The position numbers were made by a program, and so were the translations under genes. Under the pieces are notes generated by a model that was not told the DNA's origin, ran no database searches, and saw nothing but the letters and a program-made list of their open reading frames with translations. DNA of 64,000 nucleotides from Earliella scabrosa (Eukaryota > Basidiomycota > Agaricomycetes > Polyporales > Polyporaceae). The DNA is taken from assembly GCA_022605405.1 (NCBI GenBank), contig JABYQQ010000027.1, positions 186,001 through 250,000 on the forward strand, given 5' to 3'. This document shows positions 1 through 64,000 of this stretch, one piece after another. The stretch's first letter is position 1, and every line of letters begins with the position of its first letter.

Positions 1-642
1 AATTGCGAAGGCTTTATCCCGCTGGCAAAATCAACGAGTCAGCCGTGTACTGCAAACGGGGTCAAAATTTCAACCACTCACTGCTTCTTAATACACGCAG
101 CGCATATCCGGCGTCGCAGTTCGAAGAACACGCGACGTATGTTCTTGGCGCCGCACGTCTCGCAGAAAGTGTCCCCAAAGAGGAGGTTGGCCCAAAATGG
201 TTCCGACGCGTCAGCGGGACATTCCGGGGAGCCAGGGAAAGTTCTCTCTCTTGCTGCCTTCCAGACTGTCGTGGATCGGCGGTCCAAGAGGAGTTGTCGA
301 AGCGGCTTGGTGGTACGAGCGAGAGCAAGGAGATCTTTCGGGGCCAGGTTCGAGAAGATCTGAAAGTATGGGTTAGCATCATGGACTTCAGAAGGTATAA
401 TGCACGTTCGGTCATACCTCGAAGAGAATGTCCACAGGCATATCTGGAAGGTGACTGAGGGTAGTCAACTTCGACTTGGGCGCAGTGCCAGTCCGCGCGC
501 TTGCAGCTGACTTCGCGTTGCCTTTCGCGCGTTTGGATGGAGGTGGTCGGTCTAGAAAGTAGAGTTCAAACATACGGCTGAAAAGCAGCGACATACGTCT
601 ATCACCCATACCAGCATGGTTCCCAGGAGCTTCAGCAGACAT
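1..642 (-). CDS. F-box protein, 3' end outside window
   Basis: Predicted F-box substrate adaptor of an SCF ubiquitin ligase. Reading the minus strand from the ATG at 642, a basic Ser/Ala/Lys-rich leader is followed by an F-box core (LPDMPVDILFE, then after an intron IFSNLAPKDLLALARTTK) and by a block of the type often seen after basidiomycete F-boxes, with WANLLFG and the Cys pairs CETCGAK and CAAC. Three introns are inferred: one near 545-605, one near 353-411 (GTATGA to TTCAG), and one at 22-81 with a CTGAC branch site. The last would carry the exon across position 1, so the protein is truncated by the window edge. A TTG-initiated extension to 693 was not chosen. The F-box call is firm; the substrate is unknown. 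Confidence 0.8.
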
Positions 643-1049
643 GGTGGGAGATTGTCGAGTTGTTGCCAAAGGCAAAAGTTGTGCCACTGGCAATTGAACG
701 ACCCTGGGTCCGCACCCTTAAGTCTGATGCCTGCTTTGTCAAATACTAGAACATCAAGCGTAGATAAGAGGAAACTCACGCCTCAAGGCATAGTCTGAAC
801 CCGATGGTAGTTTCGTTCGGAAGACCGCCGCCGCCGTTCCACTGCGTTCAAGCTGAGACGCCGAGTGACACGTGGCTCGGTTGTTGGGCACTAAGCGCGC
901 GCGATGAACTCGAGAGTGGAGGACCGTACTTGTCCTCTATCGATAATCGTGGATAGTCGTTACAGTAGTACACATGAAGCATTCCAAGAATGTCCTCCGA
1001 CCAAGGTCTAAGGTAGTAGTAGTAATACATACGACGGTCTGGCGCGTTC
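643..1049. other. intergenic, no gene seen
   Basis: About 400 nt between the F-box gene start and the reductase stop codon. It should hold the F-box promoter and the reductase 3' end. I see no RNA gene or repeat here. Confidence 0.5.
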
Positions 1050-3196
1050 TCAGATCGCGAACAGCTCCGTGTGCAGCGCGACCCCTCCAAGCTCGACGCC
1101 CCTCGTCAAGCTCACCCGCGCGACAGCATTGTGCGCCTCGCGCGTCAGCGACTCCGGGCCCGCCGCGCACACCGCAACTCCGCCCCCAAGGCCGACCCAT
1201 GCCAGCCGCGACAACGCGGGGAACTCTGGCGCGCTCTCGTCCGAGTCGATGGACTCGATCTCGGCGTCCGCGGCCTTCCCGGACGCAGCGACCGTCGCGG
1301 GCTGAGGTGGAGGAGTGACGAGGTCACGCAGGAGCCCGGTGACGGACGGGCGGGTCGCCACGATGACGTCCATGTTCGGGATTGGTGGTACGTCTTCGGG
1401 GTTGCACAGGCAGGTGACGTACACGGTGATGTGCAGGTCGAGCGAGGTGCCCGCGACGGCGTTTGCAATCTCCATGAGCATCGGTGCGAGCCAGTGGATA
1501 GCACCTGCAGGAGACGGTCAGCAGCACGGATCGGAGGGTGACATCGCAGCACGTACCATACGAACGGACACACCACGCGAACTCGATGCGCCGCGTCTTC
1601 TCCCCATGAGAGCGACCGAGCTTGACGCACCGTGCAACAATGTCGTCGAGCAGACCGAGGGTGAATGTAGCGCCAGACCCGCCCGCAACGAGGAGCGCAC
1701 TCTCGTACTCGCCGATGTCGACGCTCGAGCCGCCGTACGGACCGTCGATCATCACTTGGACGGGGACACCGGGCTGGTCGTCCTTCTCGGCACGCAGACG
1801 CTCCTGTTCCGCATGTGCGTAATTGTTGAGCGCGCGAGTCCAGTCGCCGACGGAGCGCGCGGCCAAGGTGATGGTGTTACCCGGGATGCATGACGACGAC
1901 GCGGGTGCGTTGACGATGGTAAGCGGGTGCGACTCGAAGATTCGACCTGAGAAGAACACCCGGAGGCGAACATGTTGACCAGCGACCCAGCCATCGTCGC
2001 AGTCATGAACGTGGATCTGAGACATTTCAGTACAATACCATCTAAACGAGGACCCGAAGGACATACCAGGGTCATTTGGTTGTCGACAGGGACGAGCGTT
2101 GCATCCTTGATACGGTAACGGAACAAACGGAGAAGCATGTCGAACCCGTAGAATGCCAACGGGGGGAAGATCCATGGAGAGGCGTAGATGGTGTGGTAGC
2201 AGATCGTCACGAAGAATGCAACGAAGCAGAGCACGCTGGAGCAGTTCGATGAGTATCGTGCAGAAGTACACTCAGACTGCGAGACTTACTGGATGACGAA
2301 GAACGCCTCGTAGAAGAACCGTCGGACCGGCCTGATCGAAGTGAGGATGATGATGCAGAGGAGAGCGTATGCGGCGATGCCGGATGTCTCCTTCTGCTCA
2401 CCAAGGATCTGGAGGTTGAAGGTGACATGGTTGTTGATCCACAGCGCGCCGTGCACGGTCGCGCCGATGAACATACCACGGCCCGCCCAACGGTGGACAT
2501 AGTTCAGCTTCTCGTAGCCCCTACCAGGACCGAGAAGCAGAGAGAGTATTGAGTTCTTGGTAGCAAATAGGAAGACGAGGGGAAATTGCGCAAGCGCAAG
2601 GAAGCCTTGGACATAATCAGTATCGGACTACAGTCCGAGGTTCTCGGAGACCAGGCTCACCAGCTCGGTTAGGGTTCTCGAGAAGAGGAGCCTGCATGGT
2701 CGTACAAGCGACGAAGAGCGCTAGGTACGCTGCGATGACCATCACTGCCGATTTGGATGAGTGGACGAACGGTCAGCAAGGTATCAGCGGAGACGTACTC
2801 TGGCCGACGTCTAACTCGACGCCCGGTAATGTCCACAGCGTCGACGACCAGAGAGTCTGCACCACACCTAAGACTCTCCGTCTTGACTTGGGCGGCGTCG
2901 CGTCCCCGCGCTCCGCAGCCGTGTATGACCTCCCGTCCTCGGTGACTCCGGTGATGAGACCGCGGAAGAGGCGGCGAGTCTTCAATGCCCTGGCGACATG
3001 GGGCACCGAGGCGAGGACAGCGATCGCGACTCCCGCCGCCCAAATAATGGAGAACTTGCGCTGCCACTTCGGATCTTCGACGTACGAGCTGAACGAACGG
3101 TCGTTAGCGGCAGCGAAGTCATGTATGAGACTTAGGCACTGACTTGTACTGCTGTAGCTCCGCCGGGATCACTGGGGGAGCTCCGAAGTCGGCCAT
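1050..3196 (-). CDS. ferric/cupric reductase (FRE family)
   Basis: Plasma-membrane metalloreductase that should pass electrons from NADPH through FAD and two haems to extracellular Fe(III) or Cu(II). The start chosen is the ATG at 3196 (MADFGAPPVIPAELQQY); upstream frames have only TTG/GTG. An N-terminal membrane segment (IIWAAGVAIAVLASV) precedes the ferric reductase transmembrane domain, with candidate haem histidines in LNYVHRWAGRG and GATVHGALWINNH. The FAD-binding part has the HPLTI motif, the NADPH part DGPYGG, and the protein ends in a typical HTELF tail. Introns are read near 3089-3143, 2790, 2650, 2280, 2050 and 1540. It lies 465 bp from and divergent to a Ctr copper transporter, which fits coupled reduction and uptake. 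Confidence 0.9.
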
Positions 3197-3661
3197 GATG
3201 CGAGCAGCTAGTCTCTCGGCGTTGAGGGAGACGTCGAGCTCGGCGTGAATAAGATCGAGGAGGTGAGAGGGGCGGGGGGTAGCGGCTAGGAGAGACTTTG
3301 AGTATCGGGGCTTGGGAACAGATATCGGAGCAGAGAGTTTTTCCTTCTTGTTTGGCGTAGCCAAATAGTGCGAAGAATGTTTTCACCACAACCCTTCAGG
3401 CAGGCGCTGACCGCGAGGGTCGGTCCTCCGCCACCTCCTCGCAGGATTGCCCTCCATCGTCCTTGGCTCTGCAGAAACGTTCATCCGATCGCGATGAGTT
3501 TTCAGGTTCAGGAGACGAGCGAGGGCCTGCGGGGGCCAGATTTCAGGCGAACCACACTTAAAACGGAGCGCTGAACTTCACGCCCATCGCCGTCGACCTC
3601 AGTCCGAGTCGCATCGTTCGCCTTCTTGACGCTCCTACTTTCCAGGCTGTCTCCTCACATC
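3197..3661. promoter_or_regulatory. shared divergent promoter region, reductase/CTR
   Basis: The 465 bp separate the two start codons of a metalloreductase (minus) and a copper transporter (plus), so both promoters must lie here. I looked for a Mac1-like TTTGCTC box and for HGATAR sites and found none. Co-regulation is therefore an inference from gene order only. Confidence 0.5.
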
Positions 3662-4565
3662 ATGGACCATATGTCACACGGTACCGGGACGGCCACGTCG
3701 TCTGCATCCACCGCAACGTCCACGGCGGCGATGAGCATGAGCATGGGCGGCTCGTGTAAGATTTCCGTAAGTGCCTCCATTCTATGCCGTCCACTTGCAA
3801 TCGCCCGTTCCCCATTCGGTCCATCTTCTTCCGGTACACACCGGCGTGGTGCGAGTGCGCATCCCACGCACGACAGGGCTGTCTGCCGTTTACTCAGCCG
3901 TTGTCGGAGTCGCCGTACATCGCATCAACCTTTAATACTCTAGTCGCATCCATATGCTAACTCATTCATTGCGGTAGATGCTATGGAACTGGTACACGGT
4001 CGACAGTTGCTTCATCGCGCGGTCGTGGCACGTCACGAGCAAGGGTGCCTTCGCGGGCTCCTGCATCGGCGTGATTCTTCTCGTCATGCTGCTCGAGCTC
4101 CTCCGCCGATCCCAGCGCGAGTTCGACCGCTATCTCCGCCGAGTGAACGGCGCCCCCACCGCCGACGGGAGCGACGCTGGGAGCAACAAGGGTCTCAACG
4201 CTGCAGTTCCGACGCTTGGACGCGGCTCAGGGGCGGGCCGGCTGAAGCTGTGGCAACAACTCGTTCGCGCCGCACTCTTCACCTGCCAGTTCGCCGTCGG
4301 CTACTTCGTCATGCTGCTCGCCATGTATTACAACGGTACGCGGCCGACATCGCCTCTGTACCGTGATCCTTGCCGGCTGACGTTTTTGGGCCAGGGTACA
4401 TCATCATCTGTATATTCCTGGGAGCCTTCCTTGGAGCGTCCGTCTTCCAGTGGGATACGTACTACACCGGTCACGGGTAAGCGACCTCATTTCTCTACTC
4501 ATCGCGACGCTATACTCATGAGATGACTTAGCGGTCCTGAGACCCGTGATTCATGTTGCAACTGA
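3662..4565 (+). CDS. Ctr-type high-affinity copper transporter
   Basis: Trimeric Cu(I) permease of the Ctr family, probably at the plasma membrane. The N-terminus is rich in Met and His (MDHMSHGTG, MSMSMGG), as expected of an extracellular copper-binding tail. TM1 follows WNWYTVDSC, TM2 carries the MxxxM selectivity motif (FVMLLAMYY), and TM3 carries GxxxG (GAFLGASVFQ). Introns: 3767-3977 (211 nt, unusually long here), 4336-4394 and 4477-4531. Without the last splice the protein would stop at TAA 4478; with it, the C-terminus becomes GPETRDSCCN, a Cys-Cys tail like those of other Ctr proteins, so I prefer the stop at 4563-4565. The neighbouring divergent ferric reductase could supply Cu(I). 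Confidence 0.9.
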
Positions 4566-5036
4566 TGACGACGTATCATCTTAGTAGGCTGGGCGTCGTT
4601 TCGACGAGTTAGTGTACTGGGATGGTTCTGTTACGAATTACTTTTACGCGTCTCTGTATGAACGTGCACAATCCACGAAACATATCATGCTTGCTTCCCT
4701 CAGTCGACTTCAGCGTAACGGACTCTTGTGAGCACGTTTGATGGCATAGGATAAACCTCGGTTGCGTGGCTTGTACAAGCGGACGGTGTGCTGCGAAGTA
4801 CTGCGCCAGGATCCTCAAATGATCGTAGTTGATCGTTCGTCGCGGCTCGTATGTTACCCCAAGCGCGTTGCATCTATATGATGAAGCCCCGATGAGTTCC
4901 CTTTGCGTTAGTCACCCTATGCGGCGAAACCTTGTTATCCATGCCAAGACCATACCGAACGCAAAAGCTAAAAGGCCGTTGCTCGCGAAGCCGGTCACCG
5001 CAACTCCCTCCTGCTCGATCTGCTACTTGTGCCATC
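4566..5036. other. intergenic, no gene seen
   Basis: About 470 nt between the CTR gene and the DJ-1/PfpI gene, tandem on the plus strand. It must contain the CTR 3' end and the next promoter. No RNA gene or repeat was recognised. Confidence 0.5.
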
Positions 5037-5847
5037 ATGGCCCGTCTTTCCTTCGGCCTCATCGCGTCCGCGTTGCTCCTCCCCGCACTCGCGATGGCAC
5101 AGACGAATCAGACCAGTAAGCACGAGCTCCCGCATCCACACCCACACCCACACCGTGACTGACCCCAATCCCGTCCTGGCAGCCCCGACAAAGTTCGGCA
5201 TCCTCCTCTTCCGGGGCTTCGAGCCGCTCGACGTCTTCGGCCCCGCCGAAGTCTTCCAAACGCTCTCGCGCACGACGCACCTCGACCTCTACCTGATCTC
5301 GAACCTGAACGGCACCTCCGACCTCGCGCCCGTGAGCACCGCGCCCGCCTCCGCGGCGATGAACCCGCACAACTCGACCTTCTTCCAGTCCGTGCTGCCC
5401 ACGCACACGCTCGACACCGTCCCCGCGGACCTCGAGGTGCTCCTCGTCCCCGGCGGGATCGGCACGCGCGCGCCCGTCGACCTCCTCCAGCCGACGATCG
5501 ACTTTGTGAGGGAGACGTACCCGAGGCTGCACTCGCTCATCACTGTGTGCACCGGCGCGAGCATTGCGGCGCGCGCGGGCGTGCTCGACGGGAAGCGGGC
5601 GACGGGGAACAAGAAGTCGTGGGAGTTTGTCACTTCGACGGGCCCGAACGTCAAGTGGGAGAAGGGCCCCCGCTGGGTCGTCGACGGGAACGTGTGGTCG
5701 TCTGGAGGGGTCAGTGCGGGCACCGACGCCGCGTTGGGATGGGTCGCGGCGCAGTATGGGGAGGACGTTGCACGGCGCACGGCGAACGACATCGAGTATG
5801 AGTGGAGGAACGACCCGAACTGGGATGTGTTCGCGTACGTCTGGTAG
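5037..5847 (+). CDS. secreted DJ-1/PfpI family protein
   Basis: Member of the DJ-1/PfpI (class I glutamine amidotransferase-like) superfamily, in the branch that includes isonitrile-hydratase-like proteins. Exon 1 (5037-5115) encodes a signal peptide (MARLSFGLIASALLLPALAM); one intron, 5116-5182, separates it from the domain. The nucleophile elbow reads TVCTGASIAAR, with Cys the expected catalytic residue, and the acidic partner is the Glu of FGPAEVF. The downstream SSGGVSAGTDAALGWVA block matches the family core. The protein ends at the domain boundary. Most DJ-1/PfpI members are cytosolic, so the leader is noteworthy. The substrate cannot be told from sequence. Confidence 0.88.
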
Positions 5848-5971
5848 ACGATACTTATGACTCTAGATCTACGTCTACGTCCGTGTCGTATGTACACCAC
5901 TAATGGCACTACGTGTCAGCGCTGGGAACCATTCACGAATACAAGTTAGAACGAACCATCATTTCCGAGTC

Positions 5972-6757
5972 TCAAGAAGGCGACGTATCTGCGCCATCGG
6001 TTCGCGGTTCACCTTCTTCCGAACTTCCTTGATTCGGACTCAGCTCCTCGCGCCTCAACACATCCCTCACCTCCATCAACGCCCTACCCAACAAATTCAG
6101 CCCCCACCCTTCCCTCCCCTCCTCGCTCTCGCACGTCTCCCCCGCCTTCCCCGCGCCCATCCCAATCCCCCAAATCCGATCCAGCGGACTCGCCTCCACA
6201 AGCTCCCTCTCGCCCGTCGCGAGCAGCTCGCGCCCCAACTCCGCGTGCTGCCGGAACTTGAGCAGGCTGCCCTCGCGCACGATCCGCTCGCGCTCGCGCA
6301 CCCACGTCTCCTCGTCGAAGCCCTGCACCTTCCGCCCGAGCGCCTTGACCCCCTTCGCGTTCGGCGCGCGGAATGCGGCCTTTGCGTTTGCTTGCAGCTG
6401 CTGTGCGTCCGCATCTTTGGAGGGGCGGGAGCGCGTATGCCGTATCGGGCCAGGCCCGCCGTCATTCGTAGTAGGCGCCGAGGACGTCGACGCAGCGTCA
6501 CTGGCAGTTGCAGAGTTTGAGCGTGGCTTGGAGGAGTGTGCGAGACCGACGATCCGCTGGAAGACGTCCTGATCGCCGAAGAGCAGCGCCTTCTGGCCCA
6601 TCATCCAGTGCTCTGCGGTCGGGAAGACGACTTCCTGCTCGTCGCCGTCGGGCAGCGTGATGCGTGCGGAGAAGGGGGAATGGTACCATTGCGAAGCCCA
6701 GCCGTACGGCTGCTCGGGCTTCCAGAAGAACACGAACTCTTCGGCGGTACGGGCCAT
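5972..6757 (-). CDS. NADAR/YbiA-like domain protein (DUF1768)
   Basis: Single-exon protein of about 260 residues whose two halves match the NADAR (YbiA-like) fold, a family linked to riboflavin-intermediate N-glycosidase activity and to ADP-ribose-related chemistry. Diagnostic blocks are FVFFWKPEQPYGWASQWY at the N-terminus, TAEHWMMGQKALLFGD, KALGRKVQGFD and LVEASPLDRIWGIGMG. Between the second and third blocks there is a 50-residue Ser/Thr/Asn-rich low-complexity insert (about residues 80-130) that bacterial members lack. An unspliced intron there is possible, though I see no convincing donor/acceptor pair. It is convergent with the DJ-1/PfpI gene, 124 bp away. Substrate unknown. Confidence 0.85.
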   Translation of the reverse strand: MARTAEEFVFFWKPEQPYGWASQWYHSPFSARITLPDGDEQEVVFPTAEHWMMGQKALLFGDQDVFQRIVGLAHSSKPRSNSATASDAASTSSAPTTNDGGPGPIRHTRSRPSKDADAQQLQANAKAAFRAPNAKGVKALGRKVQGFDEETWVRERERIVREGSLLKFRQHAELGRELLATGERELVEASPLDRIWGIGMGAGKAGETCESEEGREGWGLNLLGRALMEVRDVLRREELSPNQGSSEEGEPRTDGADTSPS

Positions 6758-7030
6758 CGTGATTGTAAGACGGACGGTGGTGGTGTGGTAAACGCGAGGA
6801 AGTAGGAATAGGGACGTGGTGGTCGTGTCATAAAGGGACTTAGTGCGTCGAGTCACAAGTCATTCGCGGTGTCCATGACATGCATGACAGCGACGGTGGC
6901 GCGCACGGCCTGTCGGTCCCGATCCCACATCATCTACAACGTCGCACATGGGCGGAACGTGGTCGTATTCGCATACACATCGGTCGTGAGTCAGTAGAGT
7001 CCAAGCGTCCGAGACAGTTACAACAATACG

Positions 7031-7761
7031 TCAGTGATGGCCAGCATGACCAGCGAACCTGCCGAACAGCGCCTCCCCAACACCCAAACCGACCACGATG
7101 GCGATGATGAACGAAACTTGGAAAGTCCTAAGACGGCATGGTGAGTTGACGGGGAAAAATGAGGAGATGATGTACGCGCGGACGTACATGACTATAAGCA
7201 TGAGGGCGAAGTGCAATGTGGCCTGAACGCCGTGCAGGATACCTCTCGGGATGTCGTGGGCAGCGATGAACGGCGGGCCGTTGCGCGTGAGGCCCGCACC
7301 ACGGATACGCCCTAAAGACAGCGCATTGGGCTTCTTGTCTGCGGTAGAGGCGTTGAGCCTGTCCGCTTGGATGATTTGCGCCCTGAAGTACTGTCAGCCG
7401 CGCAGCGAGACACGCGAGCGGGGCAAGGGAAGAGACGACGACGACATGCAAATAAGACGAACCTCTTAGCCCAGTGAGCCTCCATGACCGCCCGCGACGC
7501 AGCGATCCACCTATCCACTATTCCCAGTAGGAAAAGGCCTATACATGTCCCCACCATCGCGCCAACGCTGCGCGGGACCCATCCGTAGAACAGCAATACA
7601 TCTCCAGGAGTGAAGTGCAGCCACATGGTCATGCTGCCCGCGGCGAGGTCCATTGGGCCGTCCATGCTCATGTCCATGCCATTGCCGTGGTCGTGAGCGA
7701 GCGCCGTAGAAGAGAGCGCGAGGCTCACGACGAGAGGGAGCAGGGAGATCGATGGAGACAT
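7031..7761 (-). CDS. Ctr-type copper transporter, second copy
   Basis: Second Ctr-family protein, distinct from that at 3662. It starts at ATG 7761 with a cleavable-type signal (PLVVSLALSSTALA), followed by a short His/Met tail (HDHGNGMDMSMDGPMD). TM1 is near GAMVGTCIGLFLLGIV, TM2 contains MxxxM (ALMLIVMTF), and TM3 contains GLGVGEALFG. Two introns are read: one of about 80 nt after WAKR with a weak GTTCGT donor, and one of about 60 nt inside the ATG codon of IVM. The final residues are FAGHAGHH. The long hydrophilic loop between TM1 and TM2 recalls vacuolar or late-endosomal Ctr2-type proteins, but location is an inference. It is not adjacent to the reductase/CTR pair but lies in the same 7-kb block. 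Confidence 0.87.
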
Positions 7762-9203
7762 TGTCGGGCGTACAGAGGAGGATCGGGGGTGAGAACAAGT
7801 CCAGCGACAGATGATAAGACCTTTTCCGTGCATTACGTAATCAAGACAAACAAACGTAAACTCCCCGTCGCGGCTTTTCCGGGACGCAGCTTGGAGGGCG
7901 TCAGAACTTAAGAAAAAGTTGATGACTGGGCGGTCCTCTTGCGACACCATGCTCCGTTTCAAGGGCATGAATAGTCAACGCAAGGCAAGGAGTTGAGACT
8001 TGGATCCTCTTGTTGCATGCGACCGATCTCGCTCTTGTCGTCATGAGCGGTGCCACGGAAGGCCCGACGAGGCCGAGATGATACAGCGGCCGTGCGGCGG
8101 TTCCCGAGTCAGGAGCTGGCGTGAGAGGCGTTCCCCGAGTCAGCCTGGTGGCGAACGCCTACGAACGCACGATGTCCGGCAAGAGGCAGGCATGCGGTCA
8201 GCCGACACGACGATGGCGGCGGCCAAGTCGTGCTGACCGCAGCCATCAAGGTGCACCGGACAAAGGACACCGGCGCGCGGAGGATAGGGTATAGCCAAGT
8301 CAGCGCGGTGGGCGATGGCGCAACGATGTCGCGATCCAGTTGCGAGGGTGCTGATGTTGTTGATTCCTGACCCGTCCGACGAGGGCAAGGACGAGCGAGG
8401 AAGGTCGTCTTTGCGGGCGACGGTGGCGATCAGAGGGATCGACAGCGGCCAGCTCCTGCGATGTTGGGCGGTTGTCCGTTGGGGCGCTACCTTGCGATTG
8501 CCTGACAGGTCTATTCACGAGAAAGCGGTGAGAGCGACGACATAACAACGGCAAAAGCCGGCTGTATGCGCCTCAACATGGGAGTATCGACCATCGTCGA
8601 GCTGCGTGAGGATGTCCTCCCACTCGACGGGTGTCCTGAGCTTATCAACGCACCTCTATACGTGATGCTGCCAACCCACAATCGCTATCCTCGACCCTGC
8701 ATCCTGCAACCACCTCTCCCAACCAGCTTTGGACCACACGAACCTTCGCACCCTCATTCATAACATCATTCCCACCTGACGTAGGGTGACGTTGAGCTTG
8801 TTGAGGATACCTCCCGCTCAACACCAGCCCTACGAAAGCCCTTGAGAGCATGCGATGATGCTGTATAGCGACGGAGAGGCCTGGGGAGAGAGGAAGATGG
8901 AGAAAAGAGCGGAGGGGGAGAGAGGCGGGGAGATGGGGGTCAAGAGACAAGTCGCGAGCTTGCGGCATTTTGGCGAGTGAGGCAATTCGCCTATTGGCTC
9001 GCGTCGTGCCTGGCGGACTGTGTATCGGAGCTGATGAGGCAGCAGTCGGAGAGTGTCGGGACGTGAACCTTTGTGATGCTCCGCTCCAATGACTTCATTG
9101 GGGATCGGCAACGTGGACCGCTGCGCCCGAAAGCGTCAGTCTCCTCGCGGTCGGCAGCGGCACTGTGCTCTGGCTCTCTCCTTGCTCTCTCCCTCTGCTC
9201 TTC
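7762..9203. other. 1.4-kb intergenic region, purine-rich tract
   Basis: No ORF here resembles a protein in either strand. A polypurine stretch (about 8865-8945, mostly G and A) lies 260-340 bp before the start of the hydrolase gene; on the minus strand it would be CT-rich. The region should include the promoter of the second Ctr gene (minus) and of the hydrolase gene (plus). Confidence 0.5.
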
Positions 9204-12200
9204 ATGTCCTCCAGCAGCCAACGCTCGTCCAGCCGCTCCTCGACGTCGGCACCGGCACCCAAGTGGCGTTCCTCGCTGTCGACCCCGAAGCGACAACGAC
9301 CAGCAACCGCTGTGTCGATAGTGTTCGCGCAGCCGGAGCAGGGCGCGAGGCTGGGTTCTGCTATCGACAAACTCCCTGCAGTTGCAGTTGCCCTCGACGA
9401 CGCGGCGAGCTTCATGAGCGAGGGGTCTCGGAAGAGGGAGCGTCTGAACTCGAATGCGTCCAGCTTCATGAGCCAGGTCGAACCACGGAGCGACCTCACG
9501 GACAGCCAGACCACCGTGCGGCCAACCCGCGATGTCGCGAGGAAGCGGTCCAAGTTGACCATGGATGCCAACGACTCCGAGGAGTCTGTAGAGAACGGTG
9601 CACCGATATTGGATGTCCAAGGTGAGTTACCCAGTTCCTATACTTACCTATGTTCGTGGACGGGAATGCATGCCGTAATCCTTGGGTCTATGCGGTGGAG
9701 AGAGATTCGTGAGCCTGCATATATTAGGGCTTCACATGCATCTTCCATAATGCATGTCAATCTCTCGACCGAGTCCACGCTGTCATGCAGCAGGAACGTG
9801 GAAGGCGCGTTCCCTGCATGACATTGGGTTCGTGTCCTTTGATAAACTACAGGCTTCAGGGATCGGGTACACTTCGAATTGAACCAACGTGTCCCGTCAC
9901 TGGTGCCCGTACTCATATTCGCGGGATAAAGACCCTGTGTACGATGAGTACGGGTACGGGTCGGATACATGGAGCAGTACGAACGGCTGAGGGTTCTTTT
10001 AACATCTCACATCTGACCCAGACAATACCGGAACGTCGTCTCAAGGCCTTCCGGTGGTCACATTGACCAGCCCTGCCCAAGCCTGCGCCCTTACGCCGAC
10101 TAGGGTCGGTAACCTGCCTGCCTGTACCCACCCACGTTATGCCCTAGATCTTGAATCAGAGACGTTTCACTCGTGTTGCAAGGTTGGGTATCGCGTGTGA
10201 TTTGGAATGCATGAGAAGTTACATTAATTGCGGCGCCAGTTCGCACCATCTGTCATCCTATACGACAGTTCGATTTGTCGCAGTCCTAGATTGCTAACCC
10301 CTCATGCAGGATCTGCGTCAAATCCAGTTGACCTCACCGAGTCCCCCAAGCAGATGGATGTCGTCCTCGAGTCTCCTGATACGGCTACCAGCGATAGTAT
10401 CGCCCAGGCCCCGCCCGTTCAGGAGCCTACGCCGGTCCCTTTTCCTTCTCTCGATCCGCAGAGGACTGTACGCGCGTCAAAGTCCACATCTTCTCGGTCG
10501 TCCTGGTTCGGATTCTCCAGGGCGAAGGCAAACGACGGTGGACCATCGATAACATCCCAGTCGACCGCAGATCAATCGCCCAACCAGCCGACATCTACCC
10601 AGACTGCGGCGTCGCCCGTCCCTGCGCCATCTACCATTCCCATCGACTCCCGCGCAGCTGAAGACAAGCCGGATACCATCGACCTATCGGGCTCTCCTCC
10701 GACGCAGCCCACTGTCGCTACGTCCCCTCCGCGGGCGATACCGTCGACGGGGAAGCAACCCTCGTCGATGGCGTTCTCCCCTGTACAATACTCTCCGCCC
10801 ACGAACGTAACGAAGAGCAACACCACTTCAATATCTTCGGTCGACGAAGAGGTTCCCCGGCCTCGGTTCACGAGCATAGACGGCCCTGCCCCTATGTTGG
10901 CCACGCAGGCGGTGGTTGAGGCTCAGGACGCCAAGACTGCGGGGCGGAAGCCGTCCATCTCTTCGTTGAATCCGACCACGAGCCGCTTTACGCTCAGGAT
11001 ACCATTGCTCGGACGACCGAAGTTGCCTCTCGAGCAGGCCGTGGCTTCGGCTCAGGCTGAAGATGTTCGCGACTCGACCGGCTCGTCCGACACTGGGAAG
11101 GGTAGCGATGCAACGAGCGGTAGGTCGAGCGTATTAAAAGACACGAATGTATCTGATTCGAGGTTTGCAGCAGAACAGCCCAACGAAGACGCGATAGCTC
11201 CTGGTGAGAACGACGCTACGCCACCACAGATCATCAATGTCGTGCCCCCAACTCCGGACCAGCACCCGTCAGCGCCCGTCTCCGAGTCGGAGGCGACCGC
11301 AGCGAACCCTCGGCCGCAGGATGGGTCAAGCTCTGAGACCGCTCGTCCTGCCTCGTGGTGGGACTACATCGGATGGAGTGGACAATCCAGCGAGGATCCG
11401 AGCAAAGCATCCGATGACAACAAGAGTGACCACCCAGTCACCGAGTCGCCCGTAGACGCATCCGACCAGTCACCGGCTACGCAAGACTCGCAGGATGCGC
11501 AGGTCACGCAGTCCACTGTCTCCGACCGCCCTGCGAGCCCAGTGACGGACACTTCACCAGAGCCCAAAGAGACAGAAGCGCCTCGGGATGCCAAGTCGGA
11601 CAAGAAAGCGGCATCTGTGTTCTCCGCCGAGACGGCAAAGAGCCACGGGTCGGCGTGGTACTCTCCTTGGGCCTGGTATCCGCCGTCCAACAATGTCTCC
11701 ACCACGAATGCCGCCGAGACTCCTCAGCCCGCCGGATCTGCGGACCAGCCCAAGACAGAGTCCGAGATGGTCAAGGAAGAGGCGCTCGCGCGCGACAAGC
11801 AACAACAGGAAGAAACAGATGCGCCGACACCGAAGCCCGCGGCGGCGTCAGACAAGGAGACGATACTCTCGTCTGAACCCTCCAACCCCATCCAGTCGAG
11901 TATCTCAGAGAACAGAGCGGGCTGGATGTCGTTCTTGATGTCGAAAGCCGTAACGATGAAGGCGATCACGAACGAGGTGGAGGAGCAGAAGACCGAGGGC
12001 ATGGAGGTCATGGAGATCGACGATGAGCCGGACCCCTCTGTCGCCATCGAGGTGCCCACCGGCAAGGACACCCAGAAGACGATCAAAGTGCCGAAACCGC
12101 TGTCTTTGCTGTCGACGTCGCCCACCCCGTCGTCGCCCAGTCCGGTCCCTACCCCGAAGTCCCCCACGAGCAAGACGCCGCCCATGCCCCCGAAGGAGCG

Positions 12201-14454
12201 CGAGCCGAAGAAGCAGGAGCCGCCAGCGCCTCCCTTGACCGACTCCGAGTCGATCAAGAGAGACACCGCCCGTGGAGCGCGCACCCCTTCCCCGACGCCG
12301 TCCAAGTCTTCCAAGACGTCCACGCCTCCGAGCAGCGCCAAGCCGTCAGCCCCGAACCTCGTGCTCCCGACGTGGGCGGACACGTTCCACACGCCCCCGC
12401 GCTCGTACCTTCCTCCCCGGACGCCGAACGCGAAGTCGAAGCTCACCGGCGCCCTGTCGTACGTCGCCGGCGCGCTCTTCTCCAACGAGGGCGCGCGAGG
12501 GAGAGGGAAAGGCAAGGGTAAAGGGAAGGAGCGCGAGCAGTTTGGGACGTGGTCTGCGTCCGGCGGGCCTTCCGGGGATGCTAGTGCGGAGTTCCTGACG
12601 TTTGGGCAGGACCTCCCGAAGGCGCTGGATGTGGTGGGGGAGCAATTGAACCCGTACATCCTGAATGGAGGCTGCAGGGTCGTTGTCATCGGGGTCGCCG
12701 GCTGGTCGCCTGGTGCGTACGCTATCGCCAGCTCAGAGTAGGTGAAGGGAAAGGCTGACAGGCTTCTATTACGCAGGCGCAGTGACCAGGACGCTCGCGG
12801 GCGGGGTGGGTGTCTGAGATTTCGTCGCAATTGGGGAGACGCTGACCTGGACGCGGTGATTCTGATCTGCAGCTACCGTCGTCGAGCAGCAAGTTCGTCA
12901 ACATGACCGTGCAGGCGCTCGAGCAGTTCGCGGAGGAGAACGGGTTCAAGTTCAAGAAGATTACTCCGATGGCGCTCGAAGGCGATGGCACGATCCGGAA
13001 GAAGGTCTCGAGGTGCGTGCCGTGGCCATGGTCCCACCCGGAGCAGTGATGCGGAGATACCTAACGCCACCAACACTACCAACACCAACAGGGTGTACAA
13101 TCACTTGTTGAACAACGAGGAGTGGATGGAGGACCTCCATGCCGCAGACGTCATCTTCGTGACCAGCCACTCGCAGGGCGCGGTGGTCTCCACCCACCTC
13201 ATCGACCGCCTGATCGAAGATGGCCACATCCTGACCTCGAGGAGTGTCGACACGCTTGCTCGGTCCGCGGCTTCTTTCGCAGCGGGTGGCGCGGCAGCGG
13301 TGCCTACCGCTCAAGCTCAGAAGGTCTGCCTGTTGTCGTTGTGTGGGATCCATCTAGGCCCGTTGCGGTACCTCAAGACGAGTTCTCTGTTGCAACCTTA
13401 CTTCCAGGTACGCAATATATACGCGACTTGAGGAGTATCTGTGTACTCATGCGACCTCGCTGGATAGTATGTTGAGAATGCCTCCGCTAGAGAGTTGTTT
13501 GAGTTCCAGGTACGTGAAGGTTGCAAGCCTTGTGTGCGCCTGCGAAGGCTGACGCGAGCCCTAGGATACCGAGTCCAAGGTGTCGAAGAACTATATTGGG
13601 GCGCTTCGGAACATCATGGATCACGGTGTATGTGTTGCTGTGTCGTATCGTGTTGCCTTGGGGCGGCTGGCTAACTCCGCTGCAGTCCAAAGTGGTCTAT
13701 ATCGCATCGCTGAACGACCAGGTCGTCCCGATCTATTCTGGACTCTTCACGGCGGCCTCGCACCCCCGGATTCTGCGCGCTCTATATATTGATAGCGATG
13801 CATACCAGTACGTGTGCGATCACTGCAGCCGCAATGTTGATGTTAACCATATGCTTCAGTTCATCTGATTTTCTCTCCAACCTACTGATCCTTCTAATTC
13901 GCATCATGAATGCGGGGCTATCTGATCGAGGGCTCCTGGCACACTTGTCTGAAGCCACCGCTGGGACCCTTAGCGGTGTTGGGCATTCAACTGCCTACGA
14001 AGAACCTGCCACATATTCGTAAGTCGCTATATTGTGGCCGCGGACCACACCATCTGTTGACTTCCTTCATCTATCAGGCTTGCGGTCAAGTACTTCTTTA
14101 TGACGAACGACGGGCCCAACTCCGAAGCGGAGCTGGTCATCAACCCTTTCAATGCAGTTGAGGAGCAGAACGACTACGAGGTAGGTCTCCCGGTCTTTCG
14201 AAGGGTTCTATTGTGGGTTTGAATGTGCGAGCTGATCGAACGTTGAACGTTAGATCCCATGGCTGCTCCGCGATATGATTGCGGACACCAAGATCTCACA
14301 CATCTTCGCGCGCGAGTTCGCCCAATTGAGGGACGCCTTCGATGACTGGCAGCCGAAGACGACCATTCTCCGCGACGTGAAGAAGAAGCTGCAACCGATC
14401 ACACGGCTTTCGAGCACGGCCACACTGGCATCTACTTCCATCAGCAAGCTTTAA
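9204..14454 (+). CDS. large alpha/beta-hydrolase protein with disordered N-terminus
   Basis: Predicted about 1,300-residue protein. Residues 1 to about 900 are Ser/Thr/Pro/Lys-rich and look disordered (exon 1 9204-9621; the exon from 10310 runs about 2.4 kb). The C-terminal third is an alpha/beta-hydrolase: strand VVVIGVAGWSPG, helix VNMTVQALEQFAEENGFKF, nucleophile elbow TSHSQGAVVS (GxSxG-like with Ser), then IASLNDQVVPIYSGLF with a candidate acid Asp. Introns of 50-90 nt break the hydrolase part many times, but the first intron is 688 nt (9622-10309, branch site CTAAC). The architecture resembles the uncharacterised fungal hydrolase family that includes yeast YML020W; I name this from memory with moderate confidence. 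A lipid or ester substrate is plausible but unproven. Confidence 0.8.
9781..9823. repeat. hairpin in long intron
   Basis: TGTCATGCAG (9781-9790), a two-base bulge, then GGAACG pair with CGTTCC (9808-9813) and CTGCATGACA (9814-9823), leaving a 9-nt loop: a 16-bp stem. It lies inside the 688-nt first intron of the hydrolase gene. Confidence 0.8.
9906..9954. repeat. second inverted repeat in the same intron
   Basis: CCCGTACTCAT (9906-9916) is perfectly complementary to ATGAGTACGGG (9944-9954), an 11-bp stem with a 27-nt loop. Together with the hairpin at 9781 it suggests that the intron contains inserted or structured DNA. Confidence 0.75.
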
Positions 14455-14847
14455 TTCCGCTGTCGCTCCTCGATTGTTCTTGTTTATCTGTGTTCCCTTG
14501 GACATTGGCATCCATTCAACCACACGGACAGTCACGCTTCCAATCATCCCACGCACCCACACACTTGCAGATGTACAAATACGCTGTAGAACACGTTGCT
14601 GTAGAATTCACGCTTGCTCTCGGGTTTAAGGCTTCATCTCCTCTCTAACTTCTTTTGCCGTAGAACCGGTCACCGGCGTAATGATCGATACGGAGGACAC
14701 CATCCTTCGGTTTATTCCTACGTTCCTAGTTCGCTATTCTCGCTCTATCTAGAATACACGATACATCACGCCAGAAATGCACGAAACTGTAACTCTACGA
14801 ATCATCAAACCATCGCCCTGTCTGGGAACATACACAGCCAACCCTAC
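14455..14847. other. convergent intergenic gap
   Basis: About 390 nt between two convergent stop codons (hydrolase plus, aldo/keto reductase minus). It should contain both 3' ends. Nothing else is seen. Confidence 0.5.
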
Positions 14848-16430
14848 TCAGGCCGTACGATACTCGGCCCCGCAGTCTCCGACGGTCATGATCATGCGGC
14901 TGCTGTTGGACTGCGCCAGGATAGCCTCGATGTCCCTCTTGTCCCTCTCCGTGAGGGCAAAGGTGAAGACCCTCTTGTTGTCATCCGTGTTGTCGCTGAG
15001 GCCAAGTCGTGCGCCTGTTATTTGGAGCACATTCATCAAGGAATAGCAAGGTTCTGGATAAGTGGGCTGTACCTATTAAGACAGCGCCTACGAAGGCGTG
15101 CTCGAGCACCCAGCGCATGGCGACGTTTGCGATGCTGACGCCACCGTGGCGATCACCGATGTCACGGAGGAGCCTGAGGAGGGTCTGAAAGAGGTCCCAT
15201 GTGCCCCACGCCTTGAGAATCATATCGAGATACTGTCGCGCGGCGGCGTGTGAGCGCAGCACGCAGTGGCCAAGGTATTAGCGGCGACGTCGGAAGGTGC
15301 CTCACCTTTCTCTGGGAAGGATTGAGTTGGCCCGAGTACAGCTCGGGCTCCGGTTTCCCAAGCCACCGGTCCGTCAGGAGGCCCCCGCACTACAGCCGCC
15401 GTGGCGACGTGAGTGGGCGATGCAGGACGAGGAGTAAGACGTAAGGATGTGCTCACCAACGTGCCGTACGCCAGAACCTTAAAGCCGTACCTCTCGCACA
15501 GGTCGTGCATGCCATGAAGAGGGCGGACGTCGATGATAGAGAACTGCCCAATGTCAGCTATATGGTACGGCGCGCGCAGGGGCACGTCAACGCCAACTTG
15601 AATGCTTACCTGGACCTGGTTGGAGACAATGCACCCGGGGCCAAACGTGACACAGATTTCCTCCGTCCTCTTCGTATCGAAGTTGCACAGCCCAAGGTTA
15701 CGTATCTGGCCAGCCGAGCGGATACGGAGGAGGTGCTCCATCGCGGTGAGGTAGCTTCTATCCCGGTAGTCCTGCCAAAAGAACTACGAGCGCCCGGCGC
15801 GCCGAGATCAATCACGCGATCGCAGTGAACTGAGGTGCTATGCTGACCTGGAGAAGATCGATACGCTCGGTCTGCATTCGCTCGAGCCGGTCATTGACAG
15901 CCTCCTTGACACGTTCGTAGTTTATTTCGGTGGGTTGGAAAACACACCACTTGGTGGCGCCAAAGGGGCGTCGACTATCAGGAAGACTCTTGGAGAAGTG
16001 TCCCTTCGAGTCGACGGAGCATCAGCATGGAGCTTGCGAACCTAGTACTGATATACTCACGAACAGAGCCTCAGCAGGCCCATAGTGGTCCGCTGGTTGT
16101 CTGGCTGTCAGCGCTTGCCTGGCATGATCAGAATGGATAGAACGCACCCTGAAAGTTCGAACCGCGCCGAGGGAAGATGTAAGAGTGGAGTTTCATATGC
16201 TCGTGTCCGACTTACCATGTCTGTCGGGTTATGGTCAGTAATGAGGGCAGATGGACAGTTATCACGCACTTACCGAATGCTCTGTAACCCTTATCCAGGT
16301 GTGTAGTCATGGCATCACGAACCGCACGAGCAGGAGCGCTACCCCATGCGTTACTAGACAGCTGCCAAAGACCGATCCAGATCCGGGGAAGCCGGGTGGC
16401 TGGAGCAAGCGCGAACTGGTCCAAGTCCAT
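14848..16430 (-). CDS. aldo/keto reductase with substituted catalytic His
   Basis: NAD(P)H-dependent oxidoreductase of the aldo/keto reductase superfamily, TIM-barrel type. It starts MDLDQFALAP at ATG 16430. The substrate-side Asp and Tyr are in the MADHYGPAEALF segment and the Lys in FGATKWCVF. The usual FHW block carrying the fourth tetrad residue reads LLQFFWQDYRD if the acceptor is TAG just before TTCTTTTGG, so His is replaced by Phe. Other blocks are IRNLGLCNFDT, GPGCIVSNQVQFS, YGTLCGGLLTDRWLGKPEP and VAMRWVLEHAFVGAVLIG. At least eight introns split it, several separated by very small exons (about 15860-16310). It ends ...GAEYRTA at 14848. Physiological substrate unknown. Confidence 0.85.
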
Positions 16431-16896
16431 GATGAGAAACGATGTTGTGCTGTTGGATGAGCATTTGGTGCTGTTCGCTCGAGGCTATATACTCTCTGGG
16501 TGTGAGCTCGGTGAGTAAACGATCACCGTCTTGCGCTGCGAGTAGAATGAGGACATGTAACGGGAATCCGGTTGTACGCCGAGTGGACACGACGACATGG
16601 AGCGTCACCGACCGCGCCCGGTCCTGACCCGGGCTAAGGAGGAGCAAGTCACTTCGAACCTAGGGCGGCGATGAGCGCTAAGAACCTGCGCAATCCGGCA
16701 AGTTTCATCAGCGTCAGTATCGGGGATATTTCGACATTGTTGAATAGCCACTTACATCGGATAACTCCCTCTTCTTTGATATTGTCCCTTGTGCTCGCTC
16801 AATTGCTGTATAAAGGGCCAAACGCTGTCTCCGTCGACTAGCAGGCCAAGGCCCTCCAGCGACACAATTCACCGCCCATCGAGTACCACCGGCCCA
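16431..16896. promoter_or_regulatory. divergent promoter interval
   Basis: 466 bp between the start codons of the aldo/keto reductase (minus) and the unknown protein (plus). Both promoters must lie here; a TATA-like GTATAAAG is seen near 16808-16815, about 85 bp before the plus-strand ATG. No specific operator was identified. Confidence 0.4.
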
Positions 16897-17645
16897 ATGC
16901 CCGCAACCGAACTGCCCGACGGTCCCGCCGGGCCTCGCGTCTCGAGAGACGCTCGACCGGTCCTAGGACATGTGTCAGTACCGCCCAAGACCCAAAAACC
17001 GACTGCTGAGACCATTCTCTTGCAGGAACCTCATGGTCGACACACTGATCGCCAACGCAAACCTTGAAGAGTAAGCAAGTAGCCGGGCTGGTGAACGCAG
17101 CTCACGAATGGCCTTCATTTCCACACAGCCTTCGCGCAATCGTGCGCGGCATGTTGGCCACGAGTCCTCCCACTGTGGCGCAGGCATTCACCGCTGCAGC
17201 CCGACAGCGGCTTCTGCGCGTCGATGCGACCGCGATACCCGACGTAACGGGGATATTCACCTCCGAATCAGGAGGCAAGGCGGCGGCTCCCACCCAGAAG
17301 CTGCACGACATCCTAATCCGCACTCGCACCATCTATGGATCGGGGATGGGCATTGCCAGCCTGCAGGTCCTAGCTCGGATCGTGGGCGCCACGGTGGGGT
17401 TGAGGTGGGAGGATAATAGCGACATGGAGGCCGTGTTGGCGGAGGTGGATGCGGACATCAGCCAGGCGATCCAGAGTTCCAAGGAGGAAATCGATGGCGG
17501 GCGGGTGGCGGATTTCCAGGCCGCGCGCGAGGTCGTGCAGGAGCTCCGTTCGGCGGTGAACGAGAGTCAGATGGACGTGAAGAAGTGGGACGGCGCGTTC
17601 CCGTTCGAGCGGGCTGCGGCGAGCTTGGAATACTGGAGAGTTTGA
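16897..17645 (+). CDS. hypothetical protein, about 215 residues
   Basis: I do not recognise this family. Three exons are read from ATG 16897 (MPATELPDGPAGP), with introns of 50-60 nt ending before AACCTCATGGTC and before CTTCGCGCAATC. The protein is soluble, Ala-rich and probably mostly helical (VRGMLATSPPTVAQAF, KLHDILIRTRTIYGSG, DADISQAIQSSKEEID, AREVVQELRSAVNESQ), without signal peptide or membrane segment. The splice frames agree and codon use matches the neighbours, so I regard it as real. It is divergent from the aldo/keto reductase. A possible role cannot be inferred. Confidence 0.65.
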
Positions 17646-19443
17646 CTCACTGGCTGGAGGGAAACGTGTTGCAAATCGTGTAGCCCGCATTAGCCCACAT
17701 TGTGTGTATAGTTATCGAAAGGTCGCACGGTTTAGGGCCTTATCCCCGAGAAGACAAGCTGACAGGGTGCGAGTATCGGCTGAGACAGAGTGCGACAATC
17801 TACACGTTGCCGCTTACCTGTGACCGGCGTTCAGTCTAGTCACCGGTAGGATTTGTTGTTGGGAACGCGAAAAAAGCGGCTGCCTCTTGCCATCTCCAGC
17901 GACCTCGCCAGATGCGCGGCCGCTGCGAACTTGGTTTCGCGGGCTCGTTAAGAACACCGAGCACCGTTGTGGCGGTCGAACTTCGCAACTCTTGCTGCTT
18001 GTGAGGCATGGTCTCAGCCTGCCTGAGAGCCCGGAGTATGACGGATGCCAATTCCAGCTCCATGCAGAGACGTATCACGCGTATCGATGACATGCATCAA
18101 CCGCACCGGGCGCGCATAAGACACCATACGGAATGCGGGTATAGCAAACCGGTGTTCCTGTATGTAACAGGACCGGTGAGACTGGCTCGTTACGAACTCA
18201 ACTCGGGTCAGCTGTCTGCACGCCTGCGGCGCAAGAGCCTCGTCACCAAGAAAGACGCGACAGAAATGGAGGTACCACATACCATTCTCTCATGGGACTT
18301 CCCCGACGTAGCAGCCTTCGGTGTGTTCCATGCATGCGCTCAATAGCATGGGCGCCGTCCTGTTCATGGAGCGTCCACCACGCCGTTCGACGTAAGCATA
18401 TTAGGCAACTCTGCTATGGTAGAGTCCTGCCGCATTGCGCTCGTGATGCCACATACGACGCCAGTCTGGCGTTCGACTGTGCGGGCCGTCCTCACGTACG
18501 CTCGTCATGTTGCCGTCTGCGTTGCCTCATTGCCAAATGAATAGCTGCGACCTTCCACCAAACGTCTCGGAACTGTTCTACTTGCGCGGTCGAACTTTGC
18601 CGGTGACTTGTTATGTGGTCTCTTCCAAGTCGCAGACTGCTATCGGACGGCCGCTATCGGATGCGACCCTAGACAACGAGTATCCCTGTCCCGCAGACCC
18701 TCCCAGGAATGTCAGAATGGTGTCATCTCGCCACTATGGTCTACCGCAGCCAGAGATGCTTACCGGTTCTATCCAGCTGCCAACGAGGCTTGACGTCGCA
18801 GCGGATCGAAGTCTAGCTCTACGGATTCTACCGCTCGTGCGTTCGGGTGCCTCGCGGAGATTGTCTTTCCTCGGTTCGGAACCCCTCTAGTGACCGGAGG
18901 ATCACGGTTTGCCGTACAGCCGGAGGACGTCGGGTTCATGTGAGTGTCTACCACCCGAGAGCTGACCCATGATGTTTCTGTTGAACTTCCCTTCATCGCA
19001 ATGTCAATATATCCCTGATCGGGTCGATGCAAGAGCAGGAGAGGGAGGACTTACTAGAAATGCATGGGATTGCATCGGCTACGTACTAGCTTCAGTGCCA
19101 ATCGTCAACAGATTCCGAGACTGCTCAAAAGGTAGCATGGCCGGGGTGTTCGTGTTGACCCGATGACTCGTACGATTCCAGGTCGAACTGCACAATCATG
19201 AGAGCGGAACAGCAACTTCCTCATAGCGTCTGTCGGGTACAGGCCCGCTGTCGAGCAACAGTCAATTACACTCCGTTTGACTGAGCATCACGATTCCTGC
19301 AAGTAGCGGCCATCTTACATCGGCGACCATGGTGAACAGCAGTTAGCTTCACCTTTACTCCACAAACCACTCAAGGTTACGTACCCGGAGATGTTCAAGC
19401 ATCCGCGCTCCCCATAGACGCACGCCATCCCGTCGAAAGCACC
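17646..19443. other. 1.8-kb region without recognised gene
   Basis: Both strands contain only short overlapping ORFs with no protein-like composition. No TIRs, LTRs or RNA genes were recognised. Base composition is slightly less GC-rich than the flanking exons, so it may be decayed sequence. Confidence 0.5.
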
Positions 19444-21101
19444 CTAACGCCTCGCTTTCTTCGAACCCTCCCTATCGCCTTTGTCCCGCGCCCGTTTGCC
19501 CACCTGGACCCGCTCCGCCGGTGCCTCGCTCGCGTCATGGCGCCCTTTGGTCCGCAAGTAGCTCCAAACGAGCGAGTCTTCATATGGCGCCTCGAAGTTA
19601 TCGAGCGCATCTGGTGGATAGAACCAGTAGTTGAAGGCCATATGAACGTCACCGCCTTGCTTGGCGTCGTCAGCCGACGTCGACGTGACCTCATGCCACC
19701 ACGATGCGGGCAGATAGAGCATCTCGCCTGCAGAGAGCTCGACGACGTAAGGCGCGCTCGCCTTGCGGAGCTTGGGGAACTCGGAGGTAGAGAAGTTCGG
19801 AGGAAGCGCTGCGGTCGTAGGAATGTCGAGGAGCTGGTGGACGTGGGCCGTGGGGATGCGCGAGAACGAGGAGGGCTCGCTGGGCTTTTCGCTCCCATCC
19901 CCCATCTTCTCGTCGTTAGAGTCGTTATCTGAGCCGTCCTCCCCGCCGTCTTCGTCGGAGTCGTCGCTGACACCGTCCTCGTCATCGTGGATGATGCCAT
20001 TCCACTCCTCCCCGTCGTCCCCGTTGCCGATCTCCTCCTCCGCTTCACCGCCGCTTCCTTTTGTGACTTTAGAAGGTCCGGCGGCGGACAGTTCTTCTTC
20101 GACATCGTCCAGCCCGGCCATCAGGGCGTCAAAGTCGTCGACCTCCCCGCCATCCTGCTCCTCGAGGGCGAACATGGCGAGTTCGTCGAGGGCTTCGTCA
20201 TGCGCGTCCATGAGAGTCTTGAGCTCCTTGGAGTGCTTCTTTCCCTTCCCCTTGCTTTGCGTTTTCAGGGCCTCGATTTTTTGCTCAAGGGCGTGGACGC
20301 GTGCCTTGCACGCAGCCCGATTCGACAGGCCGTCGGCACGCACGGGGATGTCCTCGTACGAGATGAGCCCATTCGGGTGGAGGGTGTCGAGTTTGCCGTA
20401 CGAATAGAGGTTCTTTACCTCCGACGGCGGAAAGAGCACGAAACGCTTGCGCCCCCGCAGGAGGCAGTAGAGGTTGTCGTGGAAGTCGTGGTGCTGCGGA
20501 TCGCGTACGAGCGAAGACGGCAGAACGCGTCAGCATCGATCCTGCACGGCTCCCGAACGTCAGCAGGTGTTCGACTCACCAGACCAGAGGACGAGCCGTC
20601 CTTCGATTTTCCGAGCCAGAGGTTCACTTGCTGCAAGAAGAGGTTGCCCATGATGCGTGGCACGATGGGGAACTCGTCTTTGAGGGCATTGGTGGGAGGC
20701 GGGAAGACAGTCTCGGCGTCTGGGTCTTCCTCGGAGTATTGGGTGGTGAGATACGGGTGAGGGCCGTCGTTGCTGCTCAGGGATCGGAGGAAATCCCCGA
20801 ACGACATAGAGATTCGCTCCACATCGGTGCCGTATTGATTGGCGGTTGGATGGAGAGGTTCGACCATGACTTGCACGCTCCCGGCCTTTTCAGCTAGATA
20901 TGATATATCTGCCTGCTTTTGTCAGCACAGGTGTCGGACGCCAGATGTCTGAAGACTCGAACGCACCCACTTTCGGCCCTGGAACGTGGGATCGTCGAGT
21001 AGACCGGACAAAACGACGGGCCTGCGTTTCGAGACATATTTTGAGAAGAATTCGCGCGCTGGGAGGTCCGGGGCAATGCGCTCCAGCTGTAACTTCTTCA
21101 T
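19444..21101 (-). CDS. JmjC-domain (cupin-type) 2-oxoglutarate oxygenase
   Basis: Fe(II)/2-oxoglutarate-dependent hydroxylase of the small JmjC type (JMJD7/PASS1-like), rather than a chromatin multidomain demethylase. It starts MKKLQLERIAPDLPAR at 21101; VSKRRPVVLSGLL is the typical entry block. The iron-binding HxD motif is in HHDFHDNLY, read across an intron near 20477-20570. RGRKRFVLFPPSEV follows, and the distal His is in PASWWHEVTS. Between these halves is a roughly 160-residue insert: a Lys-rich coiled-coil-like part (ALEQKIEALKTQSKGKGKKH) and then a very acidic Asp/Glu tract. The C-terminus is basic (KRARDKGDREGSKKARR) and could be a nuclear localisation signal. It is divergent from the coiled-coil gene at 21723. 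Confidence 0.88.
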
Positions 21102-21722
21102 TGCGATCCGCCTGACGGTGCGTTAACCACTCCGGCGGGGTCGAGGTAACTTGCGCGCCGAGCGGGAGGCGAAAAAGATCAAGTTCAAATTGTGCTGAAT
21201 ATTGACCAGGGTTTCAGGGTTTCGGATGACATTCGTGAGAATATACCTGTTTTGGATAACGTCTTAACATGAATGTCCTGCCATTGCGACTGAAGATGTC
21301 ACTTCAAGGACACCGTCACAGGCATTAACCACATCGCATCGCGCGACCACATCATAAGTAGACAGCAACTGTCCATGTTGTGACTTGACCACCCCTGCAG
21401 CTGGCCCAATACAGTCAGTAAATTGGATCAGGTAAGCGGGAGACATTAACACATTAATTATGGGCGATTAAGCACATAAGTATCCCAGGAACCGATCAGC
21501 CGAGGCACAAGCGGAAGTCACCCGAACCAGAGTTGCCCCTCGACGCCGAGCACGACGAGCAGCTCCTTGTCGTCGACACTCACCTCCTCGTCCATCTCGC
21601 TTTCGCCGCTGCCCCCACCTTCGACCCTTCCATTCCAGGCGCGTCAGCAGTCTCTACTTGCTTGCCAAACGAGCATGTCGAGCTGAACTCTTCAACACCC
21701 CCACTCACGGCGACGGAACGAC
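21102..21722. promoter_or_regulatory. divergent promoter interval
   Basis: 621 bp between the starts of the JmjC gene (minus) and the Ser-rich coiled-coil gene (plus). The middle part is comparatively AT-rich (about 21440-21490). No defined binding site could be named. Confidence 0.45.
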
Positions 21723-24663
21723 ATGGCGGATACACAGAGGATCTCCCACATTCCAGTTATGAGCCCGCGCGCAACTCAACCCAAGTTTCCAAGCACGGCC
21801 TCGTCCCCACACCTCGGATTGGTACCCCCATCCCGCTACCCCTCCGTGAGTGGCAGTCCGACGATCGCTACTCCCACGTCCAGCCCGTCGTCTCCGAGTA
21901 GCAGCGGCAGCACGCCCTTCCGCACGTTCCGCAACTTTCTTTCGTTTGGTGGGGGCGGCAGCAAGCAAGCAAACAGTAATGCCGGTCCGTCTGCGATACC
22001 GAAGAGTCACTTTAGCACCCTCGGTCCCATCCGCCGGTCCGTGAACGTGGAACGTCGGGCTTCGTCCCCTCAAATAAACGCACACGCGCGGCGCTCCGAG
22101 GACGAGTATGTGCTCAAAATCGACCTGCCTCGTCCCGGTGACGAGGGACTATTTGATATCCGTCTGCCCCGGAGCAGCGATCCTCCTATGATGAGCACTT
22201 CCACTCTTCAGTCTGCGCAGTCTTCAAATTCCCATAGTCCTGTCGCAGACAGTCCAGGTGCGTCTTCACTACACACGAATCCCTCTCCCACTCATGTTAC
22301 GTCGTGTAGGATCCACCTCAGCGACAGCGGCACTAGCCGCGACTGAGCTGTCGACAATCTTGGAGTCGGAGACGTCTGGAATCTCAAAGCACCTCCCCAA
22401 CCTTGATACCTCGCAGGCGAGTGAACGCGAGTCCTTGCCACCTATCAGCCCCAACGCTTTCCAACCTCAAGCGCTACATCCTCCCCCTCGTCATACCCGG
22501 CATGGAAGCACCTCGCCATCAAATGATACCTCCGCACTCGATCTCTCAACCTCGAAGCTCACGAGCGAAGTTCTGGCCGCATTGTCGGAATCCGGTGGTA
22601 AGCAGGCATGGTTGGGCGGCGTCGTAGTGGACGACGCACGCTCCGACGCGGCGATCAGCCGTGAGCGAACACCGGAGAGCCCAGATACGAGCTTCAATTT
22701 GAACTCGCTGGATCCCGACCTTGCCGCGCTGCTGAGCCCGAACCGTGTTAAAGACAGTACCGAACCAGCGCTGCTAGTAGCCCTCAGTTCGTTACGACCG
22801 TCATCATCGAGCCCCCCTCCGTCGCCGGCAAGGCTGCCAGGACCTGCATCGACTGCTACCTCGCCTTCGCCCAGCTCCACTCACGAGCAGGCGGCGAGCA
22901 CGTCGATGCGTCGAGCGCCCCCTGCCTCCCTCTCTGCCGCGCCTCGACTCCCTTCCGCAGGGTCTTCGTTACCCCGAATCACTAGGTCGGTTTCTGACCG
23001 TCCAGTGTTTGGCGCAACGTCGACCTCCGGACCTCCTTCCCCGGTCACGCGCACACCTTCCGGACGGGCGATGTCGTCAAGTCCCGAACGAGTCACGGCT
23101 GCGACTGCAGCGAGCCGTCTTGCAAGGGGAAGCTCTATCGACGTGAGCAACTCGTCCTTCCGTCGTCCTGGCAGCAGCGGGGTCGTAGAAGGACGAAGAA
23201 GCGCCGCTTCCCGGCTCCTTACGCCCGCGCGGCCCTCGTCGTCGTCGGCGAGCTTGTCCCGTCCACCGCTGTCGCGATTGAATTCGGCTCAGACCAGCGG
23301 ATGGGAAGTCGAGTCGGCGTCACCCTCTTCACGCCCGCCATCTTCCATCGGGACGGCACCTAGTCGCCTGCAGCAGAACCGTCCGAGCTTGGACATTGAA
23401 CGTCCGCGACTGATGGGGAGCTTTCGGACACGAAAGCGGAGCACGAGCGTGATCGAGAACCGCGTCACACCGGAGTCGGGGCCTCAGCATCCGCCGGTAT
23501 CGACGCCCAGGTCGATGACCGACTGGCTCGGGCCGCGGACAGCAAAGGCGTTTGCGGCCGCTGGTCTGCTCGACTTTGAGAAGGATTCTCCGGGGAGCGC
23601 TAGTCGACCTCCATCGCGATTCGGGACGTCGCGGAGCAGCATCGACCGAGATTCGCGCTCGCGGTACACTCCGTCGCGGATGGCGTTCTCCGAGGCCGGC
23701 TCGAGCTCATCTTGGGGCGCGCGCAGTGGGAGCATATCGCGCGCGGGTGGATACTCGGAAGGGATGTCGACAGCGGGCCCTCTCAGCGAAGCGATGTCTA
23801 CTCCACGAACGGCGTTCTCGAGCGCGTCCACAGCACCGACTTCGGTGTCTGCGTCGTCCGTGCACTTGGAGATCCAGCAGCTGCAGGACAAGCACGCGCT
23901 GGAGACGAGCGCCCTTCTGAGCGCCTTGGCGGATTCACAGCGGACCAGCAAGATGCTGCGGGAGGAGAACGGACAGCTCCGCGACCGCATCCAGATGCTC
24001 GAGGACAAGCTCGCAGACGCACAAGAGCGAATCCAGCAGATCCTTTACTCGCAACCTCCACCTCCGCCGGCACCGAAGTCTGTCTACAGCCAACGCTACG
24101 GAAGTCCCGCGTCGTCGGGTCGCAGTCTGTCGCATTCCAGGAACAACTCCTTCCTCCGTGCGCGAGGAGACGCGCCGCTCTACGGTGACCTCATGTCTTC
24201 CCCTGAGCACCTCTCCGCTTCCCCCGAAACGCCCCTGGACCACACTGAGAGTTTCGCGCCTCCCAATCGGAAGCGCATGAGCGGCGCCTCGTCGGTATTT
24301 GCCTCCCTTCCATCCAACATGTCCATGATCATGCACGAAGAAGGCATCACGCCCGAGTCGTTTGCCGCCATGTCTCTGGGCTCGTCCTCGCCTGCGGCTT
24401 CACCGACGATGGTGTACGGGCGTCTGCACGGCCAAACCCCGGGCTCGATCCCGAAAGCGCCCTCGTCGAGAGGCCACAGTCATCGAGCGAATAGGTCGGT
24501 CTCGTCAGGGAACATCTCGCCCACGACTGCGACGTTCTCGATTATGACGGGCTCGCCGGGCAGCCTGAACTTGCGCCCGGAGCATGAGCGGCACCTTGGC
24601 GATATGCCGCCGCTGGATCTCGATGCCGAGGGCTTCGAGTTCGACGAGAGCTCGCTGCGATAA
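21723..24663 (+). CDS. Ser-rich protein with C-terminal coiled coil
   Basis: Predicted about 960-residue protein from ATG 21723 (MADTQRISHIPVMSPR), with a single intron (about 22258-22309). Residues 1 to about 690 are dominated by Ser, Pro, Thr and Arg with many SP/TP and RxxS sites, so heavy phosphorylation is likely. A coiled coil of about 60 residues follows (HLEIQQLQDKHALETSALL, MLREENGQLRDRIQMLEDKL), then a Pro-rich stretch and another Ser-rich tail ending LDLDAEGFEFDESSLR. No catalytic domain, signal peptide or membrane segment is visible. Such proteins are often cytoskeletal or polarity scaffolds, but that is a guess from composition only. The ORF is intact over its whole length. Confidence 0.75.
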
Positions 24664-25681
24664 CACGCGCCCCCCGCCATCCATCCATACAGTATGTCCA
24701 TGACACATGCTTTCCCCATTCCCATCGCTCTCTCCCCTGTTCTCTCTCCCCTTCGTGCATGTCTCACTGACACTTGCGACCGCCACGCCGCACCATCATG
24801 CTCCGGTCTTGCCGGTCTCGGGTTCTGTTCGTCTTCAGGTTGTACATGGTTGGTTCCGGATCCCCTGCTAGGTCTCTTCGCACGCCCTTGAGTCATTCAT
24901 TTATGCCCTTCGCTCTTTTCGTCTTCGCTCTCGTTCATGTTCGCGCGCCTTCAAGTTCTCTCTCTCTCCGCCCCCTCCCCCGCTTCCGCTTCCGCCCACA
25001 CCGCATCACATCCTCGTTTCATCAAACTCTCGCCCCACTGCCTGACTGCCGCCCCTACCTCTCTACCTCTCTACCCCCTGACTTCTCGATCTCTCTACCT
25101 CACTCACACGCTCACGTATAATATAGACCGTCCATGCATTGCTGTCGGCGTCGCTTGTAACCTCTACCTCTTACCGATCTCCCGTGTTTGTCTAGCTCCT
25201 CTGCGCTGTCAACAGTCGGATGTACCGTACGTAGACCTCTATCTTAGTTCCTGCGCCGTGCTCGTCGCCGACGGGCACGTGCGATTGCTGCACAACGCTG
25301 GGGAGTGTGGAGTGTTAGCCTAGTCTAGGCCACCTCGGTGACCTTTGTACTGGCGTATCGACAAGGAATGGGCTGGCGGAGTGGTAGAAGACACACTATA
25401 TCGAGCTATCTTAGCCACCTACGTAGTAACTTTATAATGAGTGGTACGATTGCCTTATTCATACTCGGCAAGACCCGGATAGCATTCGATGCTTACCCTG
25501 AAGTAGCAGTGTTAATGTTCGTTCTAACTCGACGTCCACGTTGTATCGATCCCACCATATCCATCCGTCGTTCAAGTCTATGGCATCGAGTGTTGCTCTT
25601 ACACCGGCCACGACATGACTTGACTGTATCGCATACTGGATTTCACGACATTCACGACCTCTGGCATCTGTACTTACGGCG
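24664..25681. other. intergenic, CT-rich 3' flank
   Basis: About 1 kb between two tandem plus-strand genes. The first 450 nt are CT-rich (notably 24950-25120) and are probably the 3' UTR of the coiled-coil gene. The last 200 nt should contain the promoter of the TLD gene. No RNA gene or repeat recognised. Confidence 0.5.
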
Positions 25682-27577
25682 ATGGATGGTTCAACTCCCT
25701 TCAACTTAAACATCGCTCCCTTAATCCCCTTGCCAGCCACGACGGCGAAAGGAGAGGAGAAGGAGGACATCTTCGCCACCCTTTTCTCGCCACCAACACC
25801 GCGCGCATCACCCACGCAGACACCGGAGCCCACGATCGGTCGACACGCAAGACATGCTCGCACAGAGTCCACGGACTCGGACTTTGGGGCATTCGTCTCC
25901 GTCCCAGCCACCGAGGACCCTCTCGGCTCTGGGAGTGGTCCTGAACCTGCGACATTCTCGCCGCTGCAGAACTACGAGTTCTTCGACAAGTTTGCGGAGG
26001 ATGCGAAGGCGGCATCGGAGAAGAAGAGGAGGGAGGTGCTGGACGAACTCCTCCAGCACGAGGACGACCCTCTCTACTGGTTGCAAGGTGCGAGCTCGAG
26101 TACCTCCCAGACGACGCACCATCCTCCAGCGATCTCGCAATCCTCATCGCTCGGAGAGTCTCTGATAGACCTCGATTCCCCGTCCGACACTCGAGCACCG
26201 ATGCCCGCAAATATCCCCTCGTTTACTCTCGATGTGTCCGCAATGGACCAGTCTGGGAGATCGACCCCTCGGTCGGTCCAGACAAGCTCTACCACGTCGG
26301 ATGTCCTCGTAGACGTCGACCAGCCACTTCATGATCCAGACGACGCGCGACATTCCCGTCACCGTACCCAGACCAGCCCGCAACACTCCCCGAAGACGAC
26401 ACATCTCCGTTCGCCGTCCCTACCACCCCAGTCACCCTCACGTCTATCCTCCCCTGAGATTCAGCGGACCCAGTCTTCATATTTCACCCCGCCGGCCGTA
26501 CCTTCCAGTTGGGTCTCCAACCTGCTGTCGAACACCATCCGAGCGCCTCGTGTTAGCCCCTCGACTCCGCCCTCCGAAGTCAGCGCTGCCTCGATATTCG
26601 CCAATCCTCTTCAGGACTCCTCCGCGCCCTCCTCTCGCTTCTCTACGCTCTCACGGTCCACACCTCACTCGCGCGCGGCGACGATCTCGGAAGGCACGTC
26701 GGTGGACACGTCCATCACACACGGCACGCCCTTTGCCTCGCACCCATTCATCCCACCTTCAGGCGCGCCGGGCTTCACTGGGGACCGGCAGTGGGACAAG
26801 GGCTTCGAGTTCGACAAGACACAAGTCGAGCGCAAGAGCGTGCGACTCACCGGCCGGAAGGACGTGACTGCACCCGTCCTGACGGTGGAGCTCGCGGACA
26901 TGGTCAGTTGCTCTCCCACAACAATTCAGCGTCCCTGGCGTTACTGAACGAATGGGGAACCCATCCGTCCTCAGCTACGCCCCTTCTTCCCAGCGCTCGC
27001 CCGCCTTCCGAAGGCGTGGTCGCTGCTGTACAGCCTGGACCAGCACGGAATCTCGTTGAACACGCTGTACGGGCGCTGCCAGGACTTCAAGGGCAGCACG
27101 CTCATGGTCGTGCGCGACTCCCAAGACGCCGTGTTTGGTGCATGGATGGGCGAGGGCATCCACCCGTCCAAGGGCGCCTACTACGGCAGCGGGGAATCGT
27201 GAGTGTGCCTTCCGCGACACTCGTACCGAGCCCGGCCGGCTGACCGCGTCCTTTCAGCTTCCTGTGGAAGATGGTAGGCAAGGACCGCGTGCGCGTCTTC
27301 AAGTGGACGGGGCGGAACGACTATGTTGCACTGTGCGAGCCCGACTACATCTCGTTCGGCGGAGGGTGCGGGTTTTGATTCTTCCTGCTCTCGATGGTGC
27401 TGACGACCGGGCTCCAGGGACGGGCACTACGGGCTGTGGCTCGACGACACGCTGACAGACGGCTCGTCGGCCAAATGCCCCACGTTCGACAACGACCCGC
27501 TGTGCGCGCCCGGCTCGCGGCAGGGCGACACGGTGACGTTCGAGTGCGTCGGGCTCGAAGTGTGGGGCATTGGCTAG
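25682..27577 (+). CDS. TLD-domain protein (OXR1-like)
   Basis: Protein of about 560 residues with a disordered N-terminal part and a C-terminal TLD domain, the OXR1/Restriction-of-TORC1-type module tied to oxidative-stress resistance and to V-ATPase regulation in yeasts and animals. The TLD begins near ADMLRPFFPALARLPKAW and includes LLYSLDQHGISLNTLY, FKGSTLMVVRDSQDAVFGAW, YYGSGESFLWK, FKWTGRNDYVAL and GGDGHYGLWLDDTL, ending in FECVGLEVWGIG at the stop 27575-27577. Three introns interrupt the domain (near 26902, 27199 and 27368). The N-terminal half has an acidic DSDFGAFVSV segment and SP/TP-rich linkers. The GLEVWG ending is the standard OXR1 C-terminus, so the call is firm. Confidence 0.92.
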
Positions 27578-27959
27578 CGTCAATGCAAGGGGTTCCGTCG
27601 GTGCCAGGGCTGGCTCGCTGGCGCCGTCGCCGCCGGCTCATGGATGCACGATCCACACCTTGTGGGTAGGACTCGATTCCGGAATTTCAGTGTATTGCAT
27701 ATCGTCTCTCCGCTCTCGCTGTGTTGTACCGCAACTTTCTGCATATCTATAACATCACCATTCTGTATCTCTGGTCATCCGCACATCTGCGCGCGTTCGA
27801 CTCTCACGTCTATTTGATGCTGATAACCCGGGTTTCTCATGAGCATATGGCATAGGTCTACTAGTAACATGGAGCAATCGTACAAGACAGGTGAGCGTCG
27901 TCATAAATGAAACATACAGTTAGCAGCTGAAGCTTGCAGAACATAGGCCACGTCCGAGG
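27578..27959. other. convergent intergenic gap
   Basis: About 380 nt between the TLD gene (plus) and the membrane protein gene (minus), expected to contain both 3' UTRs. Nothing else recognised. Confidence 0.5.
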
Positions 27960-29586
27960 TCAAGGTAGGCGCAAGTACATGTACAAGACTGCCCCTGTCG
28001 CAGCGAGAGCCCACAGCGCGACGAGCAGTATCACGGCGGAGTGCTCCTCATGCGGGCGCTCGAACCGCACGTCGAGCGCGCCGGCGCGGATGGCGTACAC
28101 GGCGTGCAGGATCTCCTTCGGGGAGAGCTGTGCGAACGTCTCCCAGAACTGCGCGTAGCCGTGGTCGTCTTCGTTGTGGAACTCCTCGGAGATCGAGCTC
28201 CGGCGGGGGTGCTCTGTGATCGTCTCGAGCCCGTGCAGGATCGGGAGGAGCGCGCGGTATGCGGGGTCGATCTGGGAGTCTGACGTTGGGTTGGTGGGCT
28301 GTAGGAGAGATACGGCGGTGAGTGCCGTGCGGTGTTGCGAGAAACCAATGGGCTCACCTCTTCGTCCTCTTCCTCTTTATCTGTGGTGGCTGGCGTGGGG
28401 GTTTGGGGCCGAGACATGGACTCGGGACTTTCACAGAGGGGTGGGAATGTGATGTGCTCGTAAAATGAGCTCGAGGCATCGGTGTCCGGAGTGCAGTGGC
28501 GTTCGTTTGCCTCCGCAGAAGCTTCACCTTTGCACATGGTCAGTGTACTTGCTACGCTGTCCTGCGTAACGCGGTCTGACGTGCTCCTCTTGTCTAGATC
28601 GTGGTCGAGGGTGGAAGACGTCTCTTCGCGAATGCAGCCCTCGTTCGCGTTGATGCGCTCGCTATTCGAAGACCGCTGGATGGCATCCGGGTGAGAGCCT
28701 GCTCAGACGTACACGACCAGTTCACATGGCGCAACATACCTTGGAAGGTGACCTGAAAGCAGTGGCAAGGTTCCTCCATGCGCTCTTTGGGGACGTGGGG
28801 GGTGAAGACGCACTCAACCCCGCGGATGGAGAAGGAAGCGTAGTTGTGCTGTCGGTCTGTCTGCGCTGCGGCCTCGCGATGGTGCCCTGGGTGCTCTTCA
28901 TCGCTGGTAGACTGAGCCGCCGGAGATTCATACTAATTGGGCGTCGAAGACCGGGCAACTTCAGGCTCCTACGTCTCTCGGGCTTCGGCGTGGGCGATGC
29001 TGGCGGGCGTGGTTCAGGCTTCATCGGTGGGACATGGTAACGCAGGTGAGCATTTGAAGACTACACGATCTTGAGGTTTGGACTATTGGAGACTCACCTC
29101 TTGCGTCGTGACCGCAGGCCCGATGAGGATGTTCTTCGCAACGAGCCACTGCTCAATCGACTGTGGGGTAGGTGAGCCATCCGTTCATGTCTATATCCTG
29201 GTTAACCCACCTGATGTATCTCATTAGGAGCATGCTCCTGTCGCAAGAGTCAGTCAGTCAGTTTCAACACGGTCCGAGCCTGGCACGTACTGTGCTATTC
29301 GGATTCGCCGCCCAGTAGTCGCGTGCCTGTTGGAACGCAACTGCGAGTTGACAGCGGATGTCGGAGTAGCAATGACAGTCTGTATGACGGTCTGCGAGCC
29401 TGCCGCACGGCTGATAGAAGGTTGTCAGTACGGTGCGGTCCAGCGATTGTGCACAGAAGATGAAGTCATCCCTAACCAACGCGTCATGGTGGTTTCACTG
29501 ACCGAGACGGCCGACTCAACCATACCACATGCAATCCCAGTACCTACCATCTGCGCGATGTCGTCTCTACGTGGTATGTCTGACAT
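27960..29586 (-). CDS. hypothetical protein with C-terminal membrane anchor
   Basis: Unrecognised family. The 3' half is well supported: exons join over an intron near 28310-28370 to give PTNPTSDSQIDPAYRALL, GLETITEHPRRSSISEEF, FWETFAQLSPKEILHAVYAI and then one hydrophobic segment (AVILLVALWALAATGAVLY) followed by only a few residues, as in tail-anchored proteins. The middle (28740-29020) is a basic Ser/Pro-rich stretch (RRRSLKLPGLRRPISMNLRR), and small exons upstream give SIEQWLVAKNILIGPAV, EHAPNEIHQ and LAVAFQQARDYWAANPN. The 5' end is uncertain: ATG 29586 is one option, but the protein-like run HQLFNAIAQHRRIEYSPEAH just upstream (about 29610-29700) suggests a further exon towards the MITE at 29844. 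Confidence 0.55.
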
Positions 29587-29835
29587 CTATATCCCGATGC
29601 CTGCTAATATGGATTCTGGCTTGGTGTGCTTCAGGTGAATACTCTATGCGCCGGTGTTGAGCAATAGCGTTGAAGAGCTGGTGAATGTCGCGGCAAGGGT
29701 GGCTCGGGTGTAGGTGTGTACGAAGATGAGAGAGTGTGTGTGCTGAAAGGAAGTGGAGGAACGGTCGCTTTGACGAACCACGGATGGTGGCCGTCCGTGG
29801 TTGTGGTTGGTATGTCACGTGTCGCTTGCGAGACG

Positions 29836-30521
29836 GCGCTCAGTAGGGGTAGACAATTACTATTAAATAAATTTCTAGGCCGTAATGTAATCAGTAATCG
29901 TAAGTATAAACCCTCACCGGGGTTGAATGTATTGTAATGTAGTCGGAGTGTATTGTATTCGTAATGAACTTGTATCTACTTGTAAGAAATCTTCACCAGG
30001 TCACCCAGGCCCCATGATGTATTTCAACCACAAAATACATCGGTTGTTTCATTTCTGAGTATACTGTTTGTAGTGCTATATGGTAAAAGAAGATCAATGT
30101 TAGTTTCAGATGTCAGTTTCACATCATAACTCTCAGAGAGATGAGATTTCAGACTCTCAGACCACAGGCGCCCATGCTTAGTGATCCTTCTCAGTGTGCA
30201 ATCTCGTCTTCTACCTGTGAGGATCAATAAAGAGTTCTTTCATTGGAGAAAGTTGAACTCTGCTGACTAGTATGGTCACATTCTCAGCATTTAGTGATGC
30301 CTCACTAACCCGGATGAGCCCCAGATATCGATCCATGTGACGTCATTAGTTATGATTACTTACCTCTCTGTAATGTAATCAATCAGTATAGTATACTATT
30401 GTATTTGACAGTCAGGTGACAGATAATCAATACACAAAGCCTCATAAGTAATATGTAATCCCATTATGATTTCACATTATAATGCATTATAATCGTATTC
30501 TTGTCCACCCCTAGCGCTCAG
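29836..30521. repeat. 8-bp target-site duplication pair around MITE
   Basis: GCGCTCAG occurs at 29836-29843 and again at 30514-30521, directly abutting both ends of the element. Eight bases is the diagnostic duplication length of hAT insertions. Confidence 0.9.
29844..30513. mobile_element. hAT-type MITE, 670 bp
   Basis: Non-autonomous DNA element. The left end begins TAGGGGTAGACAA and the right end, read in reverse complement, begins TAGGGGTGGACAA, matching at 12 of 13 positions; this is close to the general hAT terminal pattern. Both ends are flanked by GCGCTCAG. The interior is markedly AT-rich against the GC-rich host DNA and has no transposase ORF. Copies of a GTAATGTAATC-like word cluster near both ends (about 29882-29895, 29935-29942, 30370-30385, 30449-30462) and may be subterminal transposase-binding sites. 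It lies 200-250 bp upstream of the tail-anchored protein gene and could affect its promoter. Confidence 0.88.
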
Positions 30522-30715
30522 CGGAGCTCGTTTGCTATGAAGAGTGGCTACTATTGCTTAAACGTTGCATTTGAAGGGCCCGAGAATGATTCCTACAGAG
30601 TGAACCGCAACATTGCACTAAGTCACAAGTAGAGGCCTAATGGCTAGATCTGGAGTGGTCCTCCATCGACCGGCGGCCGTACGGGCACGACCGCCAACTT
30701 GGAGGCACCTGGGAG

Positions 30716-31160
30716 TCACAGGAACATCGAGTAAACAATGCGTTTCTCATCCGCGTGTCCGTTTCGCTACAGCCATGCGGTCAGTGCACAGAAGCAACGT
30801 GGGTTAGGTCACATACCGCAACTACTATCCCATCGTCGGTGAGAGTGACCATCGGGAGCACCACGTTGAAGGGATCTCCAAAGGAAACCGTCTTGTGAGT
30901 GAGCCGGAATGGGCAGTAAGACTGGACTGGGCTGCGAAGATACTGCGCCATTCGAAGTTCGTCTGTCATCTCGAAGAACCGTTCACCGCTCAATACATGC
31001 GCATCGCGCGGCCGGCGCATGGTCACGGCGGGGAGGGCTTCCAGAACAAACGCGCGGATTCTCGCATCGGCTTGCAGCGGCAGCATCACTGCGACGGCGA
31101 CCGTGACAGTGGGCGACAGCTTCGAGGGCCGATTGAGGGTTGTGGAAGCGTGGCGCGTAG
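30716..31160 (-). pseudogene. duplicated 3' end of F-box/propeller-like gene
   Basis: This is a copy of only the last two exons of the gene at 31360-33143. The blocks GERFFEMTDELRMAQYLRSP, PFRLTHKT and VTLTDDGIVVAV align with GERYFEMTDELRTAQFLRAP, PFRLTHKS and VTLTDDGLLVAV of the neighbour. Both end with an intron after a GCG codon and a short last exon finishing YSMFL and TGA. No F-box or N-terminal part is found between it and the MITE. It is therefore a tandem 3' fragment of about 450 bp of coding sequence in a repeat unit of about 640 bp. The fragment has no stop codon within it, so it could also be an exon source for alternative transcripts. Confidence 0.8.
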
Positions 31161-31359
31161 TCAGAGATGTGTAGGGACTGGAAGTTTAGTAGGCTGTACT
31201 ACTATACAACTCGGCGTATCCGTCATGTTCAGGCATTAAGTACCTGACCGCTACTAGCTTCGTCGAGCGTAAGCCATGCATTTATCTGCCAGCATGTCAG
31301 TGCTATACACAATACACAAATCTTTTCGCATAGCACACACTTTCATGTGAGTAGCGTTG

Positions 31360-33143
31360 TCAGAGGAACATCGAGTAAGCAAGCCGTCTCTGGTCTAACG
31401 GAATGACCATGTTTCGCTAGATATATTCGTCAGCCTGAGTATTGAGAGGAACTACTCATGCAAACCCCTTACCGCGACCAACAGACCGTCGTCCGTAAGA
31501 GTAACACGAGGAGGTATGAAGTCGTGAGACATGTCTTCATAGCAGATGCTCTTGTGTGTGAGCCGGAATGGGAGGGTTGAATGAACGCCGTGAACGGGTG
31601 CGCGAAGAAACTGCGCCGTCCGCAGTTCGTCCGTCATCTCGAAGTATCGCTCACCAAGTGGGGTGCCTGTATCTCGATGAATGATCGCAGATGGGAGCAC
31701 TTCGAAGATGAATAGGTCGTATGACGTCGTGGAGCAATCAATGCTCGGGAAGAGGACAGCGCACTTCGAGGCGAATGATGAGATCGAGCAGGGGTTCCTA
31801 AGAAGCCTTATAAGGCGACATGTGTCGCGGCCCCAGCTATTCCACGGTATTTCAATGCTCCTGTCGTGAATAGCGAAGTGGCTCCTGCAACGAGATAATT
31901 GATCCGATATGGCTGAACACGACGCAAGAACGAGGTACATTTCGCGGTCTTCGCTGACGGTGGGAATATGATATGACGCAGTGTGTGCGTAGAAGGTGAT
32001 TGCGAGCGTTGCGAGCCCGGGGTCATGATGGAAGAAAGCTTCGTCGTTGGACTCTGGCGGTGCCACAGGGCGGATACTCAGACCATGTGCCACTACCTTT
32101 GCACCACCTTCTAGACCCGGAAGTTTGAGATGACAGAGAGGCTCCGCATGATTGATGGAGTAGATGAACAAGCCGTCGGCATGGAAGAGAAGAATGTGTG
32201 TGTTGTCTAAGAAGTGGAACCACATCGGAGACGTCTTCGTAGTGTTCTATGCAAGACAATGTGAGTCGTGAGCACACATTAGAATATATAAGCTGCTGTA
32301 CCCAAAGCATTACACCAGTCCTCCAGTCATGAACTTTCAACTCGTATGTGTCATGACGGACAGCTACTTGTCCGAGGAGACGGTGGTGTACGGAGATCGT
32401 GTCGATGTGCGTTCCGTCAAGCATTATGGAAACACGTGGCCGGGATGCCTGGGGATGGGGATTTGCCGGATTGGAGAGGGCAAGTAGACGACATTCTAGT
32501 CGTTGCTCACTGGCAAGATCACAAATCAGGATGAGCAATGAATACCGTATCCCTTGTTGTCGTGGAGCCTACCTTGTCGATGACATGCCGGACACAACTA
32601 ACAGATTCTGGAGCAGGTCCGCCGCAACGGCTTGTACACCCAGTCCAAGCTGCTCCTGTTGCACCACACATTCCGACGCTTCTGCTACTCTGCGGATGCT
32701 AGACCCTGGCAGGTATATTCGCAAAGGGCCGTTCCAGCTCACAAAGGGAACGATGCCCCCGGTGCACGGCAGGCATACGCAGGTGTCTTCCACTTTTGGT
32801 GACAGATCTTCGTTGGTAGAGAGTGGCCTTGTTCTCCACGCTACGTAGTAGTCCTTCGCTGCCTGGAGACGGACCGATATGCAGGCACGGTGATTGGCAG
32901 CTGCGTCTAGCATCCCAATACGGTCAAGAGAGCATTTGAGCTCCAAGACCGTATCTTCGAGTACATCCCTGAAGTCATGACAGACCTACGCATTGGATGT
33001 CAGCATGGCAACCACATATCATGACAAAGCTCGTTCGTGCTTACCTGACGACATCGGCGATGATCAGGCTCATTCAGATTCAGAAAAATCTGTGTCAAAA
33101 TCTCTCTAGGGAAATCCGTTAGGTTGTGTGAAGCATAGACCAT
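31360..33143 (-). CDS. F-box protein with propeller-like C-terminus
   Basis: Predicted SCF adaptor of about 500 residues. It starts MVYASHNLTDFPREILTQIF at ATG 33143; LNEPDHRRCRQ joins VCHDFRDVLEDTVLELKCSL over an intron at about 33000 to complete the F-box and its helix. The rest is a basidiomycete-specific region with repeated strand-like segments (TISVHHRLLGQVAVRHDTY, KVHDWRTGVMLW, MWFHFLDNTHILLFHADGLF, DPGLATLAITFYA), plausibly a propeller. Introns occur near 33000, 32520-32580, 32250-32310 and 31425-31483; the last gives a C-terminus RRLAYSMFL with the stop at 31360-31362. It has a 3' fragment copy next door and a full paralogue at 58285. Substrate unknown. Confidence 0.75.
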
Positions 33144-33637
33144 CGAGACGCTTGGATTTTCTTGAGCTAGGATGAGGATGAACCCGCAAGAAGAGCTTGA
33201 CAATAAGTTGAACAAGGCGAGGTCTGTCTGGTGTTCTTCATCACGATAAGCGCCCGTGTCCTTCGGCGGCAATTGCCTTCCAGGCCATTTCGTTCGTGCA
33301 CATCTCAACCTCCTTCAATGGAATCACCACTATGGCACAATCAACTCTGGCACCCTGCCGTGGCAACCAAATTTGCAAGTACCGTTGAGGTCCAGCAAAC
33401 AAGAGAGATCCAAGAAGTCTCAATCACTGCATGAGGGCGCGGCCCACTGCCAAGTCCTGACAACGATGAGGTATGATTATACACTTGCTGTCCTGCATTT
33501 TCTATAAATCGTGGACACGGACACTGTTTTCTCTATCGCTCTTGTCTGTCTACACACTAATCACTTGCCCTGATTGCACTCAACACAAATATCTCCCCTA
33601 CTATCCCGCCGCACACCCTCACCTCCTGCCAATCACG
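33144..33637. promoter_or_regulatory. divergent promoter interval
   Basis: 494 bp between the starts of the F-box/propeller-like gene (minus) and the leucine-rich orphan (plus). A TATA-like TCTATAAATC lies at 33500-33510, about 130 bp before the plus-strand ATG. No further element was identified. Confidence 0.45.
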
Positions 33638-34742
33638 ATGTCCCGTCCGACTCGACAAGTACCATGGCGAGAGGACAATGATGCGTTTGAGCGCGCCAAG
33701 GCCTCGCTCCTAGAGCTCACTTTTGCCATGGAGATGACAATGTCAGGTTGGGAGGCCGTATGCGTCTTCAGGCCCGATTCATCACGGCCGTTCGTCCCAC
33801 GCAGTCCGGTGCAGTTGTACGGGCGACCTCCCTATCCTGGCTTCGTCGCTCTATACCCAAACCCTGTAGTTCCGGGCTACCCCCACTGCCTGGACGTCAT
33901 AATGAGGAGTTCTTCCCTCTATCCTCCAGGTCTGAAGGAGCCGCCACCCAATGACCGGTGGCACTCCTTGACTTCCGAACAGCAGGGGACAGCGCAGGAG
34001 CCCTCCAGCATCCGCATGACAGTGGGGTTCACAAAGATTGACTGGCGCTATACCCAGCAAATCAGGGGCCTAATCCCCTTGCTGAAGGCCTACCGGGTCA
34101 CTCGCCGTGGTCATAACCCGATTGCGTTCATCAACAACCACTTCTCTCCCCCCGCACTTGATCTTCTCGGAGAGGTCATTCACGAAGTGGGCCTCCAGCG
34201 CCTGGAGCTCATATGCTGCCCTATCGACTCTGCTGTGCAGGGCTTGTCGCGGGGCTGGGCATCGCTCACTGAGCTGAAGCTGGACGGGTGCCCCTACCAC
34301 TTGTATATTTTGGGAGCGCTATCCGAGGTCAAGGAAGCTCAGCTTCAGCGCCTGGAGTACGAAGTCTTCAATCCCACAATGGAGCTATGGAACTCCGAGA
34401 TGGGCTACATCCTCAGCAAGTTCAAACACCTCGACTATGTTCTAGTGACGGTTCATTGGCCGTTAGAAGGGACTGTCCCAGAGGAGGGTGAGATGACATC
34501 GCACTCGCGTGGCAGTCGAGTGTGACTTACATGATATCATTCGATGCTCAGGTGCTGGACCACAATGTCCGCTCAAAGTGTTCACGCAATTCGCAATTCA
34601 CTGCACTGGGATACGCGCACGCGCCCATTTTCTGGAGGATCTCACGCAACAGCAGGAACAAGCCCTCCGGCAGGTCGCTCATTTCCTCACCTCCGCGCCG
34701 TTGACGGCGGTGAGATTCACGTTCAGCCCACATACGCGATAA
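33638..34742 (+). CDS. leucine-rich orphan protein, paralogue 1
   Basis: Protein of about 345 residues from ATG 33638 (MSRPTRQVPWREDNDAFERA). One intron of about 64 nt (near 34487-34549) is followed by a terminal exon ending TAVRFTFSPHTR. The middle has LRR-like strand/helix units (LGEVIHEVGLQRLELICCPI, LSRGWASLTELKLDGCPYHL, SEVKEAQLQRLEYEVFNP). No F-box is visible. The architecture (hydrophilic N-terminus, then units for comparing positions, one late intron) resembles the genes at 47006 and 50528, though direct sequence identity is low, so shared origin is an inference. The function is unknown; F-box-less relatives of fungal F-box/LRR proteins are one possibility. Confidence 0.65.
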
Positions 34743-35063
34743 CGGACGTTTACCGTGCTGTTGAATTACCCGTAACCAAGCCGAGCGGAGTCCTGTCTAC
34801 GATTGTCATCTTCTCTCTTGTCATTATGGTTATGGAGCTGCCGTGCATGTGCATTCCCCAAACATCCATCTCGTGCGAAGATCGCATTCATAACAGCAAC
34901 ACTGAATCATGTCCGAACGGTGCGAACGTGGAAGAAGTCGCAGGCTACATTCTGAGCCCTCACCTTAAAACGAGGGATGGCTCTCCTAGTCCAAGTGTAT
35001 TCATTCTGTGACCAACTCTCCCAAGTCTCTCTGATTTCATCCGCAGCCTGGTGCTGTACCTGA
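34743..35063. other. short intergenic gap
   Basis: 321 nt between tandem plus-strand genes; expected to contain the 3' end of the first and the promoter of the expansin-like gene. Nothing else recognised. Confidence 0.45.
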
Positions 35064-35637
35064 ATGCTTACCATCATGAACATTCTCGTCGCTCTTCATT
35101 TCGCGATCTTTGCTGCGACCTTCTGTCATGCTCAAGAATTGTCTATGTGTGGCGGAGAGGGTAAGTACATCCCGCTGCATCTATCTCCGAGTCGTTCGGT
35201 GGGCGTTGACCATGGCCCCTCTACAGCCACATGGTTCACCCCGGACGTAGGTTCTTGCGGGCAGACGAATGTTGAGAGCGACTTCATTGTTGCCCTCGAC
35301 GCCGCTACGCTGCAGAATTTCCCCGGTGCCACCGCGAACCCCAACAAGTGAGCACTTCCATCACTCCAGTTTCCGCCACCCCACGCCCGCAGGTTCCTTC
35401 AGCATACTGACGTACTTACTTGACAGTCACCCGCTCTGCGGGCGCAAGATCGAAGTGACTGGGCCCGATGGCAAGAGTCAGGTAGTGGTCACCATCGCAG
35501 ACACCTGCCCGAGCGAATTCTGCGCCCCGGGCAGTATCGACCTTACTCCAGCGGCGTTCCAGGAGCTCGCGCCGTTGGATGTAGGCCGTCTTCAGGACAT
35601 CAGTTGGACCCTTCTTCCTCCAGACTCGGACGCTTAG
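35064..35637 (+). CDS. secreted RlpA/expansin-like (DPBB) protein
   Basis: Small secreted double-psi beta-barrel protein of about 140 residues, related to cerato-platanin/expansin-like and plant barwin-type proteins. A signal peptide (NILVALHFAIFAATFCHAQ) precedes the mature part. Blocks typical of fungal expansin-like proteins are ATWFTPDVGSCGQTN, HPLCGRKIEVTGPDGKSQ, VTIADTCPSEFC and IDLTPAAFQELAPLDVGRL, with conserved cysteines and the Asp of ADTC. Two introns: about 35163-35225, and about 35349-35427. It lacks the expansin C-terminal carbohydrate-binding domain, so it is the single-domain form. In fungi these proteins loosen or bind cell-wall polysaccharide or act at plant contact; which of these applies here cannot be told. 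Confidence 0.88.
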
Positions 35638-35831
35638 GACGTTCGGAGAATAGGCATCCGCGCACAATCGCTGCAGCCGTCTCGGAGAGCTAGAATGCAT
35701 GATTCGTATAGCTCGACTCTCACGGGTCGAGTCTGTAATGTAGACGGTATGATTGCAAGCTACGGAGCTATCTTGAGTGGGGAGTCAAGTCGTAGATGGA
35801 AATATGAGCCAGTCCATCCGCTCGAAATGTA

Positions 35832-37379
35832 TCAGATGTCGTCCGTGGACATGATGATCCGGAGATGACCAGCGGCCTCCGTGCGTGGCAGCTGCCTCTT
35901 CAGAAAGGCGACGAAGATGTTAGACTCGACATCGCCGCCAGGAACCCCAGGATACCAAAAGTCTTCCATTCCAAACGAAGCCACAAGCGCTGCAGTGTCG
36001 GTGCGAGGAGCCAAGGCTCCTGGCAGCACGCACGCGACCTCCTTGACGTTTGGTAAGCCGACCAAGGCATCATCGAGGCGGCTCCAGTGCGTGAGCTGTG
36101 CGAGCACGTCAATCTCGACCGCCAGTGTTCCGCCCTTACCCATGTGGCTGAAGACTAGTCCGACTTCCTCCAGCTCTACGGGCGCGGACAAGACCAGATC
36201 GGCGGTGGCGGCCAAGGTGGCGTCGTAAGTGAACGAGAAGTTGGACCTCAACTCGACGTCTTCTTCCAAACCCTCCGGGTATGCGGTGACGATGACGATG
36301 TTCAAGCTTCCCAGCGAGTGGCATTCGCGGAGGGAGGACATCCGCCATCGGTCGGTCGCTGTGCAATCGTGAGACAAGGGCTATATCATCATAGAGGCGA
36401 ATTGCACGTACGGACGGCCTCTGCGGGCAATGCCGGTCCTTCAAGCCACTGTAACATAGTTACGAGCGGGCTGACGGTGAGCGTTGTGATGGTCTCTCGG
36501 CACTCGCGCAGGATGTCGTCCAAAGCATCCTCACCCAACATTGTCGGCACCGCCATCCAAAACGAGCGTAGTGGCCAGCGCGGTTGAGAATGACGGTAGA
36601 CATGCAAAACCCCACGGTATCCGCTCCATAGATCCCCCTCGAGATCGGATTGCAGATACAACCCGTTGACGCGAGGAGTAGAGTACAGCGCGTGGATCAA
36701 AGGAGTATCCGCCGAGGATGGAGTCCAAGTGTAGCGGACGTTCACGAGGCTCAGCATTCCAATTTCCGAAAAGAGTAGTAGGAGATGGAACAAGGAGGAG
36801 TCGACCATCGAGCCCATGCAGACGCTCAGATCCTCGATTCGTCGCGGGTCAGATGGGATGTACACCGCCTCCTGCGCGGGACGGGGTGTCGTAGCCATTC
36901 CTCGGAAGCAGAGCTTCTGGATGAGTTTCTTGATTCGGCGCGGGAATGATGGAACGGAGGCCTCCTCGTGAGGGATATATGGCGTTAAGGCGACACCTCG
37001 AAAGAGGAGACTGTTGACGTTTGGGAGCACCGTTAGAAGGAGGTCGACGTCTCGGACTGCAACCTCAGGACCAGTGGGACCCATAGGTCTGGAGACGTTA
37101 ACGGGATGCTCCACAGACAGCGCCTCGACATACGCGGCAGCGTCACGAGACGCAATGGCCCAGAGCAGGAGGTCGAGATGCGTTTTCCCTGGCCTCGCCG
37201 GATAGCACGACGTCTCGTTGAACAGGTGGAAGCGGCAGGCCGGCAGCCATGCACGACAGACGAGCGCGCTGGATTTGAGGGAAGGGATGTCGTCAAAGAG
37301 ATGGTCGATGACGTGGTCCGTGGCTTCTGCAGGGAGGGCGACACGTGGGCGAGGTCCGAGACTTGCCATCTGCATGCTC
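35832..37379 (-). CDS. F-box/LRR-like protein, intact copy
   Basis: Predicted SCF adaptor of about 480 residues. I chose ATG 37379 (MASLGPRPRVALPAEATD); an upstream in-frame ATG at 37408 gives a hydrophobic extension without family support. The F-box-type block is ALPAEATDHVIDHLFDDIP followed by LVCRAWLPACRFHLF. Downstream are irregular leucine-rich units (DVDLLLTVLPNVNSLLFRGV, HLLLLFSEIGMLSLVNVRYT). One intron, about 36363-36415, leads into the last exon (WRMSSLRECHSLGSLNIV) with HWSRLDDALVGLPNVKEVAC. Copies at 55630 and 57335 carry the same blocks but are broken, which makes this the only intact member in the window. Confidence 0.78.
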
Positions 37380-38425
37380 AGAATGAGCAACCGGGCCACA
37401 TACGCCATCACCTCGAAAGCAACCCGTACCTTCTACGACGCACAACAGCAACAGCATGAACGCGGTAAGAGTTGAGGTTGGGATTTATAGCTTCACGTCG
37501 GCACCAGTAAACTTTGTGCTCATGGCGCCGAGGGTCAACGTGTGCGTCGGGAGAAGCACGATCATGGAACCTTAGAGTCACCGTGCCGAGGGTCAACGTC
37601 CCCGTCCGAAGCAGAACGAATCTATGCCGCGCCGACAGAAAGGAGCGCATGCACCATGCTGACAATGGCGGAGTGTCCGTCCCCAAGATAGGTCCGCGTG
37701 AGGTTGCGCGCAGGACAGGACGTTTCTTGTCGGCTACTTGGAATTCTCCATACCACGGTGCACGACCTGCCATCATTCTTGACGTCCTGAACACACTTGT
37801 GAGCGGCGCGAGGGAAAGCGAGGCAGACCACGGAATGCACCTTGTTCATCAAGCATTGGCTATCATTGCGCGTCGACCTGACGTATTCTTGCTTCCCTGA
37901 CTCAGGTCCGGACGCGGCCTCCTCCATGAGAAGGGCGCGCCCGAATGGGTACATCGATTCTGGGGTGAAGCGCAGCGTTCAGTAGGAGCTCAGCTGTAGC
38001 AGAGACGTGCTCGTGATCATTCAAGGTATCGCTTACCTCTATGTCTGTGCAGCAGTGCCCCCACCGTCTGTATCTCCTGCCAACAATCCTGCGTTACTCA
38101 ACCAGCAACGCTGCACTGCGCGCAGAGCTAGTTCTAGGAGGTCAGCATCGCAACCCGGTTCGAACACAGTCTACTGCTTGAAACACTTCACGCGCGAAGT
38201 CTTAGGGACGACCAGCGATGTTGAGTTTGTCGCAGCAATGAATCTCTACGAATGGATGAGCTATGTAGCAACAGTAACGAGCGATGAGCCACTCACCATC
38301 TCACATCGCGCATCGCATCGACAAGTACTCTTGACAAGGCGTCCGAACTTGTCCGCGACAACAGAACTCACAGCCAAGCTTCGAAAGGTCCGCGACGACA
38401 ACGGTCATTCGTCCGAACATGATAA
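37380..38425. other. 1-kb intergenic region
   Basis: Between the F-box/LRR start and the amylase stop codon. Includes the F-box/LRR promoter. Short phrases GTGCCGAGGGTCAACGT occur twice (about 37527 and 37580), giving a small direct repeat. No gene recognised on either strand. Confidence 0.45.
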
Positions 38426-40483
38426 TCAAACGAGGCTACCTGACAAGCTCACGACGATAGCAACCAAGAGCGCATTACCGAGGAGACTGCTCCAGGGTCG
38501 TGCCCCAAGCGAAGCACTCGACGTCTGCCCTTCGCCAAGCTCCGAGCACGGGCTCCCCGACCCACCCAGCGCCGACGCGGGAAGCAAGATCTACGAGGAA
38601 GTGAGTTCAGCGCGCAGATCAGACGGACGCGAGCATCGCGCAAACATACCTGCGGATTCCCGCCAGAGCCTTGAACCGACACCCCGCCTTTCGAGTCCGC
38701 GCTGACTCTGGTGCAGGAAACGACGTCGACGAGCTCCTCGTTCGGCTCGTACCCAGCCTCGGGGACATCCCAACTGGGCGCGGACGAGCTGCCGCCGTTG
38801 GTGAGCAGAGCGAGCATGGGTGGCTTGGACACGACGATGGTGGAGGACGACGGGGTGAGTAGCTTTGCCTGAGTGTCGAGGCTAGTTAGCGATGGCCGGA
38901 TAGCTCGGGGAGGGGAAGAACATACGGGAGTGGTAAGGTACTGGCTGTTCGCTGCAATGGCCGCGCGACGCGCGCCATTGAACGTCTTGACGTGCTGCAC
39001 GAGAGGTTTGTCTTCGAAGTAGCTGGAGAGCCAGAGGCTGCGCGATCGTGTCAGGACAGATATCAATGGATTTCAATACGGAAGCGAACTCACGCCTCGC
39101 GGTTCGCGGGATCAGCACCCCCTTGGTAGCCTTGCTCTTGTCCTGGAGAAGTGCGCGTCAGTCTCGCGAGACACTATACCCTGAGTACATACGTACCGTA
39201 GTACAAGATAGGTATCCCATCTTGGACGAAGGGCCATGCAAACGCGTTCTTGACCAACTGAAATGTAGCAAGCACGAATGAGTGACTGTATGCGGCTAAA
39301 TGCCAATCCCGGGGAACTGGGGCTCACCGCGTCGTCCTGAGTCAGCGACTGGAAGCGCGGCTGGTCGTGATTGTCCAGGAACGACCCCTGCAACATCTCG
39401 CCTCCCTTGTACGCAGCTTGGCTCTCCTGCACGGTCGCCGCGAGCGCCGACAGGTTACCGCTCGTAGACTGGAAGGCGGAGACGAGCGAGAACCACGTCG
39501 GGTAGTCGAGCACGCTGTCGAGCACCTCTGCCAAGGAGTTCAACGCATATCTAAGCTGCGTGTATGCAGCTACTCACCTGTGTACGGCGCCACATAGCTG
39601 ACATCCTCGTGCAGAACCTCGCCGATGGTGAACACCCCAGCGGACTTTGCGAACTCGGGCCAGAAGTCCTTCCGCACATGCTTCACCGTGTCAATGCGAA
39701 CTCCATCCACGTTGTAATCGCTGACGAAAGCCCGTATCCAAGCATTCATCGTCTGCACAACGCCCTCGTCCTCGGTGTTGACGTCCGCAAGGGGCAGCTT
39801 CGCGTCCCCGAGCCAGCACTGTTCAACCTCGGTCTGATTGTCGTAGTCCGATATGAGGCACTCCGCGTGGAACTTGGACGGGTCGGAGAAGGGCGCGAAC
39901 TTGGAGTAGTCCGGGGGGTTCGTCGCCGAGACGAGGTGGTTCACGACGACGTCGACCATCAGGTACATCCCGCGCTCGTGCAGCGCCGCGCTGAGGGCCT
40001 TGAGGTCGTCCGCAGAGCCAAAGTGCGAATTGAGCGAGTTCATGTCTTCCGGCCAATATCTCCACGTCCGAGAACGGTCGGCTGGGGTCGGGGTGGAGAA
40101 GAATACAGCATAATACACTCACCCGTGGAAGGCCTCCCCATACTCTGTGCTCCCCTCGATGTTCGCCACGACGGGCGAGATCCAAATGGCATCGAAGCCC
40201 AGGTTCTGGATGTAGTCCAGCTTCGAGACGATCCCCTTCCACGTTCCACCGCAATACTTCCTCTCTGAAGTGTCGCACGAAGGCCCCGAGTCGTCCGACG
40301 TCGCGAAGCGGTCCGTTACCAGCTGCCGACCCCGACATCGACACCCCATGCTCAACGATACCGACATGAGCCAAATACAGCGACACGCACCTGATATATG
40401 GACCTGTTCCGCCACTCATCTGCGCTCGCTGAGAGGGTAGACGCGACCAAGAAAGACGCGAGAATCCAGGACTGCTTGAACAT
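38426..40483 (-). CDS. GPI-type alpha-amylase (GH13), copy 1
   Basis: Secreted endo-acting alpha-1,4-glucan hydrolase or transglycosylase of fungal GH13 type. It starts [19 protein letters not shown] at ATG 40483. Conserved regions: [35 protein letters not shown] with the nucleophile Asp; [10 protein letters not shown] with the acid Glu; and [11 protein letters not shown] with the transition-state Asp. Nine or so short introns interrupt it. The C-terminal exon (38426-38600) is Ser/Gly-rich and ends in a hydrophobic run ([16 protein letters not shown]), as in GPI-anchored fungal amylases such as Aspergillus Agt/AmyD types that act on cell-wall alpha-glucan. Starch digestion and wall remodelling are both possible. 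It is tandem with copy 2, 490 bp upstream. Confidence 0.9.
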
Positions 40484-40973
40484 GGATGGGCCTCAAGATT
40501 GGCAGGCTGTATGCGCGTTTAGTACGTCGCTCTGTCGTGTCGTTGAGTTGTTCAACGACGCAAGTTCAAGGAATGTGTCGCCCGATGTGGAGGCAAGCCA
40601 GTGTTCAGGGAGCGTTGGTGATGAGCAGACAGTGAATGGGGGAAGGAAATGGGCGGAATATGCGGCCTGTGCTGCCCACCTCTGGATTATATTCAGCCAT
40701 GTTGAGCGGCTGCAGCTGGCGAGGGACCGTGGTCGTCATAGCTGTGAAGAGAGGAGTCGGTAGTCGGAAGATCTGTGAAGGAGAAGACCTTTAGCGCCCG
40801 GGCGCTTCCCGTAGCTCGAGTCTCGAGAGGATAGAATGGAGAGCTAAGGATACAGACATGTGTTACAGTTACATGGAACGATGTAGAGCTACAAGGGTAC
40901 GTATACTAGGGTGAACTCATACTAAGTTAGTGATGTACGTTCGGGACGGAACGCGGGCCACTCCAGGGTAGTC
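40484..40973. other. gap between tandem amylases
   Basis: 490 nt containing the promoter of amylase copy 1 and the 3' end of copy 2. No other gene or repeat recognised. Confidence 0.45.
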
Positions 40974-43045
40974 TCAGCCGACGAGAGGACTAGACTGACT
41001 CGCGATGAAAGCCAGCGCAAGGGTGATCCCAATAGGCATGGCGTCCGCGACGATCTCACTAAACAGAGGCTGCGGCCGCGGCGAAGCTGACGACGCCTGG
41101 CCGCCTGCAACCGCCATGTTCGAGCACAGGCTCCCGGTCTGGCTCAGCGCCCATGTGGGCAGCAGGATCTGGTGTCAAGAGCTACATCAGCCTACGATGA
41201 TTGAACAGGCAGCAAGCGATGTCGGCACACCTGAGGATGACCTTGCACGCTATGGACCAGCACGCCGCCCTTCTTGTCCGCGACGACGGTCGAACAAGTG
41301 AGAACGTCGACGAGTTCTTGGTGCGCCCGGTACCCCGCGTCTGGCACGTTCCACGTCACGTCCGACGAGTTGCCGACGTTCGTGAGCAACGCGAGCATCG
41401 GCGGTTTCGACACCGCAAGCGTCGACGGAGTCACCGCATACAGCTTGGCCTGTAGATCAGGGCATCAGCATCATAGCATCATTCGACGAGGGACGACAGG
41501 GTGACAAACGGGAGTCGTGAGGTACTTGCTGTTCGCGGCGATTGAGGCACGGCGCGCCGCGTTCAGGATCTTGACGTGCGTCACAAGTGGTTTGTCTTGG
41601 TCGTAACCTGAGAGCCAGAGTCTACGTAGAAGCCATGATGAGTCCGAGCTATGGGTGTATAATAGCGTGTTGTACGTACGCTTCGCGATTGGCAGGGTCT
41701 AGACCGCCTTGATAGCCTTGCTCTTGACCTGCAGAATAGCGCACGTCAGCTGACGGAGGCAAAATGTGTCGCGTATACTCACCATAGTACAGGATGGGTA
41801 TACCATCCTGGACAAACGGCCACGCCATCGCATTCTTCACAAGCTACATCGTCTTGTGAGTGACTATATGCGTCCCAATCTCTGCGACAACGTACCGCCT
41901 CGTCACTCGTGAGCGACTGGAAGCGCGGCTGGTCGTGGTTCTCCAAGAACGAGCCCGTCATCATCTCCCCATTCTTGTAGGACGCCTGAGCCGCCCACAC
42001 GTTCCCCGCGAGTGCCGTGATGTTTCCGGCGGAGTTCTGGAACGCGGTGACCAACGTGGACCAGGTGGGATAGTCGAGCACGCTGTCGATGACCTCTGCG
42101 CGACGCGATAGATGAGTCGCCACCGCAATGGATGAAGAGTACTGAGAGCTTACCGGTGTAGGGCGCGACATAGCTCGTGTCGTTCTGCGAGATCTCCCCG
42201 AGGGTGAAGACCCCAGCGGACGCGGCGAACTCGGGCCAGAAATCCCGCCGTATGTGCTTGACCGTGTCGATGCGGACGCCGTCGATGCGGTACTCATGAA
42301 CCAGGTCGTGGATCCAAGCGTTCAAGGCCTTGACCACCTCGTCGTCCTCCGTGTTGAGATCCGCCAACGGGACGTTGGTGTCGCCGAGCCAGCACTGCTC
42401 GATTTCGGTCTGGTTGTTCCAGTCGGAAATAAAACACTCGTCATGGAACTGGGATTGGTCTGAGAAGGGCGCGAAGCTGGAGTAGTCTGGGGGATCGGAG
42501 GAGGAGACCATGTGGTTCACGACGACGTCGACCATGAGGTACATGCTGCGGTTGTGCAGGGCCGAGCTGAGGGCTTTGAGGTCGTCTTCGGTGCCAAAGT
42601 GCGAGTTGAGGGAGTTGATGTCCTGAGTCCAGTACCTACGGACCACGGTCGCTCGGCCAGAGATCTCGACCGTCCGAAACCTTTGTGTGAACTCACCCGT
42701 GAAATGCCTCGCCATACGACGTGTTCCCCTCGACATTGGCGACAACCGGCGAAATCCAGATGGCGTCAAAGCCCATGCTTTGGATGTAGTCGAGCTTCTT
42801 GATAATACCTTTCCATGTCCCACCACAGTACTGCCGGTCGGACGTGTCGCAGTGTGGACCCGAGGTGTCTGATGTTGCGAAGCGGTCCGTGACCAGCTGA
42901 GCGATTCTGAGGTCAATTACGGCGAGTGAATAGTAGGGTATGTCAAGCTCACCTGATAGACAGTTCTGTTCCGCCAGTCATCAGCCGACGCAGAGAAGGC
43001 AGACGTTGCTAAAAGCAACAGTACGGCGACTCGGAGAGCGAGCAT
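40974..43045 (-). CDS. GPI-type alpha-amylase (GH13), copy 2
   Basis: Tandem paralogue of the amylase at 38426, same strand and exon layout. The signal peptide is [19 protein letters not shown] from ATG 43045. Catalytic blocks: GVRIDTVKH (nucleophile Asp), [10 protein letters not shown] (acid Glu) and [11 protein letters not shown] (second Asp), with [13 protein letters not shown] as the region V-like segment. After the catalytic barrel a beta-domain ([19 protein letters not shown]) precedes a Ser-rich stalk and a hydrophobic GPI-type tail ([19 protein letters not shown], then SPLVG and stop at 40974-40976). It differs from copy 1 in its stalk, with [17 protein letters not shown] instead of the Gly/Ser-rich segment. 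All key residues are intact, so I expect an active enzyme. Confidence 0.9.
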
Positions 43046-43428
43046 GTCGAGGAAACGGCGACTGTCGGACCTGCCGGTGCGCCTCGCGTTTGTGAAAGGA
43101 TGTCGCGCGTCGGACACACGGAAGACGTATTGAGAGAACCGCGGCGCGCATGTTTGGACAAGTTGAACGTTTTGTCTGTCAGTCCAAGTGAAGGGAGTGG
43201 AAGAGCACGCGTGCCAGGCGGCCCGGGCCGACCAAGTCTCTCGATCTTAGATCGGCCTACGTAATCGGCATTCGGGCGCTTCGTACTCTGCGAAAATGTG
43301 CTGCAGCTTCGCGGATCCGTTCTCCCTCCTCGCCTCCACTGCTTTCAGTCTCGCCTTAATCCTCTGTTGCTCGTGCTTTACGACTACTCTCTGGTCTTGT
43401 ATCTACCCCAGGACCAGACGCGCCAAGT
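43046..43428. promoter_or_regulatory. divergent interval, amylase 2 / truncated REX1 copy
   Basis: 383 bp between divergent starts. The last 20 bases before ATG 43429 resemble the leader just before ATG 52877 of the full exonuclease gene, which indicates that the duplicated block included 5' flank. Confidence 0.5.
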
Positions 43429-44044
43429 ATGAAACGCCCTCAGATGTCCTCGCCTTCTACTCAGGACCCCCCTGACGCAGAGCCAAACAAACGACAAAAG
43501 GTCTCAGATCCCAACGCGCAAATAGACGATGACGGAGAAGGATGGCAGAAGGTTGAGAGGCGGAAGGCAAAGAAGCAGAAAAAGCAGGACACAAAGCTCG
43601 AGGTGCGTCTGCAGCCGCGCTGCATGTATCCTTCTTCCTCACGCCCACCATGCTGCAGGCCAATCCTCCAAAGTTCATGTACGCCAAGGGAGAGATACTG
43701 AAGCGACGCGAAGCAGTTGGTATTAACGTACGTTTCCTGGCGAATGTGCATCCTTGACATACTCATCATGTTCACAGGACGTACGAGAGTTGGTCTTGCA
43801 TCTCGTCGCCGACGCGCCCCCGCCGAGTTGGGTCAGAGTCGAGGTATGTATACTCTTCTATGAAAGACGCTGTACGACTGACGAGTCGTCCCAGAATCCA
43901 CGCTCCATCAACAAGGTCGTCGCGCTCCTCATACCCGGACTGACACCCGATATACTCTCACTACCTCCTCTACCCACCTCCGCCACCGCTGAAACGTTCG
44001 ATCAGCCTCCGGGATGGGTAGAGAGCAAGCTAGAGAGAGGGTGA
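43429..44044 (+). pseudogene. truncated duplicate of REX1-like exonuclease
   Basis: The first four exons copy the gene at 52877: DAEPNKRQKV, DGEGWQKVERRKAKKQKKQ, FMYAKGEILKRREAVG, DVRELVLHLVADAPPPSWVR and KVVALLIPGLTPDILSLPPL. After SATA the sequence jumps directly to ETFDQPPGWVE, which in the intact gene lies about 130 residues later, then ends at TGA 44042-44044. The deletion removed the linker but the frame stayed open. The whole DEDDh nuclease domain is absent. The copy therefore cannot be an exonuclease; it could still make a roughly 150-residue basic protein. Splice sites of the retained introns look intact. Confidence 0.82.
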
Positions 44045-44369
44045 AGAGTGGGAGCCCGCTCGAGATGGTATAAGCGCCCACTGACGACACTTGGGCCGGC
44101 GATACTCTTCAACGCCCAACACTCTCATCGACGACGAAAGTGTGTACTTCTCAACATGGACACGCCCGCACTGCCAGATACCTATCTCATCGCCAACGCG
44201 CGATACCTCGTGCAAGCCCTACCGGTCTTCAATATGTTCGCTTTTGCGCCGTTGCGTCTATGAGCGTCTGCGCTTGCACTTGAGGCTGATGACTGGCGGA
44301 ATAGAGCCATCCAACAGGTGCGTTTGCGACAATATCAGCCGTATCGGTTTAAGACCAACTGAAGGAGCG

Positions 44370-46140
44370 ATCTGCCATCCAGCTGCTCACGGATTGGATC
44401 AGACAACTGTGGGCCGCGCCGTGACATGTCTGATACTGTGGCGGAACATGGTGAAGCTCGACTACATACAGAGTTTGGGATATGACGCGATCTGGATGTC
44501 ATCGATTCATTGCTCGTCGCCAACGTCGAGGGGAACACGTCATATGGCGAGGCGTTTCATGGGTCTCGGGTATGAGTCCGGATATCCTACCTAGCGGCGG
44601 CAGTCACTGGCCCCTGTCAACTCCAACTTCAACACCGATGAGGACCTCACGGCTCTCAGTCCGGCCCTCCACAATCCTAGTATGTATTTCACACTCGTCG
44701 TCGTCGTCGTCAATCACATGGTCTCCTCTTCGGACCCTCCAGACTGCGTCAGCTAGCTCCCTTCTCTCATTCATCTAAATTTTACGACGAGTACTTCATT
44801 ACTGGAGCACCCGGACCGACGTCGAGCAGTGCAGGCTTGAGGACGTTTGGCGGACCTCAACAAGGGGGACAACGAAGTGATCAAGGCCTTGAACACCTGG
44901 GTGACGACCTGGTCCTCGACTACAAAGTTGATGGCATCCGGATCGCCACAGTCAAGCCCGTCCGGAGCAACGTTTGTCCCGACTTTGCCCAGTCTGCTGC
45001 GGTCTTCACTCTCGGGGAGATCTCGCAGAACGACACGAGCTACGTCGCTCCCTACACCCGTAAGCCCCTACCACTATATTGGTCTCCGTATCCCAGACAT
45101 TCACAGGGAACCTCACGGCGCTTGCGACGAACGTCTGGGTGACTCAAGAGTCTTGCAAGAACGGCGAGATGATGACCGGGTCGTTCCTGGAGAACCCAGC
45201 CGCGCTTTCAGTGGCTCACGAGCGACGAGGCGGTACGTGTTCACAGTGAGTGGAGCGCATACAGTCACTCATGAGGCTATGCAGCTCGTGAAGAACACGA
45301 TGACATGGCCGTTCGTCCAAGTTCAAGACGGCACTCCCTCCTGTAACATGGTCAGTATGTGCGATATGACTTGGCTATTATCTCTGACAGCGACGTCTTG
45401 AGATCAAGCTCCAGGATGTGGAGGCGGTTATGACCCCGCGAATCGCGAAGCGTGCGTACAGTGTGTCCATCGCGACTTATGACCTCCACTCACCACGGCT
45501 TCTAGACTCTGGCTCTCAGGATACACCGAATACAAGCCATTGTAACGCACGTCATGATTTTGGAGGAGGCGCGTCGTGCCGCTATCGCCGCGAACAGCAA
45601 GTACCTCACCACTTCGGTTTGTCGCCCATCATCGTCGCCCGCCACATGAAGACGCGCAGATGCCCCACAGCCTCAGTTGTATGCGGTGAGCCCGGCCGTC
45701 TCCAAGCCCCCGATGCTCGCATTGCTTGCCAACCGCGTCAGACGTTGGCGTGGAGTGGCCCGTCCTAGACGCCCCTTGCCGGGCGCGTCAGGACCTTATC
45801 GATCTTCTCACCTGCTCGACGGTGATCGCGCATTGGAAGGGTGGCGTACTGGCACATAGCGTTCGGGGCCATCCTCAGGTACGTCGTCGCCAGCTGGTGC
45901 GAGTTCAATGGCGGGCTGAGCGTGGTCCTAATATGTAGATCTTGCTGCCTGCGCCGGCATTCAGCCAAACCAGAAGCCTGTGCTCCAATATGGCGACAGC
46001 AGGCGGCCAGACGTCGTCCGCTTCTCCGCGACTACATCCTCTGGCCAGCGACATCATCGCAGATGTCATGCCCATTGGTATCGCCCTTGGGCTGGCTTTC
46101 ATCGCTAGTCATTCGAATCCCCTCGTCGGCTGGGGCTGTA
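44370..46140 (+). pseudogene. degenerate GH13 amylase, inverted copy
   Basis: Third amylase copy, opposite in orientation to the two intact ones. Fragments in order are YCGGTW (here CGGNMV-like), [48 protein letters not shown], a [16 protein letters not shown] stretch, [34 protein letters not shown] and, at the end, SNMATAGGQTSSASPRL with IADVMPIGIALGLAFIASHS. They lie in different frames with internal stops, the GVRIDTVKH block is scrambled (GIRIATVKP), and the stop after LVGW is lost. The C-terminal part is closest to copy 2. It is a clear pseudogene. Confidence 0.85.
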
Positions 46141-47005
46141 CTTCAAGCTGGCAGTGGTCCACATCCCATTCCATTTCTATTGAACGCACAGTCGTATTAT
46201 GAGTCAGCCTACTTGACGCACGCGTGTAGCTTCACTAGATAACCGATGTCTATTTCGTGATTCCTAACCAATCGGCGATCCGCAAGAGAAACAGGACATC
46301 TCGTACGGGGCGCAGGTATGCGAAGCCTGCTCGTCGCTCGACTCTAGTGCGACAGCCTTCCTCTGCCGTCTCTTCAACACTGGGCGCGGACTGCAAGGTA
46401 TATTATATCGAATCGCGCGAACGTGAGTGGTCATCTGGCGATTATTCTTGCAGAATCGACAATCGTGGTAGAATGTTACCTCGGTGAGTGCGGTATCTGT
46501 GTCGCGGTGGCGGCCCTGCGTGATACCTATTGTACCGTAACTTGTTGTGTTAGAATCCGTAGTTATCAATTGTGCATTACTTGATGGAAAGGGCGCGCGG
46601 CATGCACAGGTACCACATCTCAATGAACGGTGCCACTCGTATGCAGCGAGACAACGACATGCATGCGTCGAGTTCGCGTCTTCGCAAATGAACATCCAGA
46701 CGACCGTCGCCTCTCAGTATCACCCCGATTTCGCTGCGCCGCCGGGAGGGACGACTAGTCGTCATGTTTCACAGCCTCCCGCCCCAAGTCTGCCACATAC
46801 GGCGCTGAGCGTGCGAAGTGTCGTGCTGGCTTCTTCTGTCATGGAAAGATATATATTCACTGAACTCTCGGTGAGACTTGATATGAAGAGCTCCGCTCGA
46901 GTACTCATCTTACACAGTGATATAGCCACCCGACACATCATCTCCACACATACCCCCTGCACCTTTAACACACGTCTCCTACACCCATATCACCGTTGTT
47001 TCATC
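46141..47005. other. intergenic, no gene seen
   Basis: About 865 nt. A minus-strand ORF (46264-46695) of 143 residues has no recognisable domain and lacks protein-like composition. The last 150 nt form the promoter of the orphan gene at 47006. Confidence 0.45.
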
Positions 47006-48123
47006 ATGAACAGCTTGCGCCCTCCGTCCTACATGCCCCACGTATTCCCCGACATCCCCAAAGAGAACTGGAATACCTACTTTGGATCGGATCAGCAGTC
47101 GAACCTCTTGAACTATCTTGTGGCTTTCGCCGCGGCAGAAATCTCTGAGCAAAGCTCGGTTCGATACTGCTTCCCCACTACAGCCGGAGTTCATAGCAGA
47201 GTCGCTGCCGATCCGGGACATCCCATCTACGTTTCCCTGGAGTGGACCCGTCAATCTCGCGCGATTCGTGATGAGTACGGACGACCGATGGACAAAATCC
47301 TCCTCTCTCTCGTAAAATTCGAAAATATCCGATTTACATCCTCGTTGACTCCAGGAGCGCCAGGCGTTCCCGCAAAGAGCATATTGCGCTTCTTCCATGA
47401 TTTCCTGCCCTCCTACTGCCACTCTATGTCCTTCACCGACTGCCACTTCGAGACAGCGGATGCTTTCAATGAGCTATCTGGCATTCGACCTAAAGATGGC
47501 AGTCAAGGTCACCATCCTCCGGCATCCATTCAAGGACTGAAGTCCACCGTCGGCAGCGGTTGGGGTTGGGGAAACATTCCACAGTCGCTCAGCGGGTTTT
47601 CTGAGGAACTTCCTGAACGCTGGTGCAATTTTTCCAACATCAACCTCACAAGCTGGACCCAGGGGATATACTTCCTATCCAGGCTTTCACGGCTCCAGGG
47701 GAGTAGGCTCACAAACTTGTGGCTGATGATCCCCGACAATGTGAACCCACACTCGCTGAAGACGATGCTTTCAAACTTCCTTCACCTTGGACGCATGGAC
47801 TTGGAGATATGTCAAAACGAAATTGACCACTTTCGATCACAGACAGGTTTGTACCGTGTCTCGGTGTAGATGAGACACTGCGGTATTGACATTCGATCGT
47901 TTGTTTGCTGTGGCTAGGGCATAATCAGCTAATCACGCCCAGTGCCCCTAGGTTGGAGCAGATCAATGTCCATGTAGTAGATTTGCAGTGCAATGAGCCC
48001 CGTATAAAGGAGTCGCAACGCACCGAGATTCGACGATGGGCTATCGAGCTTGGTCGTAAAGCGACCTGGGACAAGGTCCAAGTACTAGAGAAGAAGCTGC
48101 CGAGACGGCCCAAAGTGATGTAG
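47006..48123 (+). CDS. leucine-rich orphan protein, paralogue 2
   Basis: About 350 residues from ATG 47006 (MNSLRPPSYMPHVFPDIP). One late intron of about 69 nt ends before GGCATAATCAG, and the last exon (LEQINVHVVDLQC, RRWAIELGRKATWDKV) stops at 48121. The protein aligns along its length with the one at 50528: YMPHVFPDIPKENW against YMPYIFPHIAEKDW, LNYLVAFAAA against LNYLVACAAT, FHDFLPSYCHSMSFTDCHF against FQELLPPTCNSIIFSNCSF, and GSRLTNLWLMIPDN against GSVLTDLWLSLPPN. These look like irregular LRR units without an F-box. Family and function are not recognised; the paralogy itself supports coding. Confidence 0.78.
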
Positions 48124-50527
48124 CACGGTGTCTTAGATTCTTACGTTGTTTGATCATGGAATAGTGTTCCTATCCCATCCACCTATATCATGATGTCGAA
48201 GGAGTCATCGCGCCCTTGTTTCCACTGATTATCGTGAGACGTGGATGAGGAGGAGAGAACCATGATGCCGAGCGGCAGAGACGAGCAGGCCTGCGCCGCA
48301 TCAACCGTGAGATCTTGAGATTCTAACTCTTTCGAGTCGTACCACATAGCTATAGTAGGATTGTGACGGTCACGACGGGCACCACGCAGTATCAATGGAG
48401 GAGACACAGGCCATAATCTCATATCGCCCACGTCTTAGTAGTCACTGATTAGAATTTAGCACGCATGGAGGGTGCACGTCACGGTGTCGGGGCCGTACCG
48501 TCCGAGAGCTATGTCTCTTGCTCCAGCTTCCAGCCTGCACATACTTAGCCAGCAATGCTAGTGCGGCCCTTAACGCGAGTGCTGGTGGGACGTTGGATCC
48601 AGGATCCTGATGCAGCCGCCGGGGGCGACTCAGTCGGAAGCTTGAATGGCCAGGCCCAGGCGGAGGGTGCTGAGCCTGTAGACCGGGCCGCCGCCCGCGT
48701 GATGCTGGCGTGTGTAACCGCCTGCCTAATCCGGACGTTCCATGGTCAACGTTTGGCAGAGCTCGATCTCATTCTTCCTGGCTCCTTCATTCGGTGGTTG
48801 GCGGAGTCCGCCCTTCCAAACAGCAACAACGCGTGGACAACCGACGCCCCTTCAGGTCTCTCGGGAAGGACATTGTTGAACATCCCGTCGCCGAGGAGCG
48901 CTAGGCTTCGAGTACTTACTAGCCGACACACTCAGTTTCACGTCCATGGTACCGCCACGCTGGAAGATGCGGTATGCGTCCGCGTGGTTGGGGAAGGCTG
49001 ACGAGGCAGAAGCATACGTAAAGAGGTTGTCTGGTAAGTTATTCCTCTGCTTATCAAACACGAGTTAGTCAAGGACGAGGAGCCGGGCTCTTTCACATCC
49101 CGGGAGAGGGGTTGCCGCAGACACTCTCGAATTTCTCTTTTGCGGCGTCGTGGCGGGGAAGAGCGTGGAGATGTTAAGGTTGCCACATCCATACCACAGG
49201 CATGCTCGAGGCCAACGATCTTCTTGCTGCCATCCGCATGCTTGAGCTCGCGCCAGGATATGATTGTGGCGTGTCTGCTGGCGTTGGTTCTGGGATATGA
49301 TCTATGACGACTGCGCTCCAGCGCGCGGATTTTCTGGACGTTGTATACAGCACGGCTTGTTCAGTGTGCGCTGTCTGCACGCTAGCAATAGTACTATAAG
49401 GTCAATCACGAAGTTTGGACATCAAATCATCCTGCTATGTCCGATGTTATCGTGGCATCCCATGACTTTCCACAAGCTTTGTCGAGGGCCATCACGCTTT
49501 CGTCCGAATCCGGAGACCTCCAGCGTAGAAAGTATAGGAACCGCGTGTGATCCGAGTCTCTTACTTGACGTCGTTGTCCCAGGACAGACCGTCGGGCAGC
49601 TGATCCAGCACAATATTATGCGAGCTCATGTTAACCTCATTGTGTATTGGGTTTCCAAATTTCGCCTTTCTGGCCGAGCTTGATTTCGTGCAGCTTGTGC
49701 AGACGTTCCGTATATCGGCCTTGTGCACGATGTATACGTGCATGTTGTGCACAACTACGTGTTGATCGGCATATTGCTCGCGGTGACCGCGCATGAGTAC
49801 ACGAATGCACGGAGCCGCTACGTCCTACGCAATGAATCTCACCCTACAAATTACAGACAGACACGCCTCCTGCTCGATGGCGGGCGCTGGACAGCACGCG
49901 CCGCCACATGGAGGCATAGATGTTTATTTTCTGTGTCAGTGCGTGTCAACTTGTGCGTCATGCTCAGATTGCTCAGAGATTCTAACTTGACAGACGCCCT
50001 CTAAAGAACGAATGCTCTCCGAGTCCGCGTAGTATGGAGTGTTGTTCGGCACATTATGGTTGTTCTCTGATAGCTGGCGGCATGTTGGGTAACTTGGTGA
50101 GTTGCTATATTCTGGGGTCTCCGTCGCCGTCTGAAAGCAACGAGCATGTACCGACCATCTGCGCATCACACAGCGAATCGAAAGGTGGCGTTGGCGACCA
50201 AGAGTGCGTTTTGACTACTAGTGCCACAGATATGTAGCGAGCAAGCTAAATTCTCACCAATGTTTGCCCCCCCGGCCATGGTTTACGCCGCCAAGCGCAA
50301 TCAACTCAACAAGACTGCTAGTCATCATGTCCAATTATCGACTTGCCTTTCGCCTCGTTGCCAAAGGTCACGTTAAGCTATAAATATGGGACTGGCAGTC
50401 GGGTTTGAGGGGCCCAACACCCTCCGAACTGCTCATCTCACACACAGACATTCACCAACCGCTATCTTGCCTAACATCCTACACTCTCAGAGAACCATTT
50501 CTATATCCACACCACATCTGTACCACC
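48124..50527. other. 2.4-kb region, no complete gene
   Basis: No intact gene found. On the minus strand, short runs look protein-like in shifting frames: SWRELKHADGSKKIVGLEH (near 49200-49270), LNISTLFPATTPQK (near 49130-49180) and LPDNLFTYASASSAFPNHAD (near 48970-49030). They may be exons or decayed remains of an unrecognised gene. The plus-strand ORF 48555-49001 is not convincing. Confidence 0.4.
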
Positions 50528-51702
50528 ATGAGCAACTTTTCCTCCCCACGATACATGCCTTACATCTTTCCCCACATCGCAGAAAAAGACTGGCCGCGGT
50601 ATAGTCCAGCCGGTCCACACCCGGGCCAGTCTCCCACCCAGCGTTTTCCTATTCTGAACTACCTTGTGGCTTGCGCTGCAACCTTGATCCCTCGGTCCTC
50701 CACCACCAATCCCCAGGTGACCGGGCAAGAGGGCAGTCCCACCAACTATGTGCTTCCCGCCAACAGTTTCTTCCATCCACTGTTCGCCGAGGACCAGAGA
50801 TACGGAATCCGCGTCTCCTTATGCTGGCAGCGGGTGTTCGATGTCCCTAATGACCCTAATGGACGCATTCTCCTCCAATCAGTAGAGTTCGTGAACATAT
50901 GCTTTGCACCCTCAGGCCCGGGAACTCAAGCGGTTCAAGGCTCTCAGATTATCACGGTCTTTCAGGAGCTCCTACCCCCAACCTGTAACTCCATCATCTT
51001 CTCCAACTGCTCCTTCGGGAACTTGGATGCTCTGAATCAGCTCTCTACCTTGGCTCAAGGCAATAATTGTCCTCGAATTGCCATCCAAGGAGAATACTGC
51101 TACTGCAAAGATTGGGTTGGCACTCAGGCAGCTTCGGACCCGCGGGGAGCTGAAGGACTTGTTGGGAGTTGGTCGGACGTCCAACGTCTGGACCTTACAA
51201 GATGGCCCCAAGGCTTGGGCTTCGTTATCATGCTGTCAGAGTTTGCAGCGATTCGAGGGAGCGTGCTCACAGACTTGTGGCTGTCACTTCCTCCCAATAC
51301 GGACCCAGCAAGCTTTTCTCTGAAGGCAGTTCTGTCGTGTTTCCCTCGTCTGAGCTGCCTGGAGCTGGAGATATCCCAAGACTTGTCAGAAAGTCCACCC
51401 TTCAAGTACTTCGACAAGACGAGAGGTATGCCGTAACAACTTGAATCGCTGTATCAGGGTACTGACATTGATTGGTCTCTTCGCTGCAACAAGGGTATGG
51501 ACAGAAAGAGTCCGCTGGTGCACCTCGGCTGCATAGGATCACAGTTTACGTGACAGAACAGACCAGGAATAATTTCGGAATTTCCAGGGCCGCGATGGAG
51601 GACTCGCGCGCCCAGATCTGTGAATGGGCAGCTGGGCTCAGTTCTCGGCCGACTTCCGTCCTGACCGATGCGAAATGGAGGGAATTGAAGTCGCACTACT
51701 GA
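50528..51702 (+). CDS. leucine-rich orphan protein, paralogue 3
   Basis: About 370 residues from ATG 50528 (MSNFSSPRYMPYIFPHIAEK). Paralogue of the gene at 47006 with the same exon plan: a long first exon, one intron of about 70 nt (51427-51495) at the same position after an aspartate/arginine-rich end, and a final exon with LHRITVYVTEQTRNN. The blocks ILLQSVEFVNICF, ITVFQELLPPTCNSIIFSNC, VLTDLWLSLPPNTDP and LSCFPRLSCLELEIS have the spacing of LRR strands. A TATA-like GCTATAAATATGG lies at 50376-50388. No F-box, signal peptide or membrane segment. Function unknown. Confidence 0.78.
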
Positions 51703-52876
51703 TCGCCAGTGTAGGAGCGCAAGGCAGAACATGCTAGTGCCTCGCACCGCGACAGGCTATATAGAATGTATCCATTAGATTCGTCCGCCCTTGTTTGTAG
51801 TCACTTTACCTGAGAGCGGTATCTTCTAGTAATCTTGCAGGGTTGACCGAGTTAATCATGAACCGGCACAGCATGGGTATAAACTTAACCTTCTCGCTGA
51901 GGCGTAGTGGCTAGTCACGGTAAGTTTCTTGTAAGCTGCCAGATATGAATGTCATCGCGTTCGCTTGTATCAGGGCAGCATGAATTTGGGCATTTTCTGC
52001 GAAGATGTGGGAGAAGTGGGAATAGGGACACCAATATTGAGCCGGGACAACGTTTTCCTGTACCAACGCTGCACATGAGTTCCGTAGTGGCCGGGTCGGT
52101 GCCGCCAACCCATGCCGCGGATGAGCGTGTCGCTGAAACTTGTGATATGTGTACTGTAGGCACGCTCCAAGGAGTATAATGGCAGACGAGACAGTACTGG
52201 CATTGGAAGGCGGAGCGGTACAAGGTGATGTATGTACAGCCGAGTCGGAGGGTCCGGCGGACTCAGTGTCGCACGCGCTTTGTAACTTCAACTTTCGCGC
52301 GCCGTACATGGTGTAAGTATATGTATGATCATTGTATGCATCTTGCGCTCTGCAGCTCTCGTTTCCGTTTAGAGTCTCCCCCCCTCTCTTCTCACTCTCC
52401 TTCTCTCCTCGGTTTGTTCGCGCTCGCTGTGTGCAGATGACCTTCTCTTTGAACACTATCCGACTGTCCGGCTTGTCCGAGTCACTGAGGTCTCAGTTGT
52501 ACGTTGTTTTTAGGTGTGTTTGCTTTCCAGCAAATGCCAGAGTATGTTTACTTATACTGTGACCCTTATTGAGTACATCGTGAAGTCGCGGAGCTTACTG
52601 AGAGGCTGAGCACTTTCGCACTTTCGCATGACATGGCCTCTGAGGGACCTATCTGAGATCTGATGGGTGACGAAATAGGAAGGAGAGAGCCGGCGGAACT
52701 CGGCGGGGCCACGAAGCGCCGACCTTCCCAGGTTTGCCAAGGTGAACTGGAAATTGAGGACTCCGCTCGTTGTCCTATCTTTCTCGTTTGTCTTGTGCCA
52801 GGCGCAATCACTACTACCCAAAACACTCTCTCTGCCCCGTACATTCAATTCTCTGTTAGACGAAGACGCGACAGAC
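51703..52876. other. 1.2-kb intergenic region
   Basis: Holds the 3' end of the orphan gene and the promoter of the exonuclease gene. A CT-rich patch (52375-52430) lies about 450 bp before ATG 52877. No RNA gene or repeat recognised. Confidence 0.45.
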
Positions 52877-55145
52877 ATGAAACGCTCTCAGTCGCTCTAC
52901 TGGCACCCTCACCCTGACGCGGAGCCAAACAAACGACAAAAGGTGGTCTTGGATCCCAGCACGCAAGTAGATGATGACGGGGACGGATGGCACAAGGTCG
53001 AGAGGCGGCAGGCAAAGAAGCAGAAAAAGCAGGATACAAAGCTCGAGGTGCGTCTGCAGCCGCGCACCATGCATGCGTCTTCCTCACGCCCACCATGCTG
53101 CAGGCAAATCCCCCAAAGTTTATGTACGCCAAGGGCGAGATTTTGAAGCGACGCGAAGCAGTCGGCATCAACGTACGTTGCCTAGCGAATGTGCGTCCTC
53201 CGAATACTCACCATGTCCGCAGGACGTACGGGAATTGGTCTTGCACCTCGTCGCGGATGCCCCTCCGCCGAGCTGGGTCAGAGTCGAAGTATGTGTCCTC
53301 CTCTATGCATGACGCTGTGCGGCTGAAGAGCTGTCCCAGAACCCACGCTCCATAAGCAAGGTCGTCGCACTCCTCATACCCGGACTGACGCCAGATATAC
53401 TCTCACTACCCCCTCTACCCACCTCCGCAACCGCCAACCCGCATCTACCTCTCCAAGTCCCTCTACCGCAGGTCGATGCAAGCAGTCCCCCAAGCGTCCC
53501 CTTCATCCATTCGACCTTCACCTATGCATGTCCGACACGCGCACCCGGTGATCAATGGCGCATGCACTCCGTTCTGAGTGCGTTCTTTCAAGGTCCGGTC
53601 ACTGGAGAGGAGAAGAAGAGGCGCCTAACGGAGCGACTGACGTGTGAGTGCTGCAGCGCCAGGACGATGCTGAGTGCTTATTCCACCCCTTTGTAGCAGA
53701 GCGCACACAGGAGAAGACTGCTATTCGATACCTCCTTTCGCTCGAGCAGATGATCGAGAACGGGTACCCAATACCGTCATACCTTGCTGAAACGTTCGAG
53801 AAGCCTCCGGGATGGGTAGAGACCAAGGTCGAAGGTCCAACAGAGACGCTGTTGTCGCCACCTTCAAGTGAGGTACCTCGGATATTCGCCATGGACTGCG
53901 AGATGGTGCGCACTCAGCCGCGTATACTCTGTAGCCGTATGTACTGACAGTCCGGTATCAGTGTTTGACAGAGGACGGCAAGCAACTCGCACGCGTATGT
54001 CTCATCGACTACGCGTCCGGAATCGTCGTATACGACCAGCTCGTCAAGCCGGGCAAGCCCGTCGTCGACTACCTCACGCGATGGTCGGGCATCACCGCCG
54101 AAGGCCTCAGCAAAGCCACCGCCACGTTCGACGACGTGCAGGCACATATCCTCTCTGTTCTTTCAGTTTCCCCCACTCCCATTCTCCTAGGCCACTCCCT
54201 CGAGTCCGATCTCCACGCGCTGAAGATCTGCCATCCGCGCTGCATCGACACCGCTCTCATCTTCCACCATCCCCGAGGTCGACCGCTGAAGCCCGGATTG
54301 GCGTGGTTGACGAAGAAGTGGTGCGGAAGGGAGATTCAGAATCGAGGTGAGGGCGGGCACGACCCAGAAGAGGATGCGCGGGCATGTTTGGACCTTCTCA
54401 AGAAGAAGGTAGATAACGGTACGTGACTTTGCGAGTATCTCCACGGACCCCGCTCATTGTAGGCGCGCAGGACCGGGATACGGCGAGTTCAAGGTCGACA
54501 CGGAGTCCATCTTCGAGCGCATGTCGCGTTCGCGAACAAGAGGTCTCCCTGTCAAGAGCGCGGTCGTCGACCATGGCAACCCGAGTGCGTGGCACGGACA
54601 GAAGGCGACGACGTGCGTGGCCTGCAAAACCGATGCCGAGGTCCTCGACGGTCTCCTCGACTCCCTCGAGTCGCACCACTTCCTGTTCGGCCGGTTCACT
54701 GGTCTCGCGGACGCACGCGGTTGTAAGTCTCATCCTCGACTCTATGCTCATACATCTCACCCACCCGGCTGCCGACACAGGGATCACACCCAAAGCCACC
54801 GGAGACCCAGCCCTCGACACCCCGTCCGCGTCCACCACCGCCACCTCTACCTCCGTCCCGCAAGACCTCTCTCTCGTGCTCAGCACGCTCGACGCGCAGC
54901 TCCAACAGCTCTACGCCGCGCTCCCCGCGCGCACGGCGCTGGTCATCTTCACGGGCCACTCGGATCCGCGCCGGATGGCGGAGCTCAACGCGCGCAAGGC
55001 GGCGTTCGAGGGCGCGCTGAAGATGGGGAGGAAGGCGGAGGAGCTCGGGCCGGAGAGCCGGTGGACGAGCGCGGACGGACGGGAGCTTGATGAGGAGGTT
55101 GAGAAGGCGAAGCGGGGGTTGTTGTTCTTGGGCGTGAAGGCTTAG
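52877..55145 (+). CDS. REX1-like DEDDh RNA exonuclease
   Basis: Nuclear 3'-5' RNA exonuclease of the REX1/REX3 type, involved in trimming 5S rRNA and tRNA precursors in yeast. From ATG 52877 (MKRSQSLYWHPHPDAEPNKR), a basic, Lys-rich N-terminus (KVERRQAKKQKKQ) precedes a conserved middle (MYAKGEILKRREAVGIN, VVALLIPGLTPDIL). The nuclease motifs are FAMDCEM (Exo I Asp and Glu), GHSLESDLHALK (Exo II Asp) and HDPEEDARACLDL (Exo III His and Asp). A C-terminal region with a helical domain (LSTLDAQLQQLYAALPA) ends FLGVKA at TAG 55143. Nine or so introns are read. It is the parent or sister of the truncated copy at 43429. Confidence 0.88.
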
Positions 55146-55629
55146 GATGCGTGAGGCTGGAGGGTGAAGGGGCGGGTGGTGTGGGTGGTGTGGGTTTGGT
55201 ACGTCGTTTGCTTTCGATTTGAGGGTGTCAGGAGTGTTCATTGCGGTCATGTTTGTTAGGAGATCTCGTGCGAGGCTGTTTGCTCTATCTACTTGTGTCT
55301 ACATGTTCAACAACCTTTGTGCGATCTATGGTTTCGATGGACAGGAAGACGAGGTGTGAGTGTGGCGGAGGACGGACGTGCACCAGTCGTGTTGGTCCTT
55401 GGAAGTCCACGAGGCGTATGGACGGCAGTCTCCGATGGAGATGGGTTCGTACTTCCTCCGACGCATACGTCTGCTCACGGCACGCCATCTAGGTTCACCA
55501 GAGCCGCCACGGGCCCGTCGAGCTCCTGGTTCCCCCTCAAGCACGTCGTCCTCAGGAACCTAGGTGAGCTATCCGCTTTGAGGCTCTGTATGGGCCCAGC
55601 CCTGGCTGACGACGAGCACTTGAGCGAAT
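55146..55629. other. gap with short duplicated remnant
   Basis: 484 nt before the F-box/LRR pseudogene. It contains a remnant (about 55440-55490) whose translation YFLRRIRLLTARHLG recurs as YLSRRIRTLTARHLG at about 57335-57385, so part of a tandem unit lies here. Confidence 0.55.
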
Positions 55630-57078
55630 ATGGTGGCCGCGCACCCTGTGGATCCGTGCTCTACGCAACCCATCACCTTTCCGGGAGAAATCGCCGACCG
55701 CATCATCGACCATCTCTTTTCCGACGTACCCTCACTGAAGACCGGGACGCTGGTGTGTCGTGCTTGGCTTCCCTCCTGCCGCTACCACCTGTTCCGCGCC
55801 ATCATATGCTACCCGGCCGCCGTTGGCAAGACGCATCTCGATTTCCTGCGTTTCGCGGCTGATGCTCAGGACGTCATCGAGTACGTTCTCGAGTTGTACT
55901 GTACGTAGAGGGCGTCGCCACTCAAGACGCATCTCAACGCCCGGAGGTCGTCGTTCAAGACATAGAGGCTCTCTTGATCCACCTCCCCAACCTCCAGACT
56001 CTCACTCTCCGGATGATCACTCTATCCTCGCGTGTTCCTCAGGACGAGGTTTACATACCGTCGTCCACCCGGGAGATTGGGACATTAACGCTGGCTGCAA
56101 GCTCGACGGCCGACCTCGCCATCTTCCCCCTCTGTCATCTCCTCCGTCTCTTCACATCAATCACCAAGCTCTCTGTGAGCAATAATCGTTGCACGTGGGA
56201 TCCGTCGATCGCCGACAGCTCGTTCGTGGTCGCACTGCGGTCCGCTCCTCGCATCGCCGGTCTGCTGCTCAATGCGGAGTGGGTAGAGGAGACGTGCAAC
56301 GGCTACCTTGGCGTCCTGCATCTCTATCACCACTCCAGCCCACGTTGGACGCTCCGCGACTTGTGGATCGGGTTACCCAGAATGTGTTCGACGGACGACT
56401 CGAACGACATCATCCACCATTGTCAGGAGAGCCTGGAGGAGCTAGTGGTCTCCCCGTGCGCCACGACGTGGACACTGTTGTCTCCTAGCCAGACGGTTGC
56501 TTCTCTGCGTGCGTCCATCCGTTCTGTTCTGTTCTTTCGATCCACTTGAGCTCACCGCACACACTCTATCCCATGGTAGCGATCGAGAGATGGCGGTGGC
56601 CGGACCTGTGCAAGTGTCGCTCGCTCCGGTCCCTCGTCTTCCAATTCCCCACCCTCAGCTGGTCAAAGAAGATACGCGACGAGTTGCCTTCGGATCCATT
56701 GATACCGGTCTACGATTACACTCTCGCCGCGATCGTCGAGATGGTGCTCTCCGCTCCGACGGAGGTGGCCACCATCGGCATCAGCTTCCTACACGGAAGT
56801 GACTATGACGACGAGGTAGCTCCCTCGCACAGCTGGCCTGCTGGAGTCGTCTCGACGATGCGCTGTGCCGGTCTTCCAGCGCGGATGTGTACTGCAGCAT
56901 CACAAAGGACCACATGTCCTTGATGAACAACGCCCCGGCTGTTACGATGAATGGATACGAGAGCTACATGACCTTCGGCAATGAGGTGGACTCGGACGAC
57001 TACGCGCGGCTCCTGAAGGCGAAGTTACCCCGTCTGTCGGCGGCGGGTCGCCTCACCTGTATCCTCATCTCGGTTTGA
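55630..57078 (+). pseudogene. F-box/LRR-like gene with two frameshifts
   Basis: Paralogue of the intact gene at 35832-37379. It starts MVAAHPVDPCSTQPITFPGE at 55630 and includes IADRIIDHLFSDVPSLK and LVCRAWLPSCRYHLF, the F-box-type block. Near 55900 the frame ends (LELYCT and stop) while the homologous RPEVVVQDIEALLIHLPNL continues one frame over, so one or two bases were gained or lost. A single intron (about 56513-56578) follows in the expected place. A second shift near 56818 moves the reading to LAQLACWSRLDDALCR, which matches the intact copy up to the end (RLTCILISV, stop 57076). Sequencing error could explain one shift, less easily both. The LRR-like part is otherwise well kept. Confidence 0.8.
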
Positions 57079-57334
57079 AATGAGTCAATGACCCATGACC
57101 GGGCACGACGTCACGGTTGCACTGGCAGTGCACCTGTGTAACTCCCCACTCAGACGGAACTCCGACACGCATCGAATTACAATGTGTCCTTTTATCCATG
57201 ATAGTTCGTACGGCTGTACGAGACTGCTGCAACCATTCTATTCGGATGGTCAACGTTCAATACCCCATCCTGCCACGCGGTTGAAGGCACGCAAACACGA
57301 GGCTCATGGAACTTCTCGGACCGACTCGGCAGGT

Positions 57335-57886
57335 ATGTATCTCTCCCGGCGCATACGTACGCTCACGGCACGGCATCTAGGCCCCTTGGAGCTCGGCGTA
57401 ACTATAAGAGTGAGCCATAGAGGTACATCGCGCCCTACCTTCCGCAAATGCCGCCTTCTGGAAATTCTCAACGTCCATTTCTACAATTACACGCTCGGAG
57501 CTATCTCCGAAATCATCCTGTTCGCCCCAAAACAATTCTCGGGAATCACCCTCTTCACGCACCTCGGCACTTACCACCCGCGCGTTCTGGACTCCCTCGG
57601 GGAGTTGTCGCATTGGGGTCGCCTTGATGACGCCCTCGTCCGCCTACCCCAGTTGACGTCCGTCGTCTGCATCATCACGAAGACGTACGTTCAGCTCGCA
57701 AAGCGGGCTGCAGGGATTATCATGACGTATGGACTGGAGCGGTCACATCAAATCACTGCAGGATCAGGACGACTATGTCGCGTTCTTGAAGGGAGTGCTC
57801 CCACGTACGGTAGCTTCCGTGTAGGTAGAGTTTGTATTGTTAGGCAATTGAGAAGTATCACGAGTACATGCTCGCTGTCCAAATGA
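57335..57886 (+). pseudogene. 5'-truncated F-box/LRR-like fragment
   Basis: Third copy of the family: RKCRLLEILNVHFYNYTLGA, ISEIILFAPKQFSGITLFTH and GELSHWGRLDDALVRLPQL correspond to the last exon of the intact gene. The F-box part is missing and the 5' boundary is a repeated phrase (RRIRTLTARHLG) shared with 55440. The frame stays open to 57886 but the C-terminal end no longer matches. I regard it as a fragment left by tandem duplication. Confidence 0.72.
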
Positions 57887-58284
57887 TCTGTAGCAGCATA
57901 ATATTACGATGGTACGGTGCTCAGAAGCGCTCGATGTCTCGCCGGATGGATGTTCGATTTACAACTGTTCATACCGACGTTAGAGTACTCCGCTGGCATG
58001 GACTACCTTCAAAGCGGCTGTACCTACTGAACGGTAGTACCAACCCAAATGCTCACATGTACAGCTAGTCTCGGGTTCAATAACGGCCCTCGGCAATCAC
58101 CGTTTCCGCCAGTACGCGTCGCGCCGGCAAGGGGTTCGGGCACAATAGCAGGCATCTACCTCTCCGCTCAAATGCTGGCAGCCTGCCTGTAGCGTGCACG
58201 TCTTGCACGCACCCTCTCCTCCCAGTCCGCACCCTCTCTTGACTGGCGCAAACGTTAGCCTAGGTATCATAGACAACTTCGATT
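57887..58284. promoter_or_regulatory. upstream region of disrupted F-box gene
   Basis: About 400 nt between the F-box/LRR fragment and ATG 58285. It should include the promoter of the disrupted F-box gene. No specific motif could be named. Confidence 0.4.
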
Positions 58285-59510
58285 ATGTCTCCGCCTTCGC
58301 AGGGATCTTCATCTCCTTCCTCGTACCTGGTCGGACTCCCGGAAGAGATCCAGCTAAGGATACTCATGTTTCTTCCTGTGGGAGATCTGACGAGATGCAA
58401 ACGGGTGCGAGTTATGCTCGAGTTATGCCAAGGTCGACTCTCGCTAACAGCTGTTGCAGGTTTGTCGTGCATTATCCTCCAAGATCGAAGACGACTTGCA
58501 GGTGCAGTACAAGATGGGACTTGAGCTCGCAGGGCTGATAGACGGTCCCGCTCGCGAGCCTCCCCTCTTAACCCGAGTGCACAATCTGCGCGGCTGGTCG
58601 GCACCCTGGACTGCAGGACTTTCTATTCAGAAGGTCATCCTACCTGGCAACTCTCTTTTCGTCAGCGTGTGGACCTGCACTGGATGCTACTTTCTATATG
58701 AGGAGACCCAGCAAACGGATGTCCCGGCTGTCCTGCGGCTACATAGACCCTCAAGTACCCCCTCCGATACTCTGAGTGGTGTATCGGATTTCTCGACGGT
58801 GCTCACGGCGTGGAGAGAAGTGATCCCTTCAATCGGGCGCATTCGTTCATGCTCTGTGAACCCGACAGAGGATATGGTAGTGATCACGAAGGGTACAGAC
58901 CCTGGAGAGTAGGTATCGATACTCGTTCTTAGCCGCTCACTTCGATGATTCATGGTTTTCAGGATCCCCCTGTGCGTTGTACTTTCAATCTCTGAAGACA
59001 TCACGCCCCATCCGTCAGCCACACAGTCTGTGTTCCGCGCATCTCACGGTTCAACCTGCGAGACCCACGACAGAATCGAGTCCGAAGGGGATCTGATGTC
59101 GTGGTCGATCCATCCCGCCCAATGGCCGTCGGATGAACCAAGCGAGATGCAGGTTATTAACTGGAAGACTGGTGCCGTGGTCTGGGTGAGTGTATCTCGC
59201 GCCGGTTCAATCATGCTGTCGACATCTCTGACGACAAGTATCCAGCGATATCTTGGAGATAGCTCGGCCAAATGCCACTTCATCGACTCTAGACACATCC
59301 TTGTCGTTGACCGTCACGGTCTCCACGTATACGCCTTTGACCCGCATACTTCTGCAGCAAAGCCGCCTCGGTGGGCAGCCACGGCTGATCGTCTGCTGCA
59401 CCTCGCATTTCCCGAACTAGCTGAAGGATCCCGACTCACCGAAGTTCAATGCTTTGTTCCTGGCCCCAGGTGGCTGTCCAATGACGACCCAGTCTTCCAA
59501 CCGGATCCTA

Positions 59511-59587
59511 CACCTGATTCCGAAATGAATGCCCGACGCGCGGAGTGTACCAAACTGCACGAGTTGACGCCGAACGCGCGTCAAGTG
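59511..59587 (+). repeat. left 77-bp terminal inverted repeat
   Basis: Identical over 77 bases to the reverse complement of 63644-63720. It contains no stop codon in the frame of the interrupted F-box gene. Confidence 0.97.
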
Positions 59588-59647
59588 CCAGCGTGCTTCC
59601 GCAATTGCTTTTGCATCTCTCCTACTTCGTTTACCTACCCTACTCTC

Positions 59648-60786
59648 ATGCCAAATCGAAAAATCGCCCCTGATATCAAAGAACGCGCCATATACTTGCT
59701 CTCCGCGGGATGGCAAGTCCACGACATCGTCGCTGCTCTCGGGGTCTCCAAGCGGAGTCTCGGTCGCTGGCAAGCAAGCTATGAACACCATGGACATCTC
59801 ACCACCAACACTTCGTTGTGCGGACGGCCCCAGAAGCTGGGTCCCAAGCTACTGGACGACCTACGCATGCTCTATGAAGAACGGCCCGGGATTTACCTAG
59901 GGGAAGTAGTTGAGTGGTTCGCCATACACCGTGATCTCCCCGTCTCCATCACCACAATCCACCGTGCGCTCGGCCGCCTCGGTCTCACCTACAAGAAGCT
60001 GCATCGAGCGGCTGTTGAGCGAGACGAGGTCTCCCGCAGGCAATGGATACAACACATCACCTCCCGGTTTGCCGCGAATCAGTTGGTCTTCGCCGACGAG
60101 TCCAGCAAGGATGACAGGACGATGCTCAGAAGATACGGACGTGCTCCGACAGGCCGTAGAGCAATGGACATATGGAGCACCAACCGTGGTGTTCGGTACA
60201 GCATCCTTCCCGCCCTCTCCCTCTCTGGAATCCTCACCGTGCGCGTCGTGCCGGGCTCAGTAGTTGGCACGATCTTCTTCGACTGGGTCGTGTCTGATTT
60301 GGTACGTCTCATGGTGCTATACGCTCCACTGTTGTCTTCGCTCACTGTCTTACACAGCTTCCGAAGATGAATCCATACCCTGGTCCGAACAGTGTCCTCA
60401 TCGTGGACAATTGCCGCACGCACAAGAGTGAGGCCCTTCGGGAGGTGATTGAAGCCGCAGGTATGTCTCCCAGCTGTCTCCCTTCCGCTAGCTCACGATG
60501 AATCACCTGCAGGCTGTCTCTATATCTTCCTTCCCCCGTATTCTCCTGATTTCAACCCGATCGAGGAGGCATTCAGCTGCTGTACGTAACGCTCCACATG
60601 TGGATAAGCAACCGTAACGTCATCATTGACGGGGTTCCTATTCTAGTGAAGTACTATCTTCGACGTCATGGAGAGAGGTTGCTGGGAAGTGGGACCCCAG
60701 AGGTGGACTTGATGGAGGCATGTGTGGCTGCCGTGACACCGGAGAAAGCGGCGACGTGGTATAGACATAGTGGATATGTTGTGTAG
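59648..60786 (+). CDS. Tc1/mariner-type DD34E transposase
   Basis: Cut-and-paste DDE transposase of the IS630-Tc1-mariner superfamily, about 320 residues. The ATG at 59648 gives MPNRKIAPDIKERAIYLLSA, with the first helix-turn-helix (VHDIVAALGVSKRSLGRWQ) and a second one (RPQKLGPKLLDDLRML, SITTIHRALGRLGLTYKKLH). Catalytic residues: Asp in LVFADESS, Asp in VLIVDNCRTHK, and Glu in SPDFNPIEEAFS, 34 residues apart for the last two. Introns: 60302-60357, about 60462-60513 and about 60582-60647; each keeps the frame. The C-terminus is TPEKAATWYRHSGYVV, stop 60784. No stop codon separates it from the upstream F-box exon. All catalytic residues are present, so activity is likely. Confidence 0.92.
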
Positions 60787-61137
60787 TCATGCCTTGTGGA
60801 CCCTGTGTTGGATCCCGCTCGTTCCGACCACGTGTGACATTAATAATGAGGTGTATATTAGCAAAACGAGCGGCGTAGCCTTGCGTCGTCAACCTGAGTA
60901 AGGACAGTGGGTAGCTAGGGATGTTTTGGGATTTGGGTGTAGCGAGTAGGGGACAGAGGGGGGAGGATGGGGAGGGGCCGTGATTACGAAGAGAATAGAG
61001 TAAAGGCATGTATCAACAGGAAGTCGTATACTAAATGATCATGTCGTCAGGCAGGAGGGACTTCAAAGGAAGCATACGGACGTAACAGCGTGATATGATA
61101 CATGAAACATACTCTCGGAAGAGGCAAGGCTCTGGCT
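60787..61137. other. convergent spacer inside the transposon
   Basis: 351 nt between the transposase stop and the stop of the accessory gene, presumably both 3' UTRs. No ORF or repeat recognised. Confidence 0.5.
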
Positions 61138-63546
61138 CTACTGACCGGGGTGATGCATTGGCTGAGCAGAAGGGTAAGCATTCTGAGGAGGCGCTGAGCC
61201 GGACGCTCCGGAATGATTAACGCCTCCGGCCGGTGGGTAGGAAACGTAGTACGCCTGGGGAACGGTAGACCAGGCAGTCGGAGGGGCAATATACCCTGCA
61301 GGAGCATGCGTGAACGCATGCATCATGTGTCCAGGTGGAGGCGCTGCCATCCACGGTGACGCCGCAGCGTGAGGAGCGGCCATCGCTTGAGGGATGGGCT
61401 GCACAGCTGCGAAGGGGGCAGGAGGTGGAGCCGGAGGTGGGAACGGATGTCCGGGAGGTGGGAAAGAAGGGGGTGGACCCGGAGGAGGTGCGTGATGGTT
61501 GACAAGAGCGGCAGGAACCTTGATCGTGCTCGCCGCGGAAAAGAAGCGACTACCGAGGGGAGGGCACTGGAAATTGATGTTCGGCATTCCCTAGCAAGCG
61601 TGTGGATGAGTACGGTTGAACATGGAGAAGGTTTGATGGGAGACTCACACTGAGGATTCCGTTCGCCCAGACCTTGAGCTTAGCGTTGTCGAGATCAAAG
61701 TGCCAATCCATGGGGCTATAGTGGAAGCACCGAATCCCAGGATGAAGTGCACAGCACCCAATCGGGTACGTCTCCTTGAGACGTTCCACGATCGGGGCGA
61801 GCGACTCATCGAGCGTTGGCTGGGAAAGCAGAGCAAGGGCGCAAAGTCAGAGGATGGTACTAACACGAATTATGATCGGAGTGGAGACATACCTTCTTTG
61901 ATCCTCCATCCCGCCTCGTGGAGCCCGGAACCAGGAACGAGGACATGCCATGCATGATACCTGGGGCTTCCATGGGAGCCGGAGGGGCGGATGACCCGGA
62001 GAAAGTGGTATACGGGCTAGTAGGAGTGACCCAAGGCTGGTTGTCGGGGTTCGTCAGTAAGGATCGCATGCTTCCAAGTTATGAGACGCATGTAATAATG
62101 CACACACCGGATACTGAGATGGGAATGCTGACAGCGGTTGAGCCATGCTGATGAGAATGATCTCATTACCCGAGAGTGAACCGCCTTTGGCAGCTTTACG
62201 GATCGACTCCATCAGCACGGCGAAAGCGGCGGCATCCTTCAAAGGAAGCCACTGCACACCCGTCTTTGCTCCCCTTGGTCGGTTCGGACTAGTGATGTCC
62301 CACGTCCACCGTAGTGACGGTACCACGATGTTCTCCGGCTCGGTTCTTACCGTTCTCGCCATCTCCTTGACTGTCTTGTTCCAAGAGGTGCGGTTGTCGA
62401 TCTGGAATGGGCCGTACTGGATAGGTGGCTGGGCGACAATCTTGGCAGTTCCCCTAGCCGTCGTGGGCTGCACTAGCTTGGCTGGGAGCTCGATGTTGAC
62501 GAACGCTGCCACGGTGAAACTCAACTCGCCGTCTGCGCTCCGTGCGGCATCTGCCTGAAGCGTGGAGATAGGCGTCTTCTTCGGCACGGAACGCCCACTG
62601 CTGGCATGCTTGCGCTTCTTTGTCGTGTTGTCGGCTTCTTGTGGCACTACCGCCTCGTCCTCGGAGCTTTCCTCTTCCTCTTCCTCTGGCTCAGGCTCAG
62701 GCTGCGCCTTCTGCTTCCCTTTCGCATTCTCAGCTGAAAGCCGCGCCCGCTTTTTGGCTGGTTTGGCTGGTTTGGCTGGCTCCTGTCCCATGACGACATG
62801 AACATTCCAAGTTGCCAGTGCAGTACAGTGACGCCTGGTTCACGTACCTGCACGACGCCCTCAGCTTGCTTGGCCCCTCCAAGGACAGTCTGAGGCGACA
62901 GCTTGAGGATAACCTTGGGTAGCTTAACGTTGGCTGAAGTATCTCAGTGAGTGACCATCAACTTCGACCGATGAGGATCTGTTCCGCTCAACGTACCCGA
63001 AGCAGCCTTGACAGGTGTACCACTGTCCTCCACTCTGCCTTGAACCTCTGCGAAGATGCCCTCTGCTCCATCATCCAAATCCTCGTCCTCGCTCGAGATG
63101 GTGGACCACTGGGCGTTGACCAACTTGCCATAGTGTCCCAACTCTTGCTCGGATGGCATGGACTCGGCATCATCGTCGGAACCCTGCTCGTCCTCGAAGC
63201 CCTGCTTGTCCTCGGACTCGGAGCCCTGCTTGTCCTCGGAGCCCTGCTCGTCCTCGAAGCCGTCGCCGTTGCTGCTTGCAGCCACTCTGTCCTCGAGGTC
63301 AGCGATGACGGACGCCGATGGTGTTGCTACATCAGCCAGCCACCCTTGACACCGCTCCTGGAACTCATACCGCCGGTCAACAACAGAGGAGGCGTACTTG
63401 TCAACGCCATCGATGGACCAGGTGTGAATAGAGAGATTGTCGAGGAGTACAGCGTCGCACTCTGCAATCATCTCCTTCGACGCCTCTCTGCTGGCCGCCA
63501 TCATCTGCTCGATGTCCTCGGCCGTGTAGTGGACAAACTGCGCCAT
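61138..63546 (-). CDS. transposon accessory protein, unknown function
   Basis: Multi-exon gene within the element, about 640 residues; I recognise no family. It starts MAQFVHYTAEDIEQMMAASR at 63546. Exon 1 ends in an acidic Asp/Glu/Gly/Ser repeat (units like EDKQGSE and EDEQGSD). Next come NVKLPKVILKLSPQTVLGG, a basic segment (KPAKKRARLSAENAKGKQK) and an acidic one, then KKRKHASSGRSVPKKTP, both possible nuclear localisation signals. The conserved-looking core is NRTSWNKTVKEMARTVRTEP, LRWTWDITSPNRPRGAKTG and VQWLPLKDAAAFAVLMESI, followed by PIVERLKETYPIGCCALHPG and DLDNAKLKVWANGI. The tail is Pro/Ala/His-rich and ends QPMHHPGQ. Five introns of 55-75 nt have good splice sites. It may bind DNA or assist transposition, but that is inference from location and composition. 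Confidence 0.7.
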
Positions 63547-63643
63547 GGAGGGAGATCGGTAGAGTACGGGTGTGGTGTACAGTAGTGGTAGAGAAAGAAA
63601 CGAGGCCCTCAGAATATTTCTCAAATTTTTCTGCCTTTCGTGT

Positions 63644-63720
63644 CACTTGACGCGCGTTCGGCGTCAACTCGTGCAGTTTGGTACACTCCGCGCGTCGGGC
63701 ATTCATTTCGGAATCAGGTG
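63644..63720 (-). repeat. right 77-bp terminal inverted repeat
   Basis: Exact inverse of the left repeat. It lies 97 bp upstream of the accessory gene start. The TA duplicate follows at 63721-63722. Confidence 0.97.
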
Positions 63721-64000
63721 TAGCCTCGCGGTCTGGGCAATCAAGCTCGACGTGCGAGCACGCTCTGGTCATACTGAACATCTTCTTGTGGTCATCCCTC
63801 TGCGAACCGTCTTCACCGCACTCGAACTCCTCAATTCCGCAACCTCGGATGATTCCGGGAACGACGGCACCGTAAAGCGTTGGGAGGAATGGGGCCCGAG
63901 TGGCACACTCCTACTCAAGCTAGAATGTGAGCCACATATCGTGACCATCATGGGCTCGCGCGTGGCCATTCCTATCCCTCTCAACCAGTTTATCTCGATC

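Follow-up and report, generated by a model that had tools for sequence, protein, structure and literature searches.

Transposons that require nothing beyond the transposase they encode are usually exemplified by Tc1/mariner elements, and this self-sufficiency has therefore made them gene-transfer tools in many organisms. In fungi, the Tc1/mariner-type element Ant1 of Aspergillus niger carries part of an amylase gene of its host. The genes mudrA and mudrB of the maize element MuDR are convergent, and the Mutator superfamily is characterized by longer repeats and target duplication. According to the cited part of one account, mudrB is restricted to Zea (PMC3276141). As a rule, the repeats of a DNA transposon enclose a transposase, and extra open reading frames can occur, as stated in the relevant section of PMC7325037. 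Bao and Jurka (2013) described, in the portion cited here, TA-flanked Mariner units with extra genes, whose products are Fanzor1, nucleases or methyltransferases (PMC3627910). In Harbinger elements, the second protein is Myb-like; it binds the transposase, allows the joint nuclear import of both proteins and binds the repeats, as summarized in the cited passage of PMC9179366. Among the matches listed in the open-licence PMC literature, no report of the two-gene lineage described below was found. Here we describe a unit in the genome of Earliella scabrosa that probably belongs to a fungal Tc1/mariner lineage long carrying two tail-to-tail genes, a transposase gene and an accessory gene, between its repeats. 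Based on sequence comparisons, we assign this reading a probability of roughly 0.7.

The window analysed is a stretch of 64,000 nucleotides of E. scabrosa contig JABYQQ010000027.1 (positions 186,001 to 250,000), and positions given without another label refer to it. A single unit of 4,210 bp occupies positions 59511-63720. As proposed in the initial annotation, it has perfect 77-bp inverted repeats (77/77 bases identical between the left repeat at 59511-59587, plus strand, and the right repeat at 63644-63720, minus strand), and a TA target-site duplication lies at both edges (59509-59510 and 63721-63722). This is the only long inverted-repeat pair found in the unit, the next pairs being imperfect and at most 24 nt in length. 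When the 25 outermost bases of the repeat were searched with up to three mismatches, only the two unit ends matched within the window, and none of 100 shuffled controls gave a match. It is also evident that the flanks of the unit, when joined, produce an open frame. The identity of the repeats and this open frame fit the earlier suggestion that the whole unit moved recently as one piece. Judged by its sequence, the unit is a cut-and-paste transposon that looks intact, is present as a single copy and falls within the Tc1/mariner (IS630-Tc1-mariner) superfamily.

Both genes proposed earlier, a DD34E transposase gene and a convergent multi-exon gene inside the 4.2-kb unit, could be modelled from the sequence as intact genes. 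The transposase gene (59648-60786, plus strand) has four exons encoding 321 amino acids without internal stop. Exon 1 (59648-60301) encodes the HTH and the first catalytic D, exon 2 (60358-60460) the second D, exon 3 (60513-60581) the catalytic E, and exon 4 (60647-60786) includes the stop codon; the three introns are of the GT..AG type, with lengths of 56, 52 and 65 nt. Pfam DDE_3 (E = 1.8e-27; 96.5 bits, cut-off 28.6) and HTH_23 (E = 7.8e-7; 29.2 bits, cut-off 24.6) were both recognized, and 34 residues separate the second D from the E. Comparison with the sequences of solved structures gave two weak matches only (best E = 0.083). The accessory gene, acc1, runs on the minus strand from 63546 to 61138, convergent to the transposase gene, with six exons encoding 692 amino acids without internal stop and introns of 63, 65, 71, 73 and 58 nt. 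Its product starts with an acidic, low-complexity segment (exon 1, 62997-63546), which is followed by exon 2 (62848-62933), basic K/R-rich stretches and then domain A (exon 3, 62108-62782), a linker (exon 4, 61893-62036), most of domain B (exon 5, 61649-61819, with phase-0 introns on either side), and the end of domain B, a proline-rich tail and the stop (exon 6, 61138-61590). The predicted fold of domain A is poor (pLDDT 43.8), and the Pfam search of acc1 returned no domain above the curated cut-off. The viral contigs scanned held no relative of either the transposase or acc1.

Six DDE_3 loci were found in the genome, four of which are of the window lineage, and the remaining two were used as contrasts. 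At each of the three relatives, accessory sequence lies tail-to-tail with the transposase, 53-71 nt from the transposase stop, so that the arrangement is present at all four lineage transposase loci found, window unit included. The transposases of the two better-preserved relatives are 39% and 34% identical to that of the window unit (E = 2e-67 and 1e-29). TA-flanked repeats of their own are present in two of the three relatives, and decay is apparent in two. The relative at C8:469637-472795 is flanked by TA and has repeats of about 96 bp that are 96% alike. Its transposase contains one in-frame stop, and its second D is separated from the E by 35 residues, compared with 34 in the window unit; its accessory gene (acc2) is an open frame of 489 amino acids, the only open accessory frame among the relatives, and the two gene stops are 71 nt apart. 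An old fragment of the same family, consisting of accessory sequence and repeat, is found at C30:281.4-282.3 kb. The relative at C1:3540381-3554447 is likewise flanked by TA, with 87-bp repeats that are 98% alike, and its transposase and accessory gene (acc3), with stops 53 nt apart, are each interrupted by other sequence. The third relative, at C8:1396-1400 kb, comprises transposase fragments whose stop is separated by 66 nt from an accessory tail, and a search of this locus for repeats found none. A further accessory piece at C8:1368.9 kb, 27 kb away, might be guessed to belong to it. One contrast, at C1:2852747, is a more distant Tc1-like element of 1,622 bp with 215-bp perfect repeats, which leave room for a transposase only; the other, at C5:1404597, has an 849-amino-acid frame between 31-bp repeats, with DDE_3 below the cut-off (24.4 versus 28.6 bits). 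Short palindromes are found in two of the three repeats, a weak signal that is also present in 4-6% of the shuffles of a repeat.

The sequence nested inside the C1 relative raises the possibility of a composite, in which two unrelated elements overlap by chance and the accessory gene comes from another transposon. This explanation is scarcely credible and was rejected, as only one long repeat pair was found in the window unit, bordered by a perfect TA duplication, and other elements show this arrangement again.

We then compared the accessory proteins with each other. The limits of domain B were picked by eye ahead of testing. For this domain, none of 2000 shuffles scored as high as acc1 against acc2, and 1 of 2000 did so for acc1 against acc3. 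Similarly, among 3,043 decoy windows, none scored as high as acc2, one as high as acc3, and none reached the summed score. The best domain-B windows within the 692 residues of acc1 start at residues 478-490, and the domain-B exon starts at 486. Domain A of acc1 is unsupported in the comparison with the two relatives (P = 0.49 and 0.16), and the plain local alignment of acc1 with acc2 is not significant (score 45 versus 37 +/- 5.7, maximum 71, in 500 shuffles). The comparison of acc2 with acc3 gave 0 of 2000 shuffles as high for the SAM-like tail, P = 0.015 for domain A and P = 0.012 for domain B. The last three introns of acc1 and acc2 share phase 0. The raw intron phases of acc3 are 1, 2, 1, 1, 2, which do not match the others, and become 1, 2, 0, 0, 0 only in a hand reading with each exon in its own frame. 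By hand count, the distance from the last intron to the PP pair inclusive is 11 residues in acc1, acc2 and acc3. The C-terminal tails differ: that of acc1 is rich in proline, and those of the sister elements look SAM-like by eye, a label that Pfam did not support. The Pfam search of acc2 and two acc3 pieces returned none above the cut-off, and acc2 gave 17 weak matches to the sequences of solved structures, the best of which (E = 0.0019) are designed proteins. Thus, acc1 appears to be tied to the other accessory proteins by domain B and the intron phases, without domain A, and the accessory genes of the lineage are likely to have a single origin.

The initial annotation had offered two explanations, a two-gene lineage and a recent one-off capture. 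We take the latter to mean that a host gene was picked up with no function for the transposon. Searched in the 51.7-Mb genome, as had been suggested, the 77-bp repeat was found at two places, the two ends of the window unit, with no copy beyond it, and acc1 was likewise found in this unit only, whereas the transposase led to the three related loci. That the exact repeat and acc1 are each known from one unit in this genome would suit a capture, as would the non-significant plain alignment of acc1 with acc2. However, searches of the genome gave no further or host copy of acc1 with E values up to 1e-3 and, for domain B, no host copy with E values up to 10; accessory sequence occurs in the same orientation at the three related loci, at two of which it is enclosed by repeats of the element itself; and domain B and intron phases match among the accessory genes. 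We therefore rejected a recent capture, which is very unlikely and largely refuted in this genome by the arrangement shared among related loci and the failure to find a host copy. Judged in this one genome, the inheritance of the accessory gene with the two-gene lineage is well supported.

What the accessory protein does is less certain, although the gene gives the impression of a functional component passed down with the element, not of a chance passenger. The reading we favour, like the first one offered in the initial annotation, is that the protein would help or regulate transposition. We suggest that the protein would be a nuclear partner of the transposase, acting via protein-protein contacts, which may help to recruit the transposase to the repeats or to assemble both ends. 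The pointers to such a role are the basic K/R-rich stretches, the acidic linkers and the C-terminal segment of the sister elements, SAM-like by eye. We give a helper role in transposition, which we would model on the Myb-like protein of Harbinger elements, about an even chance. The protein could instead be a regulator or an anti-silencing factor. The acidic and basic regions of low complexity would be in keeping with a chromatin factor, and MuDR also carries the mudrA transposase gene and a mudrB gene whose product has no known function, as described in the cited part of PMC3276141; but no sequence feature specific to silencing was seen, Pfam returned no domain above the cut-off, and we regard this alternative as possible but doubtful. 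It is unlikely that the gene is old inherited cargo whose target is the host or competing elements, not transposition. Conserved association, weakly conserved sequence and differing C-terminal tails would also fit an arms-race gene; nevertheless, no Pfam domain above the cut-off indicates a toxin, a defence protein or an enzyme, and the presence of both genes at 4 of the 4 loci found may be accounted for more readily by a requirement of the element for the pair. A bolder possibility, to which we give somewhat less than even odds, is that a distinct fungal branch of Tc1/mariner is a true two-component system, whose transposase would depend on, or be controlled by, a co-inherited, fast-evolving partner with no known domain.

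A second protein kept over long divergence raises the question of what is gained by giving up self-sufficiency. Because both of its genes are open and its repeats are identical, the window copy is directly usable for testing this question. Uncharacterised proteins similar to the accessory proteins have seemed common in mushrooms, which provides a lead.

The unit resembles DD34E Tc1/mariner elements in its TA target, its terminal inverted repeats and its transposase with HTH and DDE_3, and departs from typical ones in that a second multi-exon gene recurs across its lineage. Whereas the extra sequence of Ant1 comes from its host, the E. scabrosa genome yielded no host source for the accessory gene. 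The unit shares its TA flanks and an extra gene with the Fanzor-bearing Mariner units, but may differ from them in the product of that gene: compared by Pfam, acc1, acc2 and the two acc3 pieces have no match above the cut-off. In MuDR, as presented in the cited part of PMC3276141, a transposase gene is likewise accompanied by another gene of unknown function, but the DDE_3 transposase and TA duplication of the unit set it apart from Mutator-like elements. In contrast to Harbinger, the transposase is DDE_3, of another superfamily, and the accessory proteins have no Myb/SANT Pfam match. The likeness to Harbinger, as described in the cited passage of PMC9179366, is that both are two-gene DNA transposons with a fast-diverging second protein.

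The element at window positions 59511-63720 is 4,210 bp long and is bounded by two identical 77-bp terminal repeats, with TA flanking each side. An inverted-repeat scan returned arms of 83 nt at 99%, a count that includes three positions past each repeat end. The modelled transposase gene (59648-60786, plus strand; introns 60302-60357, 60461-60512 and 60582-60646) encodes 321 aa with no internal stops, and its product matches Pfam DDE_3 (E = 1.8e-27) and HTH_23 (E = 7.8e-7), with 34 residues between the second D and the E. The accessory gene (63546-61138, minus strand) has six exons, introns of 58-73 nt and a product of 692 aa, here called acc1; a splice variant with a 37-nt third intron was dropped, as it broke the frame. 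Third-position GC is equal in the two genes (0.65 each). The unit outlined in the initial annotation, with perfect 77-bp repeats, TA edges, a DD34E transposase and a convergent multi-exon gene within 4.2 kb, is real and correctly delimited.

When the flanks are joined with one TA kept, frame 0 shows no stop in the tested stretch of 280 codons, which follows the stop at 58948 and reaches the window end, and frames 1 and 2 each contain several stops. The element thus entered a long open frame exactly at a TA, and the interrupted frame, judged from sequence, is probably coding. The suggested recent move of the unit is consistent with the repeats (77/77), the two open genes and the open joined-flank frame. 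The open host frame (58949-60370) also extends across the left repeat and on into the transposase, so that a host-transposase fusion transcript is possible. Elsewhere in the window, gene-sized stretches recur several times at 39000-46200, in direct and inverted orientation and about 71-92% alike; by eye, one peptide there resembles an amylase.

The genome (51.7 Mb in 48 contigs) was searched with the repeat and both proteins, as had been proposed, with match counts being lower bounds. The 77-bp repeat was found at two places, both ends of the window unit, and acc1 (E up to 1e-3) and its segment domain B (E up to 10) matched only themselves. No second copy bounded by this repeat was therefore found for comparison, and no host gene that could be the capture source of acc1 was found at these thresholds. 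Transposases of the lineage occur at three further loci, which carry accessory sequence as well.

The first locus (C8:469637-472795) is flanked by TA, and its repeats agree at 96% across 97 positions, counting the A of the TA. Its transposase gene has two introns and is interrupted by a single in-frame stop, and 35 residues separate the second D from the E. The accessory gene on the opposite strand has four introns (51-53 nt), and its product, acc2, is open over 489 aa (the first splice choice for the second intron broke the frame and was replaced). The second locus (C1:3540381-3554447; TA flanks, 87-bp repeats, 98%) is 14 kb long because other sequence is nested inside; its transposase is split, and the exons of its accessory gene, acc3, can be read one at a time, with frame breaks, the tail of the gene lying beyond the nested stretch. 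By eye, frames within the acc3 gene (about 167-3600 of C1 excerpt L021) resemble a non-LTR reverse transcriptase, with one short sequence recurring on either edge of this stretch. At the third locus (C8:1396-1400 kb), sequence matches show that the minus strand holds fragments of a transposase and the plus strand an accessory tail, and a search there for the C1-type repeat found none. Further accessory pieces, at C8:1368892-1369056 and C8:1385496-1385591, may also derive from this one broken-up element. A fragment of the first family (C30:281360-282304) retains the accessory gene start and a repeat, and the sole transposase match in the surrounding 25 kb is weak (E = 0.08) and about 11 kb off. 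An isolated 43-bp stretch at C14:1275909-1275951 matches the C8-family repeat at 91% and might be either a remnant or a small copy of a non-autonomous kind. Near its inner end (59564-59584), the 77-bp repeat of the window unit contains a 7-bp inverted repeat whose arms are 7 nt apart, and short palindromes are also seen in the C1-family repeat and not in the C8-family repeat; such palindromes arise in 4-6% of repeat shuffles, so the signal is weak.

Opposite-strand, tail-to-tail accessory sequence is present at all four transposase loci found for the lineage in this one genome, with stop-to-stop gaps of 351 nt (window, from coordinates), 71, 53 and 66 nt. The unit is thus more than a one-off. 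The alternative raised initially, a one-off capture of a host gene, does not agree with accessory sequence at 4/4 loci and no host copy found in the same genome. Two DDE_3 loci fall outside the lineage. The transposase at C1:2852747 shows 21-25% identity; it lies in a Tc1-like element (C1:2851955-2853576; L036 3955-5576) whose 215-bp repeats are perfect and whose transposase frame is open, and which has no space for a second gene. The other, at C5:1404597 (L037 4134-7195), has an 849-aa frame enclosed by 31-bp repeats (94%), with a weak DDE_3 match below the family cut-off, and looks like another type of DNA transposon.

We then consider whether the accessory proteins share ancestry, using domain limits set by eye before the tests. 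Between acc2 and acc3, none of 2000 shuffles scored as high for the C-terminal segment, domains A and B gave P = 0.015 and 0.012, and introns occupy corresponding places by hand comparison. acc1 has no such C-terminal segment and ends proline-rich; its plain local alignment score with acc2 is not significant, and its domain A is unsupported against acc2 and acc3 (P = 0.49 and 0.16). Its domain B beats 2000/2000 shuffles with acc2 and 1999/2000 with acc3, and among 3,043 decoy windows taken from the genome's other frames, none scored as high with acc2, one with acc3 and none for the sum. The five best domain-B windows in acc1 start at residues 478-490, and the domain-B exon starts at 486. The last three introns are in phase 0 in acc1 and acc2. 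For acc3 the raw cumulative phases (1, 2, 1, 1, 2) are off, and phase 0 is obtained only by reading every exon in a frame of its own. By hand count, the last intron to a PP pair spans 11 residues inclusive in all three. These sequence comparisons suggest, with a probability of roughly 85%, that acc1 is homologous to acc2 and acc3.

No Pfam match to the accessory proteins lies above cut-off, and a single predicted structure was unusable. Judged by eye, acc1 contains extended acidic stretches as well as basic runs resembling nuclear localisation signals, and a segment of acc2 and acc3 was labelled SAM-like. Among the literature matches listed, there is no report of an inherited second gene that lacks known domains and is retained across diverged fungal elements, and the finding should be of interest to specialists. 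Extra genes are known in Tc1/mariner, where Mariner elements with Fanzor1, nucleases and methyltransferases have been described (PMC3627910), so that the initial statement that such elements usually encode only the transposase is no absolute rule. In behaviour, the closest precedent is Harbinger, whose transposase diverges far more slowly than its second protein; the latter accompanies the transposase into the nucleus and binds to the repeats (PMC9179366). A second precedent is MuDR, which pairs its transposase with a gene of unknown function (PMC3276141).
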